Shown here in pieces: positions 1 through 64,000 of a stretch of 64,000 bases of DNA (its first letter is position 1; each line of letters begins with the position of its first letter). Below the pieces are notes generated by a model, which saw nothing but the letters and a program-made list of their open reading frames with translations, searched no databases and was not told where the DNA came from. Source of the stretch: Pseudomonas silesiensis. GTDB taxonomy: Bacteria; Pseudomonadota; Gammaproteobacteria; Pseudomonadales; Pseudomonadaceae. A program made the position numbers and the translations under genes. Location of the stretch: NCBI RefSeq assembly GCF_001661075.1, contig NZ_CP014870.1, positions 186,001 to 250,000 on the forward strand, read 5' to 3'.

Positions 1-846
1 GCCGCGCCCGAGGGGCAGTGGGAGTTTCTGCTGGGGCCGTTGGCGGATCAGAGCAACATCCGTCAGTTGCCGCTCAAGACCTTGCTGGTGCAGTTGGAAC
101 TGCGTGGGATCATCGCGCCGCGTTATGCCTATTACGCCGAATACCGTTTCAAATATTTGCAGGAGCCCGAGTTCCTGCTGGCTCGTTTCGAGGGTGAGCG
201 CAGGGATTTCGTCGCGGCGATCGTCCAGACTTCCAACCGTGCACGGAGCTGGGCCACGGTGAATTTCGATGCGCTGTACCAGCAGTATCAAGCCGAGCGC
301 AATCGAGTGGTCAAGGCGTTGGATTATTTCCAGGAGAAGGGTTGGGTAGAACTTGAAAGCAAGCAGATGACCGATGTCTACAGCCTGCTGCAAACGGATT
401 TCGACAGCGAGGCACTGAGCGCCGAGCTGCACGCTTGTTTCACTCAGCATGAACGCACGGAAATCGCGCGGATTCACGCCATGCTCGAGCTGTTCGCCAC
501 CGACCATTGCCTGGGTTATCGCCTGGCGGCGTACTTCGGTGACGAGAATGCGCCGCGCCAATGCGGACATTGTTCGGTGTGTCACGGGCAGGTGGCTCGA
601 CTGCCGGCACCACCGGCGCTACCGGCGCTTGTGGATAAAAACTTCGAGGCGTTGTGCGGTAATTTTATCCACAGGCATGAGCAGTACACCGGCAGTGCGC
701 CATCGGCCGAGCGTGTGACGCGGTTTTTGTGCGGGATCAGCGTCCCGCTGTTTACCAAGCTCAAGGCCAGGTCCATTTCGGGGTTCTCGGCGCTGGAGGA
801 CTATCCCTATGCCGAAGTGCGGGAATGGGCCGAGATGCACCTTTGA
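1..846 (+). CDS. RecQ-family ATP-dependent DNA helicase, C-terminal part
   Basis: The reading frame is open from the first base, so only the last 281 residues are present and the Walker motor core lies upstream of the window. Four cysteines encoded at bases 508, 562, 571 and 580 have the spacing C-x17-C-x2-C-x2-C, the zinc-binding subdomain that follows the helicase core in RecQ proteins. About 85 residues follow it, with no clear HRDC domain, so this may be the shorter RecQ-like paralogue found in pseudomonads rather than canonical RecQ. Such enzymes unwind DNA 3' to 5' during recombination and repair. The TTG at base 40 is not a real start, because the frame and its sequence continue upstream. 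Confidence 0.88.
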   Translation, partial: AAPEGQWEFLLGPLADQSNIRQLPLKTLLVQLELRGIIAPRYAYYAEYRFKYLQEPEFLLARFEGERRDFVAAIVQTSNRARSWATVNFDALYQQYQAERNRVVKALDYFQEKGWVELESKQMTDVYSLLQTDFDSEALSAELHACFTQHERTEIARIHAMLELFATDHCLGYRLAAYFGDENAPRQCGHCSVCHGQVARLPAPPALPALVDKNFEALCGNFIHRHEQYTGSAPSAERVTRFLCGISVPLFTKLKARSISGFSALEDYPYAEVREWAEMHL

Positions 847-931
847 GGGCTGTCTTTGGTCAACTTGCTCGTGAAGAACGATATCGCGGTTGCGCCTTAA
901 ACCCGCAATCCAACTCAAGGAACCGACACTG

Positions 932-1363
932 ATGTCCACCCCGATGCCCCAACGCACCGACTACCTCCACTTCCAGCCCATCACCACCCGTTGGCATGAC
1001 AACGATGCCTATGGCCACATCAACAACGTCACCTACTACAGCTTCTTCGACACGGCGGTGAATACCTATCTGATCGAAGTCGGCGGCCTGGATATCCATG
1101 ACGGCGAAGTCGTGGGTTTTGTCGTCAGTTCGGCTTGCGATTACTTTGCCTCCATTGCTTTCCCTGACCGGATCGAGATCGGTTTGCGCGTGGGCAAGTT
1201 GGGCAACAGTTCGGTTCAGTATGAGCTGGCTGTGTTCAAGGCCGGGGAGGCGGAGGCTTGTGCGGCGGGGCGTTTTGTTCATGTGTTCGTGGATCGGACG
1301 TCGAATCTGCCGGTGGCGATTCCTGCCGCGCTGCGCGGGTCGCTGGAGCAATTGGTGGTTTGA
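932..1363 (+). CDS. acyl-CoA thioesterase of the 4HBT (YbgC/FadM) hot-dog family
   Basis: The product is 143 residues, a usual length for a single hot-dog-fold thioesterase. Near residue 20 it has the family signature in which an Asp is followed by YGHINNVTYY; this Asp is the catalytic or water-orienting residue of 4-hydroxybenzoyl-CoA-type enzymes. It should hydrolyse a cytoplasmic acyl-CoA, but the substrate cannot be read from sequence. The ATG at 932 is chosen because AAGGA lies about 10 bases upstream and the homologous region begins just after it; a second ATG at 944 is possible. A strong hairpin terminator follows directly. Confidence 0.85.
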   Translation: MSTPMPQRTDYLHFQPITTRWHDNDAYGHINNVTYYSFFDTAVNTYLIEVGGLDIHDGEVVGFVVSSACDYFASIAFPDRIEIGLRVGKLGNSSVQYELAVFKAGEAEACAAGRFVHVFVDRTSNLPVAIPAALRGSLEQLVV

Positions 1364-1370
1364 GGGGCAA

Positions 1371-1402
1371 AAAAAATCGCAGCCCTCGGGCTGCGATTTT
1401 TT
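1371..1402. terminator. bidirectional rho-independent terminator
   Basis: AAAAAATCGCAGCCC and GGGCTGCGATTTTTT form a near-perfect stem with a 2-base loop and a run of A on the left and T on the right. It sits between two convergent genes and can stop transcription from both sides. Confidence 0.9.
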
Positions 1403-1432
1403 GATCTACCTGCCAGTGGAGCCGTTCAGGCC

Positions 1433-1921
1433 TCAGTGACGACGGTAGTGCTTGTGATGTTTGCGATGCCCGTAGGCATGGCCACGACCCGGGTGGCCGT
1501 CCCGGGAGTAGCGACGATCATCGCCACGATAAGAGCGACGACGATCATCATCGTCGTCATCGCTCTTGTTGCCCATGTAGTTACCCAGCGCGCCACCGGC
1601 ACCGCCACCTGCTGCGGAGCCGATCAGGCTGCCAGTGGTGCCGCCCATGCTGCGGCCGACCACGTTACCGCCTGCTGCGCCCAACGCACCACCAATGGCG
1701 GCTTCGCCACGGCTGCGTTTGTCTGCGCCAACTGCGCTACCACCCGCGCCGCCCAGGGCCGCGCCAATGGTGGAACCTGTACTGCCGCCTAACGATTGAC
1801 CGACGACCGAGCCCAGAACCCCGCCCAATGCGCCGCCCACACCTGCTTCGGTGGTGCCGCCGGCAGAAGCGAAGCCACTGACCAGGCCAAGGGACAACAA
1901 GAGAATCGAGGAGAACTTCAT
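1433..1921 (-). CDS. glycine-zipper envelope protein with charged tail
   Basis: The 162-residue product begins with a signal peptide (about residues 1-20, ending in ASA). Residues 25-115 are built of repeating GGxxG and GxxxG units, the glycine-zipper pattern of outer-membrane or lipoprotein-like proteins that insert helices in membranes. After this comes a run of six Asp residues, then an Arg/Asp/Tyr-rich and finally His/Arg/Lys-rich tail ending RRH. The role is unknown; related proteins are annotated only as glycine zipper domain proteins. It has its own unit, ending at the shared terminator near 1400. Confidence 0.75.
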   Translation of the reverse strand: MKFSSILLLSLGLVSGFASAGGTTEAGVGGALGGVLGSVVGQSLGGSTGSTIGAALGGAGGSAVGADKRSRGEAAIGGALGAAGGNVVGRSMGGTTGSLIGSAAGGGAGGALGNYMGNKSDDDDDDRRRSYRGDDRRYSRDGHPGRGHAYGHRKHHKHYRRH

Positions 1922-2079
1922 AGAGAAACCTCAAGGGGATGACGACGCGATCCTGAGGCTGTGTCATGGTTGTTACAATCGAAATCCGACGAGTAACACG
2001 ACTTCAACACATTTCTCTAAGTTACTGTTTTTTAGGCGGAACTTAATGGTTTTTCGCGGGTCTTTAGTTACTTCGGAAT

Positions 2080-2109
2080 GGCCGTTTTTGTGAAAAAACG
2101 GCCTTTTTT
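2080..2109 (+). terminator. orphan rho-independent terminator
   Basis: GGCCGTTTTT, a short loop, AAAAAACGGCC and then six T form a canonical plus-strand terminator. No plus-strand gene lies upstream; the nearest minus-strand gene reads away from it. A short non-coding transcript could end here (see findings). Confidence 0.75.
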
Positions 2110-2154
2110 GTGGGCGATTGGAAAGTAATTGATCCGGAAGATCCGTTGAATGCT

Positions 2155-2280
2155 CTATCGCTTTCGCGAGCAAGTCGAATCGTCGCACCGTCGCTCCCAC
2201 AGTTAACCGAGCTCTTCCAGAAGGAACGCAATCGAAGGTGGGAGCGGCGGTGCGACGATTCGACTTGCTCGCGAAGGCGT
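2155..2280. repeat. REPIN: two inverted REP sequences
   Basis: The left arm (TTCGCGAGCAAGTCGAATCG followed by GCACCGTCGCTCCCAC) and the right arm (GTGGGAGCGGCGGTGCGACG, then ATTCGACTTGCTCGCGAA) are near-perfect inverted copies flanking about 35 unique bases. This is the usual Pseudomonas REP doublet. Confidence 0.85.
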
Positions 2281-2296
2281 CAGATCAGGCTAAGCA

Positions 2297-4645
2297 TCAA
2301 GCCGATTTGGCCATGATAAGCCCAGTCTCACTCGCCGCTTCCAACCGGATAGCCACAAACTTCGACGTCGGCGTCTGGCTGCCATCCCCGATGCTTTCCA
2401 GCGGCACCAGCGGATTGACCTCCGGATAGTAAGCCGCCGCTTGCCCGGCAGGAATATCAAACGCCAGCAGCGTAAAGCCTTTCACCCGGCGTTCGCGGCC
2501 ATCATCCCAGATCGAAACAATGTCTGCCTTCTGCCCTGGCTTGAACCCCAGGCGAATGATGTCGGCCTCGTTCACAAACAACACGTCCCGCTGACCCTTG
2601 ACCCCGCGATAACGGTCATTGAGGCCATAAATGGTGGTGTTGTACTGATCGTGGGAGCGCATTGACTGCATGATCAGGTCCGGCAACACCCCGGTGGCAC
2701 GCGTGCGTTCGTGCACCAGATCCCTGGGCAAACTGTTCGGGCGGAAATTCGCCCGTCCGGATGGCGTAGCCCAGCGACGGGCAGCGGCGCTGTTGCCCAG
2801 GTAGAAGCCGCCTGGATTACGGATTTTCTCATTGAAGTCGCCAAAGCCTGGAATGGTGTCGGCGATCAGGTCGCGGATACGGCTGTAGTCGGCCACCAGC
2901 CAGTGCCAGTCCACCGGTTGGCTGCCCAGGGTCGCGGCAGCGATACCCGCGATGATCGCCGGCTCCGAGCGCATCTGGTTCGACAGTGGCTGCAACTGAC
3001 CGTTTGAGGAGTGGACCATGCTGAACGAGTCTTCCACGGTCACCGCTTGCGCGCCTTCGGTCTGGATATCGATGTCGGTGCGGCCCAGGCACGGCAGGAT
3101 CAGCGCGTTCTTGCCATGAGCCAGGTGGCTGCGATTGAGCTTGGTGCTGATCTGTACGGTCAGGTCGCAATTGGCCAGGGCCTGGAAGGTGCGGTTGCTG
3201 TCCGGCGTGGCTTGGGCGAAGTTACCGCCCAGGCCGATGAACACCTTCGCACGGCCATCGGCCATGGCGTGAATCGCCTCGACCACGTTGTGGCCGTTTT
3301 TCCGGGGCACCGTAAACTTGAAGCGCCGCTCCAGCGAATCGAGGAACGCCACCGGCGGGCATTCATTGATGCCCATGGTCCGGTCGCCCTGCACGTTACT
3401 GTGGCCACGCACCGGGCACAGACCGGCGCCCGGTCGGCCGATGTTGCCGCGCAGCAACATCAGGTTGGCGATTTCCTGGATGGTCGCCACCGAATGGCGA
3501 TGCTGGGTGATGCCCATCGCCCAGCACATGATCACGTTCTTGCCCTTGGCGTACATGCGAGCGGCTTGCTCGATCTCCACCAGCGTCAGGCCGGACTGCT
3601 CGACGATTTGCGCCCAGGAGGTGCCGTCGATGACGCTGAGGTAGTCCAGCACGTTGACGCTGTGTTCATTGAGGAAATCGTGATCAAACACGGCGGGTTC
3701 GCCGGCCTTCTGGGCGTCGCGCTCCCATTGCAGCAAGAATTTGGCCATGCCGCGCAGGATCGCCATGTCGCCACCGAGGGCCGGGCGGAAGTAGGCGGTG
3801 TTGGTCGGCTTGTCGCCGTTGGTGAGCATTTCGATCGGGTGTTGCGGGTGCTGGAAGCGCTCCAGTCCCCGCTCTTTCAGTGGGTTGACACAGACCACTT
3901 GCGCGCCGCGTTTCACTGCTTCGCGCAAAGGTTCGAGCATCCGTGGATGGTTGGTGCCGGGGTTCTGGCCCCATACGAAAATCGCATCGGCGTGTTCGAA
4001 GTCGTTGAAGGTCACGGTGCCTTTGCCGACGCCGACACTTTGCGCCAGCGCCACGCCGCTGGCCTCGTGGCACATGTTCGAGCAGTCGGGGAAATTGTTG
4101 GTGCCGTAGGCGCGCACGAACAGTTGATACAAGTACGCCGCTTCGTTGCTGGCTCGGCCCGAGGTGTAGAACTCGGCCTGATCCGGGCTCGACAACCCTT
4201 GCAAGTGATTACCGATCAGCGCGAACGCCGCTTCCCAGCTGATCGGCTTGTAGCGATCAGTCTCGGCGTCGTAGCGCATCGGCTCGGTCAGACGGCCCTG
4301 GTATTCCAGCCAATAGTCGCTCTGCTCCAGCAACTGGCTGACGCTGTGTTTGGCGAAGAACGCTGCATCGACACGCCGTTTGGTCGCTTCCCAGTTGACC
4401 GCTTTGGCGCCGTTCTCGCAGAACATCACCAGGCCCTTTTCCGGAGAATCGCCCCACGCGCAACCGGGGCAGTCGAAGCCGCCGTTCTGGTTGGTCTTGA
4501 GCATTATCCGCAGGTTTTTCAGGGCATTGTCGCTGGTCAACCAGGCCTGGGCCACGCTGATCAGTGCGCCCCAGCCACCGGCCGGGCCTTTGTAGGGCTT
4601 ATAGCGGGGGACGGGTTTCTGGTCGGCTTGACGATGTTGACTCAC
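2297..4645 (-). CDS. FdhF/YdeP-family molybdopterin oxidoreductase
   Basis: The 782-residue cytoplasmic protein matches the YdeP branch of the bis-MGD molybdoenzymes, related to formate dehydrogenase alpha subunits. Near the N-terminus is a Cys-rich motif (DCPGCAWGD, then a further Cys in MFCENG) where catalytic relatives hold an iron-sulfur cluster. Around residue 195 the segment CSNMCHEASG places a Cys at the Mo-ligand position occupied by Sec or Cys in formate dehydrogenases; there is no in-frame stop there. The start is a GTG at 4645 with GGAG about 8 bases upstream, and it overlaps the fdhD stop by 4 bases, so both are in one operon. The E. coli homologue is linked to acid resistance; the substrate is unknown. 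Confidence 0.85.
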   Translation of the reverse strand: MSQHRQADQKPVPRYKPYKGPAGGWGALISVAQAWLTSDNALKNLRIMLKTNQNGGFDCPGCAWGDSPEKGLVMFCENGAKAVNWEATKRRVDAAFFAKHSVSQLLEQSDYWLEYQGRLTEPMRYDAETDRYKPISWEAAFALIGNHLQGLSSPDQAEFYTSGRASNEAAYLYQLFVRAYGTNNFPDCSNMCHEASGVALAQSVGVGKGTVTFNDFEHADAIFVWGQNPGTNHPRMLEPLREAVKRGAQVVCVNPLKERGLERFQHPQHPIEMLTNGDKPTNTAYFRPALGGDMAILRGMAKFLLQWERDAQKAGEPAVFDHDFLNEHSVNVLDYLSVIDGTSWAQIVEQSGLTLVEIEQAARMYAKGKNVIMCWAMGITQHRHSVATIQEIANLMLLRGNIGRPGAGLCPVRGHSNVQGDRTMGINECPPVAFLDSLERRFKFTVPRKNGHNVVEAIHAMADGRAKVFIGLGGNFAQATPDSNRTFQALANCDLTVQISTKLNRSHLAHGKNALILPCLGRTDIDIQTEGAQAVTVEDSFSMVHSSNGQLQPLSNQMRSEPAIIAGIAAATLGSQPVDWHWLVADYSRIRDLIADTIPGFGDFNEKIRNPGGFYLGNSAAARRWATPSGRANFRPNSLPRDLVHERTRATGVLPDLIMQSMRSHDQYNTTIYGLNDRYRGVKGQRDVLFVNEADIIRLGFKPGQKADIVSIWDDGRERRVKGFTLLAFDIPAGQAAAYYPEVNPLVPLESIGDGSQTPTSKFVAIRLEAASETGLIMAKSA

Positions 4646-5502
4646 GCTTGATTCTCCAATGCCGGGCTGTAGACCCGGGGCGCGCTTTTTTGCGGCAGGT
4701 GGATGAGATTGAGGTTATGGCGGCGGGCCCATTGCACGGCAAGGCCCGTGGGCGACGACAGGCTGACCAGGGTCTGGATGCCGGCGCGCAGTACTTTCTG
4801 GATCAATTCGAGACTGCAACGACTGGTGACAATAGCCAGGCCACCTTCAGTCGTGATCTTCTGCCGGATCAGCCCGCCAATCAGCTTGTCGAGGGCGTTG
4901 TGCCGGCCGATGTCTTCACGGCCCAGCAGCAATTCGCCCTTGGCGTCCATGAACACCGCCGCGTGCACCGCGCCGCTGTATTGACCGAGGGGCTGGAACG
5001 CGCCGATGCGTTGGCGCAGACCGTCGAGCCATTCCACTGGCGGCAGAGGGGCGCCGGGTAAAACCTTGAGGTCGGGCAACGCCTGTTCGACCGCTTCTAC
5101 ACCACAGAGCCCGCAACCGCTGGTGCCCGCCAGTTGCCGACGCTGCTGCTTGAGATTCCAGAAGGCTCTGTTGGCGATAGTCACTTGCGCGTACTGCGCC
5201 GAACCCGAGCCGCTGAGTTGCAAGTCGTAGATGTCGCAGACGTCTTCGATGATGCCGCTGCCAAGGCTGAAGCCGACGATGAAATCCTCGAGGTCCGATG
5301 GCGTCACCAGCATCACCGCTTGGCTGATGCCGTTATAGGCGATCGCCAGCGCGACTTCCTCGGCCAGCGCAGTGCTGTCCGATTCGGCGCTTTGCGTTTC
5401 GGTTTGGCGCAGGTTGCTGTAGCTGTAGGTCTGGCTGGCAGCGGGCGCGGGCGTTTCGAGGGCAGGCGCCGCGCAATCAGGGCGCTTGGCGTTCATGGGC
5501 AT
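4642..5502 (-). CDS. fdhD: formate dehydrogenase accessory sulfurtransferase FdhD
   Basis: FdhD transfers sulfur from IscS to the molybdenum cofactor of formate-dehydrogenase-like enzymes. The SGCGLCG motif is the conserved CxxC that carries the persulfide. The ATG at 5502 (286 residues) is chosen; another ATG lies at 5496, and the frame is open back to a TTG at 5541. None has a strong Shine-Dalgarno sequence. The gene is translationally coupled to the downstream oxidoreductase, strongly suggesting that protein is its client. No other formate dehydrogenase subunit is encoded in the window. Confidence 0.88.
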   Translation of the reverse strand: MPMNAKRPDCAAPALETPAPAASQTYSYSNLRQTETQSAESDSTALAEEVALAIAYNGISQAVMLVTPSDLEDFIVGFSLGSGIIEDVCDIYDLQLSGSGSAQYAQVTIANRAFWNLKQQRRQLAGTSGCGLCGVEAVEQALPDLKVLPGAPLPPVEWLDGLRQRIGAFQPLGQYSGAVHAAVFMDAKGELLLGREDIGRHNALDKLIGGLIRQKITTEGGLAIVTSRCSLELIQKVLRAGIQTLVSLSSPTGLAVQWARRHNLNLIHLPQKSAPRVYSPALENQA

Positions 5503-5589
5503 CACCGACGGTTTGGTCAGCTTTAAGCCTATGCGCGTCAACTTGTCGCGTCTAATCGCTATTACTGATCTGCCGATAGATGCCGTCGA

Positions 5590-6477
5590 TCAAGAGGCTG
5601 CCGACGATTTCTGATAGATCGCGAAACAGGCCTCTGCCAACGCCGAACGTGGCGCGCTGCGACGCATGATCAGCCCCAATTTGCCGAGGGTCTGCGCGTT
5701 TTCGATGGGCTGCAGGCGCAAATGATCAGTGAGGTTTTCCAGGCCGCCCTCCAACGGCATCACGGCGCAGCACAAGCCCCCGTGCACGGCTTGTATCAGT
5801 TGATGCACGGCGTCGGTCTGTAGCAATGGCTGTGGGTTCAGGCCACGGCTGTGGAAATTGTGGTCGATGGATTGGCGAAAATGCATGCCGCTGGTGAGCA
5901 TGCCCAGTGGCAATTCGATCAACGATTCCCAGCTCAACGCGGCTTCGCCGAAGGTGTAGAAGCGTTGATCGTAGAGCAGACCCATGCGGGTTTCATTGAA
6001 CGCCAGGGAATCGAAGCGCTCACCGTCCAGGCGTTCCAGGTACGAGACGCCGATGTCCAGGCGATTGTTCGCCAGTTGTTCGAGGATTTGTTCGGAGCTC
6101 AGGGATGAGAGTTCGAAGCGCAGGTTCGGGTGCTCGGCGTGCAGTTGTTGCATCAATGGCAGCGGATCGAAGCTCGATAATGGCACTACGCCCAGCCGCA
6201 GCGTACCGACCAGGTTGCCGCGACAGGCAGCCGCTTCGGCCTGCAAGCCGTCGCAGGCGGCCAGTACGGTGCGTGCCCATGCCAGCACCCGTTCGCCCGG
6301 AGCGGTGAAGCCTTCGAAGCGCTGGCCACGGTTGACCAATGGCAACTGGAGTTCTTCTTCGAGGCTGCGCAGGCGCATGGACAGGGTCGGCTGAGTGATG
6401 TGGCAGCGCGCCGCGGCCTGGCCGAAATGGCGGGTTTCGTCGAGGGCGATGAGGAATTTCAGCTGCTTGATGTCCAT
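5590..6477 (-). CDS. LysR-family transcriptional regulator
   Basis: The 295-residue protein has the winged helix-turn-helix of LysR regulators in residues 1-60 (MDIKQLKFLIALDETRHFGQ; then the recognition helix region TQPTLSMRLRSLEEEL) followed by a two-lobed periplasmic-binding-like effector domain. It ends about 90 bases before fdhD on the same strand, so it may be co-transcribed with or regulate fdhD and its partner; that is inference from position. The inducer is unknown. The ATG at 6477 has a GGAG-like sequence 8 bases upstream. Confidence 0.85.
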   Translation of the reverse strand: MDIKQLKFLIALDETRHFGQAAARCHITQPTLSMRLRSLEEELQLPLVNRGQRFEGFTAPGERVLAWARTVLAACDGLQAEAAACRGNLVGTLRLGVVPLSSFDPLPLMQQLHAEHPNLRFELSSLSSEQILEQLANNRLDIGVSYLERLDGERFDSLAFNETRMGLLYDQRFYTFGEAALSWESLIELPLGMLTSGMHFRQSIDHNFHSRGLNPQPLLQTDAVHQLIQAVHGGLCCAVMPLEGGLENLTDHLRLQPIENAQTLGKLGLIMRRSAPRSALAEACFAIYQKSSAAS

Positions 6478-6614
6478 CTTCGCTCCAGTGCGCGGTGAGG
6501 CTCCGGATTCTAGCGCTTGGGGGGAAGCGGCGTCATTGGTCGGGTGGCAATCGAGGGTTACAACCTTGGTCTAGGCTTTTGGGTCTGGAACCTAAAACCC
6601 AAGGAGAGTGCACC

Positions 6615-7055
6615 ATGAGTATTTTTAGCTTTGTGAAAGAAGCAGGCGAAAAGCTTATCGATCTGCTGACGCCGGGCAATGCCAATGCCAGCGAGCAGTT
6701 GAAGGAGCACATCAGTAAGGTCGGCCTGGGTAACCCGAATGTGCAGGCGACAGTGGATGGCGACAAGGTCACCGTGACGGGTGAAGTCGGCAGTCAGGAA
6801 GAGAAGGAAAAGATTCTGTTGGCGGTGGGCAACATCGCCGGCGTGGGGAGCGTCGATGACCAGATTACGGTGACCGGGCCGGTGGTGAAGGCTGCTACCT
6901 TTGTCACGGTTGTGAAGGGCGACACCCTTAGTGCGATTTCCTTGCGCGTGTATGGCGATGCCAACAAGTATCAAAAAATCTTCGAGGCCAATAAGCCGAT
7001 GCTCAAGGATGTGAACAAGATTTATCCGGGGCAGTCGTTGCGGATTCCTGAGTAA
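6615..7055 (+). CDS. kbp: BON-LysM protein, Kbp/YgaU-like potassium-binding protein
   Basis: The 146-residue protein has a BON domain at about residues 22-88 and a LysM domain at 96-144 (KGDTLSAISLRVYGDANKYQ, ending GQSLRIPE). This order and length match E. coli Kbp (YgaU), a soluble K+ sensor, and the proteins often annotated in pseudomonads as peptidoglycan-binding LysM. There is no signal peptide, which favours a cytoplasmic role. The ATG at 6615 has a strong AAGGAG 8 bases before it; the frame opens further upstream, but without a good start. Confidence 0.85.
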   Translation: MSIFSFVKEAGEKLIDLLTPGNANASEQLKEHISKVGLGNPNVQATVDGDKVTVTGEVGSQEEKEKILLAVGNIAGVGSVDDQITVTGPVVKAATFVTVVKGDTLSAISLRVYGDANKYQKIFEANKPMLKDVNKIYPGQSLRIPE

Positions 7056-7075
7056 GGCTCAAGTCTGTGTGATGG

Positions 7076-7124
7076 CCTTCGCGGGCAAGCCTCGCTCCTA
7101 CAGAGCGTGGCTTGCCCGTGATGC
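7076..7124. repeat. single REP hairpin
   Basis: GGGCAAGCC at 7083 and GGCTTGCCC at 7109 form a stem around CTCGCTCCTACAGAGCG, the degraded form of the REP seen elsewhere in the window. It lies between the convergent kbp and yrfG genes and may end their transcripts. Confidence 0.7.
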
Positions 7125-7136
7125 AGGCGACTCTGT

Positions 7137-7799
7137 CTAAAGCCCTGCAATGAGCTCCCGATAATCCCCAACCGCCGCAAACTCGGCCGTGTCCTTCGGT
7201 CCCTTGCGGCTGTCCGGCTCACTCACCGCCAACAAATGCGCCACACCAAAATCCCGTGCACTGCGCAGGATCGGCAAGGTGTCGTCGATAAACAGGCTGC
7301 GCCCCGGGTCAAAACCGATGTCCGCCTGCAAGGCATCCCAGAACTGCGGGTTTTCCTTGGGGAAACCGTATTCGTGAGAGCTGATCAAACGCTCGAAGTA
7401 CGGTGCCAGTTCGATTTTTTCCAGCTTCAGTGACAGTGAATCGCGGTGGGCGTTGGTGATTAGCACCACGCGCTTGCCGGCCTGCTTGATCGCCGCCAGG
7501 AACGTGTCCGCATCCGGGCGCAGGGCGATCAGGTGGGCGGTCTCCAGTTTCAGCTCGCGCACCGACAGCTTCAGTTCGGCGCTCCAGAAATCCAGGCAGT
7601 ACCACTGCAACTGGCCGGCATGGCGTTCGAACAGTGGCTGCAATTCCATTTCGGCCATGGCCCGGCTGACCCCGTGCAACTCGGCGTAGCGCTGGGGCAG
7701 GTGCTCCAGCCAGAAATGATTGTCGAAGTGCAGGTCCAGCAGCGTGCCGTCCATGTCCAGCAGAACGGTGTCGATGTCGTGCCAGGGCAGCAGGGACAT
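7137..7799 (-). CDS. yrfG: GMP/IMP nucleotidase YrfG, HAD superfamily
   Basis: The 220-residue protein has HAD motif I as DMDGTLLDL at residues 15-23 (Asp15 nucleophile, Asp17 acid/base), motif II as LITNAH, and motif IV as FIDDTLPIL. Length and sequence fit YrfG, which dephosphorylates purine mononucleotides, mainly GMP and IMP. It is divergent from nudE, with a 90-base spacer holding both promoters. The gene lies among other nucleotide-handling genes (nudE, cysQ), a common arrangement in pseudomonads as I recall it. Confidence 0.85.
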   Translation of the reverse strand: MSLLPWHDIDTVLLDMDGTLLDLHFDNHFWLEHLPQRYAELHGVSRAMAEMELQPLFERHAGQLQWYCLDFWSAELKLSVRELKLETAHLIALRPDADTFLAAIKQAGKRVVLITNAHRDSLSLKLEKIELAPYFERLISSHEYGFPKENPQFWDALQADIGFDPGRSLFIDDTLPILRSARDFGVAHLLAVSEPDSRKGPKDTAEFAAVGDYRELIAGL

Positions 7800-7889
7800 A
7801 AAAAACTTCTCCAGCGGTAAAAAAGATATCCGGGGTAAACAATCAGGATAGGCCGGGTATAGTAACCCGCTATCACCCAGGAGCCGCTC

Positions 7890-8456
7890 ATGCGCCAGAA
7901 ACCCACCATCCTCGCCCGCGAGATCGTCGCCACCAGCCGTTTATTCTGCGTCGAAGCGTTGCAGTTGCGCTTTTCCAACGGTGTGGAGCGCACTTATGAG
8001 CGACTGGTCGGGAAGGGCGCCGGGTATGGCGCAGTGATGATCGTGGCGATGCTGGATGCGGACCATGCAGTGCTGGTCGAAGAGTATTGCGGTGGCACCG
8101 ATGAATACGAGTTGTCCCTGCCCAAGGGCTTGATCGAGCCGGGCGAAGACGTGCTGGCGGCGGCCGAGCGTGAGCTCAAGGAAGAGGCCGGGTATGGCGC
8201 GCGGCAACTGGAGCATCTGACCGAGTTGTCGTTGTCGCCCGGGTACATGAGCCAGAAGATTCAGGTGGTACTGGCCACCGATCTGTATGAAGAGCGTCTT
8301 GAAGGCGACGAGCCTGAGCCAATGGGTGTGGACAAGATCAACCTGCGTGAATTGTCGTCGTTGGCGCAGAACCCGCGATTCACAGAAGGGCGTGCCTTGG
8401 CGTCGCTGTATCTGGCCCGTGATCTGCTGACTCAGCGCGGGGTATTTTTGCCATGA
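7890..8456 (+). CDS. nudE: ADP-compounds hydrolase NudE
   Basis: NudE is a Nudix enzyme that cleaves ADP-ribose, NADH, Ap3A and similar ADP-linked compounds. The Nudix box lies at residues 80-102 (GLIEPGEDVLAAAERELKEE followed by AGY), matching GX5EX7REUXEEXGU. The protein has 188 residues, the typical length. Its stop overlaps the cysQ start (ATGA), so the two are translationally coupled. Confidence 0.92.
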   Translation: MRQKPTILAREIVATSRLFCVEALQLRFSNGVERTYERLVGKGAGYGAVMIVAMLDADHAVLVEEYCGGTDEYELSLPKGLIEPGEDVLAAAERELKEEAGYGARQLEHLTELSLSPGYMSQKIQVVLATDLYEERLEGDEPEPMGVDKINLRELSSLAQNPRFTEGRALASLYLARDLLTQRGVFLP

Positions 8457-9280
8457 ATTTCCCTCATCCGCTGATGGCGCCTGTGGTCGAGCTGGCATTG
8501 AAGGCCGGGGAATCGATCCTGCCGTTCTGGCGCATAGGCACCGCGGTGACCGCCAAGGCTGACGACTCGCCGGTCACTGCCGCAGACCTGGCAGCCCACC
8601 ATCTGATTCTGGCCGGGCTGACCGCGCTGGATCCGACGATTCCGGTGTTGTCTGAAGAAGACGCCAACATCCCGCACAGCGTACGCGCTGGCTGGCAGCG
8701 CTGGTGGCTGGTGGACCCGTTGGACGGAACCAAGGAGTTCATCTCGGGCAGCGAAGAATTTACCGTCAACATCGCGTTGATCGAACAGGGGCGGGTGGTG
8801 TTTGGCGTGGTGTCGATGCCGACCAACGACCGCTTTTATGTCGGTGGCGCAGGGCTGGGTGCCTGGCGGGGCGACAAGGGGCGCGAGCCGGCGCCAATTC
8901 AGGTGCGTGACGTGCCCGCTACGGGCGAAGCGTTCACGGTCGTGGCCAGTCGTCGGCATTCGAGTCCGGAGCAGGAGCGTTTGCTGGCCGGGTTGAGCGA
9001 TAGCCTGGGTGAGCTGCAATTGGCCAATATCGGCAGTTCGCTGAAGTTTTGTTTGTTGGCGGAAGGGGCGGCGGATTGTTACCCGCGCCTGGCGCCGACT
9101 TCGCAGTGGGACACGGCCGCGGCGCAGGGCGTATTGGAAGGGGCTGGCGGTGAGGTACTGGATTTGCGCGGTCAGCCGTTCTGCTATCCGGCGCGGGAGT
9201 CATTGTTGAATGAGTATTTCCTGGCGCTGCCGGCCAAGGCTGCATGGCGGGAAAAACTGCTGCAGCTGGCACGCTCCTGA
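8453..9280 (+). CDS. cysQ: 3'(2'),5'-bisphosphate nucleotidase CysQ
   Basis: CysQ removes the 3' phosphate from PAP formed during sulfate assimilation and protects cells from its toxicity. The protein is of the inositol monophosphatase fold with metal-binding motifs SEED at 67-70 and WLVDPLDGTKEF around 86-94, and a second motif with WDTAAAQ near residue 222. The length of 275 residues is normal. It overlaps nudE by 4 bases. Confidence 0.92.
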   Translation: MNFPHPLMAPVVELALKAGESILPFWRIGTAVTAKADDSPVTAADLAAHHLILAGLTALDPTIPVLSEEDANIPHSVRAGWQRWWLVDPLDGTKEFISGSEEFTVNIALIEQGRVVFGVVSMPTNDRFYVGGAGLGAWRGDKGREPAPIQVRDVPATGEAFTVVASRRHSSPEQERLLAGLSDSLGELQLANIGSSLKFCLLAEGAADCYPRLAPTSQWDTAAAQGVLEGAGGEVLDLRGQPFCYPARESLLNEYFLALPAKAAWREKLLQLARS

Positions 9281-9344
9281 CGCGGACGAGACAACTTGCC
9301 CAAATGCCAGCCAGCTCCCACATTTGGTGTTGTGGCATTGCGAT

Positions 9345-9800
9345 TTACCGGTGCAGAACGTACTGCCCGGTAAACCTCACCGCATCCTCCTCACTCCCCG
9401 CATTCACAACCCTTGAATGCAACGTCAACCGCGCCCGGCCATACCGCTCATACGTCGCCAGAAACTTCTTCCAGAGCGCCGCACTCGGCGCCTGGCAAAT
9501 CGCGATGGCATCGCGGGTCACCGGCAGCGGATAGCTGATGTGCCCTTCCTGAATCACGATATGCCCGTCCTCGACGCCGGCTTCACGCAGGCGCAAATGC
9601 AGCCAGCCCCAACCGGCCAGCACCGCGCCGCAATACAGGCTGCCACCGAACATGGTGCTCTTGTGGTTGACGTTGGCTTCCAGCGGCAGGTGCAGGCGCA
9701 GTTGCTGGTCATGCCAGTCGAGTACTTTGAGACCCATGTCCCGCGTCAGGGGAATGTCGTGGTGAAGGATCGATTCCAGGTGACGGCTGTCGCGGTTCAT
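9345..9800 (-). CDS. YiiD C-terminal-type thioesterase-domain protein
   Basis: The 151-residue product resembles the hot-dog thioesterase domain found at the C-terminus of YiiD: residues around 40-60 read ANVNHKSTMFGGSLYCGAVL, with the NHxxTxFGGSL motif that places the substrate thioester. No partner domain is present. The gene is monocistronic, convergent with cysQ. Substrate is unknown. Confidence 0.78.
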   Translation of the reverse strand: MNRDSRHLESILHHDIPLTRDMGLKVLDWHDQQLRLHLPLEANVNHKSTMFGGSLYCGAVLAGWGWLHLRLREAGVEDGHIVIQEGHISYPLPVTRDAIAICQAPSAALWKKFLATYERYGRARLTLHSRVVNAGSEEDAVRFTGQYVLHR

Positions 9801-9840
9801 TAACGGGCCTCAGGCATGAAGATGATGGTTTGACGATAGC

Positions 9841-11235
9841 TCAGTCGAGCTCCTCGTTGGTGGTGTGGGCCGCGCTGTCGGCGAAGTTCAGCCCGTGCTT
9901 GCGCAGTTTGTCGTGCAGGGTTTTGCGCGGAATGCCCAAGGCTTCGGCGAGGCTGCGCACGGAACTGTGAGAGCGTGCCAGTTCCGCAGCAATCAGGCTC
10001 TTTTCAAAGTGTTCAACTTGCTCGCTGAGACCGCCGCCGATCACCTCTACCGTACTGCCGGCAGCCGCGTCAGGCGCGCTGTTGTCCAGCGCAAGTTCCA
10101 GGCCCAGGGCAAAGCGTTCCGCAGCGTTCTGCAGTTCACGCACGTTGCCAGGCCAGGTGTGGCGCAGCAGCAGGGCACGTTGTGCCGGTTGCAGTTCATG
10201 GGGGGGCAAACCATGGCGGGCGCTGGCTTCATCGGCAAAATGCTGGAACAGCATCAGCGCATCTTCACCGCGCTCACGCAGGGGCGGAATGCGCAGCGGC
10301 GCAACGTTCAGGCGGTAATACAGGTCGGCACGGAAGCGCCCCTGATCGGCGGACTGGCGCAGGTCTTCCTTGGTCGCGGCGATGATGCGGATGTCCAGCG
10401 GGATCAGCTGGTTGCCGCCCAGGCGCTCGACCACGCGCTCCTGCAGCATGCGCAGCAATTTCACCTGCACGTCCAGGCTCATGCTTTCGATTTCATCGAG
10501 GAACAGGGTGCCGCCGTTGGCGAATTCGAACTTGCCGATCCGGCGCTTCTGCGCGCCGGTAAAGGCGCCAGGCTCATGGCCGAACAGCTCGCTTTCAACC
10601 ACCGACTCGGCCAGGGCCCCGGCGTTGATCGCCACGAACGGACCGTTACGCCGACTCGAGAGGTCATGCAGCGCCCTGGCCACCACTTCTTTGCCGGCAC
10701 CGGTTTCGCCGAGGATCAGCACATCGGCCTTGGTCGCCGCCAATGCCCCGATCTGTTCGCGCAGGCGCAGCATCGGCGCCGATTGCCCGACCAGTCGCGC
10801 GCTCAGCTCATTACGATCACTCAGCGCCAGACGCAGGCTACGGTTGTCCAGCACCAGTCGGCGCAAGGCCAGCGCGCGACGCACGCTGTCGAGCAGTGCG
10901 TCACTGGCGAAGGGTTTTTCCAGAAAATCATAAGCCCCGGCGCGCATGGCCTGCACCGCCAGCGGCACATCGCCGTGCCCGGTGATCAGCAGCACCGGCA
11001 GCTCCGGGTCCTGGGCGTGAAGCTCGGTCAGCAGTTCGATACCGTCCATGCCGGGCATCCGGATGTCACTGACGACCACGCCGGGCCAGTCGCGCTCCAG
11101 TTGCCCGGCCAGGCCCTTGGCTTCGGCGAGCGGCAGGATCTTCAGCCCGGCCAGATCCAGGGTCTGGCTCAGGGCCTGGCGCAAGTGGGGATCGTCGTCG
11201 ATCAATACCACCTGGGTGCGGTTATCGATGGTCAT
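9841..11235 (-). CDS. dctD: sigma-54-dependent C4-dicarboxylate response regulator DctD
   Basis: The 464-residue protein has a receiver domain (about 8-120; phospho-acceptor Asp in VVVSDIRMPGMDG), an AAA+ domain (about 145-380) with Walker A GETGAGKE, the sigma-54 contact loop GAFTGA, and Walker [11 protein letters not shown], then a Fis-type helix-turn-helix at the C-terminus (SVRSLAEALGIPRKTLHDKL). It overlaps the upstream kinase gene by 4 bases. Such regulators activate dctA or dctPQM for succinate, malate and fumarate uptake; the target genes are not in this window. Paralogous pairs such as AauSR share this layout; the neighbourhood, as I recall it from P. aeruginosa, favours DctD. Confidence 0.85.
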   Translation of the reverse strand: MTIDNRTQVVLIDDDPHLRQALSQTLDLAGLKILPLAEAKGLAGQLERDWPGVVVSDIRMPGMDGIELLTELHAQDPELPVLLITGHGDVPLAVQAMRAGAYDFLEKPFASDALLDSVRRALALRRLVLDNRSLRLALSDRNELSARLVGQSAPMLRLREQIGALAATKADVLILGETGAGKEVVARALHDLSSRRNGPFVAINAGALAESVVESELFGHEPGAFTGAQKRRIGKFEFANGGTLFLDEIESMSLDVQVKLLRMLQERVVERLGGNQLIPLDIRIIAATKEDLRQSADQGRFRADLYYRLNVAPLRIPPLRERGEDALMLFQHFADEASARHGLPPHELQPAQRALLLRHTWPGNVRELQNAAERFALGLELALDNSAPDAAAGSTVEVIGGGLSEQVEHFEKSLIAAELARSHSSVRSLAEALGIPRKTLHDKLRKHGLNFADSAAHTTNEELD

Positions 11236-13046
11236 GCACTTCGGTCCTCGGACGGTTGCAGGCTCACGCCCGGTGCGCCTGGGCGCAACTTCAGGGTAAT
11301 CAGGGCGCCGCCTTCCTTGTGGTTGGAGAACGACAGTTCCCCGCCAAAGGCGCGCATGAGGGTTTCGCAGATCGCCAGCCCCAACCCAAGACCCTGGGTG
11401 CGGGTCTTGGTGGTGTAGAACGGCTCGCTGGCGCGACCCAGTGCCTCCAGGCAGAAGCCGGGGCCGTTGTCGCGAATGTACAGCGTGACACCGTCGGCGG
11501 TGGATTGGGCACTTATCCAGAGTTTACGCGGCGGGCCTTTTTCCGTCAGGGCATCGAGGGCATTGGCCAACAGATTGCCCAGCACCTGGCGCAGACGGGT
11601 TTCCCCGGCCTCAACCCACAGGGCGGCGGCCGGCAAGTCGCGGATCAGTTCGACTTCCATGCTGCGGCGGCGCTTGGCCAGCAGTGCCAGGGCATCGTCC
11701 AGCGCCGGTTGCAGGGCGACGCTTTCCGGGGCGTGGCGATCACGTCGGGCGAAGGCGCGCAGGTGAGCAATGATCGAGGCCATGCGCCCGGTCAGTTCGC
11801 TGATCAACTTGAGGTTGCCCCGGGCATCGTCGGTGCGCTGGTGGTCCAGCAGGACTTCGGCGTTCTCCGCGTAACTGCGGATCGCGGCGAGCGGTTGATT
11901 GAGTTCGTGGCTGATGCTCGCCGACATGGTGCCCAGCGCCGACAACTTGCCGGCCTGCACCAGATCGTCCTGGGCGCGAACCAGTTCCTGTTGGGCCTGT
12001 TCGCGCTCGAGCACTTCCTCTTTCAATCGTCGGTTGAGGCCTTGCAGGTCGCTGGTCCGCTCGGCGACCCGGCCTTCCAGTTCGTGCCGGGCCTTGGCTT
12101 CGAAAGCGATCCGCTCCAGGTAGTGACGTCGGCGCTGCATCATCAGGCCGAGCAACAGCATCAACACCAACAGTGTCGCGCCACCGATGGCGACCACGGT
12201 GCGCACCGGGCGATCGATCAGGGTTCGTGGGGCGAGGATGCTGACGTTCCAACCGGTTTCTTCGATCTGTTGGGTCTGAGTCAGCCAGGCGGCGGGGTTG
12301 AGATTCAAGGGTTTTGGATCGCGGGTCGGGTAGGGTTGAATCGCAATGATGGCCTTGCGTTCTTCTTCACTCAATGGCCGGGTCGAACGGAATCGCCACT
12401 CAGGCCGCGAGGTGATGATGACCACGCCGTTATGGTCCGTCAGCAGCAGTTGCTCCGGGGTGTTGCCCCAGAGGCTTTCGGTATGGTCCAGGTCAACCTT
12501 GACCACCAGCACGCCGAGAATTTTCTCGCCATTGCGCACTGCCGCGGCAAAGAAGTAACCGCGTTTGGCCGACGTGGTGCCCAACCCGAAAAAGCGCCCG
12601 AGCCGTCCAGCCATCGCTTCGCTGAAATAGGGCCGGAAGGAAAAGTTACGCCCGACGAAACTGTCGTGTTTATCCCAATTGGACGCGGCCAGGGTCTTGC
12701 CGGTGGTGTCCATCAGGTACATGACTTCGGCGCCGGTCTGGGCGCTGATGTTTTTCAGCAAGCGGTTGGCGTTGCCCTGGGTGACGCTATCGTCCGGTGC
12801 GCCGAGGACGGCTCGCAGGGCCGGCAGCTCGCCGAGGATCTGCGGCAGCACTTCATAGCGGTGCAGGGTGCCCAACAGGTTGGCGACGTAGAGATCGAGG
12901 GTCTGACGGTTCTGTCCGGCCAGTTCGCTGCGGTAATAGCGCTCTGCCAGATGCTCCAGCGGCCACAGCAATGGCGCCAGGCACAGCGCGAGCAGCGCCA
13001 GGCTGCGCCAGCGGGGTCTGCGAGGTAGGGTCGAAGTCATGAGCAT
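11232..13046 (-). CDS. dctB: C4-dicarboxylate sensor histidine kinase DctB
   Basis: The protein has about 604 residues: an N-terminal membrane helix (residues about 14-34), a periplasmic double-PAS sensor (about 35-285, including TTSAKRGYFFAAAV), a second helix near 290-308, a coiled-coil linker, then the kinase core with the H box SISHELNQPLAAIRSYAENA, N box NLLANALDAL, G1 DNGPGF and G2 GLGLGLAI. This matches DctB. Possible starts are ATG 13046, ATG 13040 and TTG 13049; no clear ribosome binding site separates them. It phosphorylates the downstream regulator. Confidence 0.86.
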   Translation of the reverse strand: MLMTSTLPRRPRWRSLALLALCLAPLLWPLEHLAERYYRSELAGQNRQTLDLYVANLLGTLHRYEVLPQILGELPALRAVLGAPDDSVTQGNANRLLKNISAQTGAEVMYLMDTTGKTLAASNWDKHDSFVGRNFSFRPYFSEAMAGRLGRFFGLGTTSAKRGYFFAAAVRNGEKILGVLVVKVDLDHTESLWGNTPEQLLLTDHNGVVIITSRPEWRFRSTRPLSEEERKAIIAIQPYPTRDPKPLNLNPAAWLTQTQQIEETGWNVSILAPRTLIDRPVRTVVAIGGATLLVLMLLLGLMMQRRRHYLERIAFEAKARHELEGRVAERTSDLQGLNRRLKEEVLEREQAQQELVRAQDDLVQAGKLSALGTMSASISHELNQPLAAIRSYAENAEVLLDHQRTDDARGNLKLISELTGRMASIIAHLRAFARRDRHAPESVALQPALDDALALLAKRRRSMEVELIRDLPAAALWVEAGETRLRQVLGNLLANALDALTEKGPPRKLWISAQSTADGVTLYIRDNGPGFCLEALGRASEPFYTTKTRTQGLGLGLAICETLMRAFGGELSFSNHKEGGALITLKLRPGAPGVSLQPSEDRSA

Positions 13047-13172
13047 CAAGCGCCTGTGGGTACAGGCGCATTATGCCTAGGCTTGCGGGCGCAGTCTGCG
13101 CGTCGTTGGGGGTTGCGTATCGGTCCCGGCAATGGCGATATAGGCGCCTGATAAAATTAAAGGGGTCGTTGT

Positions 13173-16085
13173 ATGCCGCTCGCCACGTTGATTCATCGTG
13201 CCAGTTTGCCCAGTCCGCAAGTATCCATGGAGCAAGCGCTGGCGTTGCTTGAAGGGCATTACGGGCTGAGCGGCAGGTTGCAGGCCCTCGGCAGCCAGCA
13301 GGACCTCAACTATCGCGTTGACAGTGACCAGGGGCCATTCGTCCTGAAAATCTGCCGTGGCGATTATTCGGCGCTGGAGCTGCAAGCCCAGCATGCAGGG
13401 CTCAGGCATCTGGCTGGACATCCCGAGGTGCAGGTGCCGCGGGTTATCCCTGCGAACAATGGTGCAGATCTGCTGACCCTGGACGTCGGCGGCCAATCGG
13501 TGCATGTGCGCCTGCTCGATTTCATCGAAGGCCAGTCACTCACGCACCTGGATCATCTGCCCGGTTCGGTGGTGGCCGGGTTCGGTCGACTGTGTGGCGA
13601 AATGGCAATGGCACTGGCCAATTTCGACCATCCGGGTCTCGAACGCACGCTGCAATGGGACGCCCGGCATGCCAACGCGTTAATCGCCCATTTGTTGCCA
13701 ATCATCAAGGACGATCGGCAACGCGCGCTGATCGCCGATGTGGCCGAACGTGCCGAGCGCCATTTACAGCCGCTTGTGGATAAGTTGCCGGTGCAGGCCA
13801 TCCACATGGACATCACCGACGACAACGTGGTCTGGCAGCGTGATTCGCAACGCCAATGGCAAATGCGGGGCGTGATCGATTTCGGCGACCTGGTTCGCAC
13901 CTGGCGCATCACCGATCTGTCGGTGACGTGCGCAGCATTGTTGCATCACGCTGGTGGCGACCCTTTCTACATCCTGCCGGCGGTCCAGGCCTATCACCGG
14001 GTTAATCCGTTGCAGCCTGCAGAGCTGCGGGCGCTCTGGCCGCTGATAGTCGCGCGGGCGGCGGTGCTGGTGCTCAGCGGCGAGCAGCAGGTCAGTATCG
14101 ATCCGGGTAATGAATACAGTCGCGACAACCTGACCCATGAGTGGGAAATCTTCCGCGTGGCCACCTCGGTGCCGTTGGCGTTGATGGAGGCGGCGATTCT
14201 TGCCGCGGTCGGTCAGGGCCTGCCGGGTATCGACAGCGAAGGTTTTGCGCCGCTGCTGCCGGGGCTGGTGGGTCGTGAGTTTGCCTTGATCGATTTGGGC
14301 GTTCTCAGCCCGCATTTCGACGCGGGTAACTGGGAGCAGGCAGGAATCGACCAGCGTCTGTTGGCCGAAGCGGCTGCGACTCACGGTCTGGCGGCCAGCC
14401 GTTATGGGCAATACCGGCTGTCTCGCACCCGGCCGGACAGTGCCATTGAACCGGACACGTTCCCGTTGCACGTCGAGTTGCAAGTGCCCCATGGCTCTGC
14501 TGTGGAATCGCCGTTTGCCGGCGTGGTGCATCAGCCTGCGCCGAACCTGTTGCAACTGGACGGCCCGCAATTGAGCGTGCGGTTATGGGGCGTGACGCCG
14601 TCGCTGCACACCGGTGCGGCGCTGGTCAAAGGCCAGGTGTTGGGTTCGGTCAGCGGGCCGTTGGTGGTGCAGTTGTGCCGAGGCACATCGTTTGATGCGC
14701 CGCTTTTTTGCTCGCCATCGCGCGCCGCTGCCTGGCAGGCGTTGTGCCCGTCGCCGGCGGCGTTGCTGGGGCTGGCCTGCGATGCACAAGACGAACTCGA
14801 TTCGGCGACATTGCTGGCGCGCCGCGACGCCAGCTTCGCCCGCACGCAAAAACACTATTACCTCGACCCGCCGCGCATCGAACGCGGCTGGCGCAACCAC
14901 CTGATCGACATGCAGGGCCGGTCTTACCTCGACATGCTCAACAACGTCGCGGTGCTGGGCCATGGTCACCCGCGCATGGCCGCGGTCGCCAGCCGTCAGT
15001 GGTCGCTGCTCAACACCAACTCGCGGTTCAACTACGCGGCGATTGCCGAGTTCTCCGAACGCTTGCTGAAACTGTCCCCGGACTCCATGGACCGCGTATT
15101 CCTGGTCAACAGCGGCAGCGAGGCCAATGACCTGGCGATTCGCCTGGCGTGGGCCTACAGCGGCGGGCGCGACATGCTCAGCGTGCTGGAGGCTTATCAC
15201 GGCTGGACAGTGGGCGCGGACGCGGTCTCGACCTCGATCGCCGACAACCCCAAGGCGTTGAGCAGCCGTCCCGACTGGGTACATCCGGTGACCGCACCGA
15301 ACACTTATCGTGGCGAATTCCGCGGCGCCGGAAGTGCACCGGACTACGTGCGTAGCGTCGAACACAACCTGGCAAAAATCGCCGGGCAGAACCGTCAGCT
15401 CGCCGGTTTCATCTGCGAGCCGGTGTACGGCAACGCCGGCGGTATCTCGCTGCCACCGGGCTACTTGCAACAGGTCTACGGGCTGGTTCGCGCCCAGGGC
15501 GGCGTGTGCATCGCCGACGAAGTGCAGGTCGGTTACGGGCGCATGGGCAACTTCTTCTGGGGCTTTGAAGAGCAGGGCGTGGTGCCGGACATCATCACCA
15601 TGGCCAAGGGCATGGGTAACGGCCAGCCCTTGGGCGCAGTCATCACCCGCAGGGAGATCGCCGAAGCGCTGGAGGCCGAGGGGTATTTCTTTTCGTCGGC
15701 TGGCGGTAGCCCGGTCAGCTGCCAGATCGGCATGGCGGTGCTGGATGTGATGGAGGAAGAAAAGCTGTGGGAAAACGCGCAGGTCGTGGGCGGGTATTTC
15801 AAGCAGCGTCTTGAGGGGCTGATCGATAGTCATCCGCTGGTGGGCGCGGTGCATGGGTCCGGCTTTTACCTGGGCGTCGAGCTGATTCGCAACCGTGAAA
15901 CCCTGGAACCGGCGACTGAAGAAACCACGGCACTGTGTGATCGTCTCCGGGAGTTGGGCATTTTCATGCAGCCGACCGGCGATTACCTGAACATCCTCAA
16001 GATCAAGCCGCCGATGGTCACCTCGCGCCAGAGTGTGGATTTCTTTGTCGACATGTTGGCGAAGGTGCTTGCGGAAGGTCTGTAA
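13173..16085 (+). CDS. fusion of APH-type kinase, degenerate M23-like domain and class-III PLP aminotransferase/phospho-lyase
   Basis: The 970-residue protein has three parts. Residues 1 to about 340 form an aminoglycoside-phosphotransferase-like kinase: Lys59 in FVLKIC, catalytic loop HMDITDDN at 211-218, and metal-binding IDFGD with Asp236. Residues about 430-520 resemble an M23 peptidase beta-fold but lack the metal-binding His motifs. Residues about 545-970 are a class-III aminotransferase with PLP Lys812 in MAKGMGNGQP. Vertebrate hydroxylysine kinase (HYKK) and the ammoniophospholyases PHYKPL and ETNPPL are separate relatives of the two ends. The likely job is to phosphorylate a hydroxy-amine and eliminate phosphate and ammonia; that is inference. 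The gene precedes aguBA. Confidence 0.78.
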   Translation: MPLATLIHRASLPSPQVSMEQALALLEGHYGLSGRLQALGSQQDLNYRVDSDQGPFVLKICRGDYSALELQAQHAGLRHLAGHPEVQVPRVIPANNGADLLTLDVGGQSVHVRLLDFIEGQSLTHLDHLPGSVVAGFGRLCGEMAMALANFDHPGLERTLQWDARHANALIAHLLPIIKDDRQRALIADVAERAERHLQPLVDKLPVQAIHMDITDDNVVWQRDSQRQWQMRGVIDFGDLVRTWRITDLSVTCAALLHHAGGDPFYILPAVQAYHRVNPLQPAELRALWPLIVARAAVLVLSGEQQVSIDPGNEYSRDNLTHEWEIFRVATSVPLALMEAAILAAVGQGLPGIDSEGFAPLLPGLVGREFALIDLGVLSPHFDAGNWEQAGIDQRLLAEAAATHGLAASRYGQYRLSRTRPDSAIEPDTFPLHVELQVPHGSAVESPFAGVVHQPAPNLLQLDGPQLSVRLWGVTPSLHTGAALVKGQVLGSVSGPLVVQLCRGTSFDAPLFCSPSRAAAWQALCPSPAALLGLACDAQDELDSATLLARRDASFARTQKHYYLDPPRIERGWRNHLIDMQGRSYLDMLNNVAVLGHGHPRMAAVASRQWSLLNTNSRFNYAAIAEFSERLLKLSPDSMDRVFLVNSGSEANDLAIRLAWAYSGGRDMLSVLEAYHGWTVGADAVSTSIADNPKALSSRPDWVHPVTAPNTYRGEFRGAGSAPDYVRSVEHNLAKIAGQNRQLAGFICEPVYGNAGGISLPPGYLQQVYGLVRAQGGVCIADEVQVGYGRMGNFFWGFEEQGVVPDIITMAKGMGNGQPLGAVITRREIAEALEAEGYFFSSAGGSPVSCQIGMAVLDVMEEEKLWENAQVVGGYFKQRLEGLIDSHPLVGAVHGSGFYLGVELIRNRETLEPATEETTALCDRLRELGIFMQPTGDYLNILKIKPPMVTSRQSVDFFVDMLAKVLAEGL

Positions 16086-16095
16086 ACACCCGACC

Positions 16096-16201
16096 CCTGT
16101 AGGAGCTGGCTTGCCAGCGAAAAACGCCAAGGCACCGCGTTCAAGCAGAAAACACGCGTTATCGTTGACGGCCATCGCGAGCAAGCTCGCTCCTACAGGG
16201 G
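16096..16201. repeat. REPIN
   Basis: CTGTAGGAGCTGGCTTGCCAGCG on the left and CGCGAGCAAGCTCGCTCCTACAG on the right form the usual inverted REP pair around about 55 unique bases. Confidence 0.85.
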
Positions 16202-16214
16202 AGATGTGTAAGTC

Positions 16215-16295
16215 GATTATTATCGGTTTATTTTCCTGATAAAAAGACGGAAGGAAGTGATATGGCTTTTAAAGCCGATATTTATCGGATATAAA
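16215..16295. promoter_or_regulatory. candidate operator palindromes upstream of aguB
   Basis: A perfect palindrome CCGATATTTATCGG occupies 16275-16288, and a second TTATCGG lies at 16220-16226, 62 bases upstream, close to six helical turns. The region is much richer in A and T than its surroundings. These are features expected of a regulator binding site, but no regulator gene is adjacent. Confidence 0.4.
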
Positions 16296-16396
16296 GTCGT
16301 CGTCGCCCCGGTGTGCCTCGCCACACCCGGTGCTCCCATTTCTGTCATCGGTCGACGCCACACTCGACCTTCAAGCATTTGCTCAGGAGCCGATTC

Positions 16397-17275
16397 ATGA
16401 GCCGTATCGTTACCGTCGCCGCTACCCAGATGGCTTGTTCCTGGGACCTTGAAGCCAACATCGAGACCGCCGAGAAGCTGGTCCGTGAGGCTGCGGCCAA
16501 AGGCGCGCAGATCATCCTGATCCAGGAGCTGTTCGAGGCTCCGTACTTCTGCCAGAAGCCGAACCCGGATTACCTGCAACTGGCGACGACCGTTGAAGAC
16601 AATGTCGCGATCAAGCATTTCCAGAAAGTCGCCAGGGAACTGCAAGTGGTGTTGCCGATCAGCTTCTATGAATTGGCGGGTCGCGCACGTTTCAACAGCA
16701 TCGCGATCATCGATGCCGACGGCAGCAATCTCGGGATTTATCGTAAAAGCCACATCCCGGACGGCCCTGGCTATCACGAAAAGTACTACTTCAATCCGGG
16801 TGATACCGGCTTCAAAGTCTGGAACACCCGTTACGCGAAAATCGGTGTGGGTATCTGCTGGGACCAGTGGTTCCCCGAATGCGCCCGCAGCATGGCGCTG
16901 CAAGGCGCGGAAATCCTGTTCTATCCGACCGCCATCGGCAGCGAGCCACACGACAAGACCATTTCGTCCCGTGACCACTGGCAGCGTGTGCAACAAGGCC
17001 ATGCCGGCGCCAACCTGATGCCGCTGATCGCCAGCAATCGAATCGGCAACGAAGAGCAGGACGGCTACGACATCACGTTCTACGGCTCGTCGTTCATCGC
17101 CAACCAGTTTGGTGAAAAAGTTCAGGAGCTCGACAAAACCGAAGAAGGTATTCTGGTGCACAGTTTCGACCTCGACGAGCTTGAGCATATCCGTAGCGCG
17201 TGGGGGTCTTTCCGTGATCGTCGCCCAAACCTGTATGGCGCGCTGAAAACCCTCGACGGTTCCCTGGAGTCCTGA
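16397..17275 (+). CDS. aguB: N-carbamoylputrescine amidase AguB
   Basis: AguB hydrolyses N-carbamoylputrescine to putrescine, CO2 and ammonia, the second step of the agmatine deiminase pathway. It is a nitrilase-superfamily enzyme with the catalytic triad Glu44 (LIQELFE), Lys117 (YRKSHIPDG) and Cys154 ([10 protein letters not shown]). The ATG at 16397, preceded by CAGGAG, gives 292 residues, the family length; the frame is open further upstream but without homology. aguA starts 5 bases after its stop, so they form one operon. Confidence 0.94.
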
Positions 17276-17280
17276 TCGCC

Positions 17281-18387
17281 ATGACCACTTTGAACAGCAC
17301 CCCTCGCGCTGATGGCTTTTACATGCCGGCCGAATGGGCACCACACACCCAGACCTGGATGATCTGGCCCGAGCGCCCGGACAACTGGCGCCTGGGCGGC
17401 AAGCCGGCGCAAGCCGCTCACGTAGCGGTGGCCAAAGCCATCGCGCGCTTCGAACCGGTGACCGTGGCGGTGTCCGCCGGCCAGTACGAAAACGCTCGCT
17501 CCCGTCTCGACGTACCGAATATTCGTGTGGTCGAGATGTCCAGCGATGACGCCTGGGTTCGCGACACCGGCCCGACGTTCGTGATCAATGACAGCGGCGA
17601 AGTCCGTGGAGTGAACTGGGACTTCAACGCCTGGGGCGGTTTCGACGGTGGCCTGTATTCGCCGTGGAATCGTGATTCGCAGGTCGGTGGCAAGATCCTC
17701 GAGATCGAGCGCAGCCAGCGCTACCGTACCGAGGGCTTCGTGCTCGAAGGCGGCTCGATTCATGTCGATGGCGAAGGTACGCTGATCACCACTGAAGAAT
17801 GCTTGCTCAACCGCAACCGCAATCCGCACATGAGCCGCGCAGAAATAGAAGCGGTGCTCAGCGCGAATCTGGCTGTGGATAAAATCATCTGGCTGCCGGA
17901 CGGGTTGTTCAACGACGAAACCGATGGTCATGTGGATAACTTCTGCTGCTACGTGCGTCCGGGGGAAGTGCTGTTGGCCTGGACCGACGACCCGCAAGAT
18001 CCGAACTACCCGCGCTGCCAGGCCGCCATGAAAGTGCTGCAAGGCAGCACCGATGCCAAGGGTCGCCCATTCACGGTGCACAAGATGCCGATTCCGGGGC
18101 CACTGTATGCGACCGAAGAAGAGTGCGCGGGTGTCGATCCGGTGGACGGCACTCAGGAACGTAATCCGACGGTTCGACTGGCCGGTTCCTACGTGAACTT
18201 TCTGATCGTCAACGGTGGCATCATCGCGCCGAGTTTCGACGATCCATTGGATGGCCCGGCAAAAGAGCTGTTGCAGGCGCTGTTCCCACAGCACGAAGTG
18301 GTGATGGTACCGGGTCGCGAACTGTTACTGGGTGGCGGCAATATCCACTGCCTTACCCAACAACAGCCTGCCCCACACCAGGAGTGA
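17281..18387 (+). CDS. aguA: agmatine deiminase AguA
   Basis: AguA converts agmatine to N-carbamoylputrescine and ammonia. It belongs to the peptidyl-arginine-deiminase fold family; the catalytic Cys357 is seen in [12 protein letters not shown] near the C-terminus, and the Asp/His residues of the active site appear in [12 protein letters not shown] and DGHVDNF. The length of 368 residues is typical. It follows aguB in an operon and is terminated by a strong hairpin. The aguR regulator known next to aguBA in P. aeruginosa is absent here. Confidence 0.94.
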
Positions 18388-18458
18388 GTGCGGTTGTAAC
18401 AGCTTGAGTTACATACCAAATCGACCAGGCTAGGCATTTTCCCCGGCGCCTGGCAACG

Positions 18459-18491
18459 AGCCCGCAGCCCATCAGGACTGCGGGCTTTTTT
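18459..18491 (+). terminator. rho-independent terminator after aguBA
   Basis: GCCCGCAG, a loop of about ten bases, then CTGCGGGC and six T. It is the end of the aguBA unit. Confidence 0.9.
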
Positions 18492-18625
18492 GTCTCCGCC
18501 CATCGATGAGTCCGAGACCTTGGCACAGCTCTTGTATCTTTTCTGTTGTAAATCAAGGAGGGGAGGGCTGCGATGTTCTGTCATAAACCTTGGATAAGTT
18601 AGCCGCTCACGAACCAGGAGAGCGC

Positions 18626-18844
18626 GTGGAAATGAACGCCGAAGTGAATGTAGTGGGCGAGCGGGCGTTGCATCCCCTGGCGGTAAACAGCGAATCGCTC
18701 CAGATCCTGGCGCACTGGTTGAAGTCCAATGGAATGCGTTCGATCGAAGACACTGATCCGCGCCGGACGATGATCGAGCGCTACCCCGCTGGTTTGTTCA
18801 GCGAAGCGGAGCTGGAAGCGTTGTGGGATGTGATGGAAGGATAA
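18626..18844 (+). CDS. small conserved protein of unknown function
   Basis: The product is 70-72 residues long, acidic and without a signal peptide or membrane segment. Starts at GTG 18626 and ATG 18632 are both in frame; CAGGAGAG at 18615 gives better spacing to the GTG, while the ATG is the commoner choice. The C-terminal part (about residues 35-70) contains RTMIERYPAGLFSEAELEAL. I do not recognise a characterised family. It is framed by its own terminator, and the codon pattern resembles that of its neighbours, so it is likely real. Confidence 0.65.
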   Translation: MEMNAEVNVVGERALHPLAVNSESLQILAHWLKSNGMRSIEDTDPRRTMIERYPAGLFSEAELEALWDVMEG

Positions 18845-18865
18845 AAGAACAACAAAGGATTGATA

Positions 18866-18895
18866 AAAGCGCTGCCGGGATGGCGGCGCTTTTTT
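18866..18895 (+). terminator. rho-independent terminator
   Basis: AAAGCGCTGCC and GGCGGCGCTTTT pair as a GC-rich stem followed by T residues, just after the small gene ending at 18844. Confidence 0.8.
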
Positions 18896-19170
18896 ATGGG
18901 TGAGAAGTTTTTAGGGTGTGGTTTTTATCTGTGATCGACGTTGATCTTAGACGTTATAGATCACGTCAGCCCGGAGTACGTGGTTCACCCGGAGGGATCT
19001 GCGCTGTAGTCGTTGCCAAATACATATTTTCAAATAGATAGTTTGTAACCCTTTATATGACTGATCGGCACGACTGCGTTGAAGGTAAAACGATTTAAAT
19101 CGGACAGACAGTCACCGCAGATAAATCTTTTCTTCGACGATTTCCGCCTATTCACAGACGATTCATGAAA

Positions 19171-19200
19171 TTGACACACTGTTGACGGCGCGGCTACGAT
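19171..19200 (+). promoter_or_regulatory. sigma-70-like promoter of the porin leader or a small RNA
   Basis: TTGACA at 19171-19176 and TACGAT at 19195-19200 are separated by 18 bases, giving a predicted start near 19207. Confidence 0.55.
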
Positions 19201-19242
19201 TCGCCCAACGCCTGTGGCTAACCGCCATGACTCATAAAATTA

Positions 19243-19288
19243 CAATAAGGCCCGCCGCGACTCGTCGTGGGCGGGCCTTATTGTTTTA
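19243..19288 (+). terminator. leader hairpin with terminator form
   Basis: CAATAAGGCCCGCC and GGCGGGCCTTATTG form a perfect 14-bp stem around a 13-base loop, followed by TTTT. It lies 80 bases before the porin start codon and about 35 bases after the predicted promoter start, so a short transcript would end here or the hairpin would attenuate the porin mRNA. Confidence 0.75.
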
Positions 19289-19358
19289 AGGTGAAAAAAG
19301 AGCGCAAAAGCGCCATTTCAGCCGTTGGACACAGCGCGTACCAACCCGTAATAAGGAA

Positions 19359-19366
19359 AAGAACAA
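19359..19366 (+). promoter_or_regulatory. candidate Crc/Hfq catabolite-repression motif (AANAANAA)
   Basis: AAGAACAA lies between the AAGGAA ribosome binding site and the ATG at 19368 of the porin gene. The sequence matches the A-rich Hfq/Crc target known in Pseudomonas mRNAs, which would couple porin translation to carbon source. Confidence 0.45.
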
Positions 19367-19367
19367 A

Positions 19368-20654
19368 ATGTTGAACAAGCGAATCAGCCTGATCGCTCTG
19401 GGGATGTTGAGTGCCACACAGGCCATGGCTAACGACCAGGCCGAATCCAAGGGTTTTGTTGAAGACAGCAGCCTCAAAGTGCTGCTGCGCAATGCCTACA
19501 TGAATCGCGACTACAAAGACGGCAACCCGGACAAAGCCGAATGGGGCCAAGCGGCCATAGGTACCTTCTCGTCCGGTTTCACCCAAGGCACCGTGGGTGT
19601 GGGCGTGGATGCTTTCGGCCTGTACGCATTGCGTCTGGATGGCGGCAAAGGTCGCAGCGGCGCACAGGGTATCGACTTCTTTAAAAAGGGCGACAGCGGC
19701 AGCGCGGCAAATGACCTGTCCAAGGGTGGGGCGGCGGTCAAATTCCGTCTCTCCAGCACAACGCTGACCTACGGCGACCAGATGCCGGCTCTGCCGGTGC
19801 TCAATTACGACAACTCGCGCCTGCTGCCGGAAAGCTACACCGGCACCCTGATCACCTCCAAGGAGATCAAGGGCCTGGAGCTGAACGCCGGTCGCTTCAC
19901 CGCCGAATCGCGCAAAAGCGCGGAGGGCCGTGACAGCGGTGGCTTGAAATCGATCAACGTGCTGGGTGGTAGCTACCAGTTCACCGAGCAGTTCAAGGCA
20001 GCGTTGTACGCCTCCGACGTCGAAGACGTGCTGAAGAAGCAATACGTGAACGCCAACTATGCGTTCCCGATCGACAAGGATCAGTCCCTGAGCCTCGACT
20101 TCAATGGCTACCGCACCAAGCTGGACGATTCCTACGTCCGCGAAAGCGGCGCCACCGGCGATGACAACAAGATCTGGAGTCTGGCCGCCACCTTCGCCAC
20201 CGGTCCACACTCGTTCACCCTCGCGCATCAGCGCAGCACGGGCGACAGCAACCTGGGCTACCCCTACGGCGGCTACCAGAAAGGTCAAGGTCGCGTCGGC
20301 GATGGCGGCAACACCATCTACCTGGCGAACTCCTACTGGTCCGACTTCAACGCCGAAGACGAACGCAGCTGGCAGCTGGGCTACGGTCTCGACTTCACCA
20401 CCTTCGGTGTTCCAGGCCTGACCTACAACGTCGCCTATGTGCGTGGCAGCAACATCACCACGTCCACCAGCGAAGGCGGCACCGAGCGCGAAATCTTCAA
20501 CCAGTTCAAGTACGTCGTGCAAAGCGGCGCGGCCAAAGACCTGAGCGTGAGACTGCGCAGCTCGGTCCTGCGCGTGTCGCAGAAATCCAGCGAATACAAC
20601 GTCAGCGGCAACGAAGTACGGGTGTTTGTGGATTATCCGATCAACGTTTTCTGA
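19368..20654 (+). CDS. OprD-family outer-membrane porin
   Basis: The 428-residue precursor has a signal peptide ending in QAMA at about residue 21. The mature protein has the OprD signature near its start (FVEDSSLKVLLRNAYMNRDY) and ends in a terminal aromatic residue (VDYPINVF), as expected for an 18-stranded beta-barrel. OprD porins pass basic amino acids, peptides, aromatic acids or other small carboxylates; the substrate of this member is not evident. Its position near agmatine and amino-acid genes may hint at an amine or amino acid but is not proof. It is monocistronic, flanked by an upstream leader hairpin and a downstream terminator. Confidence 0.9.
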   Translation: MLNKRISLIALGMLSATQAMANDQAESKGFVEDSSLKVLLRNAYMNRDYKDGNPDKAEWGQAAIGTFSSGFTQGTVGVGVDAFGLYALRLDGGKGRSGAQGIDFFKKGDSGSAANDLSKGGAAVKFRLSSTTLTYGDQMPALPVLNYDNSRLLPESYTGTLITSKEIKGLELNAGRFTAESRKSAEGRDSGGLKSINVLGGSYQFTEQFKAALYASDVEDVLKKQYVNANYAFPIDKDQSLSLDFNGYRTKLDDSYVRESGATGDDNKIWSLAATFATGPHSFTLAHQRSTGDSNLGYPYGGYQKGQGRVGDGGNTIYLANSYWSDFNAEDERSWQLGYGLDFTTFGVPGLTYNVAYVRGSNITTSTSEGGTEREIFNQFKYVVQSGAAKDLSVRLRSSVLRVSQKSSEYNVSGNEVRVFVDYPINVF

Positions 20655-20695
20655 TGATCGGTTGCGGTATCGAGGCCTGATTCAAGGCTGAGGAA

Positions 20696-20729
20696 GAAAA
20701 AAGCCCCGATTGGTTCGGGGCTTTTTTGT
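20696..20729 (+). terminator. rho-independent terminator after the porin gene
   Basis: AAAAAAGCCCCGA, loop, TCGGGGCTTTTTT: a strong stem with T-run, 40 bases after the stop codon. Confidence 0.9.
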
Positions 20730-20770
20730 GGGTGCGATTCAGAGCTCGGCGCTGTCAGAAATTTCCTAGC

Positions 20771-20800
20771 TATCACCGGCAAGCCGGGCTCCTACCAAAA
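20771..20800. repeat. half REP remnant
   Basis: ATCACCGGCAAGCCGGGCTCCTACC is one arm of the REP family seen elsewhere in the window, without a visible partner. Confidence 0.45.
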
Positions 20801-20851
20801 GTGATCACAGCGCACATGTCGTCAAAATCCCGTTTCGGTAACACGTGTCGC

Positions 20852-20918
20852 CAACATGTCGTCCGCGGCGACATGTTCCCAAGACGTGTCGCAAAAAGTG
20901 GAAAATTGCGACACGTTA
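20852..20918. repeat. twin-palindrome element, copy A
   Basis: Two adjacent inverted repeats: ACATGTCG..CGACATGT and ACGTGTCGCA..TGCGACACGT. Copy B at 22923-22988 matches along the whole length with scattered changes. Further ACATGTCG/ACACGTGTCGC and CATGTC..GCGACATG motifs flank this copy, which lies in the promoter region of the fic gene. Confidence 0.75.
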
Positions 20919-20997
20919 AGGCCTCATGTCTACACTGGCGACATGAGTGAAGCCTCTCTCTGCTCAAAAAACATACAAAATGATCAGGAACGCATCC

Positions 20998-22122
20998 ATG
21001 ACCGAACCGCTTCTGCCATGGCAGGCCGACAGGCCCTACAACCAACTGCCGCTGCTACCGCCAGCAATCGAGCTGGAAACACGTGCAGTCCTCAAAAAAT
21101 GCATTGAGGCACGCACCGCGCTGGCCGAGTTGAAACAGGCAGCAGAGCTGATTCCGAACCAAACGGTCCTGATCAATACCATTCCCCTGCTGGAAGCCAA
21201 AGACAGCTCGGAAATAGAAAGTATCGTCACTACCACGGACTTACTGTTCCAGCATGCTCAAGATACTGAAAACCATGCGGACCCGGCGACCAAGGAAGCA
21301 TTGCGTTATCGAACAGCGCTGAACCAAGGCTTTCTATCCTTGGCCCAACGCCCGTTGTCCACCAACACCGCCGTAGAAATCTGCCGCACCCTGAAAGGCG
21401 TGAAACTGGATATCCGCCGCACGCCAGGCACTCAGCTCGCGAATGACCGCACCGGTGAAGTCATCTACACCCCGCCCGAAGGGGAGGAGCACTTGCGCGA
21501 CCTTCTCGCCAACTGGGAGCGCTTTCTTCACAACGAAACCGAGCTCGATCCCCTGGTTCGCATGGCTGTCGGGCATTATCAGTTTGAAGCGATCCATCCC
21601 TTTATCGACGGGAACGGTCGTACAGGACGGGTCCTCAACACCCTGTTTTTGATCCAGGAAGGCCTCCTGAACCTGCCGATCCTCTACTTCAGCCGCTACA
21701 TCATTGCCTACCGTGCCGATTACTACCGGCTCTTGCTGGAAGTTACGACCAAACAAGCCTGGGAACCATGGCTGTTGTTCATGCTAAGCGCGGTAGAAGA
21801 GACCGCTCGCTGGACGACGGCCAAGATTGCGGCCATCCGTGCATTGTCCGAACACACCATGCAGTTTGTGCGTGAGCAACTGCCGAAAACCTACACGCGC
21901 GAACTGGTGGATGTGATTTTCGAGCAGCCTTATTGCCGTATCAGCAATGTGGTCGAAAAGAAAATTGCTCAGCGTCAGGCTGCATCTCGTTACCTGAAAG
22001 ATCTGGTAGAGATTGGCGTATTGGAAGAGATTCAGGTGGGCAAGGAGAAGCTTTTTATCCATCCGAAGCTGATGCAATTACTCATTCGCGACAGCAACGA
22101 ATTCAGGCATTACGTTGGTTGA
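20998..22122 (+). CDS. Fic-domain AMP transferase, SoFic-like
   Basis: The 374-residue protein matches the two-domain Fic family typified by Shewanella SoFic. The active-site motif HPFIDGNGRTGR lies at residues 200-211 with catalytic His200. The N-terminal helix carries the class II inhibitory motif as S70-x3-E74, but the residue after Glu is Ser rather than the usual Gly or Asn. A C-terminal winged-helix region follows (about 300-374). It should transfer AMP from ATP to a protein hydroxyl, held in check by Glu74. ATG 20998 with AGGA 9 bases upstream matches the homologue's N-terminus. Palindromes upstream may be operators. A terminator follows. Confidence 0.9.
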   Translation: MTEPLLPWQADRPYNQLPLLPPAIELETRAVLKKCIEARTALAELKQAAELIPNQTVLINTIPLLEAKDSSEIESIVTTTDLLFQHAQDTENHADPATKEALRYRTALNQGFLSLAQRPLSTNTAVEICRTLKGVKLDIRRTPGTQLANDRTGEVIYTPPEGEEHLRDLLANWERFLHNETELDPLVRMAVGHYQFEAIHPFIDGNGRTGRVLNTLFLIQEGLLNLPILYFSRYIIAYRADYYRLLLEVTTKQAWEPWLLFMLSAVEETARWTTAKIAAIRALSEHTMQFVREQLPKTYTRELVDVIFEQPYCRISNVVEKKIAQRQAASRYLKDLVEIGVLEEIQVGKEKLFIHPKLMQLLIRDSNEFRHYVG

Positions 22123-22144
22123 GAGGTGATTTGTTGAACTCCAG

Positions 22145-22171
22145 AAAGCCCCGATCAATTCGGGGCTTTTT
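22145..22171 (+). terminator. rho-independent terminator after fic
   Basis: AAAGCCCCGA, short loop, TCGGGGCTTTTT; also stops the convergent DUF3077 gene if read on the minus strand. Confidence 0.85.
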
Positions 22172-22187
22172 CATACATGCGATTCGC

Positions 22188-22481
22188 CTATGGAGCGAGG
22201 TTGCTGGCTCGGTTGTTACATGGTGCGTCGAGCACCTTCACCACATCATCGATGATCGCCTTGCTCATATCCTGCAAATAATGCGACGCCCAGGCATGCC
22301 GGTCGGTGTCGCGAACCATGGCGGCGTCTGATGCCAGAAGCTTGGCGACATGGAGCAGGTCGGAGGCGTGGGAGAGGGCCTGGATGACTGGGACACCGGC
22401 GTTGATGCGGAACAGCGGTTCGTTGGCGTGGTAGGAGAAGTGGGTGAGGCCGATGGTTTTCAGGTCTTGGGGGTTGGTCAT
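22188..22481 (-). CDS. DUF3077-domain protein
   Basis: The 97-residue protein carries the DUF3077 pattern, including FSYHANEPLFRINAGVPV in the first third and a final helix with DVVKVLDA. It has no signal peptide. ATG 22481 is chosen over longer frames because GGAGGTG lies 6 bases upstream. DUF3077 proteins are frequent in Pseudomonas accessory regions and have no known function. It is convergent with fic. Confidence 0.75.
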   Translation of the reverse strand: MTNPQDLKTIGLTHFSYHANEPLFRINAGVPVIQALSHASDLLHVAKLLASDAAMVRDTDRHAWASHYLQDMSKAIIDDVVKVLDAPCNNRASNLAP

Positions 22482-22802
22482 TGTGCACCTCCGCTTTTTG
22501 GACGGTTGTGGACGTGAGCCTTTGTACCAGTAGCGAGAATTTGCAGTGGATTGCAGATATTCATAACGAGAACTCCGATTGGTTCCTGCATCGATTCGAG
22601 TTCTCAGGCCCGGTCGCTGAATTGGCAGCGACGGACTGAAGGTAGCTTGAGGGAGATGGATGCGCAATCGTGGCTAGGTGGTGGCGTGGGTTGGAGACCT
22701 GAGTGATTTTTATGCCTGGGCAATAATTATTGGCCAGCCATAGTTTGCATAACCCAAAGGCCTGCTGATGGCCTAGTCGACTTGCTGAAGGAGATATCAG
22801 GA

Positions 22803-22988
22803 ATGGACGTTGAACTGGATCAGTTTCAAAAGGATTTATTGGAATCTGTACGCGAAATGAATGAGCGCCAAGCCCATCCTATCGCTGAGGTTAGGCCATT
22901 AATGCAGGAGCGATTTGACCCAAACATGTCGTCGTCTGCGACACGTGCTCATAACGTGTCGCAGAAATTGAAAAAATGCGACACGTAA
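22803..22988 (+). pseudogene. truncated antitoxin-like gene ending inside a twin-palindrome element
   Basis: The ATG at 22803 has an excellent AAGGAGATATC leader. The first 40 residues (QFQKDLLESVREMNERQAHP) resemble the N-terminus of HigA/NadS-type antitoxins, which normally continue into an XRE helix-turn-helix. Here the homology stops near residue 41 and the last 20 residues are encoded by copy B of the twin-palindrome repeat, which supplies the stop codon. No toxin gene is adjacent. I infer that recombination or insertion clipped the gene. Confidence 0.5.
22923..22988. repeat. twin-palindrome element, copy B
   Basis: ACATGTCG..TGCGACACGT followed by AACGTGTCGCA..TGCGACACGT. It aligns with copy A at 20852-20918 over about 66 bases; the second hairpin (10-bp arms) is the best conserved part. 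Confidence 0.75.
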
Positions 22989-23041
22989 CAAAACGGACTA
23001 CATCAGAAGGGGCTGAGTCCTACAGTAAAGTCGTACAACAT

Positions 23042-23365
23042 CTAGCAGGCGTTAGCTTGTGAAATAACGATCTGAGGCGTGGCCCCGGCATCGTTGGACG
23101 GCAATGTAAAAGTGGCGCGAAAGCCCAGTTTATCCAGCATGTCCATCATTGCATCGATCGTGAATTTCTCGATCTTCCCAGTGGTGAGCTCTGAAATGCG
23201 TGATTGGGTCACGTTCAACCTGGTTGCGGCCGCACTCTGGTTAAGACCAAGGGTTTTGATGCAGTCAGTGATGAACACCGAAAGCTCCATCTTCAGCGCG
23301 ATTTTACTGGCGACTTCTTTTCCATGCGTGACATGGAATGGACTGTCGAAAAATTGAATGGCCAT
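23042..23365 (-). CDS. XRE-family helix-turn-helix protein, antitoxin-like
   Basis: The 107-residue protein has a single HTH at about residues 33-70 (LGLNQSAAATRLNVTQSRIS) with an N-terminal extension, the form of COG5606-type antitoxin partners of HigB-like toxins. The usual toxin gene is not present on either side, so it may be an orphan regulator. The region downstream is the clipped antitoxin-like gene. The ATG at 23365 follows GGAGTGAG. It is divergent from the tautomerase gene. Confidence 0.75.
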   Translation of the reverse strand: MAIQFFDSPFHVTHGKEVASKIALKMELSVFITDCIKTLGLNQSAAATRLNVTQSRISELTTGKIEKFTIDAMMDMLDKLGFRATFTLPSNDAGATPQIVISQANAC

Positions 23366-23585
23366 GAATGTCTCACTCCTTTGAGTTATCTAAAATTTTC
23401 GATAAATGCAGGCTATTCGATTGATCCTTTATAGGCAAACGAGTAGTGCTTGCGCGACAGCATCCATTACACCAAGTAACTAATGATGTTCCCGCCCCCA
23501 TCTTTATCCCCCGCAGCCAACCTCATACATTGAGCTCCAACACCTACCCATCACCCCGATGAGCAGGTCACTGGAGATCTTCCTC

Positions 23586-23807
23586 ATGCCTTTCGTAAGC
23601 GTACGCATCACCCGCGATGGCGTTACCTCTGAGCAGAAAGCTCAGGTGATCGCTGAAATCACTGAAACACTGGAACGCGTGCTCAAAAAGGATCCGCACC
23701 TGACCCACATCGTGATCGAAGAAGTCGACACCGATAACTGGGGCTACGCCGGCATCACCACCACCCAATACCGCAAGCAACTGGCTGAAGGGGAGGGCAA
23801 GTCGTGA
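23586..23807 (+). CDS. 4-oxalocrotonate tautomerase-like protein
   Basis: The 73-residue product begins Met-Pro; removal of Met would expose the catalytic N-terminal Pro1 of the tautomerase superfamily. The pattern PFVSVRITRDGVTSEQK and the later VIIEEV-like strand (IVIEEVDTDNWGYAG) fit the family. It is a little longer than the 62-residue classic enzyme. The GTG start of the next gene overlaps its stop, so the two are co-translated; the substrate is unknown. Confidence 0.83.
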   Translation: MPFVSVRITRDGVTSEQKAQVIAEITETLERVLKKDPHLTHIVIEEVDTDNWGYAGITTTQYRKQLAEGEGKS

Positions 23808-24460
23808 CGCCGTCGGTCTCCATCGATTTCATCTCCGACGTGGTGTGCCCTTGGTGCGCCTTGGGTGCAACGGCACTGGAGCAGGCGATCGAGAAGGTGG
23901 CGGGTGAAGTTTCGGTCGAGCTGACCTACAAGCCCTTCGAGTTGAACCCGGACATGCCGGCGGAAGGCGAGAAAGCGGTCGAGCACTTGATGCGCAAATA
24001 CGGGCGCACCGCCGAAGACGTCGCCGCTGGCAAGGCGATGCAGATCGAACGTGGCGCGACCATCGGTTTCACGTTCGATCTGGAGAAGCGCACGCACTTC
24101 TACAACACGTTCGATGCTCACCGGCTGATGGTGTGGGCGCTGCAGGAAGGGCGGCAGGTCGCACTCAAGAAGATCCTGTTGCGCGCTTACTTCACCGACG
24201 GCCAGAACCCGAGCGATCGCGAGACGCTGGTTCGTCTGGCCACTGAAGCAGGACTGGATGCGGCGGCGGCTCAAGAGGTGTTGGCGTCCGGAGCGTTCGC
24301 CAAAGAAGTGCGTGAGCTTGAAGCGTTTTACCACCAGCACGGCATCAATTCGGTACCGGCCATGATCCTCAACGGTCGTCATCTGGTGTCCGGTTCGCAG
24401 TCGGTCGAGTACTACGAACAGATGTTGAGACAAATGGCGAAGGTCCCCGCTGAAGCCTGA
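23804..24460 (+). CDS. DsbA-family oxidoreductase, FrnE-like
   Basis: The 218-residue cytoplasmic protein has a thioredoxin fold with the active site CPWC at residues 15-18 and a helical insertion, as in FrnE and 2-hydroxychromene-2-carboxylate isomerase-like proteins. It contains the conserved AHRLMVWA segment and ends in VPAMILNGRHLVSGSQ, where the cis-Pro of the fold is seen. The GTG start overlaps the tautomerase stop by 4 bases. FrnE-like proteins have been linked to oxidative stress and to polyketide modification; the partner here is unknown. Confidence 0.85.
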   Translation: MTPSVSIDFISDVVCPWCALGATALEQAIEKVAGEVSVELTYKPFELNPDMPAEGEKAVEHLMRKYGRTAEDVAAGKAMQIERGATIGFTFDLEKRTHFYNTFDAHRLMVWALQEGRQVALKKILLRAYFTDGQNPSDRETLVRLATEAGLDAAAAQEVLASGAFAKEVRELEAFYHQHGINSVPAMILNGRHLVSGSQSVEYYEQMLRQMAKVPAEA

Positions 24461-24503
24461 TTACTTGTGTTTTCAAACCATCATTTATGAGTAGAGGTTC
24501 ATC

Positions 24504-25214
24504 ATGAGCAATTCGAAAAAAGTCATCGTTATCACTGGCGCCTCTCAAGGTCTCGGCGCAGGCATGGTCAAGGCTTTCCGTGATCTGGACTACAAGGTCG
24601 TCGCCACCTCACGTTCGATCAAACCGTCTACCGACCCGGATATCCTCACCGTGGCGGGCGACATCGGCAACCCGGAAGTCGCCCAGCAAGTGATCCGTGA
24701 AACGATCGAACGTTTCGGCCGCATCGACACCCTGGTCAACAACGCCGGGATCTTCGTCGCCAAGCCATTCACCGAATACACTGCTGAAGACTACGCCAAT
24801 GTGCTCTCGGTGAACCTGAATGGCTTCTTCTACATCACTCAACTCGCGATTACCGAGATGGAGAAACAAGGCAGCGGTCACGTGGTGAACATCACCACGA
24901 GCCTGGTGGACCACGCCATCGACGGTGTGCCATCGGTACTGGCTTCGCTGACCAAGGGTGGCCTGAACGCGGCAACCAAATCGTTGGCCATCGAATACGC
25001 CAAGCGCGGGATTCGGGTGAATGCGGTTTCTCCTGGCATCATCAAGACGCCGATGCATGGTGAAGAAACTCATGAGGTGCTGGGGAATCTTCACCCGGTT
25101 GGACGCATGGGTGAGATCAGTGACATTTCTCAGGCGGTTGTGTATCTGGACAGTGCCAATTTTGTTACCGGTGAAATTCTGCACGTTGATGGTGGGCAGA
25201 GCGCGGGTCACTGA
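24504..25214 (+). CDS. short-chain dehydrogenase/reductase-like protein lacking the catalytic Tyr
   Basis: The 236-residue protein has the Rossmann motif TGASQGLGAG at 11-20, the NNAG motif at 79-82 and a C-terminal PG motif (AVSPGIIKTPMH). In the YxxxK active site, however, Lys151 is present but position 147 is Ala rather than Tyr (codon GCT). Cofactor binding is therefore expected but classical SDR catalysis is doubtful. It lies 43 bases after the DsbA-like gene on the same strand, so the three genes probably form one unit, ended by a strong terminator. Confidence 0.85.
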   Translation: MSNSKKVIVITGASQGLGAGMVKAFRDLDYKVVATSRSIKPSTDPDILTVAGDIGNPEVAQQVIRETIERFGRIDTLVNNAGIFVAKPFTEYTAEDYANVLSVNLNGFFYITQLAITEMEKQGSGHVVNITTSLVDHAIDGVPSVLASLTKGGLNAATKSLAIEYAKRGIRVNAVSPGIIKTPMHGEETHEVLGNLHPVGRMGEISDISQAVVYLDSANFVTGEILHVDGGQSAGH

Positions 25215-25240
25215 GATCTGATTTTCCAAACCCCAGAAAC

Positions 25241-25276
25241 AACAAAGCCCTCGTATTTCTACGAGGGCTTTGTTTT
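25241..25276. terminator. bidirectional terminator between the SDR gene and tRNA-Thr
   Basis: AACAAAGCCCTCGT and ACGAGGGCTTTGTT make a 14-bp stem with A/T runs on both sides, suitable for stopping both convergent transcripts. Confidence 0.9.
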
Positions 25277-25279
25277 GTA

Positions 25280-25355
<76 letters not shown>

Positions 25356-25484
25356 GTGTTGGGCGACGATTATAGCGATTGGAATGGTTCTGTAAACCCC
25401 TGAATTCAGACTATTTTTGCGCAGGCGTCAGGCCAGGCCCGCGAGTGCTTGCGCGGGACTGGCCAAGGCAATTGCTTTAACGCC

Positions 25485-26726
25485 TCAGACGCCGTTCTTG
25501 ACGGCGTTGATCAGGTCCTGGCTCAGCACCTGCGCGGGCGCCACTTGCACGCTTTGGGTGTAGAACGGCGGCAGGTTCTGGGCCAGTGTCGACAAGGTTT
25601 GTGCGGTGGTGTTGCCCGGCAGCAAGACGTATTGCAGGTTGGACGGATAGCTCTGTGGCACCGGGCCTTCCATGGTCGAGCCGTAGGCGCCGAAGGTCAT
25701 CACGGCCTGCGGTGTGGTGGGGTCGGGGGCGTAGAGGAAGACGAAGGTGCCGTACTTCGGATGGGTCAGGTATTGCTCGGCCTGGGCGCGAACGGTCGGG
25801 TCGGGGTCGTTCATCAGGGTCCAGCGCAGGAGGGCGTAGTTGCGGGTGGTTTCCATGAAGGCGGTGCGAATCGGTGACAGATTTTCGACGCCGGCCTGGC
25901 ACACCAGCAGGTTGCCGAACGGGTCGATGAGGGCTACCGAGTTGAATACCGTGCCTTGCTGCGCGGTCTTCAATAGCGCCGGGGCGAGTTCTGCGCCGGG
26001 GTCGCGGGGGTTGGCGGATTGGACGGTCAGGGCGCACGGGCTCAGTGCGGTCAGTGCCTGGCGCACTTTGCTGTTGGCCGGCAGGTTTGCCGGGTTTTGC
26101 AGTTGATCCGGCGGCAGGCCGCTGTTGTTGCTGGCTTCGCGCACGGTGTTGACGCTGGCGGAGAAGATCGAGCTGGTGAGGAAGTAGGCCGCCGAATCGA
26201 TGGTCTCGCCACCGAACACCGGCCTGTTGGAGCCCTGATAGGCGCGGCTGACCGGCGCCGCAATCGCGTAATAGCCCCAAGTGTCTTGCGCCTGTTGGCG
26301 GATCTGCGGCGGTAGCGACGGGAAGTTGAATTGGCTGTTGTAGTTGATGCCGGCGTAGTCATCGATCGCACTGACGGCGACGTTGAAGCCTGCGGTCAGC
26401 AGCGAACCGGCGCACATGGCGCACGGGTCCAGCGTAGTGACGACGGTCAATTGGCTGGGGGGCGGCAGGTTCAGTGGCGCGACGTTTTCGTAGTACCAGT
26501 CCACCAGTTGTCGTTCACCGTGGGCGGTCGGGTCATGGGGCAGGAAGTAGGTGGTGCCGCTGCCGGGAAAGGGCATCAGCACGTTGTTATGCAGCGCGGC
26601 GATGACTTCACCGGTGGCATTGTTGATGATGGCGCCGCCCACGGCGAAGGTTTGCTGCAGCGCCGCCTCGATGGCCTGGTTGGCGACGGTATCGACGGCT
26701 TCCTGTGCACTGTTCAATGTGCTCAT
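25485..26726 (-). CDS. tandem cytidine/nucleoside deaminase-like protein with an inactive second domain
   Basis: The 413-residue protein has a zinc-dependent deaminase domain in residues about 20-160, with His69-Gly-Glu71 and the PCAMC motif holding Cys102 and Cys105. Usual relatives (TadA, guanine deaminase) are only about 150-160 residues. Residues about 258-355 look like a second copy of the fold: VFNSVALIDPFGNLLVCQAG aligns with the first strand pair, AFMETTR occupies the HxE position, and DPTTPQ the PCxxC position, so the metal ligands are lost. There is no signal peptide. The substrate is unknown. It is monocistronic on the minus strand, and a 297-base gap upstream must hold its promoter. 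Confidence 0.75.
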   Translation of the reverse strand: MSTLNSAQEAVDTVANQAIEAALQQTFAVGGAIINNATGEVIAALHNNVLMPFPGSGTTYFLPHDPTAHGERQLVDWYYENVAPLNLPPPSQLTVVTTLDPCAMCAGSLLTAGFNVAVSAIDDYAGINYNSQFNFPSLPPQIRQQAQDTWGYYAIAAPVSRAYQGSNRPVFGGETIDSAAYFLTSSIFSASVNTVREASNNSGLPPDQLQNPANLPANSKVRQALTALSPCALTVQSANPRDPGAELAPALLKTAQQGTVFNSVALIDPFGNLLVCQAGVENLSPIRTAFMETTRNYALLRWTLMNDPDPTVRAQAEQYLTHPKYGTFVFLYAPDPTTPQAVMTFGAYGSTMEGPVPQSYPSNLQYVLLPGNTTAQTLSTLAQNLPPFYTQSVQVAPAQVLSQDLINAVKNGV

Positions 26727-27023
26727 GTTTTTCCCAGCTCCTTGCTGATTGAGCGTCAGACAATTCTGGCGCTTGGCAAAGATAGTTGAGGATTTGCGGG
26801 GTGGTTATGTTCATTTGACGTAGCGCTTATGCACAACGGGATCTTTCCTGCACCTGTTTAGAGGCAAAATTGCGGATCCGTTCTCGTTTGCTCGCAAATG
26901 CCTGTTTTACAGGTTTTTTTACGGGTGTACGAAATTTGAACAGTTGTGTTTCAGTCCCGAAACAGCCGGATATATTGGATCCATGAAAACTTCATCCACA
27001 GAGTTATCCACAGGCTGAGGCGT

Positions 27024-28253
27024 TTATGAGCGCTCTGCGAGAAGCAGGAAATTGCGCGGCGTGAGTGCGGTTTCACAGAAGGTGCCAAGGCGAACGGTGT
27101 ATGCCTGCTCGGAGAGGAAAAGTGCCCGATCGAGGTTCAGCCACAGTTCTAATGGGCGTCGGAAAAGTCCGCGCAGCAACTCCAGGTTGCGCACTTCGGT
27201 CAGCCGCTGCCATCCGGCCGCCTCCAGGGCTGACCAGTCCTGCTGTCCGATTGTGGATAAGTCTTTAAGCGCGGCCAAATGATGGCAGTATTCGGCGAAG
27301 GATCTATCCAGCCAGGCACTGGGCAGGGAAGGGGTGGGCAGGTATTCGTCGATGCCGCGCAGTTGCCGTTGCAGCAAGTCGAAGGCCAGGCGTCGGGCCA
27401 TTGAGGTGTCGCGCTGGCGTCGGACGCGGGCGCCAGCGGTGACGGTTTCGCTCATCGGCAGCGAAAGATCATCGAGTGACAGCCGCAGGTTGGCGTCCTG
27501 GGCCGCGACGGATAACGGCTGATACTGGCTGACACTGATCCGGTTGTAGCAGCAGGGCGCGATGGCCATCTGTTTGCAACCTGCGGTACTGGCGAGCTGC
27601 ATCAGGCGCACATGCAGATCACCGCAGGCGTGCAGCGCTACTGGCGTGATTTCCGCATTCAATAAGGCGGCGACACCCGGCGCGAGTACGTCTTGCTCGA
27701 CATGAAGCGCATGCAGTTGATGGCGCTGGCTGAGGGCCTGGCCGCTGGCGATCAGTGCCGGGTCGTATTCCAGGCAGGTGAGTTGTTGGCCGGGTCGCAG
27801 CAAGCGTCGCCCCAAATGGCCCTTGCCAGCGCACCAGTCCAGCCAATGTCGCGGGGGAGAGGCAAAGGCGAGCCGACTGGCGAACGCTTCAATTTGCTGC
27901 CATTTACGCCCTGGCACATCGACATTCAGGCGATGTCCGGCCGTTTCAAGCGCATGGGCCGGCAATTCGCCTACCGCACTCAGATCAAGGGACAATCGTG
28001 CAAGGGTTGCAAACGGCTCCGGCGCATCCAGCAAACAGGGTTGGTTATGGCTATTTTCCGCCTCTTCCAGCGACCGCGTCCGTAGCCAAAGCGCCAACTC
28101 CGGGTAGGACGTTTCCCAGGGAAGTTGCAGATGAGTAAACGGCCGAGGTTTCCAGAGCGCCTGGTGCTCGACCAGAAACGCATCCAGCGCCGCGAAACGG
28201 GCGAGCAAGTCCTCGCCCGTCAGCACGCGGGCATCAGCGCCCCTGGCAGGCAT
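27024..28253 (-). CDS. SAM-dependent methyltransferase of the METTL25/RRNAD1-like type
   Basis: The product of about 409 residues contains a Rossmann-like SAM site (HWLDWCAGKGHLGRRL) and the motif APCCYNRI about 100 residues later, which is the signature of the methyltransferase group containing RRNAD1 and METTL25. The C-terminal 130 residues are helical and unassigned. ATG 28253 overlaps the permease stop by 20 bases; GTG 28226 is an alternative just after that stop. It is probably transcribed with the ABC transporter genes, with no obvious functional link. The methylated substrate is unknown. Confidence 0.72.
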   Translation of the reverse strand: MPARGADARVLTGEDLLARFAALDAFLVEHQALWKPRPFTHLQLPWETSYPELALWLRTRSLEEAENSHNQPCLLDAPEPFATLARLSLDLSAVGELPAHALETAGHRLNVDVPGRKWQQIEAFASRLAFASPPRHWLDWCAGKGHLGRRLLRPGQQLTCLEYDPALIASGQALSQRHQLHALHVEQDVLAPGVAALLNAEITPVALHACGDLHVRLMQLASTAGCKQMAIAPCCYNRISVSQYQPLSVAAQDANLRLSLDDLSLPMSETVTAGARVRRQRDTSMARRLAFDLLQRQLRGIDEYLPTPSLPSAWLDRSFAEYCHHLAALKDLSTIGQQDWSALEAAGWQRLTEVRNLELLRGLFRRPLELWLNLDRALFLSEQAYTVRLGTFCETALTPRNFLLLAERS

Positions 28254-28923
28254 CGACGCGCAGCCAGCGCTCCAGCAGCTTGAAGCCGCGAACCAGCACA
28301 TAAGCCATCAGCAGGTAGAACATGCCCGCGGCGAAGAAGATCTCCACCGGCAGATAGGTCCGGGCGATGATGGTGCGGGCCATGCCGGTGAGTTCCAGCA
28401 GAGTCACGGTGCTCGCCAGGGCACTGGCCTTGAGCATCAGGATCACTTCGTTGCTGTAGGCCGGCAGGCCGATACGCGCGGCCCGGGGCAGGATGATGTA
28501 GAACAGCGCCTTGGCCCGGGACATGCCCAGCGCCCGCGCCGCTTCGATCTCGCCCGGTGGAATCGCCTGGATCGCACCGCGCAGGATCTCGGCGATGTAG
28601 GCGGCGGTGTGCAGGGTCATGGTCGCGGTGGCGCACCAGAACGGATCGCGCAGATACGGCCACATGGAGCTGTTACGGACCGCGTCGAACTGCGCCAGGC
28701 CGTAGTAGACCAGGAACAGCTGAACCAGCAGCGGCGTGCCACGGAAAAAGAAGATGTAGCCGTAGGGAATTGCCCGCACGTACCAGCGTCGCGAAGAACG
28801 GGCGATGCCCAGCGGAATCGCCAGCAACAACCCGGCGATCACGGCAATAGCTACCAACTCGAGGGTCAGGGTCGCGCCCTGGGCCAGTTTCGGTAGCCAC
28901 TTGATGATGACTTCCCAGTTCAT
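28234..28923 (-). CDS. amino-acid ABC transporter permease (HisM/ArtM type)
   Basis: The 229-residue membrane protein has about five hydrophobic segments and the EAA loop (PPGEIEAARALGMSRAKAL) that docks on the ATPase. ATG 28923 is chosen because it overlaps the stop of the sister permease by 4 bases. Together with the gene at 28920-29615 it forms the heterodimeric channel of a polar-amino-acid importer. Confidence 0.9.
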   Translation of the reverse strand: MNWEVIIKWLPKLAQGATLTLELVAIAVIAGLLLAIPLGIARSSRRWYVRAIPYGYIFFFRGTPLLVQLFLVYYGLAQFDAVRNSSMWPYLRDPFWCATATMTLHTAAYIAEILRGAIQAIPPGEIEAARALGMSRAKALFYIILPRAARIGLPAYSNEVILMLKASALASTVTLLELTGMARTIIARTYLPVEIFFAAGMFYLLMAYVLVRGFKLLERWLRVDACQGR

Positions 28924-29615
28924 TGGGTGCTCCTCGCGAAGCCGCGAGCGGCGCGTCGTTCCATAAAGTGCATACCGGTCATGGCCAGAATGGTCAGGCC
29001 CAGGTACATGAAGGCGGCCACCATGTAGAAGGTGAACGGTTGCTTGGACACGGTCACGCCGATCTGTGCGTGACGCATGATTTCTTCCAGGCCGATGACC
29101 GACACCAGTGCGGTGTCCTTCATCAGGATCATGAACAGGTTGCCCAGACCCGGCAGGGCGATGCGCCACATCTGCGGCATGATCAGCCGGGTGAAGATGC
29201 GAAACTTCGACAGGCCCAGTGCCATGCCGGCTTCACGGTGACCTCTGGGGATCGCCAGAATCGCACCGCGGAACACCTCCGTGGCATAGGCGCCGAAGCA
29301 CAGCCCCAGCGCAATCACCCCGGCGGCGAAGGCGTTGAGTTCGAGATCGGGGTTGCCGAAAAACTCGCCCAGGGCACGCATCAGGTTGACGGTGCCGAAG
29401 TAGATCAACAGCACCCAGAGCAATTCCGGGATGCCACGCACCAGGGTCGAATAGGTACCGCCAAGCCATTGCAACGGCTTGTAGGGAGAAGTCTTGGCCA
29501 AGGCGCCGAGCAGACCGAGCACCAGCCCCACGCACAAGGCGCAGAGTGCCAGTTTCACAGTCATCAGCGCGCCAGCGGCGAGCGCCGGGCCGAATCCGTA
29601 GAGATCGATAGTCAT
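28920..29615 (-). CDS. amino-acid ABC transporter permease (HisQ/ArtQ type)
   Basis: The 231-residue permease has the EAA loop PRGHREAGMALGLSKFRIF at about residues 125-143 and several transmembrane helices. It is the second gene after the binding protein in the operon 31227 to 28234, separated from that gene by a stable hairpin. Confidence 0.9.
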   Translation of the reverse strand: MTIDLYGFGPALAAGALMTVKLALCALCVGLVLGLLGALAKTSPYKPLQWLGGTYSTLVRGIPELLWVLLIYFGTVNLMRALGEFFGNPDLELNAFAAGVIALGLCFGAYATEVFRGAILAIPRGHREAGMALGLSKFRIFTRLIMPQMWRIALPGLGNLFMILMKDTALVSVIGLEEIMRHAQIGVTVSKQPFTFYMVAAFMYLGLTILAMTGMHFMERRAARGFARSTQ

Positions 29616-29650
29616 GGATGTCTTTTCAAATCGCGGCAGGCAATGCCAGG

Positions 29651-29680
29651 GACGGGCGCCGTCAGCGAACGGTGCCCGTC
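29651..29680. promoter_or_regulatory. stable intercistronic hairpin between binding protein and permease
   Basis: GACGGGCGCCGT and ACGGTGCCCGTC pair over 12 positions with one mismatch around a 6-base loop, without a T-run. Such hairpins protect the upstream part of transporter mRNAs and give more binding protein than permease. Confidence 0.55.
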
Positions 29681-29693
29681 AGGCAAGTCAGGA

Positions 29694-30440
29694 TCAATAG
29701 ATGCTGAACGGGAAGTACTTGTCGTTGATCTTCTTGTAGGTGCCGTCAGCGACGATTTCTTTCAGGGCGGTGTTCAGCCTGGTGCGAATTTCGTCACCTT
29801 TACGTACCGCGATACCGATCTTGTCGCTTTCTTCCACCGGGTCGCCCTTGAATTCGTAAGAGCGGCCGGCGTCGCTTTTCAGCCATTCGTAGTTGACGTA
29901 CTTGTCGGCCAGGATGCCGTCCAGACGACCGGAAGTCAGGTCGAGGTAGGCGTTTTCCTGGGTGTCGTAGAGTTTGACGTCAACGCCTTCCATGTTGTCT
30001 TCAAGCCAGGTGCCGGCGAGGGTCGCACGTTGGGCGCCGATCACTTTGCCTTGCAGGGAATCCTTGTCGGTTTTGAAGTCGACGTCTTTCTTGGCGATGA
30101 ATTGCAGTTTGTTGGAGTAGTACGGGTCGGTGAAGTCCACCGCTTGCTTGCGCTCGTCGGTGATCGACATCGAGGAGATCAGGAAGTCGAACTTCTTGGC
30201 GTTCAGGGCCGGGATGATGCCGTCCCAGTCGGACGTGACCACGGTGCACTCGACTTTCATCTTGGCGCACAGGGCGTCGCCGATTTCCTTGTCGAAGCCG
30301 ACGACATTGCCACTGGCATCTTTGTTGTTGAATGGCGGGTAGGCCGCTTCGATGCCCATCTTCAAGGTCTCGGCGGCGGCACCGGCGCTGAAGGCCAGGG
30401 TGACGGCGGCAGCCAGGAAGATCTTTTTGTAGTTTTGCAT
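29694..30440 (-). CDS. periplasmic amino-acid-binding protein of the ABC importer
   Basis: The 248-residue precursor starts at ATG 30440 with a signal peptide (MQNYKKIFLAAAVTLAFSAG, cleaved near AAA-ET). The mature part is an SBP_bac_3 fold beginning TLKMGIEAAYPPFN and including GFDKEIGDALCAKM, as in HisJ, ArtJ and ArgT. Basic or polar amino acids are the likely ligands, by family resemblance only. The gene is 13 bases downstream of the ATPase gene. Confidence 0.9.
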   Translation of the reverse strand: MQNYKKIFLAAAVTLAFSAGAAAETLKMGIEAAYPPFNNKDASGNVVGFDKEIGDALCAKMKVECTVVTSDWDGIIPALNAKKFDFLISSMSITDERKQAVDFTDPYYSNKLQFIAKKDVDFKTDKDSLQGKVIGAQRATLAGTWLEDNMEGVDVKLYDTQENAYLDLTSGRLDGILADKYVNYEWLKSDAGRSYEFKGDPVEESDKIGIAVRKGDEIRTRLNTALKEIVADGTYKKINDKYFPFSIY

Positions 30441-30453
30441 GTGGGTAGCTCCG

Positions 30454-31227
30454 TTAGCGGTTGCTGGACATGAATTGTTTGCAACGTGCCGAAAGCGGGT
30501 TTTCAAACACCTGCTGTGGCGATCCTTGCTCTTCTACCAGGCCCTGGTGGAGGAACACCACTTCGCTGGAAACCTGACGGGCGAATCCCATTTCATGGGT
30601 GACCAGCAACATGGTGCGGCCTTCTTCGGCCAATGCACGGATGACATTAAGTACTTCCTGGACCATTTCCGGGTCAAGGGCGGAAGTGGGTTCGTCGAAC
30701 AGAATCACCTTGGGCTGCATCGCCAGTGTGCGGGCGATGGCCGCGCGTTGTTGCTGACCACCGGAGAGTTGCGCGGGGTAGGCGTGGCGCTTGTCGGCAA
30801 TGCCGACCTTGGCCAGCAGGGCTTCGGCGACTTCGATGGCTTCGGCCTTGCTTTGGCCGAGCACGCGGCGGGGGGCTTCGATGATGTTGTCGAGCACGCT
30901 CATGTGCGGCCACAGATTAAAGTTTTGAAACACAAAACCGATCTCGCTGCGCAGACGATTGATCTGCTTGCTGTCGGCAGCGACGAGTTCGCCGTTCTTC
31001 GCAGCCTTGAGCTTGAGTTCTTCTCCGGCCACCAGGATCTGGCCCTGGTGCGGGTTTTCCAGCAGGTTAATGCAGCGCAGGAACGTAGACTTGCCGGAAC
31101 CGGACGAACCCAGGATCGAGATCACATCGCCGTCGCGGGCGGTCAGCGAGATGCCTTTGAGCACCTCAAGCTGTCCGTAGCGTTTGTGCAAGTTGCGGAT
31201 TTCAAGCGCGGGCGCGGCCTCAGCCAT
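30454..31227 (-). CDS. amino-acid ABC transporter ATP-binding protein (HisP/ArtP type)
   Basis: The 257-residue ATPase has Walker A GSSGSGKS, the signature LSGGQQQR, Walker B VILFDEPTSALDP and the switch His in LVTHEMGFA. It is the first gene of the four-gene importer operon read toward lower coordinates. I recall the same ATPase, binding protein, two permeases order in P. aeruginosa. Confidence 0.92.
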   Translation of the reverse strand: MAEAAPALEIRNLHKRYGQLEVLKGISLTARDGDVISILGSSGSGKSTFLRCINLLENPHQGQILVAGEELKLKAAKNGELVAADSKQINRLRSEIGFVFQNFNLWPHMSVLDNIIEAPRRVLGQSKAEAIEVAEALLAKVGIADKRHAYPAQLSGGQQQRAAIARTLAMQPKVILFDEPTSALDPEMVQEVLNVIRALAEEGRTMLLVTHEMGFARQVSSEVVFLHQGLVEEQGSPQQVFENPLSARCKQFMSSNR

Positions 31228-31789
31228 GTGCGTTCCTCATAATGTTTCGCTCCTGCTGTTGGTGGCCTTCCTGGCGAGGCGGCCAAGCTAGCATAGCGTC
31301 TGAACGGCAGCCAACAGCGCTGCGAGCGGTAAACGGGTGGTGTGTGGCAGGTTGTCGCATCGGTGCAGCAGACTGTCGCGCTGCTATCAACCGAACAACC
31401 GTTTGAACCCTGCTTCTACGTGAAAAGTGCGGTGGGTCCCGCAAAAAAGGGCGCGATGTTGCCAGCTTTGACCGGGAGGTGGAAGCGCTAACCGCCCAAA
31501 CGTTGCGGATCTGCACTTTTAGTGTGCGTCACCTCTTTTTCGAGTGTGTTTCCGGTGCGCTGTTTCGTTCTTGAAATGGGTCGCAGGGTAACGTTCTGGC
31601 GAAGTGCCATGCATATCAATGACTTGCGATAACTTCGCACTCTCGCTACAGGCCCCGGATTTGGGGAGTTTGTAACATTTTGGCGCAATTATTGCGTGCA
31701 GAATAAGGAACGCTCCGTTGGTTTCTTTTTACAAGAAGGAACGTCCGACGGGATGTACGCATTCGCTTTTCCTTACAAAGGTAGTTTCA
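31228..31789. other. divergent intergenic region of the ABC operon and gabP
   Basis: These 562 bases separate two divergent transporter units. I see a sigma-54-type promoter for gabP at 31681-31696 and no convincing ORF. Promoters for the ABC operon should lie near 31230-31300 but none is clear to the eye. Confidence 0.6.
31681..31696 (+). promoter_or_regulatory. sigma-54 (RpoN) promoter of gabP
   Basis: TGGCGCAATTATTGCG matches the -24/-12 consensus TGGCAC-N5-TTGC with GG and GC separated by the required ten bases. The predicted start is about 80 bases before the gabP ATG. RpoN control fits a nitrogen-source transporter. Confidence 0.65.
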
Positions 31790-33181
31790 ATGAGCAGTTC
31801 CCCAAGCTCCAATGGCCTCGAACAGGGGCTCAAACCGCGTCATGTGACCATGCTGTCGATCGCCGGGGTTATCGGTGCCGGCCTGTTCGTCGGCTCCGGC
31901 CACGCCATCGCCGCGGCAGGCCCGGCTGTGCTGTTGGCCTACGCGGCCGCCGGTACCCTGGTGGTGCTGGTGATGCGCATGCTCGGCGAAATGGCTGTCG
32001 CTTCACCGGACACCGGCTCCTTCTCCACCTATGCCGATCGTGCGATCGGTCACTGGGCCGGTTTCACCATCGGCTGGCTCTACTGGTGGTTCTGGGTGCT
32101 GGTCATCCCGCTGGAGGCCAACGCCGCCGCAACCATCCTGCATGCCTGGTTCCCCAACGTGGCGATCTGGGCGTTCACCCTGGTCATCACCTTGCTGCTG
32201 ACAGTGACCAACCTGTTCAGCGTGAAGAACTACGGTGAATTCGAGTTCTGGTTCGCCCTGGTCAAAGTCCTGGCGATCATCGGTTTCATCGTCCTCGGCG
32301 TTCTGGCGATCTTCGGCTTCCTGCCGACCAGCCAGGTCAGCGGCGTCTCCCACCTGTTCGATACCCAGGGCTTCCTGCCCAACGGTATGGGTGCGGTGTT
32401 GGCCGCGATGCTGACGACCATGTTCTCCTTTATGGGTACCGAAATCGTGACCATCGCGGCCGCGGAATCGAAGAACCCGGGCCAGCAAATTTCCAAGGCC
32501 ACCAACTCGGTGATCTGGCGGATCGGCTTGTTCTACCTCGTGTCGATCTTCATCGTCGTGGCGCTGGTGCCCTGGAATGACCCGGTACTGGCCGCTGTCG
32601 GTTCCTACCAGACCGTGCTTGAGCGCATGGGCATCCCGAATGCCAAGCTGATCGTCGACATCGTGGTATTGGTTGCCGTGACCAGCTGCCTGAACTCGGC
32701 GCTCTACACCGCCTCGCGCATGCTGTTCTCCCTCGGCAAGCGCGGCGATGCCCCGGCCGTGTCCACGCGCACCAATGGCAGCGGCACGCCGTACTGGGCC
32801 GTCATCCTGTCCACCGCCGCCGCCTTCCTCGCGGTATTCGCCAACTACGTGGCGCCAGCCGCGGTGTTCGAGTTCCTGCTGGCCAGCTCCGGCGCCATCG
32901 CGTTGCTGGTGTATCTGGTGATCGCGGTTTCCCAGCTGCGCATGCGCCAGAAGCGCGTGATTGCCGGTGAGAAGATTGCCTTCCGGATGTGGCTGTTCCC
33001 TGGCCTGACCTACGCGGTGATCGTGTTCATCGTCGGCATCCTGACGATCATGCTGTTCCAGGAAGCCCATCGCGTGGAGATCCTGGCGACCGGTCTGCTG
33101 AGCCTGTTGGTCGTGGCTACCGGTTTGCTTGTGGCTCGCCGTCGCAAGCTGCAGAAGCTGGGTGCGGTGGTGCTGAACTGA
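31790..33181 (+). CDS. gabP: GABA permease GabP
   Basis: The 463-residue amino-acid/proton symporter has about 12 transmembrane segments and strong resemblance to E. coli GabP along its length, for example HVTMLSIAGVIGAGLFVGS at the first helix, GSFSTYADRAIG, and SVTSCLNSALYTASRM-like sequence in the middle. It imports 4-aminobutyrate and related omega-amino acids. ATG 31790 begins the homology; the frame is open further upstream without similarity. No gabT or gabD is adjacent. It could take up GABA made from putrescine-pathway products, linking it loosely to aguBA. Confidence 0.88.
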   Translation: MSSSPSSNGLEQGLKPRHVTMLSIAGVIGAGLFVGSGHAIAAAGPAVLLAYAAAGTLVVLVMRMLGEMAVASPDTGSFSTYADRAIGHWAGFTIGWLYWWFWVLVIPLEANAAATILHAWFPNVAIWAFTLVITLLLTVTNLFSVKNYGEFEFWFALVKVLAIIGFIVLGVLAIFGFLPTSQVSGVSHLFDTQGFLPNGMGAVLAAMLTTMFSFMGTEIVTIAAAESKNPGQQISKATNSVIWRIGLFYLVSIFIVVALVPWNDPVLAAVGSYQTVLERMGIPNAKLIVDIVVLVAVTSCLNSALYTASRMLFSLGKRGDAPAVSTRTNGSGTPYWAVILSTAAAFLAVFANYVAPAAVFEFLLASSGAIALLVYLVIAVSQLRMRQKRVIAGEKIAFRMWLFPGLTYAVIVFIVGILTIMLFQEAHRVEILATGLLSLLVVATGLLVARRRKLQKLGAVVLN

Positions 33182-33198
33182 TTCGTACCCTGTGACGC

Positions 33199-33237
33199 AA
33201 AACGGCCGCTGTCAGTGATGACAGGCGGCCGTTTTTG
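33199..33237. terminator. terminator between gabP and the convergent small gene
   Basis: AAAACGGCCGCTGTCA and TGACAGGCGGCCGTTTTT pair around GTGA with one bulge, with T-rich and A-rich flanks on the two strands. Confidence 0.85.
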
Positions 33238-33256
33238 TTTTTGAAGGGGAGGGCGG

Positions 33257-33709
33257 TTACTCGCCCTTTTCTTCCTGCGCATCCAGCGTCTGGCGATAGC
33301 TGTCCAGCGCTTTGCCGAAGTCGGTGATGAATTGTGGATCGGTCAGCCAGGCCTGGGCCGCATCGCGATCCATGCCGTCGGCCCACATGCGGTAGTCGAT
33401 CAGCATGTCGGCAGCCAGGTGGGTGGCGGCCATGGCTTCGTTGTCGGCGTTTTCCATGTCCAGCAGGTCTGGATGGTCGCTGATGATGTCGGCGAGGTTC
33501 GACAGCAGGGTCTGCAGCATGACGTCGCGGCTGGTGGCTTCCGCGTCGCGCATTTTGCTGAACATCGCCAGGGTGTATTCCGGGATCGGCTCGCCGATCT
33601 CGCCCAGGTCATCGTCCAGTGCGGCAGGTTTTCGGCCGTGGATGTTGATTTGTCTGGCTTTGATCTTGGCGCGTTTGGCGCGTTTCTGTTGCTTGTTCAG
33701 GGAGGCCAT
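33257..33709 (-). CDS. conserved small protein, paralogue 2 of a tandem pair
   Basis: The 150-residue protein begins MASLNKQQKRAKRAKIKAR, a strongly basic helix, then becomes acidic. It has no signal peptide or membrane segment. The product of the gene directly upstream shares the same start and a later block (LIDYRMWADGMDRDAAQAWL versus LIEYRQWSTEADEASALAWI). I do not recognise a characterised family. Spacing between the two genes is 6 bases, so they are co-transcribed. Confidence 0.75.
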   Translation of the reverse strand: MASLNKQQKRAKRAKIKARQINIHGRKPAALDDDLGEIGEPIPEYTLAMFSKMRDAEATSRDVMLQTLLSNLADIISDHPDLLDMENADNEAMAATHLAADMLIDYRMWADGMDRDAAQAWLTDPQFITDFGKALDSYRQTLDAQEEKGE

Positions 33710-33715
33710 GGGAAC

Positions 33716-34132
33716 TCAGTTCGGTTTCTGTTGGTTTTGGGCTGCGATGATTTCGGACGCGGCCACGTAATCTGCCTGGAAGGCCGGGGATTCGATCCAC
33801 GCCAGGGCGCTGGCTTCATCCGCTTCGGTGGACCATTGGCGGTACTCGATCAACGCGCCGATGATGAAGTCGGTCGCTGTTTCTTCGCCTTCCTGCTCGA
33901 GCACCAGCGCGAGCAGCGGGTGTTCAAGAAAGGCCGCGCACATGGCCTGCTGGCTGATCTTTTGCGCCTCGATCATTTCTTTGAACAGGTCGGTCAGGTC
34001 CACCGACTCGAAGTCGATGCGATCGTCGTTCGGGTCCAGCTCGACCGGCGCGGCGGCCCGTTGGGTGCGGTTCTGCTTGGCCTTGGCTTTGGCGCGGGTG
34101 GCGCGTTTTTGCTGCTTGTTGGCGGAGGCCAT
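33716..34132 (-). CDS. conserved small protein, paralogue 1 of a tandem pair
   Basis: The 138-residue protein starts MASANKQQKRATRAKAKAKQ, with a basic N-terminal helix that could bind nucleic acid or acidic partners, followed by an acidic helical body. Its sister gene follows after 6 bases. The function is unknown. Confidence 0.75.
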   Translation of the reverse strand: MASANKQQKRATRAKAKAKQNRTQRAAAPVELDPNDDRIDFESVDLTDLFKEMIEAQKISQQAMCAAFLEHPLLALVLEQEGEETATDFIIGALIEYRQWSTEADEASALAWIESPAFQADYVAASEIIAAQNQQKPN

Positions 34133-34169
34133 GGGCGTCGTTCCGTATTTCGTTGAGTGGGCAAGTCGA

Positions 34170-35144
34170 TCAGCTGCGTGGCACTAGCCGCCCGGGGATA
34201 TCGGGGGCCAGTTCACCGCTTTGCAGCCAGGACAATGCAATGGGCCATAGTGTGGCTTGGTATGGGCTGCGAAAAAAGGCGAAATGTCCGACTTCTTCTT
34301 CGCCAATGTCTTCGGGGGCGATTCGCAGGTGGGTGTTCGTGCTGTTGCTGAAGTATCCGAGCAGGCGTTCTATGGCCGGGATTGTGCCGTAAGGATCGTC
34401 GCTGATGCTGATGGCCAGGGTTTTGGCTGTCACTAAAGCGAAGGGTAGCCCGCCGGTTTTAGCGCTGATCGTACGACCGCTGGGGCGTGTTTCGTACTGC
34501 GCGGTGGGCGTGCTCCAGTCGCGAACCACGGCGGCGGGCGTGTCTTCCAGCCAGCCGAGGCGTTTTCCGGGGAAGTAGCCAAAGATTCTTGTGAGCAGCG
34601 GCATCACCACATGCCACTTGCCGAACATCCGCCAGCGATGAGCGGGCGCATAGTCGCGCCAGTAAGCAAATTGCGCACCCACGGTCACCAGGCGCCGGAT
34701 CAGGTGCCCAGAGGCTCCCAGGCCCGCGGCACAGCCTCCAAAGCTGTGGCCGACGACATCGATGGGCTGGCCGGGGAACTCCCGCTGAGCGCGCTTGAGC
34801 ATCGCCTCGAAATCCAGCGCACCCCAGTCGGACCATGAAGCGTCCAGATCCTTTAATGATGCAGGGCGCGATTCGCCGATGCCGCGGTAGTCATAAGTGA
34901 TGACGTCGAAGCCATTGGCGAACAGATAGTCGGCAAAGCGCGAGTAATGTCGGCAGCGAACCGAGGTGGCGGCGTTGATGATGACGATCGGGCGCGCGAT
35001 GTCCTGAGGGGCGTGCCGCCAAGTAAAGCCGCCGAGGATGAACCCGTCTGCGGCAGGCTCCCTGAACGCTTCGCCAGCAATGGCGGTGTGCGGCGACAAC
35101 ACGATTTGAGAGGGCGCCAGCGGTGGCATGTCCTGCAAGTTCAT
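34170..35144 (-). CDS. alpha/beta-fold hydrolase
   Basis: The 324-residue protein has the nucleophile elbow GHSFGG (in IDVVGHSFGGCAAG) and an oxyanion-side motif near IIINAATSVRCRHY. The C-terminal His is probably in VGHFAFFR. A signal peptide is not evident. ATG 35144 begins the homologous part; a TTG at 35174 would lengthen it by 10 residues. It may be an esterase or lipase-like enzyme acting on an unknown substrate. Confidence 0.78.
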   Translation of the reverse strand: MNLQDMPPLAPSQIVLSPHTAIAGEAFREPAADGFILGGFTWRHAPQDIARPIVIINAATSVRCRHYSRFADYLFANGFDVITYDYRGIGESRPASLKDLDASWSDWGALDFEAMLKRAQREFPGQPIDVVGHSFGGCAAGLGASGHLIRRLVTVGAQFAYWRDYAPAHRWRMFGKWHVVMPLLTRIFGYFPGKRLGWLEDTPAAVVRDWSTPTAQYETRPSGRTISAKTGGLPFALVTAKTLAISISDDPYGTIPAIERLLGYFSNSTNTHLRIAPEDIGEEEVGHFAFFRSPYQATLWPIALSWLQSGELAPDIPGRLVPRS

Positions 35145-35192
35145 CGGCTTCGGACCTTTGCGGGTGGCTGCCAACGATAGTCCTCGCGCAGC

Positions 35193-36272
35193 TTATGGAC
35201 AATCCATCCGTGTCGAGCCGGGTGCCTGATCGAGCAGTCGCTCTTCAATGGCTGCCCGCTCCCGATCCAGTTCCGCACGCAGCTCTTCTTCGCTCGGCAG
35301 CACTAGCTTGTACTTGCTCGCGAACAGTTGTTCGTTGCCTTCCAGCACTGAATAACGCACCACCGACTCGTCTTTTTGCGCGCAGAGAATGATGCCGACG
35401 GTAGGGCCATCCTCCGCTCCTCGTTTCAGGTCGTCGTACATTCGCACATACATGTCCATCTGGCCGACATCCTGGTGAGTCAGCTCGCCGCGCTTGAGAT
35501 CGAAGATAACGAAGCACTTGAGCAGGTAGTTGTAGAACACAAGGTCGATGTAGAAATCTTTGCTGTCAGTGCTGATGCGTTGTTGGCGGGCGATGAAGGC
35601 AAAGCCTTTGCCCAGCTCGAGAAGGAAGGCCTGGAGCTGATGGATCAATGCCTGTTCGAGATGGGTTTCCTGGGTCAAGCCCGCGTTGGGCATTCCAAGA
35701 AACTCGAGTATTACCGGGTCTCTGATAAAATCACGTGGGTGTGCCTTCATGTTCTGGATGTGGGTGGCGGCTTCGTGTTCGACGGCAGGTCGGTCGCGGC
35801 TTGTCAGCAGGCGCTCGTAGTAGAGGGTGTTGATCTGGCGTTCGAGGGCGCGAGACGACCAGTTTTGGATGGCTGATTCATTCATGTACCAATGGCGGGC
35901 GTGTTCGCTATCGACGCGCAGCAATCGGCGATAGTGAGTCCAGCTCAATTCGGAACGCACTGCGTTCCAAATCGGGAAGGTCTGATAAAAATCGCGCATA
36001 TACCGCAGGTTTCGCTCATCAAATCCTTTTCCGAAATCGGTGGTAAGAACTTTCGCCAGTGTTGGTAGCAATCGCTTGCCGTATGCCGCCCGCCGAGCCC
36101 CCTCCTGCTCGAACTCCACGATATGCCTGCCGATCTGCCAGCAGGTTTGCACCTGGACCGTATCGACCGCTCGCAGCACCTTCTGACGTGCATCGCGGAT
36201 CAATTCGCCAAGATTGCCAAGTAGCGAGGCGAGTTGGGGGTCTTGAGTGTTATCGGGCCTGAGTGCGCTCAT
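35193..36272 (-). CDS. YhcG-family PDDEXK nuclease (DUF1016)
   Basis: The 359-residue protein has the DUF1016 N-terminal helical domain (about 15-170) and a C-terminal PDDEXK nuclease fold with Asp in FYIDLVFYN and the D-x-K pair in VIFDLKRGEL. YhcG proteins are often encoded in defence islands or beside restriction genes; none is adjacent here. ATG 36272 with GGAAGA upstream gives the expected length, while the frame extends upstream without homology. Confidence 0.85.
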   Translation of the reverse strand: MSALRPDNTQDPQLASLLGNLGELIRDARQKVLRAVDTVQVQTCWQIGRHIVEFEQEGARRAAYGKRLLPTLAKVLTTDFGKGFDERNLRYMRDFYQTFPIWNAVRSELSWTHYRRLLRVDSEHARHWYMNESAIQNWSSRALERQINTLYYERLLTSRDRPAVEHEAATHIQNMKAHPRDFIRDPVILEFLGMPNAGLTQETHLEQALIHQLQAFLLELGKGFAFIARQQRISTDSKDFYIDLVFYNYLLKCFVIFDLKRGELTHQDVGQMDMYVRMYDDLKRGAEDGPTVGIILCAQKDESVVRYSVLEGNEQLFASKYKLVLPSEEELRAELDRERAAIEERLLDQAPGSTRMDCP

Positions 36273-36667
36273 GAAGTCTTCCGCAAATGGATGAACAGGC
36301 AGAAGAGGATTGCAGAGGCGGGTAGGTCGACGATGTCGGGCGCGGCTGATAATCGGGAAGGAAAACCCGATGTGTACTGCAGGATCGCTCCGAAGGCAGT
36401 CCCTGCTTAAGCAATACAGCCTGTAGTCCATTTCGTAGTGTGCTCAAGGCGGAGCGGCGTGACACAGCGGATGTTGGCAGCGGTGGCGCGCGCAATCTGG
36501 TTTTTCACTGGAGCGATGGTGAATAGCTGCGTTGTTGAGACAAAGCGATTTCGTTGGCGCTCAAATCCGCAAACAGCAGGCTGTTTGCGGAGTGCCGCGG
36601 GCTAGGGTTTGCGGTTTGCCTAAGCGCGATGGATGGTTTGCTGAAGAAACACCTTGGGGAGGATGAG
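36273..36667. other. intergenic region, 395 bases
   Basis: It lies between the YhcG-type gene start and the lipoprotein gene stop. A small hairpin ATCGGG/CCCGAT is seen at 36352-36371. I see no supported gene. Confidence 0.6.
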
Positions 36668-37105
36668 TCAGCGGATGCTGCGGATGTTGCCTTTGTTGCC
36701 TTTTACGGTGACGGAAACTTTTTTGAAGATGAAGTAGTTTTCTTCGTTCACTTCATAGCGAGGGGCGACGATCAGGTCGGCGCCGGAAGATTTGACCGCT
36801 TTGTAGGCCGCTGCCGATTTGACTGCGCTGACGGGATCCAGGCCAAGGCTACCCAAGCCACCGCTCTCGCCGCCATAGCTGACGCCATCGGCGAACTGGG
36901 AATCACCGCCAAACTTTAGGAAGCCGAACAGGACGTTGACCGAAGACTGGCCGGAGATGGCGTCACCGACAGCGATGTCCGCTTTCAGGTCTGCTTTGAC
37001 GGTACTGTCGATCGGCGAGGATGGCTGGCTGTTGTTGTAGCTGACGCAGCCGCTGGCTGTGGCAATGATGGTCGACAGAGCGAGGAACTTCAAAAGCGTA
37101 TTCAA
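36668..37105 (-). CDS. lipoprotein of unknown function
   Basis: The start is a TTG at 37105 preceded by AAGGAA at correct spacing; the upstream ATG frame does not look like a signal peptide. Initiating at TTG gives 145 residues with a lipobox TASGC ending at residue 20 (MNTLLKFLALSTIIATASGC), so the protein is probably acylated. The C-terminal part contains GADLIVAPRYEVNEE. I do not recognise a family with a known role. Val at position +2 predicts the outer membrane. Confidence 0.7.
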   Translation of the reverse strand: MNTLLKFLALSTIIATASGCVSYNNSQPSSPIDSTVKADLKADIAVGDAISGQSSVNVLFGFLKFGGDSQFADGVSYGGESGGLGSLGLDPVSAVKSAAAYKAVKSSGADLIVAPRYEVNEENYFIFKKVSVTVKGNKGNIRSIR

Positions 37106-37465
37106 GAACTGTTTCCTTACTTTGAAATGCAGGCAAATTTGCTGCTGCATTAGTTTCGCTTTGTAAGGGCGGACACTCCATGAGACACATCCTGAAGCGA
37201 TGTATGAAGGCTTGGATACGACTGGAAGGAAAAGGACGTGGCGGATGTAGGAATATTCAGTGGTGCCAGGGCTTGCTTAATCCCGGGCATAAAAAAACCC
37301 TGAATCTTGCGATTCAGGGTTTTCGGTATTTGGTGTCAGAGGCGGATACAACCCGTTGGTTGCAGGGCTAGTAATTTGGCGTCTCACCCCGTAAAGCTCG
37401 TTCAGCAGGCAGGCTTTCTCAAGGAGACGGAGGTTGTGCGTGCGCTGGTCACCGCCACCCGGTGA
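37106..37465. other. left boundary region of the tRNA-Phe islet
   Basis: This 360-base gap holds the lipoprotein promoter side, then the left 57-bp direct repeat (37279-37335) and a short stretch resembling a decayed tRNA-Phe 3' end. No gene is seen. Confidence 0.65.
37279..37335. repeat. left direct repeat (attL-like)
   Basis: 57 bases identical to 40219-40275, containing a duplicate of the tRNA-Phe terminator hairpin (CCCTGAATC..GATTCAGGG). Confidence 0.9.
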
Positions 37466-38257
37466 TCATAACGAAGCCAAAGAGTGAATAACCGCAACAC
37501 GCAATGGGTTGGTTTCCACGCTCAGCAGCTTGATGGCCAAAGCGCAGCAGACCACGATCAACATGGGTTTAATCAACCGTGGACCGACCCGAACAGCGGC
37601 TCGTGCCCCCAATTGAGCGCCGATGAAGGCTGCTAACGCCATGGCTATGGCAATCGGCCAGATAATCACACCTTTGGTAATGAAGACCGACAGAGAGCCC
37701 AGATTGCATGAGGCATTGGCAAGTTTGGTAAAGCTCATGGCCCGCATCATGCCGAGGCCGCAGAGAAGGACAAACCCGACAATAAAGAAGGAGCCTACAC
37801 CGGGGCCAAATATACCGTCGTAAAAGCCCAGGATGGGGGCCACGGTAAACGAAAAAAGCATGATACCGATTTTCTTGCGCCGATCTTCATTGGCCAGCTT
37901 TGGAGAGAACGCAAAATAGATGGCCACCAGAATCAGCATAATGGGCACGCAAACTTCCAGATAGCGCTTATCAATAGAACTGACCAGCAAGGCACCACTG
38001 GCGCCGCCAATAAATCCGCAGATAACCAGGAATCGGCCTTCGCGCCACTCGATCAGTCCTTTGCGAGCAAAGGTTACAGTTGCCGAAATAGTTGCCGAAG
38101 CGGCCTGGAACTTGTTCGTTGCAATCGCACTGATGGGGTCTACCCCAGCCAAAAACAGTGCAGGCAAGGTTATCAGTCCACCACCACCTGCAATCGCATC
38201 AAAGAAACCGGCGCAAAATGCGACGAGCGCCAACATGCCAATTACATCCCAAGACAT
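37466..38257 (-). CDS. TauE/SafE-family (TSUP) membrane transporter
   Basis: The 263-residue protein has about eight hydrophobic segments and the TSUP pattern near the N-terminus (AGFFDAIAGGGGLITLPAL) and again in the second half (GFYDGIFGPGVGSF). Members move sulfonates, sulfite or organic acids, often as exporters. ATG 38257 has GAGGGA upstream. It starts 77 bases after the oxygenase stop on the same strand and is probably co-transcribed. Inside the islet it is a plausible exporter of the oxygenase product or importer of its substrate; that is inference. Confidence 0.85.
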   Translation of the reverse strand: MSWDVIGMLALVAFCAGFFDAIAGGGGLITLPALFLAGVDPISAIATNKFQAASATISATVTFARKGLIEWREGRFLVICGFIGGASGALLVSSIDKRYLEVCVPIMLILVAIYFAFSPKLANEDRRKKIGIMLFSFTVAPILGFYDGIFGPGVGSFFIVGFVLLCGLGMMRAMSFTKLANASCNLGSLSVFITKGVIIWPIAIAMALAAFIGAQLGARAAVRVGPRLIKPMLIVVCCALAIKLLSVETNPLRVAVIHSLASL

Positions 38258-38334
38258 CCAATTCCCTCATTTGTAATTATTGGGCAGTTCATCCACATGA
38301 CTGTCCATCCAACTGTCTGAATGTGTAACAAAAA

Positions 38335-39426
38335 TCAGCCCTGCAGCCGCAAGGGGTCCTCTGAAATAACAATAGGAGAAGAAAATTTCGACAGCCCAAA
38401 AATGCGAACCAGAACACGTCTGTTGTCTTTGATGACATCGCGGCAGTGCAAGGCCCGGATGTTATTGATAACCATCGCCGACTCTTGCGTCAGCGTGTAC
38501 TCGACTGGAGTTGCCTCGCCTACACCCTGGCAAAGGGCGGCGTATGCCGTTTTGACAAAATTCGAGGCGTTGTCGTTGACCGAAAAACGGTATGAATTGA
38601 AGCGGGCCGCGAAACCGACCTTGTCATCGAACTCCAGAATCGAAACATTACGACCATCCTCTCCCTTGCCACTGACGAAGGAGTCACTGCGGGTGAACTG
38701 AAAATTCCCTGTGGTCAGCGCGAGGCAGTTGGTTACTCCGATTTTTTGCAGTACGGGTGGAAGCGGAATTACGGAGGTCGGTTCCAGGCTTGGGTTCCAC
38801 AGGGCCGAGAGTATAAGCGACGATGGTGAGGGGGAGTGCCCGTCTTGCGCGTTTACGGCGCACCAGTAAGGCGCTTCGGTATGTGGGCCGAGCGCCAGGC
38901 CGGAGTGGGAGCTCAGTTCCTTGATGTCCGGCTCGGCAGGGATTTTGGTCAGTCCGCCACCCTTGAAGTTTGCCACCAGTCGAACCAGTTTTCCTTCGTT
39001 GTCCATGTCGTAAGCAAAGGAGCTGTTATCCACCAGCTTCAACAAAATTTGATTGCGGGCGGCTAGGCAAAGGACATCATGTCGACTTTCCAGGGATGCC
39101 AGGTCCGGAAGTTCATCGGGTGGACGGGTATCGGTGATCTTTTGTAATCCATCAAAAATCAGTAGAGAAACAAGACCATCGGAATAAGCGCCAAGCAGTT
39201 CGCATTGATCCTTCGAGAATGAGAATTTTAACTCTGTGGCGGCCAGATAAGCTTTGGACTTGGCTCCCGAGGCTTGCGGTCCGCCAATGGCAGCCAGTTC
39301 TTCAGAGTATCTGTGAAGCAATTTTGATTGTTGAGTATCAAAGCTGAATGTTCTGACTTCCTGTTCAGCAAAAGACTCGGCGGTTTCGATACGTTGTTTA
39401 ATTGCTTCCATCATTGTGATGTTCAT
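38335..39426 (-). CDS. clavaminate-synthase-like Fe(II)/2-oxoglutarate-dependent oxygenase
   Basis: The 363-residue protein carries the non-haem iron facial triad: His182-Thr-Glu184 in LGPHTEAPYW, and distal His327 in RALHCRD. Arg341, 14 residues after His327, matches the 2-oxoglutarate-binding Arg of clavaminate synthase and asparagine oxygenase. Similarity outside these motifs is low. It should hydroxylate a small molecule, perhaps an amino acid. The ATG at 39426 has GGGG about 10 bases upstream. It heads a two-gene unit with the TSUP transporter, in a region with lower GC than the core genes. Confidence 0.72.
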   Translation of the reverse strand: MNITMMEAIKQRIETAESFAEQEVRTFSFDTQQSKLLHRYSEELAAIGGPQASGAKSKAYLAATELKFSFSKDQCELLGAYSDGLVSLLIFDGLQKITDTRPPDELPDLASLESRHDVLCLAARNQILLKLVDNSSFAYDMDNEGKLVRLVANFKGGGLTKIPAEPDIKELSSHSGLALGPHTEAPYWCAVNAQDGHSPSPSSLILSALWNPSLEPTSVIPLPPVLQKIGVTNCLALTTGNFQFTRSDSFVSGKGEDGRNVSILEFDDKVGFAARFNSYRFSVNDNASNFVKTAYAALCQGVGEATPVEYTLTQESAMVINNIRALHCRDVIKDNRRVLVRIFGLSKFSSPIVISEDPLRLQG

Positions 39427-40218
39427 GTTGTATCGGCCCCTTATTTTTTTAATGAGGGCGGTTGGCTGTTTCGATAATGCATCTCGCTTCGAGAGGAAGC
39501 ACTGGACCGCTGTCGAATGGGTAGAGGATTAAATATTTTAGGTGTGCGCAGGGAGCTGTAACGCGACAGTCCAAGCGTCGTTGAATGCCCAGTAATGTTT
39601 GGTACCGATATTTTGGCGACTTGAAACAACAGTGGAGGCTCTTTACTTAAAGCTTGTCCTTCATCAACTACTATTATGGGTGTGATTTAAATCTCCCTGA
39701 AGTCCGATCTATAATAGATAGACGATTTACTAAAAAGCCGGGAGAGCCTATCATCAAAATAACGGGCGGCAAATTTTTGGTTGTTTCATAAAAATACAAC
39801 CGTGATGATTTTATTGAAGAAGAGAATCTATTGATATCCCTTCCAGAAGACTTGTGTGCAGGGCGATCCGAGCGCTAACCAAGATGCCTCTTAAATACTT
39901 CCTGAGGGTTGGACGAAGCGCTTGGGAGATTGCAGGCCGCTTTCCATAACCAGTCCCTGCCATGCTCTCCAGCGTTTCCAGGCCTCTCAAACGCTGGGCA
40001 CATACCCAATATCCTTGAGTGCATCCCATAACATGCGCTTGCGATCGGAATCCATGATCACCGTGGCGTAGCAGTGCCCCTTATGCAGCGCGAACCCGTC
40101 CAAGACCAGGCGCCTGCCTCACGAAGGTCGAAGGTGGCCGCGTTTCGCTCCAGCCGTCGTTTGTCGACGATCCATGATCGACTGCATCGAAGATGGCAGC
40201 CGGAATCGAGCCGGATCA
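39427..40218. other. AT-rich right part of the islet
   Basis: About 800 bases without an intact gene. The first 400 bases, rich in A and T, should hold the oxygenase promoter; bases about 39890-40120 carry a transposase remnant. Confidence 0.65.
39888..40122 (-). pseudogene. remnant of an ISL3-type transposase
   Basis: On the minus strand the frame reads VLDGFALHKGHCYATVIMDS, closely resembling the DEFALHKGHRYATVI motif around the first catalytic Asp of ISL3-family transposases. A second piece, AWKRWRAWQGLVMESGLQSP, resembles the C-terminal part. The middle is missing, stops interrupt the frame, and the DEF Glu is replaced by Gly. Confidence 0.55.
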
Positions 40219-40275
40219 AATCCCGGGCATAAAAAAACCCTGAATCTTGCGATTCAGGGTTTTCGGTATTTGGTG
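40219..40275. repeat. right direct repeat (attR-like)
   Basis: 57 bases identical to 37279-37335, joining directly to the 3' end of tRNA-Phe. Confidence 0.9.
40231..40262 (-). terminator. terminator of tRNA-Phe
   Basis: On the minus strand AAAACCCTGAATC, loop, GATTCAGGGTTTTTTT is a standard terminator 10 bases after the tRNA. A duplicate lies in the left repeat. Confidence 0.85.
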
Positions 40276-40346
40276 CCCAGAGACGGAATCGAACCGCCGA
40301 CACGGGGATTTTCAATCCCCTGCTCTACCGACTGAGCTATCTGGGC
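40271..40346 (-). tRNA. tRNA-Phe (anticodon GAA)
   Basis: The minus strand folds as GCCCAGA acceptor, AGCTCAGTCGGTAGAGC D-arm, anticodon stem GGGGA/TCCCC with loop TTGAAAA (anticodon GAA), T-loop GGTTCGATTCC, and encoded CCA. Confidence 0.95.
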
Positions 40347-40449
40347 AACGGGGCGCATTAAACGGGTTTTTCAGGGGGTCGTCAAGCAAGTTTTCATAAA
40401 AAATTTAATTATTACCGTCGCTTACGATCCGACCCCCGAGAAATCAGGG

Positions 40450-40722
40450 TTATTCGGCCGGTGGAACGTAGCCGTCAGCCTTGGCGTAATCCTCGCCGGA
40501 AAAGAACTTGTCCATCTCGCCCTGGAGATATTTGCGGTCTTCGGCGTTCATCATGTTCAGGCGTTTTTCGTTGATCAGCAGGGTCTGGTGTTTTTGCCAG
40601 TCGGCCCAGGCCTTGGCCGAGACGTGGTCAAAAATGTCCTGGCCTTTGGCGCCCGGGAATGGAGCGCGCTCCAGGGCGGGCAATTCTTCTTTGTACTTGC
40701 GGCACATGATGGTGCGGGTCAT
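40450..40722 (-). CDS. yggX: Fe(II)-trafficking/oxidative-damage protection protein YggX
   Basis: The 90-residue protein starts with the YggX signature [17 protein letters not shown], including the conserved Cys7, and has the usual length. It protects iron-sulfur proteins from oxidative damage. It overlaps the mutY stop by 4 bases; MutY is itself a [4Fe-4S] enzyme, and this pairing is widespread in gammaproteobacteria. Confidence 0.93.
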
Positions 40723-41786
40723 GACGACTCTCCTGCGTTCAATACGGCGGCCGCGCGTTCGAGCAAGGTTTTGACCGGGGCGGCAAGGCCCAGGCGCGGC
40801 GGGGTGGCGAGGTTATACCAGAGCCAGTCGGCCTCGGCCACGTGATGGCCGGCCTCCTGGACCTGAACTAGCCAGGGTTCGATAGCCAGTTGGAAATGGC
40901 TGAAGGTGTGTATCAGGCTCGGCAATGCCTGTTGGCTGCCCAGTGCCAGCGAGTGCTGCGATGCCAGATGTTGCAGGTCGTCGAGGTCGTCGAGTTCCGG
41001 CAGGCTCCAGAGGCCGCCCCACAGGCCCGTGGAAGGGCGCCGGTAAAGCAGGATCGCGCCTTCGCCGTTGGCGAGCATCGGCATCAGCGTGCGCTTCTGT
41101 GGGATGGCCTTGCGCGGCTTCGGGATCGGGTAGCGGGTCTCGAGGCCGAGCATGTGCGCTTCGCAACCCTTTTCCAGCGGGCAGAGCAGGCAACTCGGCT
41201 TGCTGCGGGTGCAGAGCGTGGCGCCCAGATCCATCATCGCCTGGGTGTAGGCATTGACCCGATCATGGGGTGTAAAGCGCTCGGCATTGGCCCACAGCTG
41301 TTTCGAGACCTTGGGCTCGCCCGGATAACCCTCTTGCGCGGTAAAGCGCGCCAGCACCCGTTTGACGTTGCCGTCGAGGATCGGCGCCCGCAGGCCCATG
41401 CTCAGGCTGGCGATGGCGCCCGCCGTGGACAGGCCGATGCCCGGCAGGTCCGTCAGTTTTTCCACGTCCCGGGGAAACTCGCCGCCATAGTCGGCGACAA
41501 CGATCTTCGCGGTCTTCTGCAAGTTGCGCGCGCGGGTGTAGTACCCGAGCCCGGTCCACAGGTGCAGTACTTCGTCCTCCGGTGCGGCGGCCAGGGCTTC
41601 GACCGTCGGCAGCGACGCCATGAAGCGGTCGAAATAATTCAGCACCGTACTGACCTGGGTTTGCTGCAACATGATTTCCGAGACCCACACCCGATAGGGG
41701 GTGATGCCCTGTTGCCAGGGCAAATCGTGGCGGCCGTGGCGGTCGTACCAGTCCAGTACCGCCGAAGAGAACTGCTCGGCTCTCAT
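40719..41786 (-). CDS. mutY: adenine DNA glycosylase MutY
   Basis: MutY removes adenine mispaired with 8-oxoguanine. The 355-residue protein has the helix-hairpin-helix [15 protein letters not shown] with the catalytic Asp region downstream ([11 protein letters not shown]), the four-Cys iron-sulfur loop beginning [17 protein letters not shown], and a C-terminal Nudix-like domain that reads 8-oxoG. It is coupled by 4-base overlaps to the upstream AsmA gene and the downstream yggX. Confidence 0.94.
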
Positions 41787-43999
41787 CGCTTGAACAACCC
41801 CTTCAGCGCATCTTTGAGTTCAGGACTGACCTTGTCGCCCAACTTCTCATCGATTTTTTCGCTGATTTTGTCGCCGGCCATTTTGCCCGCGACCTTGCCC
41901 ATGCGTTCATTGTCGAGGCGACAAGCCTTGGCACCCAACTCCAGTGGGCCGCGGCAGCGCAGTGGCCATTCGATGCCGACGAATTTCTCGCCCACCTGGC
42001 AGGCCGGGTCTGGCATGTCGCTCTTGTCGCCTTCGACGATGATGCCCACGCGGTAATCCATGCCCAGCACTCGCAGGTCGACATCGCCGTCGCCGTTGAC
42101 GGTCATGCCCGGGATGCGCACTTTCAGGTCCGGGTTGCTGGCCACGCCATTACGGAAGGTCAGGTTGCCCTTGAGCTCCTGGAACGGCGTGTCCTTGCCC
42201 CGTGGCTCGCCGCTGAGGGTTTTGCGGTTGAGGGTGGCGATGCCTTTGCACAGTTGCTGTTCGAGATTGGCATTGAGCAATACGCCATTGTTGATGACGA
42301 AACTGGCGTTGCCGTTGAGGCTGTCGATCAGCGCGCTCTGACTGTTGCCGCTGCCGGTCAGGTTGCTGTTGAGCGTGACCAGGCCCTTGACTGGCGGATT
42401 TTTACCTTGGCTTTCGAGGATTTTTTCTACCGGTACCTGGTTGATGTGCGTCTGCATGTTCAGCGTAGGCACCGACTGGCGTACGTCCAGGGTGCCCTTG
42501 GCTTCGAAGTTGCCGTCGTACAGGTTGCCGCGCAGGTTTTCCAGGGTCAGCAAACCACCCAGGCCGGTGGCTTTGAGTGCAGCGTTCTGGATCGGCAGTT
42601 TGTCGAGGGTCAGCTGGCCGAAGGTCAGGTCGGCGTCCACATCGAGTTTGCTCAGGCGTTCCACCGGCAATAGCCGCGCAGTGCTCCAGGGGCCTTTGGT
42701 CGGTGATTGCGGCAGTGGAGTGCTGCCCGCACTGGCCATGGCATCGGCCTCGGTGCTGGCGACTTCGGCTTCGCGCACCTGTTTCGCGCTGTTGGCTTCG
42801 GCGGATTTTGGCGGCAAGTAACGATCAACGTTGAAGGTGTCAGCCTTGAGGCTCGCCCGCAGCGATTGTTTGGCGAAGTCCTCGACGGCGATACGACCGC
42901 TGAAGGTGCTGTCGTCGACCTTCAGGTTGATGTCGTCGAACGACACGCTGGTCGGTGTTCCGGAAAGACGGCTGGCCAACTCGACTTTGCTCAGGCTGCC
43001 TTCAGCCATGGCCGGGAGTTTCTGGCCGATGCTGTCGACGAATTTCGCCAGGTCAAACTGGGCAATCGACAGGCCGCCGCTGATTTGCGGGGTCTTGTCG
43101 AGGTCGTTGACCTTCAATTCACCCAAAGCGCGCAGTTGATTGGCAGATAGCTTGATACCGGTCCATTCGGCGACGTTGGCCGCTTTATCCAGCAGCAACT
43201 GGCCTTGGGCGGCGAAGGTAATGGTTTTGCCTTGCAATGGATCACCGGCGACTTCACCGGACAGTTTCATGTCTTCGAACTTGTAGCGTTGCAGCGCACG
43301 CTCGAAGCGCAGTTCGCCATTGAGCTCGGTACGTACTCGCAGAACCGGTTGGTTGGAGCCGAGAAACGCGGTGAGCTTGATTGGAATATTGGTCGAGTCG
43401 TGAACCGCCCCGGTGCTCAGCTGGATGCTTTCGGCGCTGAACAGCTTGCCGGTTTTTTCGTCGCTGTATTCAACGCGGGCGTTGTTGACGGTCAGGCTGT
43501 CGATGTCCAGGCGGATCGGCTGGGCCGGTTTTTCCGCTTGGGCGGTGGTCTGCGATGCTGGAGCGTCGGTGGCGGCGGGCGGTGTGGCAGATGCCGGGGC
43601 CTTGCCGATGTCTTCCCAGTTTCCGTGGCCGTCCTTGTCGCGATTAAGGCGCAGATTCAGGCCTTCGACACGCACGTCGCTCATCTGCACTTCACGACGC
43701 AACAGCGGCAGCACGCGCACCGAGAGGCCCAGCATTTTCAAGTCAGCGAACGGCTCGGTGGGCTTGGCCAGGGTTGCGACACTGGCTTCGTGCAATTCCA
43801 GGCCTAGCCAGGGGAACAGGCTCCAGCCGATATCGCCATTGAGCGTCAGCTCGATGTGGGCCTTGTCGCGGGCAATCTGGCGAATCTCGTCTTTATAGTC
43901 GTTGGGATCGAAGAGGTGGGTCAGGGCAAAGCCCAGCGCCACAATGATCAGCAACAGCCCGAGGAGTACCAGACCCAGGATTTTGCCGAACGCTTTCAT
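41783..43999 (-). CDS. AsmA-family envelope protein
   Basis: The 738-residue protein has one N-terminal membrane helix (about residues 7-28), the AsmA N-domain signature ([15 protein letters not shown], then [17 protein letters not shown]), and a long beta-rich periplasmic part ending in the AsmA C-domain ([20 protein letters not shown]). AsmA-like proteins help phospholipid movement between membranes and outer-membrane assembly. A Pro/Ala-rich linker occurs near residues 130-160. It leads the asmA-mutY-yggX operon. Confidence 0.9.
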
Positions 44000-44192
44000 G
44001 GGCGAGTCCTTGTAGTTAGTCGAATGTGTAATTTAGCCGGGGAGTATAGCGCCCCGAAACGGGTGATCGGTCAGCGATGATGCAGGCATTCATAATGATT
44101 CCGGCTTGTATGGACATGTCTATCCACGACGGTGCTGAATTCAGTCCGTCAGTGATATCACCTCTCGTGTTTCTGTTTCCGGCCCGCGCCCC

Positions 44193-44198
44193 TATAAT
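44193..44198 (+). promoter_or_regulatory. probable -10 element of the hisB operon
   Basis: A perfect TATAAT lies 40 bases upstream of the hisB start; the -35 element is weak. Confidence 0.5.
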
Positions 44199-44237
44199 GG
44201 TTGCCTTTTTCGCCCAATGATTTTTGCGGAGCTGGTG

Positions 44238-44831
44238 ATGGCCGAACGTATGGCGTCTGTCGAGCGCGACACTCTGGAAACCCAGATCAAAGCCTCGATC
44301 AACCTGGATGGCACCGGAAAGGCCCGATTTGATATCGGTGTGCCTTTTCTTGAGCACATGCTGGACCAGATCGCCCGTCACGGGCTGATCGACCTGGATA
44401 TTGTCAGCAAGGGCGACCTGCATATCGACGACCACCACACCGTGGAAGATGTCGGTATCACCCTGGGTCAGGCCTTCACCAAAGCCATCGGCGACAAGAA
44501 AGGCATCCGTCGCTACGGCCATGCCTACGTGCCGCTCGATGAGGCGCTGTCGCGCGTGGTGATCGACTTCTCCGGCCGTCCTGGCCTGCAGATGCATGTT
44601 CCTTTTACCCGCGCCACCGTCGGCGGTTTCGACGTTGACCTGTTCCAGGAATTCTTCCAGGGCTTCGTCAACCACGCCAACGTCAGCCTGCACATCGACA
44701 ATCTGCGTGGGCACAACACCCACCACCAGATCGAGACCGTGTTCAAGGCTTTCGGCCGCGCACTGCGCATGGCGGTAGAGCTGGATGACCGCATGGCCGG
44801 TCAGATGCCGTCGACCAAAGGCGTTCTGTAA
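44238..44831 (+). CDS. hisB: imidazoleglycerol-phosphate dehydratase HisB
   Basis: This enzyme catalyses the sixth step of histidine synthesis. The 197-residue monofunctional form has the Mn-binding His-rich motifs [13 protein letters not shown] and [10 protein letters not shown], and a later repeat around [15 protein letters not shown] 44238 has GGAG upstream. The stop overlaps hisH (TAATG). Confidence 0.95.
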
Positions 44832-45469
44832 TGCAGACGGTCGCGGTTATCGATTACGGCATGGGCAACCTGCACTCGGTGGCCAAGGCCCTCGAGCACG
44901 TCGGTGCCGGCAAGGTCCTGATCACCAGCGATGCCGATGTGATTCGCGAAGCCGACCGGGTGGTATTCCCCGGTGTCGGCGCGATTCGCGATTGCATGGC
45001 GGAAATCCGTCGCCTGGGTTTCGATTCGCTGGTACGTGAAGTCAGCCAGGACCGTCCGTTCCTCGGCATCTGTGTCGGCATGCAAGCCTTGCTCGACAGC
45101 AGTGAAGAGAACGACGGCGTTGACTGCATCGGCCTGTTCCCGGGCGCGGTGAAGTTCTTCGGCAAAGACCTGCACGAAGACGGCGAACACCTTAAAGTCC
45201 CGCACATGGGCTGGAACGAAGTGAAGCAGAAGGTGAGTCACCCGCTGTGGCACGACATTCCTGACCTGGCGCGTTTCTATTTCGTGCACAGCTACTACAT
45301 CGCTGCCGGCAATCCGCGGCAGGTGGTGGGTGGCGGTCACTACGGCGTCGATTTCGCCGCGGCGCTGGCCGACGGCTCGCGTTTCGCCGTGCAGTTCCAC
45401 CCGGAGAAGAGCCATACCCATGGCCTGCAATTGCTGCAGAACTTCGCCGCGTGGGATGGTCGCTGGTAA
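44831..45469 (+). CDS. hisH: imidazole glycerol phosphate synthase glutaminase subunit HisH
   Basis: HisH supplies ammonia from glutamine to HisF. The 212-residue class-I glutamine amidotransferase has the nucleophile Cys in LGICVGMQ and the His/Glu pair in [12 protein letters not shown]. It overlaps hisB and the following DUF2164 gene by one base each. Confidence 0.95.
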
Positions 45470-45726
45470 TGGCCGTCAAGAAGAAGCCGCCGATCCTGAC
45501 CCTCACTCCTGAACAGGAGAACGAGGCCAACCAGAAGATCAAACGCTTCATGGAGGATCGCTTCGAGCTGGACCTGGGTTCGTTCGAAGCGGCCGAAATC
45601 CTTGAGCTGTTTACCCGTGAAATTGCGCCGCACTATTACAACAGGGCGATTTTCGATGTGCAGACGCATCTCAAAGAGAGGTTCGAAAGCATCGAAAGCG
45701 ACTTGTGGGCGCTCGAGAAAAACTGA
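45469..45726 (+). CDS. DUF2164 protein embedded in the his operon
   Basis: The 85-residue protein begins [17 protein letters not shown] and includes FMEDRFELDLGSFEAAEIL, the core of DUF2164. It has no signal peptide. Its start overlaps the hisH stop (TAATG), so it is translated with the histidine genes, though no role in that pathway is known to me. Confidence 0.85.
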   Translation: MAVKKKPPILTLTPEQENEANQKIKRFMEDRFELDLGSFEAAEILELFTREIAPHYYNRAIFDVQTHLKERFESIESDLWALEKN

Positions 45727-45768
45727 TTTTCGAGCGAAGCTGAACAATCGAATTTGAAGGTTTGCCAG

Positions 45769-46506
45769 ATGCTGATTATTCCCGCTATCGATCTTAAAGA
45801 CGGTGCCTGTGTTCGTCTGCGCCAGGGCCGCATGGAAGATTCCACAGTGTTCTCCGATGATCCGGTGAGCATGGCTGCCAAGTGGGTGGAGGGCGGTTGC
45901 CGTCGTCTGCATCTGGTCGACCTGAACGGCGCCTTCGAAGGCCAGCCGGTCAACGGCGAAGTGGTCACCGCCATCGCCAAGCGCTACCCGAACCTGCCGA
46001 TCCAGATCGGCGGCGGTATCCGTTCCCTGGAAACCATCGAACACTACGTGAAGGCTGGCGTGAGCTACGTGATCATCGGGACCAAAGCCGTGAAAGACCC
46101 GGCCTTCGTCGCTGAAGCCTGCCGCGCGTTCCCGGGTAAAGTGATCGTTGGTCTCGACGCCAAAGACGGTTTCGTCGCCACCGACGGCTGGGCTGAAATC
46201 AGCACCATTCAGGTGATCGACCTGGCCAAGCAGTTCGAAGCCGACGGCGTGTCCGCGATCGTTTATACCGACATCGCCAAAGACGGCATGATGCAGGGCT
46301 GCAACGTACCGTTCACCGCTGCGCTGGCCGCTGCCACGCGCATTCCGGTGATCGCGTCCGGCGGTATTCACAATCTGGGTGACATCAAGTCGCTGCTCGA
46401 CGCCAAGGCGCCTGGCATCATCGGCGCCATCACCGGCCGCGCCATTTACGAAGGCACCCTCGACGTCGCTGAAGCGCAAGCTTTCTGCGATTCGTACAAA
46501 GGCTGA
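45769..46506 (+). CDS. hisA: ProFAR isomerase HisA
   Basis: HisA is the (beta-alpha)8 isomerase acting before HisF. The 245-residue protein begins [12 protein letters not shown] with the catalytic Asp8 and carries the phosphate-binding IGGGIRS and second Asp in [13 protein letters not shown] 45769 is chosen over 45754 because it matches the family N-terminus. Confidence 0.95.
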
Positions 46507-46515
46507 GGACTGACC

Positions 46516-47286
46516 ATGGCGCTGGCCAAACGCATCATCCCTTGCCTGGACGTGGATAACGGCCGGGTGGTCAAGGGCGTCAAGTTCGAGAACATCCGCG
46601 ATGCCGGTGACCCGGTGGAAATCGCCCGTCGCTACGACGAGCAAGGTGCCGACGAGATTACCTTTCTCGACATCACCGCCAGCGTCGACGGTCGCGACAC
46701 CACGTTGCACACCGTCGAGCGCATGGCCAGCCAGGTGTTCATCCCGCTGACCGTGGGTGGCGGCGTGCGCACCGTGCAGGACATTCGTAACCTGCTGAAT
46801 GCCGGTGCGGACAAGGTTTCGATCAATACCGCTGCGGTATTCAATCCCGAATTCGTTGGCGAAGCCGCGCAGCATTTCGGTTCGCAGTGCATTGTCGTCG
46901 CCATCGACGCCAAGAAGGTCTCCGGCCCGGGCGAAACCCCGCGCTGGGAAATCTTCACCCACGGCGGCCGCAAACCCACCGGTCTCGACGCGGTGGAGTG
47001 GGCGAAGAAAATGGAAGGCCTGGGTGCCGGTGAGATCCTGCTGACCAGCATGGACCAGGACGGCATGAAAAACGGCTTCGACCTGGGCGTCACCCGTGCC
47101 ATCAGCGATGCCCTGGGCATTCCGGTCATCGCGTCCGGCGGCGTCGGCAACCTGCAGCACCTGGCCGACGGCATTCTCGAAGGCCACGCCAGTGCGGTGC
47201 TGGCGGCGAGTATTTTCCACTTTGGCGAATACACCGTGCAGGAAGCCAAGGCCTACATGGCTCATCGCGGAATCGTGATGCGCTAA
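46516..47286 (+). CDS. hisF: imidazole glycerol phosphate synthase cyclase subunit HisF
   Basis: The 256-residue barrel pairs with HisH. It starts [21 protein letters not shown], with catalytic Asp11 in CLDVD and the second Asp in [12 protein letters not shown]. It follows hisA after 9 bases. Confidence 0.96.
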
Positions 47287-47366
47287 AACAAATCGATGCC
47301 AGGCCAGTGGACAGCATGGCGGGCTCAAGGCACTCTTGAGCACGCCATGGATTTCGGTAGCCAGAC

Positions 47367-48122
47367 ATGCTTAGACGCCTTCTTCTTGCCCTCGCCAGCG
47401 CTTCTGTGTTGCTCGTCAGCGGAGCTCAGGCGGTAGAAAGTCTCGACACCGACCTGGTGCTGCTGACGGAAAATTTCCCGCCCTACAACATGGCAAAGAA
47501 CGGCAAGAATTTCGCTCAGGACGAGAACATCGATGGCATCGCCGTGGACATCGTCCGCGAAATGTTCAAGCGCGCCGACATCACCTACAGCCTCACGCTA
47601 CGTTTCCCCTGGGAGCGGATCTACAAGATCGCCCTCGAAAAACCCGGTTATGGCGTGTTCGTGATGGCACGGTTGCCGGACCGCGAGAAACTCTTCAAGT
47701 GGGTCGGCCCGATCGGCCCGGATGACTGGATCATGCTGGCCAGGGGGGACAGCAAGATCACCCTCGAGACCCTGAACGACGCGCGCAAGTACAAAATCGG
47801 CGCGTACAAGGGCGATGCGATTGCCGAGACGCTGGCCAAACAAGGTTTGAAACCGGTAGTGGTGTTGCGCGATCAGGATAACGCCAAAAAGCTGGTCAAT
47901 GGCCAGATCGACCTCTGGGCCACCGGTGACCCGGCCGGGCGCTATCTGGCGCGCCAGGACGGGGTGACCGGTCTCAAGACCGTTCTGCGTTTCAATAGCG
48001 CAGAGTTGTACCTGGCACTGAACAGGAACGTTCCGGACGATGCGGTTGCCAAGTTGCAGGCCGCGCTGGATCAGATGCGCAAGGACGGTGTGGTCGAAGA
48101 AATCATGGCGCGGTATTTATAG
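47367..48122 (+). CDS. secreted solute-binding protein of the amino-acid (SBP_bac_3) type
   Basis: The 251-residue precursor has a signal peptide (MLRRLLLALASASVLLVSGA, cut near AQA). The mature protein has the two-lobed fold with LLTENFPPYN and DGIAVDIVREMFKRADI. No permease or ATPase gene is next to it, so it may serve another importer or a sensor. It sits 80 bases after hisF. Its 3' end overlaps the convergent gene at 48103 by 20 bases. Confidence 0.82.
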   Translation: MLRRLLLALASASVLLVSGAQAVESLDTDLVLLTENFPPYNMAKNGKNFAQDENIDGIAVDIVREMFKRADITYSLTLRFPWERIYKIALEKPGYGVFVMARLPDREKLFKWVGPIGPDDWIMLARGDSKITLETLNDARKYKIGAYKGDAIAETLAKQGLKPVVVLRDQDNAKKLVNGQIDLWATGDPAGRYLARQDGVTGLKTVLRFNSAELYLALNRNVPDDAVAKLQAALDQMRKDGVVEEIMARYL

Positions 48123-49419
48123 CTGCCGAAATGTCTGCCACTGGCAAAGTGGCGGTGGTTTCACTGTCTACCTCAGGCGGATATTCGGCCAGGTAGAAAC
48201 TGTCGCTATCGGTGTAGGCGATGTTGACCGCAACCTGTGTGCCGTCTTTGCGCAGAAGCTCGTAGTGGCTCTGCAGCTGATAAACCGCCAGGATCTTGTT
48301 TTTCGGAACGATGGCGACGACTTCTACGGATTTAGATGTCATCCATCGGCTGGATGATGTTTCGGTGCGAGTGAAACTCTTGCTCAATCTTGCCGAGAAT
48401 TTTATTGGCAAGACACGCCCCGACGTCGCGATTGGCCACTCGGTTCTGAACTGTATGGATGTGTTGTCGGTGAATATCCGCAGTAGGGTAGGGTTCAGAA
48501 CCCGATGCGCTGTCCATCTGAAAAACTTGCCCTTGGTTCCTGTGTTATGGCCGTACCCGACCAGCACGTATTTGTCTGTTCTTTCCAACTGGTAGAGCGG
48601 TGATCTGGTTAATTTTTCGATAGGTTCCAGGGCATCGTCTTCCACTGCGAACCAGGGAATGGTGGCAACCTGAGTGGCCTCGGATGATTCATGTGGTGGA
48701 GCACTGAATCCCGTGAGTACGGGAACTTCTGATGGGGGATTTGCCTGGAGGGGGATTTGCATCCGCAATGAATAAGCAGCGACGTGTGTCGCAGGTTTGG
48801 AAAAGCTGGCGGCACCGATGAAGGTGCCCGATGCAAAGTAGATTTCTCCCGCCGCTGCGGCCGGAGGATCGGTGCTCCAGGCGCTGAAGTTCTGTTTGGC
48901 GCCGCTGCCCCGGTCGTCCCAGATCTCGTCGCCGACGCTTGACGCGATCACCAGGTCTGCCCGGACACAACGTACTGCATTGAGCGAGGGCTTTTCATGG
49001 TTGTTGGAGCTCACCAGACCCAACGCCACATAGCCATCAGGAGGGATCGGACGCCATATCGAACCGTCCGTCCTGGATCCTGAACCCGAATCTTTCCAGA
49101 CTTGTTCATAGTCATTGGGCCGGCTGAGTGCTTTTCCCTTGGTGGCACCCTCGCTCTGCGGATCACCCTCACAGACAACCGCCATCACTCTTTTTCCGTT
49201 GATGTTGTCGTGTCCGGAGACGGCAAGGTCACCCAGCGGGAAAAAGCCAGGTAGTGCATCAGGGGCCGGGGTTGGGCGCCAAAAGGCCCCTGGTTTTGCC
49301 TTCGAGCCCTTGCTATCCCAGATCCGGTGAAACTCCGTCGTGAAGTTGATCAGCAGGTTTTCTACTTTTAATGATTCCATTTGCCTCGCGGGCAATGCGA
49401 CATCGTCATTGGTGTTCAT
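48103..49419 (-). CDS. Vps62-repeat protein with Ser/Thr-rich C-terminal region, possible pore-forming toxin
   Basis: The 438-residue protein (ATG 49419, AGGA upstream) has three copies of a Vps62-type module at about 28-66, 103-136 and 162-202, each with a IWxDxGSxA..SxW..PPxxY pattern (for example QVWKDSGSGSRTDGSIWRP). Residues about 270-415 are beta-rich, with a Ser/Thr strip at 342-364 (FSARLSKSFTRTETSSSRWM) of the alternating kind seen in aerolysin and ETX/MTX2 pore loops. No signal peptide is present. Toxin function is inference; Vps62 relatives are otherwise uncharacterised. It lies downstream of a secreted protease on the same strand in a lower-GC region. Confidence 0.6.
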   Translation of the reverse strand: MNTNDDVALPARQMESLKVENLLINFTTEFHRIWDSKGSKAKPGAFWRPTPAPDALPGFFPLGDLAVSGHDNINGKRVMAVVCEGDPQSEGATKGKALSRPNDYEQVWKDSGSGSRTDGSIWRPIPPDGYVALGLVSSNNHEKPSLNAVRCVRADLVIASSVGDEIWDDRGSGAKQNFSAWSTDPPAAAAGEIYFASGTFIGAASFSKPATHVAAYSLRMQIPLQANPPSEVPVLTGFSAPPHESSEATQVATIPWFAVEDDALEPIEKLTRSPLYQLERTDKYVLVGYGHNTGTKGKFFRWTAHRVLNPTLLRIFTDNTSIQFRTEWPIATSGRVLPIKFSARLSKSFTRTETSSSRWMTSKSVEVVAIVPKNKILAVYQLQSHYELLRKDGTQVAVNIAYTDSDSFYLAEYPPEVDSETTATLPVADISAAINTAP

Positions 49420-49622
49420 GATCAATCCTGATAGTTGAAAGGCGACTCGGGGGAGTCGCGACCTGTTGCGTGTCTCACTATTCAGGGATTGGCGAGGTAT
49501 CTGGCGGTAACTATGTATAGGTCGTGACCGGGTATTACCGATAAATGCCATCTTTGCCATGAGCGACCATGGCGCGGTATCACTGATATTCGGGTGATAA
49601 AATTTTGTTTCCGCGGAACGTG

Positions 49623-51041
49623 TTATTGATCTGTAGCGGGTGGCGCTATCAAATCGAACCGCGTTGCAGAGGGTTGCGGGTCTGACTCATTGCTGGCGTA
49701 ACTACATATTTTCAAAGGGCTATCTGGCGACAGCAACTCGAGTGCCGCTGCTTTCTTGTACCGTGTATCTCGAAAGTCGGCGCAGGGAGTACTATCGACA
49801 AGGGTTGTATAGAAAAAATGCGAACTGAAATCAGGGTAGGCACCTTCCCATTGCATCGATGTAAATTTTTCATTGTAGCCAAACGCTGGTTCAGGAGCAG
49901 GTTCTGCGAGATGTCCAGCGTGAGTGAATGCATTTTTCAGTAATGCAGTTGTAAGATTTTTCTCTATTGAACGCACACCTATTATGCACAGTACGTGCAT
50001 GCGCGTTTCGGGACCTACAGAGTCGTTGATATGACCCTTTGTAGCGCTGATGGCAGCGCTATAGTCTTCAGGTCTTTCGCAGCTTTGCGCATCCCGCACA
50101 GTCTTGTATCGATAATAGGGAGTATCGATACTGAATTTAAAATTCCATGTTGGCATTAGTTCATTGCCCGAAGGGCCAATTTCAGGCCGAAGCTTGCTCC
50201 TTAAGAACAAGCTCTCAAAGTCAACTTGCACGTTGATTTGTTGTAGGTCGCAGTTTTCAGTGCCATTGCTGAATATTCCATTTATGAAGCAGTTTGACAG
50301 GAACGCGGGTGAAAAACCGTAATGGCGTTCGGAAACGATGCTCGTGATTTTGTTTGTCCGCCGATCCACCATTGGGCTGCCTGAGCTTCCATAGTCCAGA
50401 TCCTTGCACTCGTTCACCAAACCTCCGGGAAATGCAGGTTGTACGCCTGAGATAGTCCTGGACACTTCCTGTGCGCAGGCACTCAAGCGCAGAGCCCTGT
50501 TGGTGAAGGTGCCAGGAGCTCCGACATTGAGCACATCATGAGAGAACAAGGGGGGCGTGGGTGAGAGTTCGAGAGGCATGATCTGGTCCTGTAACAATGC
50601 AGACAGAGGTTTTTCAAGCTCGAGTATCGCCAGATCCGTCCCCAACATGCTTGTCCAGATGGCCGTACGAACTTTGTAAGTTTTGTTATTGTCGGCTGTA
50701 TCTTGAAAGTAATTGAAAGCCACGCTTGCATTTAGCTCATGATTCAACTTTGAAGTGCCATGTTCAGCTAATACACAGTGGCCGGCAGTGATGACATACG
50801 CGGGTGCAGTAGTCGTCCATCCGACACCTCGGGTATCGATTAGCACTGCGGTACAAGTACCATTGGGTGTACTGAGAAGCCCAACGCCGGTCCAGCGTGA
50901 AGACTGGTTGTCATTGTTGGTTAACGGTCGGGAGGGAGAACCGTTTTTTAAATTCTCTCCGAGATCTTTTTGTGCGGCTTCAGCAAACACAAAGAGGTGA
51001 CTGGTAAAGTAAAGAATAAAACTGAACTGTTTGAATTTCAT
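49623..51041 (-). CDS. secreted trypsin-like serine protease
   Basis: The 472-residue precursor has a signal peptide (MKFKQFSFILYFTSHLFVFA, cut near EAA). The catalytic triad is visible as His88 (TAGHC), Asp136 (GTDLAIL) and Ser220 (GSSGSP). Domain-typical chymotrypsin fold ends near residue 250; the remaining 220 residues are unassigned and contain several Cys that may form disulfides. ATG 51041 has AAGGA upstream. The gene is AT-richer than the core genes and precedes the Vps62-repeat gene by 203 bases. Confidence 0.8.
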   Translation of the reverse strand: MKFKQFSFILYFTSHLFVFAEAAQKDLGENLKNGSPSRPLTNNDNQSSRWTGVGLLSTPNGTCTAVLIDTRGVGWTTTAPAYVITAGHCVLAEHGTSKLNHELNASVAFNYFQDTADNNKTYKVRTAIWTSMLGTDLAILELEKPLSALLQDQIMPLELSPTPPLFSHDVLNVGAPGTFTNRALRLSACAQEVSRTISGVQPAFPGGLVNECKDLDYGSSGSPMVDRRTNKITSIVSERHYGFSPAFLSNCFINGIFSNGTENCDLQQINVQVDFESLFLRSKLRPEIGPSGNELMPTWNFKFSIDTPYYRYKTVRDAQSCERPEDYSAAISATKGHINDSVGPETRMHVLCIIGVRSIEKNLTTALLKNAFTHAGHLAEPAPEPAFGYNEKFTSMQWEGAYPDFSSHFFYTTLVDSTPCADFRDTRYKKAAALELLSPDSPLKICSYASNESDPQPSATRFDLIAPPATDQ

Positions 51042-51250
51042 GACCAATCCTTGGTTATTGATATGTGTGGTTTTGGGTAAGCAGACTGAATGACTACTGC
51101 GTTATTTAAGGTTTCGACGCAGTGTGACCATTATTCGAAGGGCTAGGTGGTACATATTTATAGCGACGGCCACAGCGGAATGACCGGCGCAAAGCCCTTG
51201 CGCAATGTGTCCGTCAGCTTGGAGGAGGCGGTGTTAAACAATCAGAGGGG

Positions 51251-52042
51251 TCAATTACCGTGCAGGGTCCGGTAAATGCCGTCCTTGCCGTGCGCAGCCG
51301 TTGCCTGGTTGCCACGCACGCTGATCATCATCTTGATATCGATCCACTCAATGCCTTGGGCCTTTAGTTTTGGCAGTTCGCGTTCGAGTACTGCCAGTGT
51401 TTGCGGATACGGATGCCCTATCATTACCGCCGAACCCTGCTTGCGCGCCAGGCTGATGGCGGTCTGCAGTTGCGTGAAGATCGCCGCTTCCGTCGGCTCG
51501 TCATCCAGAAACACATCCCGCGAAACGCTCGCCAATGCAATCTTCTGCGCTTGGGCCGCCGCGACGGTCTGGGCGCTGGTGCGGCTGTCGACGAAAAATT
51601 TGTGCCGCCGCTGCAGGTCAGCCATCAACCAGGCCATGGCAGCCGGTTGAGCGGTCATGCGGCTACCCATGTGGTTGTTGATGCCAGCGGTGTAGGGGAC
51701 GACCTTGAACGCCGCGTTCAGGCGCTTTTCGAGCTCTTCGATCGGCAGCTCGGGATGCCACGCGAACGGTCCGGTGGCCGGCGCCATGGGCATGTGCAGA
51801 ATGACGATCTTGCCGGCGCGATGGGCCTCGCGAGCGAACTCGGTGGCATGGGGGGTATCGGGCATGATCGCTGCAGTCACCGGCCCGGGCAGGGCCAGCA
51901 CGCGGCGATCCTGGGGCAGGTTCTGCCCCAGGTCATCGATGATCAGGCTTAAATAGGCCTTTTGAGGCGGCGTCGCGACAGGCGTTGCGTGAGCAACACC
52001 CGTCAGACAGCACATCAGTGCGAGGATGAACCGCAAGCGCAC
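51251..52042 (-). CDS. yibQ: divergent polysaccharide deacetylase YibQ
   Basis: The 263-residue protein has a signal peptide (about 1-19) and the YibQ fold related to NodB deacetylases: LSLIIDDLGQN, HMPMAP and NNHMGSRMT hold the Asp and His positions. It starts with GTG one base after the ctpA stop. Catalytic activity of the family has not been settled. It is the last gene of the gpmI-envC-ctpA-yibQ series. Confidence 0.85.
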   Translation of the reverse strand: MRLRFILALMCCLTGVAHATPVATPPQKAYLSLIIDDLGQNLPQDRRVLALPGPVTAAIMPDTPHATEFAREAHRAGKIVILHMPMAPATGPFAWHPELPIEELEKRLNAAFKVVPYTAGINNHMGSRMTAQPAAMAWLMADLQRRHKFFVDSRTSAQTVAAAQAQKIALASVSRDVFLDDEPTEAAIFTQLQTAISLARKQGSAVMIGHPYPQTLAVLERELPKLKAQGIEWIDIKMMISVRGNQATAAHGKDGIYRTLHGN

Positions 52043-52043
52043 C

Positions 52044-53363
52044 TCAGCGGCCAGAGGTGATGCTCAGCCCTTTGAGCAGGCTCAAGGCCTGGGCCAGCTG
52101 ATAATCGTCATCCTGCGGCATTACCTTGGCTTTGCCGCCCGAGCCGGTAGGCTTGTCGGCGCCGCCGTTGCCATTGCCCAGGTGGCCTTGCAGATCGGCT
52201 TCCTTGAAGTACTCGCCGTCCTGTTCGTTGGTGATCTTGGCCCTGCGCACTTCGATGTCCGGGACGATGCCCTGCGCCTGGATCGAGCGGCCGTTCGGCG
52301 TGTAGTACAGCGCCGTGGTGATTTTCAGTGCGCGCTCGTTATTGAGCGGCAGCACGGTCTGGACCGAGCCCTTGCCGAAACTGGTGGTGCCCATGACCAC
52401 CGCACGTTTCTGATCCTGCAAGGCGCCGGCGACGATCTCCGAAGCCGAGGCACTGCCGCCGTTGATCAGCGTGACCATCGGCACGGCTTCGCTTTCGTCC
52501 TTGCCGGTGGCGGAGAAGCGCAGTTCGGAGTTGGCGATGCGGCCTTTGGTATAAACGATCAAGCCCTTGGTGATGAAGTGGTCGACCACTTCCACCGCTG
52601 CTTGCAGCACGCCACCCGGGTTGTTGCGCAGATCGAGGATGATGCCGTTGAGCTTCTTGCCGTTATCCTTGCGCAGCTTGGCCAGGGCCTTGGAAACCTC
52701 TTCGCCGGTCTTGACCTGGAACTGGGTGATGCGGATGTAGCCGTAGCCGGACTCCAGCAGCTGGCTCTTCACGCTCTTCACTTGAATGATGGCGCGGGCC
52801 AGGGTCACGTCGAACGGCGTGCCGCCGTCGCGCACCAGGGTCAGGGTGATTTTCTGGCCGATCTTGCCGCGCATCTTGTCCACGGCTTCGGTCATGCTCT
52901 GGCCACGGGTCGGCTGGCCGTTTATCTTGACGATGAAATCGCCGGCCTGGATGCCAGCCTTGGACGCCGGGGTGTCATCGATCGGCGACACCACCTTGAT
53001 GAAACCGTCTTCGGCGCCGACTTCGATGCCCAGGCCGCCGAATTCGCCGCTGGTGCTTTCCTGCAATTCAGCGAAGTCTTCCGGGCCCAGGTAGGCGGAG
53101 TGCGGGTCGAGGTTGCTGAGCATGCCCTTGATGGCGTTTTCCAGCAGGGTTTTGTCATCCACAGGTTCGACATAGGCGGCCTTGATCCGGTCCATGACCT
53201 CGGCAAAGGTGCGCAACTCTTCCAGCGGCAATGGCGCCTTGGTGGTCGCAGCAGTGCCCGCAGGTGCGACCGCCGGAGCAGGTTGAGCGGCGAACGCCAG
53301 AGGCGCGCCGATCACCAGGGCGATCGTCAGGGCCAGCGAGGTAAGGCGGGACAAATACAGCAT
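52044..53363 (-). CDS. ctpA: carboxy-terminal processing protease, S41 family
   Basis: The 439-residue precursor has a signal peptide (about 1-25) and a PDZ domain (about 85-170, with FGGLGIEVGAEDGFIKVVSP). The catalytic Ser is in NGGSASASEI and the Lys in TTSFGKGSVQ. CtpA trims periplasmic peptidoglycan hydrolases with its partner LbcA in P. aeruginosa. The C-terminus is Gly-rich. It follows envC. Confidence 0.9.
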   Translation of the reverse strand: MLYLSRLTSLALTIALVIGAPLAFAAQPAPAVAPAGTAATTKAPLPLEELRTFAEVMDRIKAAYVEPVDDKTLLENAIKGMLSNLDPHSAYLGPEDFAELQESTSGEFGGLGIEVGAEDGFIKVVSPIDDTPASKAGIQAGDFIVKINGQPTRGQSMTEAVDKMRGKIGQKITLTLVRDGGTPFDVTLARAIIQVKSVKSQLLESGYGYIRITQFQVKTGEEVSKALAKLRKDNGKKLNGIILDLRNNPGGVLQAAVEVVDHFITKGLIVYTKGRIANSELRFSATGKDESEAVPMVTLINGGSASASEIVAGALQDQKRAVVMGTTSFGKGSVQTVLPLNNERALKITTALYYTPNGRSIQAQGIVPDIEVRRAKITNEQDGEYFKEADLQGHLGNGNGGADKPTGSGGKAKVMPQDDDYQLAQALSLLKGLSITSGR

Positions 53364-53397
53364 GTCGAACGAACTCCTAATGTAGGTGATTCAGCGC

Positions 53398-54690
53398 CTA
53401 TCCTTGCGCGCGGCACCATTGCGCCGGATCACTCGGGTGACCCTGCTGACGAATTGCGAAATACAGCGCTGGTGTGTCCTGACCGCCACTGTTGCCGACG
53501 GTGGAAATGGACTCACCGGCTTTTACCACGTCACCCGCAGCCTTGAGCAGCGTCTGGTTGTGGCCGTAAAGGCTCAGGAAACCGTTGCCGTGGTCAAGGA
53601 TCACCAGCAGCCCGGCGCCACGCAACCAGTCGGCGAACACCACGCGACCGCCATGCACGGCGTGTACCTGGCTGCCGGCGGAGGCGCTGATCATTACACC
53701 GTCCCACTTGGTGCGGGCGTCGTCGCCGCGGCTTTCGCCAAAGCGTGCCAGCAGTCGACCATCAACTGGCCAGGGAAGTTTTCCCCGGCTTGAAGCAAAA
53801 GGGCCACCAAAGGTTTCGCCTGAACTGGACACCAGTGCGCCAGGGGTCGTTCGGACAGGTTTACGTGGGGCGTCAGTGGCATCTGCTTGCGCCTGAGCCT
53901 CACGTAAACGCTTTTTTTCGGCTTCCTGCTGGGCGATCAGCGCTTTTTGCCGCGCTTCCTCTGCCTCACGAGCCTGGCGGGCCAGGGTTTCCTCGATGGT
54001 TTTAAGGACTTTAGACAGGTCGGCCTGATCCTGCTCGCGAGCGGCCAGCTTCTGATCGCGCGCCTTGACGTCGTTGTTGAGCTTGGCCAGGACTTGCTGG
54101 CGCTCCTTGCGGACTTTGTCGAGTTCGTCACGCTGGCTGTCAAGGCTGCTCTTCTGCACGAGCAGTTGCGCCTGCTGCATGGCGATATCTTTTTCAACAT
54201 TGGCCAGTTGACGCAAGGTTTCGTTGAAGTTCTTCAACTGTTCCAGGCGGGCCTGGCTCAGGTAGTCGTAATAGGTGAGGGTGCGGGCGAATTTTTCCGG
54301 GTTCTGCTGGTTCAGCAGCAGCTTCAGGTACTCCTGGCGGCCGTTCTGATAGGCCGCGCGGGCCTGAATGGCGATCAGTCGTTGCTGTTCAATGCGCGCG
54401 CTCTGGAGTTTTTTTTTCTCTGCATCGAGTCGCTGTAGCTCGGATTCGCTTTTCTGCAGCTCTTTTTGCAGGGCATCGACCTGCTTCTCGAGCTTGCCCA
54501 TCTCGGTCTCGGTGCCCTTGAGATCTTTTTGCACCCCGGTCTTTTCTTCCTGCAACTTGCCCAGCAGTTTTTTCAGCTCGGCAATGTCCTGACGCGTGGC
54601 GTCCAACTGTTGTTGGGTTTGCGCGCGCTCGTCAGCGAAGGCCGGTTGGAGCAGGCAAGTCAGGGCGAGGGCTATCAGGACGCGAAGCAT
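53398..54690 (-). CDS. envC: murein hydrolase activator EnvC
   Basis: The 430-residue precursor starts MLRVLIALALTCLLQPAFAD (signal peptide), followed by a long coiled coil (about 25-240, repeating Lys/Glu/Gln-rich heptads) and a LytM domain (about 310-425) beginning PWPVDGRLLARFGE. The LytM zinc ligands are not all present (for example LLVILDHGNGFLSLYGH has lost part of the motif), as in E. coli EnvC, which activates AmiA and AmiB amidases during division. The frame opens upstream but the signal peptide fixes ATG 54690. Confidence 0.9.
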   Translation of the reverse strand: MLRVLIALALTCLLQPAFADERAQTQQQLDATRQDIAELKKLLGKLQEEKTGVQKDLKGTETEMGKLEKQVDALQKELQKSESELQRLDAEKKKLQSARIEQQRLIAIQARAAYQNGRQEYLKLLLNQQNPEKFARTLTYYDYLSQARLEQLKNFNETLRQLANVEKDIAMQQAQLLVQKSSLDSQRDELDKVRKERQQVLAKLNNDVKARDQKLAAREQDQADLSKVLKTIEETLARQAREAEEARQKALIAQQEAEKKRLREAQAQADATDAPRKPVRTTPGALVSSSGETFGGPFASSRGKLPWPVDGRLLARFGESRGDDARTKWDGVMISASAGSQVHAVHGGRVVFADWLRGAGLLVILDHGNGFLSLYGHNQTLLKAAGDVVKAGESISTVGNSGGQDTPALYFAIRQQGHPSDPAQWCRAQG

Positions 54691-54814
54691 AGAGGCGGGT
54701 GATACCAGGGAAAGGGACGCCCTAGTATGCCCGCCAAGCGCTGCAAAAAAAACGCCCAATTGGGGCCGTGTGATGACTGGAGCAGAGTTGCATCGAAAAA
54801 CACCCTAAAACCAC

Positions 54815-54922
54815 TGTGGGAGCGGCGGTGCGACGATTCGACTTGCCCGCGATGGCGGCCTGACATTCAACATGGATGTTGGCTGTCAGGCCGCCATCGC
54901 GAGCAAGCTCGCTCCCACAGGG
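54815..54922. repeat. REPIN
   Basis: CTGTGGGAGCGGCGGTGCG on the left and GCGAGCAAGCTCGCTCCCAC on the right, with an inner GGCGGCCTGACA/TGTCAGGCCGCC stem. It lies between gpmI and envC. Confidence 0.85.
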
Positions 54923-54946
54923 GTTGGTGGTGTTTGGAAGGTTGGA

Positions 54947-56476
54947 TTACACCAGTATTGAAGTCCCGGTCATTTCAGCTGGCTTTTCCAGGCCCAGCAA
55001 CATCAGCATTGTCGGCGCCACATCTGCCAGAACACCGCCTTCACGAACCGTCAGGTCCCGCTTGCCGACATAAATGAACGGCACCGGCTCGGTGGTGTGG
55101 GCCGTATGCGCCTGGCCAGTGGATTCGTCGGACATTTGCTCGACGTTACCGTGGTCGGCGGTGATCAACGCTTCGCCACCGACTTTTTCCAGCGCATCGA
55201 CGATCCGGCCGACGCACAGGTCCAGGCATTCAACGGCTTTGACCGCAGCGTCGAACACGCCGCTGTGGCCGACCATGTCGCCGTTGGCGTAGTTGACCAC
55301 GATCACGTCGTAACGCTGGTTCTCAATGGCATCGACGATGCGGTCGGTGACTTCCGGTGCGCTCATCTCAGGCTGCAAGTCATACGTGGCCACTTTTGGC
55401 GACGGGATCAGGATGCGCTCCTCGCCCGGGAACGGTTCTTCACGACCGCCGGAGAAGAAGAAGGTCACGTGGGCATATTTCTCTGTTTCGGCAATGCGTA
55501 GCTGGGTCTTGCCGTTTTTCGCCAGGTAGTCGCCCAGCACGTTGTCCAGGCTGCCGGCGGCGAAGGCCGATGGTGCAGGAATGCTGGCAGCGTATTGGGT
55601 CAGCATGACGAAGCCGGCCAGTTTTGGCTGGCGCGCACGTTCGAATTCCTTGAAATCGTCTTCGACGAACACGCGGGTCAGTTCGCGGGCGCGGTCGGCA
55701 CGGAAGTTCATGAACACCACGGCGTCGCCGTCTTCGACCTTGACCGGCTCGCCGATGGAGGTGGCCTTGACGAATTCGTCGCTCTCGCCGCGTTCGTACG
55801 CGGCTTGCAGGCCTTCCTGGGCGGTGGCGGCGTTGAATTCGCCCTTGCCATCGACGATCAGGTTGTAGGCCTGGGATACGCGGTCCCAACGGTTGTCGCG
55901 GTCCATGGCGAAATATCGACCGATAATGCTGGCGATCCGACCTTTGCCGAGGGCCTGGAAGCTCGCGTCGAGCAGTTCGATGGACGACTCGGCGCTTTTT
56001 GGCGGCGTGTCGCGGCCATCGAGGAAGGCGTGCAGGTAGATTTTTTCAGCGCCGCGTTTATAGGCCAGTTCAGCCATGGCAACCAGGTGATCCTGGTGGC
56101 TGTGAACGCCGCCATCGGACAGCAGGCCCATGAAGTGCACGGCTTTGCCGGCGGCAACAGCTTTATCGACGGCGGCGCAAATGGTCGGGTTCTCGAAAAA
56201 TTCGCCATCGCGGATCGATTTGGTCACTCGCGTGAAGTCTTGATACACAACGCGACCGGCACCGAGGTTCATGTGGCCGACTTCGGAATTGCCCATCTGG
56301 CCGTCCGGCAAGCCGACGTCCATGCCGCTGCCCGAGATCAGGCCGTTCGGCACGGTGGCCCACAAGCGGTCGAGCACGGGCTTCTTCGCGGCAAAGATAG
56401 CGTTGGATTCGGGGCTCTCACTGTGACCGAAGCCGTCGAGAATAATCAGGACCAAAGGTTTAGGCGTGGTAGTCAT
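54947..56476 (-). CDS. gpmI: cofactor-independent phosphoglycerate mutase GpmI
   Basis: GpmI interconverts 2- and 3-phosphoglycerate using Mn. The 509-residue protein has the phospho-Ser in [18 protein letters not shown], and the metal ligands in LIILDGFGH and [13 protein letters not shown] 56476 begins the homologous [15 protein letters not shown]. It has normal length and no oddities. Confidence 0.95.
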
Positions 56477-56629
56477 GGATTCCACTCGTGGCTGAGTTAA
56501 AAGAGGGCGATGGAAAAGGGAGTGGCAGTTTAAAGCGAAGTTCCGGCGCCGTCACCGCCGGACGGGGTTTGGCCCACCATAGTGGCTGTGTATACTGGCC
56601 GACATTTTAACGCCCTGGAACCTCCTTCG

Positions 56630-57043
56630 ATGGTTGCTCACCTGATTGAATTCGCCACTAACCACTATCTGCTCGTCGGTATCTTCGTCGTACTGCTGGC
56701 GTTGCTGATCGCTTATCAGATGCAAGGCGGCGGCCGCAGCCTGAGCACCGGTGAACTGACCGGGCTGGTCAACAAGGACGCGGGCGTTGTGATTGACATC
56801 CGTCCGGTCAAGGATTTCGCCGCTGGTCACATTGTTGGCGCGTTGAACATTCCTCACGACAAACTGGCGGCTCGCGTCGCCGAACTGGAAAAGCACAAGG
56901 CCAAGACCATCATCCTGGTCGACGCCATGGGCCAGACGGCCGGCACCCATGCCCGCGAACTGATGAAATCCGGCTTCACCGCCGCCAAGCTCTCCGGCGG
57001 TATTTCCAGCTGGAAGGGCGACAACCTGCCACTGGTGAAGTGA
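56630..57043 (+). CDS. membrane-anchored rhodanese-like protein lacking the catalytic Cys (YibN-like)
   Basis: The 137-residue protein has one membrane helix (about 12-30) and a rhodanese fold with VVIDIRPVKDFAAGHIVGAL. At the active-site loop, where rhodaneses have Cys, the sequence is LVDAMGQTAG, so sulfurtransfer is unlikely. ATG 56630 follows CCTCC poorly but begins the conserved part; the longer frame from 56582 has no support. grxC starts 1 base after its stop. Confidence 0.85.
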   Translation: MVAHLIEFATNHYLLVGIFVVLLALLIAYQMQGGGRSLSTGELTGLVNKDAGVVIDIRPVKDFAAGHIVGALNIPHDKLAARVAELEKHKAKTIILVDAMGQTAGTHARELMKSGFTAAKLSGGISSWKGDNLPLVK

Positions 57044-57044
57044 A

Positions 57045-57299
57045 ATGAGCAACGTCGTCGTCTATTCCAGCGATTACTGCGGTTATTGCTCACGAGCCAA
57101 GTCCCTGCTCGAGAACAAAGGCGTGGCCTTCGAAGAAATCAAGGTCGATGGCAAGCCGCAGGTGCGCGCCGCCATGGCCCAGAAAGCGGGGCGTACGTCC
57201 GTGCCGCAGATCTGGATCGGTGAGCGCCACATTGGCGGCTGTGATGATTTGTTTGCCCTTGAGCGCGCCGGTAAGCTCGACGCCATGCTCAAGGCCTGA
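57045..57299 (+). CDS. grxC: glutaredoxin 3 GrxC
   Basis: The 84-residue protein has the active site CGYC (in [15 protein letters not shown]) and the glutathione-binding [18 protein letters not shown]. It is a cytoplasmic thiol reductant and precedes secB, a common arrangement. Confidence 0.95.
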
Positions 57300-57340
57300 A
57301 TGCCTTCCCTATAAGACCCCAAGATCAGAAAGGATCTGAG

Positions 57341-57826
57341 ATGACTGACCAACAGAACACTGCAGCTAGCGAAGAAGAAACCGCACCGCAATTCTCCTTG
57401 CAGCGCATCTACGTACGTGACTTGTCCTTCGAAGCCCCGAAAAGCCCGGCGATCTTCCGCCAGCAGTGGGAGCCGAGCGTCGGTCTGGATCTGAATACCC
57501 GTCAGAAGGCACTGGAAAACGACTTCCACGAAGTCGTGCTGACCCTGTCCGTGACCGTGAAAAACGGTGACGAAGTGGCGTTCATCGCTGAAGTGCAACA
57601 GGCCGGGATCTTCCTGATCAAGAACCTGGACGACGCTTCGATGAGCCACACCCTGGGCGCGTTCTGCCCGAACATCCTGTTCCCGTACGCGCGCGAAACC
57701 CTGGACAGCCTGGTGACCCGCGGTTCGTTCCCGGCGCTGATGCTGGCCCCGGTGAACTTCGACGCGCTGTACGCACAAGAACTGCAGCGCATGCAGGCGG
57801 CGGGCGAGACTCCGACCGTTCAGTAA
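57341..57826 (+). CDS. secB: protein-export chaperone SecB
   Basis: The 161-residue chaperone holds precursors unfolded for SecA. It has the SecB sequence core [19 protein letters not shown] and [14 protein letters not shown]. Length is typical. It closes the rhodanese-grxC-secB unit, followed by a REPIN. Confidence 0.96.
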
Positions 57827-57852
57827 GCGGTCTAAGCGTCGAAGCAAATCCA

Positions 57853-57946
57853 ATGTGGGAGCGGGCTTGCTCGCGAAAGCGGTGTATCAGTCAACAATGG
57901 TGTTGAATGCTATGACCCCTTCGCGAGCAAGCCCGCTCCCACATTT
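57853..57946. repeat. REPIN
   Basis: TGTGGGAGCGGGCTTGCTCG and CGAGCAAGCCCGCTCCCACA form a perfect inverted REP pair between secB and trmL. Confidence 0.9.
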
Positions 57947-57957
57947 GCTATGCAGTG

Positions 57958-58413
57958 TTATTTGAAGCCGAGCTGGCGCCAGCCTTCATACACGGCAACC
58001 GCCACGGTGTTCGACAGGTTCAGGCTGCGGCAGCCTTCGCGCATCGGCAGGCGCAGGCGTTGCTCACCGGGCAGGGCATCGAGCACCTCCGCCGGCAGGC
58101 CACGGCTTTCCGGGCCGAACAGAAAGGCGTCGCCCTCGGCGAAGCTGGCATCGTGGAACGGCCGCGAGCCCTTGGTGGTGAAGGCGAACAGCCGTGGGTG
58201 ACCGAGGCTCTCCAGGCAGCTGGCGAGGTCGGCGTGGCGCTGCAGGGTGGCATACTCGTGGTAATCGAGGCCGGCCCGGCGCAGGCGCTTGTCGTCCATC
58301 TCGAAGCCCAGCGGCTCGATCAAATGCAGGTGGCAGCCGCTGTTGGCGCACAGCCTGATAACGTTGCCGGTATTCGGCGGAATTTCCGGTTGGAAAAGGA
58401 TGACGTGAAACAT
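57958..58413 (-). CDS. trmL: tRNA (cytidine/uridine-34 2'-O) methyltransferase TrmL
   Basis: TrmL methylates the wobble nucleotide of tRNA-Leu. The 151-residue SPOUT enzyme begins MFHVILFQPEIPPNTGNVIR and has the knot motifs LFGPESRGLP and LRLPMREGCRSLNLS. Its ATG shares bases CATG with the start of the divergent gene at 58412, so both share an extremely short control region. Confidence 0.93.
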   Translation of the reverse strand: MFHVILFQPEIPPNTGNVIRLCANSGCHLHLIEPLGFEMDDKRLRRAGLDYHEYATLQRHADLASCLESLGHPRLFAFTTKGSRPFHDASFAEGDAFLFGPESRGLPAEVLDALPGEQRLRLPMREGCRSLNLSNTVAVAVYEGWRQLGFK

Positions 58414-58852
58414 GCACGGCTCCGAAGGTAAAGATGACCGGCATTCTACGCCGCCAGTGGACAAGCGATCGAAACTATTCCCGCGGGTGATGGTTTCGCT
58501 GGCGATTGTCGGGGTAATGATAGGTTTAATGATCGGTCGCCTGACCACGCCCGATCCGAGCGTGCTGCAGCAGGTCGAGGTGATCGACGACGGCCTGGTG
58601 CTGTGGTTCAACAATGAACCGAAGCTGCACGGCGAAATCATTGACGGCACCGTGGCGCTGCTGTTTCAGGCTGAGGGCCGGGCGCAGAAGGGCCAGCTCA
58701 AGCTCAATGGCAAAGACGTTAACTGGCGTACGCGAGTGAGTGATGGTGGATTGTTGCTGACGGTTCTCGCGGCACGGCCGCTGCGGGCTGATTGGGCCGG
58801 CAGCAAGGTTGATGACCGCTGGCGGCTGGAAATTCGGTTGCAAGCAAACTGA
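58412..58852 (+). CDS. conserved membrane-anchored protein of unknown function
   Basis: The 146-residue protein has a short polar N-terminus and one membrane helix (about 24-42, VMVSLAIVGVMIGLMIGRL), followed by a small beta-rich periplasmic-type domain (about 50-146). I do not recognise a characterised family. Its start codon overlaps that of trmL on the other strand (CATG), so its ribosome binding site lies inside the trmL coding sequence. Confidence 0.72.
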   Translation: MHGSEGKDDRHSTPPVDKRSKLFPRVMVSLAIVGVMIGLMIGRLTTPDPSVLQQVEVIDDGLVLWFNNEPKLHGEIIDGTVALLFQAEGRAQKGQLKLNGKDVNWRTRVSDGGLLLTVLAARPLRADWAGSKVDDRWRLEIRLQAN

Positions 58853-59062
58853 AAAAATAAGTTCCAGTTGGCCGGCAGACGGGGACGCCGGCCAATAGCT
58901 TTTAAAATTGATATATGTACCGCTTTTCGCTCCATTTTTCCTGCTACAAAAATGGCGAACCTTAGGCGCTCCACGAAACCGTATAACCCAAAAAACCGGC
59001 AATGACGCCAAATGCCCCTTCAGACTCCCGCTTGTGGGTTCTGATGCGGCAACCCTTCAAGG

Positions 59063-61180
59063 ATGAAAAAAACCATGTCACCAAGACCGCCACCCAAAGG
59101 TCCCATCAGCGTCGATATCCACCCCCGTCCCAGACAGCCCTCGGACGGCCATACACCACTACCCGACACCCTGCCGCGGGTCGATTTCGGCTCGCCAGCC
59201 ACGACGAATCTGCAAAATCCTTCCAGGACGACCGGGACACCGGGGGATGGCGATCTTGATGCCATCACCCCTGCACCGACCGTAACGGCCAGCGACCTGC
59301 CTTCTGTCCCGGTGCCTGCCCCCGCCGCGGCGCCGCGTTCGCTCGAGCGTTATTGGGTTGCCTCGGCGGCGCAGCTTCCCGCTCCGGACGCCCAGGGCAT
59401 AAGGACGCTCAAAGGACGTCAGTACGTCGATGTGCCGGGCGGTGGCATCGTGCATGTCGAGGCGGATCCTGACACCGGCCTGTACCTGTACCGGGCCAAA
59501 CTGCCGAGAGAACTGCAAGCCTCAGGTCCGGTGCTAGTGCGCGATCCCTCGGGCACGCTTTGGCATCCAGTGGATGAGATTGGGTCAACGACCTACCCAT
59601 TTGAAGCGCAAGTCCTGTTCCACAGGCGGATTGCCGAGCGGGCTTTGGTCAAAAGCTACTTTGCGGAAGCGACTGATCAGCACGCTGATGACTTCATCGC
59701 ACACTTTGGCGACAAGGATAAGGCAGAGGCGGAGCTCAAGCGGCTCCAGCTTGGCTTTCCTCATCTGGACCAAGAGGTCCGTGCCTGGGAGAGGGCGTAT
59801 AAAGGCATCGATGACGGCGAGCGCATTCGGCGACTTGCTATCGGTGCCAAGATACGTCGACTGTACAAATGGCAAGGCGAAACATTGGAGAAGGTCCATC
59901 GCGATGGGCGACTGGTGGGTTTCAAACTGGATTTGGACCTGGGTAATCGAAAAAATCAAACGCTTCCGATTTTTTCGACACGAGCCTACTCCATTGTTTC
60001 CCTTAACCTGCAAGGTAGTGCCGTGCAAAAGCTGGGGGGGTTAATTGCGGGGTTTGCCCATATTGAAACTCTGAAGATACGTATATACGGGACCACCATT
60101 GAACTGCCTGTCGAAATCGAACGGCTCACGGCGTTGAGAGTCCTGAATATGAGTGAAACCAGACTCACACTGGGACCAGGCGATGTGGAGCGACTCACAA
60201 ATCTGCCCCGTTTGCAGGAGCTGAACCTGGAAAAATGTAACCTGCAGCTTGCACCTTCAGTGCGTGGCATGACTGAATTGCGAGTGTTAATGCTTGGTGA
60301 TAACGGAATAAGCGATCTGCCTGCCGGACTGAGTCAGTTGCCCGGGCCGTCACGCTTACATGTGCTTGATCTGCATAGGAATCGAAATATACGAGCGGCG
60401 CCTGATATTAGCGGGATGTCCGAGTTGCGAGTATTGGATCTGAGGGACACCGGCATAAACCAGCTACCTGTCGGGCTGGGATCTGCGGACGGGCCATTAC
60501 GACTGGAAGTTCTGAAACTTGGCGATAATCGGATATGGGTTGCGCCGTCACTCAGAGGCATGACTGCGTTGAGGGAGTTAGACCTTGGCAATACTGGAAT
60601 CGATAGACTCCCGGAGGGGATCACGTCTGAGATTCCCAAGACAAATTTGGATATAAGCAACAATGACATCGCGTCGATCCCTGAACACATCGAAATCAGA
60701 AAAGGCTTTGAGCTTCGATTCAACCCTATTACCGACCCTTCTACCCTGCGCCGACTGATTTTTGCGCGTCGACAAACGGGCACCGATATTTGGCTAGGTA
60801 CGGGGGACGCTGACCTGACGGTAAATCTTTGGTTGCGAAATGTGCCGCAAGATCAGATCCCTGACAAGTTGACTCTTTGGGACAGTGTGTTCCCCGTTTC
60901 CGAGGGCCCGCTTGCCCCTAACAAGATGAAGATTCGAGAACTGAGCAGAACGCCCGAGTTTCAAGTCGAGCGTCAGATTTTGCAGCGTCGGGTCTGGGCA
61001 TATCTTGAGCGTTTCGCAGAGGCTGATCAAGATGAACGAGTACAACTGACTCAAATTCTGCGCAATGAGCCTAGTCCTGGACAGATGCTGGACAAACTGG
61101 AAGAAGAACTACGGAAATACGACGCAGGGCGGCAAAACCAGCCGCCGCATCACTTGCCCAAGCGCCCGAGGCTTGATTGA
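59063..61180 (+). CDS. leucine-rich-repeat protein resembling NEL effectors but without the catalytic domain
   Basis: The 705-residue protein has a Pro-rich disordered N-terminus (about 1-95), a mixed region, and about eight leucine-rich repeats (about 300-545, for example LRVLMLGDNGISDLPAGLSQ and LRELDLGNTGIDRLPEGI), then a helical region (about 560-680) that in NEL ubiquitin ligases precedes the catalytic Cys domain. The gene ends there, so ligase activity is not expected. No signal peptide is seen. An in-frame stop lies just upstream, fixing the start at ATG 59063 or 59075. It may be a truncated effector or an adaptor. Tandem repeats follow. Confidence 0.72.
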   Translation: MKKTMSPRPPPKGPISVDIHPRPRQPSDGHTPLPDTLPRVDFGSPATTNLQNPSRTTGTPGDGDLDAITPAPTVTASDLPSVPVPAPAAAPRSLERYWVASAAQLPAPDAQGIRTLKGRQYVDVPGGGIVHVEADPDTGLYLYRAKLPRELQASGPVLVRDPSGTLWHPVDEIGSTTYPFEAQVLFHRRIAERALVKSYFAEATDQHADDFIAHFGDKDKAEAELKRLQLGFPHLDQEVRAWERAYKGIDDGERIRRLAIGAKIRRLYKWQGETLEKVHRDGRLVGFKLDLDLGNRKNQTLPIFSTRAYSIVSLNLQGSAVQKLGGLIAGFAHIETLKIRIYGTTIELPVEIERLTALRVLNMSETRLTLGPGDVERLTNLPRLQELNLEKCNLQLAPSVRGMTELRVLMLGDNGISDLPAGLSQLPGPSRLHVLDLHRNRNIRAAPDISGMSELRVLDLRDTGINQLPVGLGSADGPLRLEVLKLGDNRIWVAPSLRGMTALRELDLGNTGIDRLPEGITSEIPKTNLDISNNDIASIPEHIEIRKGFELRFNPITDPSTLRRLIFARRQTGTDIWLGTGDADLTVNLWLRNVPQDQIPDKLTLWDSVFPVSEGPLAPNKMKIRELSRTPEFQVERQILQRRVWAYLERFAEADQDERVQLTQILRNEPSPGQMLDKLEEELRKYDAGRQNQPPHHLPKRPRLD

Positions 61181-61205
61181 CGCCAGGCTCAAGGGCACGG
61201 CCTGG

Positions 61206-61505
61206 GGTGTAAAAGCGGGAATCCCTGACCTGCCTGTATCAGGGTTCCCAAAAGGCTGGACTTCGCTTGCAGCGTCGGTCCGGTGTAAAGAAGGAATCCC
61301 CGGCCTGCCTGTACCAAGGACCCCAAAACGGGAGGGCTCATCGCCAATGCGTTGTGAGCCCGGTGTAAAGAAGGAACCCCTGACCTGCCTGTATCAAGGG
61401 CCCCAAAACTGCAGGGCTCGTCGCTAGTGCGTTGTGAGCCCGATGTAAAAGAGGGGAATCCCCGGCCTGCCTGTACCAAGGTCCCCGAAACCGGGTAGTG
61501 AACTG
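61206..61505. repeat. tandem repeat, about four units of 80 bases
   Basis: Units begin (G/A)TGTAAA at 61206, 61282, 61362 and 61442, with a core reading CCTGCCTGTA(C/T)CA near the same offset. The middle two are 80 bases long and the most alike. Frames cross the repeats on both strands without a ribosome binding site, so I regard the array as non-coding. Confidence 0.8.
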
Positions 61506-61579
61506 AATCACTGAATGGACTATTGCAGGGGGCGTGCCAGGTTTTAACAAGTTGATACAGAAAGCCGCTTTGAAAAGCT

Positions 61580-61612
61580 GAAAGCCCCGTCATTCGGGGC
61601 TTTCGTGTTTTT
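61580..61612 (+). terminator. rho-independent terminator
   Basis: GAAAGCCCCG, 5-base loop, CGGGGCTTTC followed by GTGTTTTTTC. Confidence 0.8.
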
Positions 61613-61712
61613 TCGATCGGGGTTCGACTGCGAATGCAGGCGGGATTTTGGGTCGGTTGATGTGCGCGATTGCGGTTCACGGTGCATTCAGTCGGTGCAC
61701 GGCGGCCCCAAA

Positions 61713-61815
61713 AGCATCGCGGGCAAGCCCGCTCCCACAGGGTTCAATGGTGTTCGCACAATCGTGAAAACACCGAAGTCCACTGTGGGAGCGGGCTTGC
61801 CCGCGATTGGATGTA
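61713..61815. repeat. REPIN
   Basis: ATCGCGGGCAAGCCCGCTCC and GGAGCGGGCTTGCCCGCGAT form an inverted REP pair separated by about 55 unique bases. Confidence 0.9.
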
Positions 61816-61841
61816 ACGGTCATCGAAGATCTGAAGGCTGT

Positions 61842-63278
61842 TTAGCCTTCTTCGCCCTCATCATCATCCCCACCATCAACCTTCATCCCCAATTCCTTGA
61901 TCTTGCGCGTCAGGGTATTACGCCCCCACCCCAGCAACACCGCAGCATCGCGGCGGCGGCCGGCGGTGTGTTTGAGGGCGGTCTCGATCATGATCCGCTC
62001 GAAAGCCGGCACGGCGCTGTCGAGCAGGCTCGATTGACCACGGGCCAGGGCTTGATCAGCCCACTGCCGCAGCGCCTGCTCCCAGTTGGTCACCGGTGCC
62101 GAATCCTGCGGCAGGCTCAGCAGTTCCGGCGGCAAGTCACTGATGTGCACTTCGCGACCCGAAGCCATCACCGTAATCCAGCGGCACGTGTTCTCCAGCT
62201 GACGCACGTTGCCGCCCCACGGCAGGTTCTTCAGGTACTCCTCGGTTTCGCTTTTCAGCAGCTTGGGCTCCACCGCCAGTTCTTGCGCGGCGCGGCTGAG
62301 GAAGTGCTTGGCCAGGGTCGGGATGTCTTCGCGACGGTCCGACAGCCTTGGGATATGAATGCGGATCACGTTGAGACGGTGGAACAAGTCCTCACGGAAT
62401 TTCCCGGCGTGTACCAGGGTTTCCAGGTTCTGGTGAGTCGCGGCGATGATTCGCACATCGACCTTCACTGGCACGTGGCCTCCGACGCGATAGAACTCGC
62501 CATCGGCCAGAACGCGCAACAGACGGGTCTGGGTGTCGGCCGGCATGTCGCCGATTTCATCGAGGAACAGCGTGCCACCGTCCGCTTGTTCAAAACGTCC
62601 GCGCCGCAGGTTGGCCGCACCGGTGAACGCACCTTTCTCATGACCGAACAGCTCGGACTCCATCAGGTCTTTCGGGATCGCCGCCATGTTCAGCGCGATG
62701 AACGGTGAAGCCGCCCGTGGGCTGTGACGGTGCAGGGCATGGGCTACCAGTTCTTTACCGGTACCGGATTCGCCATTGATCAGCACGGTGATGTTGGAAT
62801 GGCTCAAGCGCCCGATGGCGCGAAACACTTCCTGCATCGCCGGCGCTTCGCCGATGATTTCCGGGGTGCGGGTCAGGGCGACCGGGACTTCCAGGCCTTG
62901 TTGTTCCTGGGCATGTTGGTTGGCGCGCTTGACCAGCGATACCGCTTCATCGACATCGAACGGCTTGGGCAGGTATTCGAACGCACCGCCCTGATAGGAC
63001 GCGACAGCGCTGTCCAGATCGGAGTGCGCAGTCATGATGATCACTGGCAGCCGTGGGTGCTGTTCGCGAATCCGCGCCAGAAGGTCCAGGCCGCTGGCGC
63101 CGGGCATGCGGATGTCGGAGATGATCACATCCGGTTGCTGGCGCGCCAGGCGGCTCATCACGCCATCGGCGCTGTCGAAGCTTTGCGTGGTCATGCCTTC
63201 TTGCTGCAGGGCTTTTTCCAGGACCCAACGGATAGAACGGTCGTCATCGACGATCCACACGGTTTCACTACGGCTCAT
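61842..63278 (-). CDS. ntrC: nitrogen regulation response regulator NtrC
   Basis: The 478-residue regulator has a receiver domain (phospho-acceptor Asp in [13 protein letters not shown]), a sigma-54 AAA+ domain with Walker [15 protein letters not shown] loop and [13 protein letters not shown], and a Fis-type HTH ([20 protein letters not shown]). It activates glnA and other nitrogen genes, possibly including gabP here, whose promoter is sigma-54 type. It overlaps ntrB by 4 bases. Confidence 0.95.
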
Positions 63279-64000
63279 GTCGATGTGGCTCCTTGTTCCA
63301 GTGGCAGAAAGATCGAGAACGTGGTGTGGCCTGGATGGCTGTCACATTCGATCAGGCCCTGGTGCTGGCTGATGATGTTCTGGGTAATGGCCAGGCCCAG
63401 CCCGGTACCGTCCGGGCGGCCGCTGACCATGGGAAAGAAGATGGTTTCCTGCAGCTCGGCGGGAATGCCCGGACCGTTGTCGATGATTTCGATCTTGGTC
63501 ACCAGGCGGTGGCGCACATGGCCGATGGTGAATTGGCGCATGGCGCGGGTGCGCAGGCTGATGCGTCCCAGTCGCAGCTCGTTCTGGGTGCTGATGGCCT
63601 GCATCGCGTTGCGCACGATGTTCAGCACCGCCTGGATCATTTGTTCGCGATCGATTAATACGTCGGGAATGCTTGGATCGTAGTCGCGCACCAAAGTGAT
63701 GCAACCCTGGCTTTCCGCTTCGACCAGATGGCCGACGCGCTCGAGCACTTCATGAATATTGCACATGGCCAGGGACGGTAGCTTGTTGGAGCCGAGCATG
63801 CGATCGACCAGGTTACGCAGGCGGTCGGCTTCTTCAATGATGACGTTGGTGTAGTCGCGCAAGCTTTCTTCCGGCAATTCCCGGGCGAGCAATTGCGCCG
63901 CGCCGCGAATCCCGCCCAGTGGATTCTTGATTTCGTGAGCGAGGCCGCGCACCAGCATCTTGCTGGTTTCCTGCTTCGACAGCTGCGCCTCTTCCTTGGT
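63275..64000 (-). CDS. ntrB: nitrogen regulation sensor kinase NtrB, C-terminal part
   Basis: The frame is open to the window edge, so the PAS sensor domain lies beyond 64000. The H box reads LVRGLAHEIKNPLGGIRGAA, with the phospho-acceptor His, followed by the ATPase motifs NIVRNAMQAI, DNGPGIP and DGTGLGLAIT. NtrB phosphorylates NtrC under nitrogen limitation in response to GlnB/GlnK. Confidence 0.94.
   Translation of the reverse strand, partial: TKEEAQLSKQETSKMLVRGLAHEIKNPLGGIRGAAQLLARELPEESLRDYTNVIIEEADRLRNLVDRMLGSNKLPSLAMCNIHEVLERVGHLVEAESQGCITLVRDYDPSIPDVLIDREQMIQAVLNIVRNAMQAISTQNELRLGRISLRTRAMRQFTIGHVRHRLVTKIEIIDNGPGIPAELQETIFFPMVSGRPDGTGLGLAITQNIISQHQGLIECDSHPGHTTFSIFLPLEQGATST

Follow-up and report, generated by a model that had tools for sequence, protein, structure and literature searches.

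A 3-kb segment beside the tRNA-Phe gene of Pseudomonas silesiensis, lying within the 64,000-nt stretch of DNA that we analyzed (the window), is bounded by a perfect direct repeat, which raises the question of whether it is a mobile element newly placed there by an integrase. The initial annotation had described it as a mobile islet whose repeats were duplicated by an integrase that has since been lost or is supplied in trans. Our analyses revealed a real islet of a fairly ordinary, exchangeable type and not a mobile element that had only recently been inserted. The discrete and variable islet at a tRNA hotspot, with no internal integrase, stood up to comparison with relatives, and the reading of the repeat as an att duplication did not. 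The features of the locus are collected in Table 1.

Table 1. Features of the tRNA-Phe locus (positions in the window)
Feature	Position	Strand	Basis
X, 3' remnant of small secreted-protein-like gene	36451..36525	+	comparison with relatives
lipo, small lipoprotein-like gene, separate module	36668..37150	-	no Pfam match
Left repeat: displaced copy of tRNA-Phe terminator + CACCA	37279..37335	-	57/57 identical to 40219-40275
Decayed remnant of tRNA-Phe 3' part	37336..37355	-	14/20 in-register matches
tauE, TauE/SafE-family permease, 263 aa	37466..38257	-	PF01925, E 2.2e-52
Fe(II)/2-oxoglutarate oxygenase-like protein, 363 aa	38335..39426	-	alignment, AlphaFold model, Foldseek
Islet right part without assigned gene	39427..40218		longer than in compared carriers
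Right repeat: tRNA-Phe terminator + tRNA 3' CACCA	40219..40275	-	repeat search + ARAGORN
tRNA-Phe (GAA)	40271..40346	-	ARAGORN

A repeat search of the window recovered the two 57-nt copies exactly where the initial annotation had placed them, 100% identical and with a start-to-start distance of 2,940. The right copy had been taken for the tRNA-Phe terminator running into the 3' CCA, and the tRNA position given by ARAGORN bears this out: with the gene at 40271-40346 on the minus strand, the copy consists of the last 5 bases of the tRNA and 52 nt downstream. The direct repeat thus includes the tRNA 3' end, as in tRNA islets, with 5 of its 57 bp being tRNA. A search of the organism's own single-contig genome (6,823,539 bp) gave high-identity matches to the terminator part at the two islet ends only, and the second tRNA-Phe, at 4,687,857, had only query positions 44-128 in common. 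On the minus strand the fold of the repeat unit is that of a strong intrinsic terminator (−22.5 kcal/mol; 0/200 shuffles as good), and the hairpin of the left repeat has a z of −3.94; the hairpin was absent from the output of a simple terminator scan of the region. The left repeat sits downstream of tauE, a position that suggests it as the putative terminator of that gene. The terminator sequence is nearly invariant across the compared relatives, which probably reflects selection, and because such a sequence makes up most of the repeat, a perfect repeat at a tRNA end is no proof of recent integrase activity.

The decayed tRNA-like sequence reported beyond the left repeat held over ∼20 nt but not further. 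Specifically, 14/20 positions match the tRNA in the best of three registers, a score equaled by 5 of the 63,731 other 20-mers in the window; this in-register test was picked after the result of a 40-nt end-free global alignment, which was not significant (386/2000 shuffles as good), had been seen. Longer homologous remnants occur in the genomes G067, G158, and G172 (relatives are denoted by genome, G, or locus, L), and that of G067 reaches the anticodon loop. Insertions in G258 and G282 leave a tRNA fragment that matches over 45/45 nt and ends at the anticodon loop, beside a displaced terminator, which in G258 is identical over 50 nt to the terminator beside tRNA-Phe in G015. Compared with these 45 nt, the left end of the islet in the window retains 5 intact nt of tRNA, followed by the decayed remnant, so it is neither a fresh nor an intact attachment site. 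The proposal that the integrase event behind the islet produced these perfect repeats by duplicating its attachment site is thus not supported, and they are not the scar of a fresh integrase event. A one-C deletion is common to the left remnants of the window, G067, G158, and G172. As proof of a single origin it was rejected: it lies in a CCC run, the L154 remnant is without it, and the displaced copy in G403 has it, so that a single origin is only suggested.

Empty tRNA-Phe sites, which the initial annotation had suggested seeking in relatives, were found using the window flanks (36431-37335 and 40276-41800) joined without the islet. The joined query aligned unbroken through the junction with G387 (query 18-2430, 94.75%, 8 gap bases) and from the repeat onwards with G229 (849-2430, 96.84%, 0 gaps). 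The window and these closest relatives therefore differ in presence of the islet at the exact tRNA-adjacent site. Nor is the 3 kb conserved in all relatives, as had been weighed against mobility: more than 20 Pseudomonas species carry the same islet next to this tRNA, and many close ones lack it. Of 63 relatives fetched in which this terminator adjoins the tRNA, a sample enriched for carriers, 23 have the islet genes and 14 are empty. An intact tRNA-Phe was present within 1.5 kb in 20 of the 24 fetched loci with an oxygenase at least 76% identical (L059-L082), a fragment only in 2, and neither in 2. Between X and tauE, a left terminator was recognizable in 16/44 islet loci, the window among them, and all 16 outscored their 100 shuffles, L179 being a weak case; none was recognized in the other 28.

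The islet is one of several modules at this site. In the window it is placed exactly between a lipoprotein module with its terminator (lipo) and the tRNA; G387 and G059 have lipo at this locus but no islet, and in G149 the two stand in swapped order. Gene X adjoins the empty site in relatives. Elsewhere the slot contains other cargo, in some cases as stacks separated by copies of the terminator; L186, for example, has three terminators. The presence of both repeats in strains lacking the islet genes had been put forward as an argument against mobility. To the letter this occurs in G119 and G297, yet other cargo lies between their two terminators, which fits a shared slot and does not refute mobility. 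We found no description of this slot in the literature searched, which largely excluded subscription journals, and make no claim of priority.

We favor, at a probability of roughly 0.58, the reading that the islet is an integrase-less, cargo-only block in a slot downstream of tRNA-Phe that is exchanged mainly by homologous recombination. As relatives suggest, an ancestral element would have been inserted by a tyrosine integrase whose crossover point is the anticodon loop of tRNA-Phe, so that the tRNA 3' part and the terminator came to lie at the far end. The integrase and the remaining element would then have been lost, leaving the oxygenase-tauE operon; the tRNA fragment would decay, and the displaced terminator could stay as the operon's own. 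Subsequent gain, loss, and exchange between Pseudomonas, to which the comparative evidence points, would proceed mainly by homologous recombination, with crossovers in the identical terminator/tRNA block and the flanks. Recombination in that block would yield both clean presence/absence and stacking with other modules. A broader version is doubtful: in it, the downstream side of tRNA-Phe across the P. fluorescens group would be a cassette slot partitioned by terminators, its modules swapped between species by integrase-free terminator/tRNA recombination and each module adopting the displaced terminator at its end. Counting against the favored reading, the repeat, at 57 bp, is short for RecA; recombination is here inferred, and a donor was not found. 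Across the right flank, G229 has the highest overall identity, at 92-100% in most 100-bp bins and 88% in one; in conserved genes some individual bins are closer to other species by 1-3 points, but no long donor-like stretch was seen, and donor DNA there was rejected. Also rejected was replacement of the G229 X allele from another species, its best match being 87.8% compared to 87.2% for the sister G387.

An alternative that we consider unlikely is that the cargo sits between functional attL and attR sites and moves as CIMEs do, an integrase from another genomic island at this tRNA-Phe, whether co-resident or incoming, acting in trans to integrate or excise it. Integrases directly adjoin this tRNA in G030, G002, and G403, those of G030 and G002 being 86% and 72% identical to that of G403. 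In G403 and G282, an insertion with integrase matches lies between the tRNA and the oxygenase-tauE islet, a layout that indicates accretion, and in G258 a 1.18-kb stretch with no frame of at least 110 aa lies behind the perfect 45-nt tRNA fragment. The decay of the window's left tRNA part beyond 5 nt argues against this alternative, as does the search of its own genome with the G403 integrase (the unlike integrase of the G282 insertion being left out), in which the nearest protein was 40% identical, with no close relative. Supply in trans, as once proposed, is thus not evident. Of 12 PF00589 matches counted in the genome, the 11 listed all lie outside the islet (223279-226275 of the contig).

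Could the islet instead be ancestral in the clade and have been lost from G229 and G387 by deletion between the two terminators? The divergence of the islet from other carriers is about that of core genes, and this also fits an old islet lost in those two genomes. For example, G156 and the window have nucleotide identities of 91% in tauE and 83% in the oxygenase, and of 93% in mutY and 83% in abh. Islet identities follow core divergence for many taxa, the sister pairs G067/L161, L154/L155, and L164/L168 agree in both trees, and deletion between perfect direct repeats occurs easily and would yield the G387 structure. Whole-tree conflict is strong, however: the islet and core trees have 4/32 splits in common, compared with 9/32 for two core genes with each other, and the loss in lnL is 960 for islet against core and 311-334 for the core genes. 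In the AU test, each of the two core genes likewise rejects the tree of the other, so recombination here is general; within the islet, the tauE and oxygenase trees conflict (9/32 splits common). Presence, moreover, is scattered over the core tree close to randomly, with 19 changes for 24 carriers among 77 taxa, relatives that were partly chosen as carriers, and 47/200 label shuffles gave as few. Vertical descent alone would need many independent losses, and we regard it as rather improbable.

Tandem duplication of tRNA-Phe and its terminator, with decay of the left tRNA and unrelated genes in between, has a parallel in closely spaced tRNA-Phe pairs in three genomes from other families of the order (G041, G042, G053). 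In Pseudomonas, the left ends show the tRNA 3' part only, at most 41-45 nt, which integration predicts and duplication does not, and single-copy empty sites are common (14/63), making this very unlikely. Least probable of all is that the terminator hairpin serves, like attC, as a folded-strand substrate for a recombinase that inserts terminator-bounded modules singly, since the differing cargo between terminator copies (window, G119, G297, L186) and the window junction inside the terminator/CCA block are explained equally by homologous recombination, and the crossover point of the G258 and G282 insertions is not the terminator but the anticodon loop of the tRNA.

The islet is of a known kind, an att-bounded, CIME-like remnant with an unusual repeat. 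Like CIMEs and tRNA accretion products, it has cargo between att-like repeats, with two assigned genes and no integrase or transfer genes, and in G403 and G282 it forms a tandem with insertions at this tRNA that carry an integrase. It differs in its decayed attL, in a repeat that is mostly terminator rather than tRNA 3' half, and in that trans mobilization is putative here. Several tandem islands in Dehalococcoides are stacked downstream of ssrA with repeats of its 3' end, and some without an integration module are discussed as possible CIMEs (PMC3146451). There the ssrA repeat is 20 bp long and the recombinase is of the serine type; the islet involves a tRNA, a site for a tyrosine integrase, and a repeat that contains a terminator. 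In the same genus, prophage 05 of P. fluorescens Pf-5 is likewise a few-kb remnant (2.6 kb) with direct 84-bp repeats overlapping a tRNA, tRNA-Cys (PMC2647930); it still has a phage gene and a truncated integrase. The islet, which is found in many species, lacks both. Together the relatives give, at one locus, a natural series of empty site, perfect 45-nt scar, decayed scar, terminator-only scar, and stacks, illustrating how an integrase-placed island may age into a recombination-exchanged cassette.

The right part of the islet is single copy in the genome (39640-40218 tested), and a transposase remnant suspected by eye at 39990-40112 had no Pfam match. No oxygenase relative was detected by tblastn in 72,556 plasmid records (E ≤ 1e-10) or 50,697 phage records (E ≤ 1e-5), and none of the 43 stretches of viral contigs that matched a peptide pattern encodes a relative. 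The islet gave blastn hits in 34 phage records, the 20 listed matching only the terminator/tRNA end of the query, and carriage by phages or plasmids was rejected. The oxygenase and transporter named in the initial annotation were recovered as an oxygenase-like gene and a TauE/SafE permease by Pfam, alignment, and Foldseek. The oxygenase has no Pfam or NCBIfam assignment above cut-off (TauD, E 0.2), and the sole match in a PDB sequence search, an antibody chain (E 0.65), was discarded. A 98% identical oxygenase bears the name Pseudomonas silesiensis. The putative iron residues H182, E184, and H327 are invariant in an alignment of 35 sequences. The AlphaFold model has a mean pLDDT of 77, with residues 170-183 (including H182) and 189-199 below 50. 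Foldseek gave OrfP, CmnC, VioC, and KDO1 as best matches (E 4e-16 to 8e-13, probability 1.00, TMq 0.60-0.69 among the best 50 matches listed). The predicted fold and the HxE...H residues resemble those enzymes, and the protein differs from them in its 16-20% identity and its pairing with TauE/SafE. It is thus predicted to be like an Fe(II)/2-oxoglutarate enzyme of the amino-acid-hydroxylase type, and the oxygenase/TauE pair is a widespread uncharacterized operon that merits assay.

The two 57-nt repeats bounding the islet are exactly identical, and the tRNA position agrees with the initial annotation, which took the right copy to be the end of tRNA-Phe plus its terminator; folded from the left copy, the latter forms, on the minus strand, a hairpin of 14 pairs with U's after it. 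The nearest of the compared Pseudomonas relatives, G229 (mutY 96.6%, aap 97.4%) and G387 (mutY 96.2%), are related strains of the type that annotation had proposed to look for, with an empty tRNA-Phe site and a single repeat. In both, gene X (a small secreted-protein-like gene abutting the empty site) comes first and a single terminator and the tRNA come last; between them G387 has a lipoprotein-like module and G229 has 68 bp. When the window's flanks were joined at the repeat, they aligned unbroken with G387 over query bases 18-2430 (94.75%) and with G229 from the repeat onwards (96.84%, no gaps); therefore, the window differs from an empty site by 2,883 bp and one repeat copy. Compared with relatives in 100-bp bins, the right flank as a whole is closest to G229 and shows no long donor-like stretch; in a few bins within conserved genes, other species come 1-3 points closer. 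Because the flanks join cleanly at the repeat and the right flank has no long donor-like stretch, both junctions seem to fall within the terminator/tRNA block. The gene X beside the empty site in relatives is longer than its remnant in the window, and in several relatives the neighboring nuclease gene is disrupted, incomplete or not found.

Features of the islet and its surroundings in the window
Feature	Position	Strand	Remark
nuclease gene	35193-36431	-	YhcG/DUF1016, PDDEXK
gene X	36451-36525	+	3' tail only
lipoprotein-like gene	36668-37150	-	no Pfam match
left repeat	37279-37335		
tauE	37466-38257	-	
oxygenase-like gene	38335-39426	-	
right repeat	40219-40275		
tRNA-Phe	40271-40346	-	right repeat = its end + downstream terminator

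At their far end, insertions at this tRNA in G258 and G282 retain the native terminator together with a perfect tRNA 3' part of 45 nt, which ends in the anticodon loop. Integration displaces the recipient's tRNA 3' part and terminator together, and a recent event of this type should therefore leave 45 intact tRNA bases. The window's left junction keeps 5, followed by a remnant matching at 14/20, as against 45/45 in G258 and G282. The initial annotation's view of the perfect repeats as an integrase attachment duplication is thus not supported and, because the 5 bases and decayed remnant stand against the 45 expected, the repeat is, judged by its sequence, not a fresh integration scar. The remnant extends to the anticodon loop in G067 and to about position 31 in G158 and G172. 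Among 44 carriers examined, the left terminator was recognizable in 16 and unrecognized in 28, and the window has all 52 nt; the hairpin beside the tRNA is nearly invariant in the carriers compared. The left copy lies just downstream of tauE and may have been retained as an operon terminator.

The G258 insertion (locus L147, 9670-11023) is very small (1.18 kb), contains no frame of at least 110 aa and is apparently recent. Since its tRNA-end terminator matches the one adjoining tRNA-Phe in G015 at all 50 nt and did not turn up at any other locus compared, insertions can bring their own tRNA terminator along. Integrases of ∼400 aa adjoin the tRNA in G403, G030 (86% identical to that of G403) and G002 (72%); the integrase within the G282 insertion, ∼8 kb away from the tRNA, is dissimilar (27%). 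In the window's own genome (one contig, 6,823,539 bp), the protein most similar to the G403 integrase shows 40% identity. The second tRNA-Phe of this genome (L002, G000:C1:4686357-4689443) has a different terminator, with a tyrosine-integrase frame (PF00589 match at 4689327) on its 5' side.

Other modules occupy the same slot downstream of tRNA-Phe. A biosynthetic-looking cluster, which by eye we take to resemble sbnA/sbnB, is present in G033, G019, G119 and G320; the frames of the cluster in this slot at L040, L044, L121 and L124, not every one present in all four, presumably encode, again by eye, a PLP synthase-like protein, a dehydrogenase-like protein, an FAD protein, a permease and a GntR/MocR-type regulator. 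L184, L181, L164 and G297 contain a very large repetitive protein. Two terminators enclose other cargo in G119 and G297, and L186 has three terminators, with the islet plus another module of 5 kb lying between them. In G149 the order (gene X, terminator remnant, tauE, oxygenase stub, lipoprotein, terminator, tRNA) is the reverse of that of the window's modules. The lipoprotein-like gene looks like a second exchangeable module, because it is found at this slot in G387, G059 and G149 in differing orders.

A relative of the oxygenase is encoded in 55 of 398 genus genomes (E ≤ 1e-20). A protein 98% identical to the window's oxygenase carries the name Pseudomonas silesiensis, and the window's species is probably that one or close to it. 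We compared 25 loci (L058-L082, window included) with at least 76% oxygenase identity, a set outside which lie broken copies in G016, G172 and G253. An intact tRNA-Phe is present within the 1.5-kb flank in 21, only a tRNA fragment adjoining the terminator in two (G282, G403) and no tRNA in two (G390, G018). In the latter (L090, L091), whose oxygenases are each 84% identical to the window's, the oxygenase-tauE pair lies elsewhere, with no tRNA within 19 kb. At ∼50% oxygenase identity, none of five loci has a tRNA in the flank and all five have a tauE neighbor. A scan of named genomes, some identical to G-numbered ones, gave 41 islet loci, with carriers including strains named P. mandelii, P. 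arsenicoxydans, P. jessenii, P. koreensis and P. laurylsulfatiphila. The stretch contains an intact tRNA-Phe in 31, including four (L164, L181, L184, L186) where another insertion separates it from the islet; two (L179, L188) are cut or fragmentary at the tRNA end, and eight have no tRNA-Phe. The 63 relatives in which this terminator adjoins the tRNA, partly picked as carriers so that fractions are not population frequencies, comprise 23 with oxygenase/tauE, two with the lipoprotein module only, 14 empty ones, with gene X no more than 250 bp away, and 24 with other content or no scored gene X.

On a mutY+aap tree of 77 taxa, 24 of them carriers, islet presence required 19 changes; 47 of 200 label shuffles needed as few. 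For 35 carriers, the islet and core trees had 4/32 splits in common, compared with 9/32 for the two core genes. The lnL loss was 960 units for islet data placed on the core tree and 311-334 for the core genes on each other's trees, the alignments differing in length. Because the AU test rejected every other set's tree for each data set, core genes included, recombination is general; the islet conflict is clearly worse. In many pairs the islet has diverged in step with the core, and the trees agree on several sister pairs. The fair reading is that the islet has been in part inherited, in part lost and in part exchanged. The window may have gained it recently, or G229 and G387 may have lost it.

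Williams (2002) reportedly set out sublocation classes of tRNA attachment sites. The islet belongs to an already described kind, that of RNA-gene-bounded islands and remnants; its particular features are a repeat that is mostly terminator and a decayed tRNA part. Passages on Dehalococcoides ssrA describe stacked islands bounded by RNA-gene 3'-end repeats, some without an integration module, and the idea of cis-mobilizable elements (CIMEs) and accretion (PMC3146451). Passages on P. fluorescens Pf-5 describe small tRNA-bounded remnants and apply the Williams 2002 classes (PMC2647930).

The proposed cargo of an oxygenase and a transporter was borne out. Pfam identifies a TauE/SafE permease between the repeats; the 363-aa protein had no Pfam assignment at 1e-3 (TauD only at E 0.2). 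Its AlphaFold model (mean pLDDT 77, pTM 0.83) matches the arginine/lysine hydroxylases OrfP, CmnC, VioC and KDO1, and H182, E184 and H327 are invariant across 35 relatives. These matches and invariant residues make the name oxygenase well founded for the predicted fold, despite low confidence in the loop bearing H182. In G057, an alpha/beta-hydrolase gene (L096, 7832-8713) overlaps the end of tauE, and the G057 group may thus have an operon of three genes.
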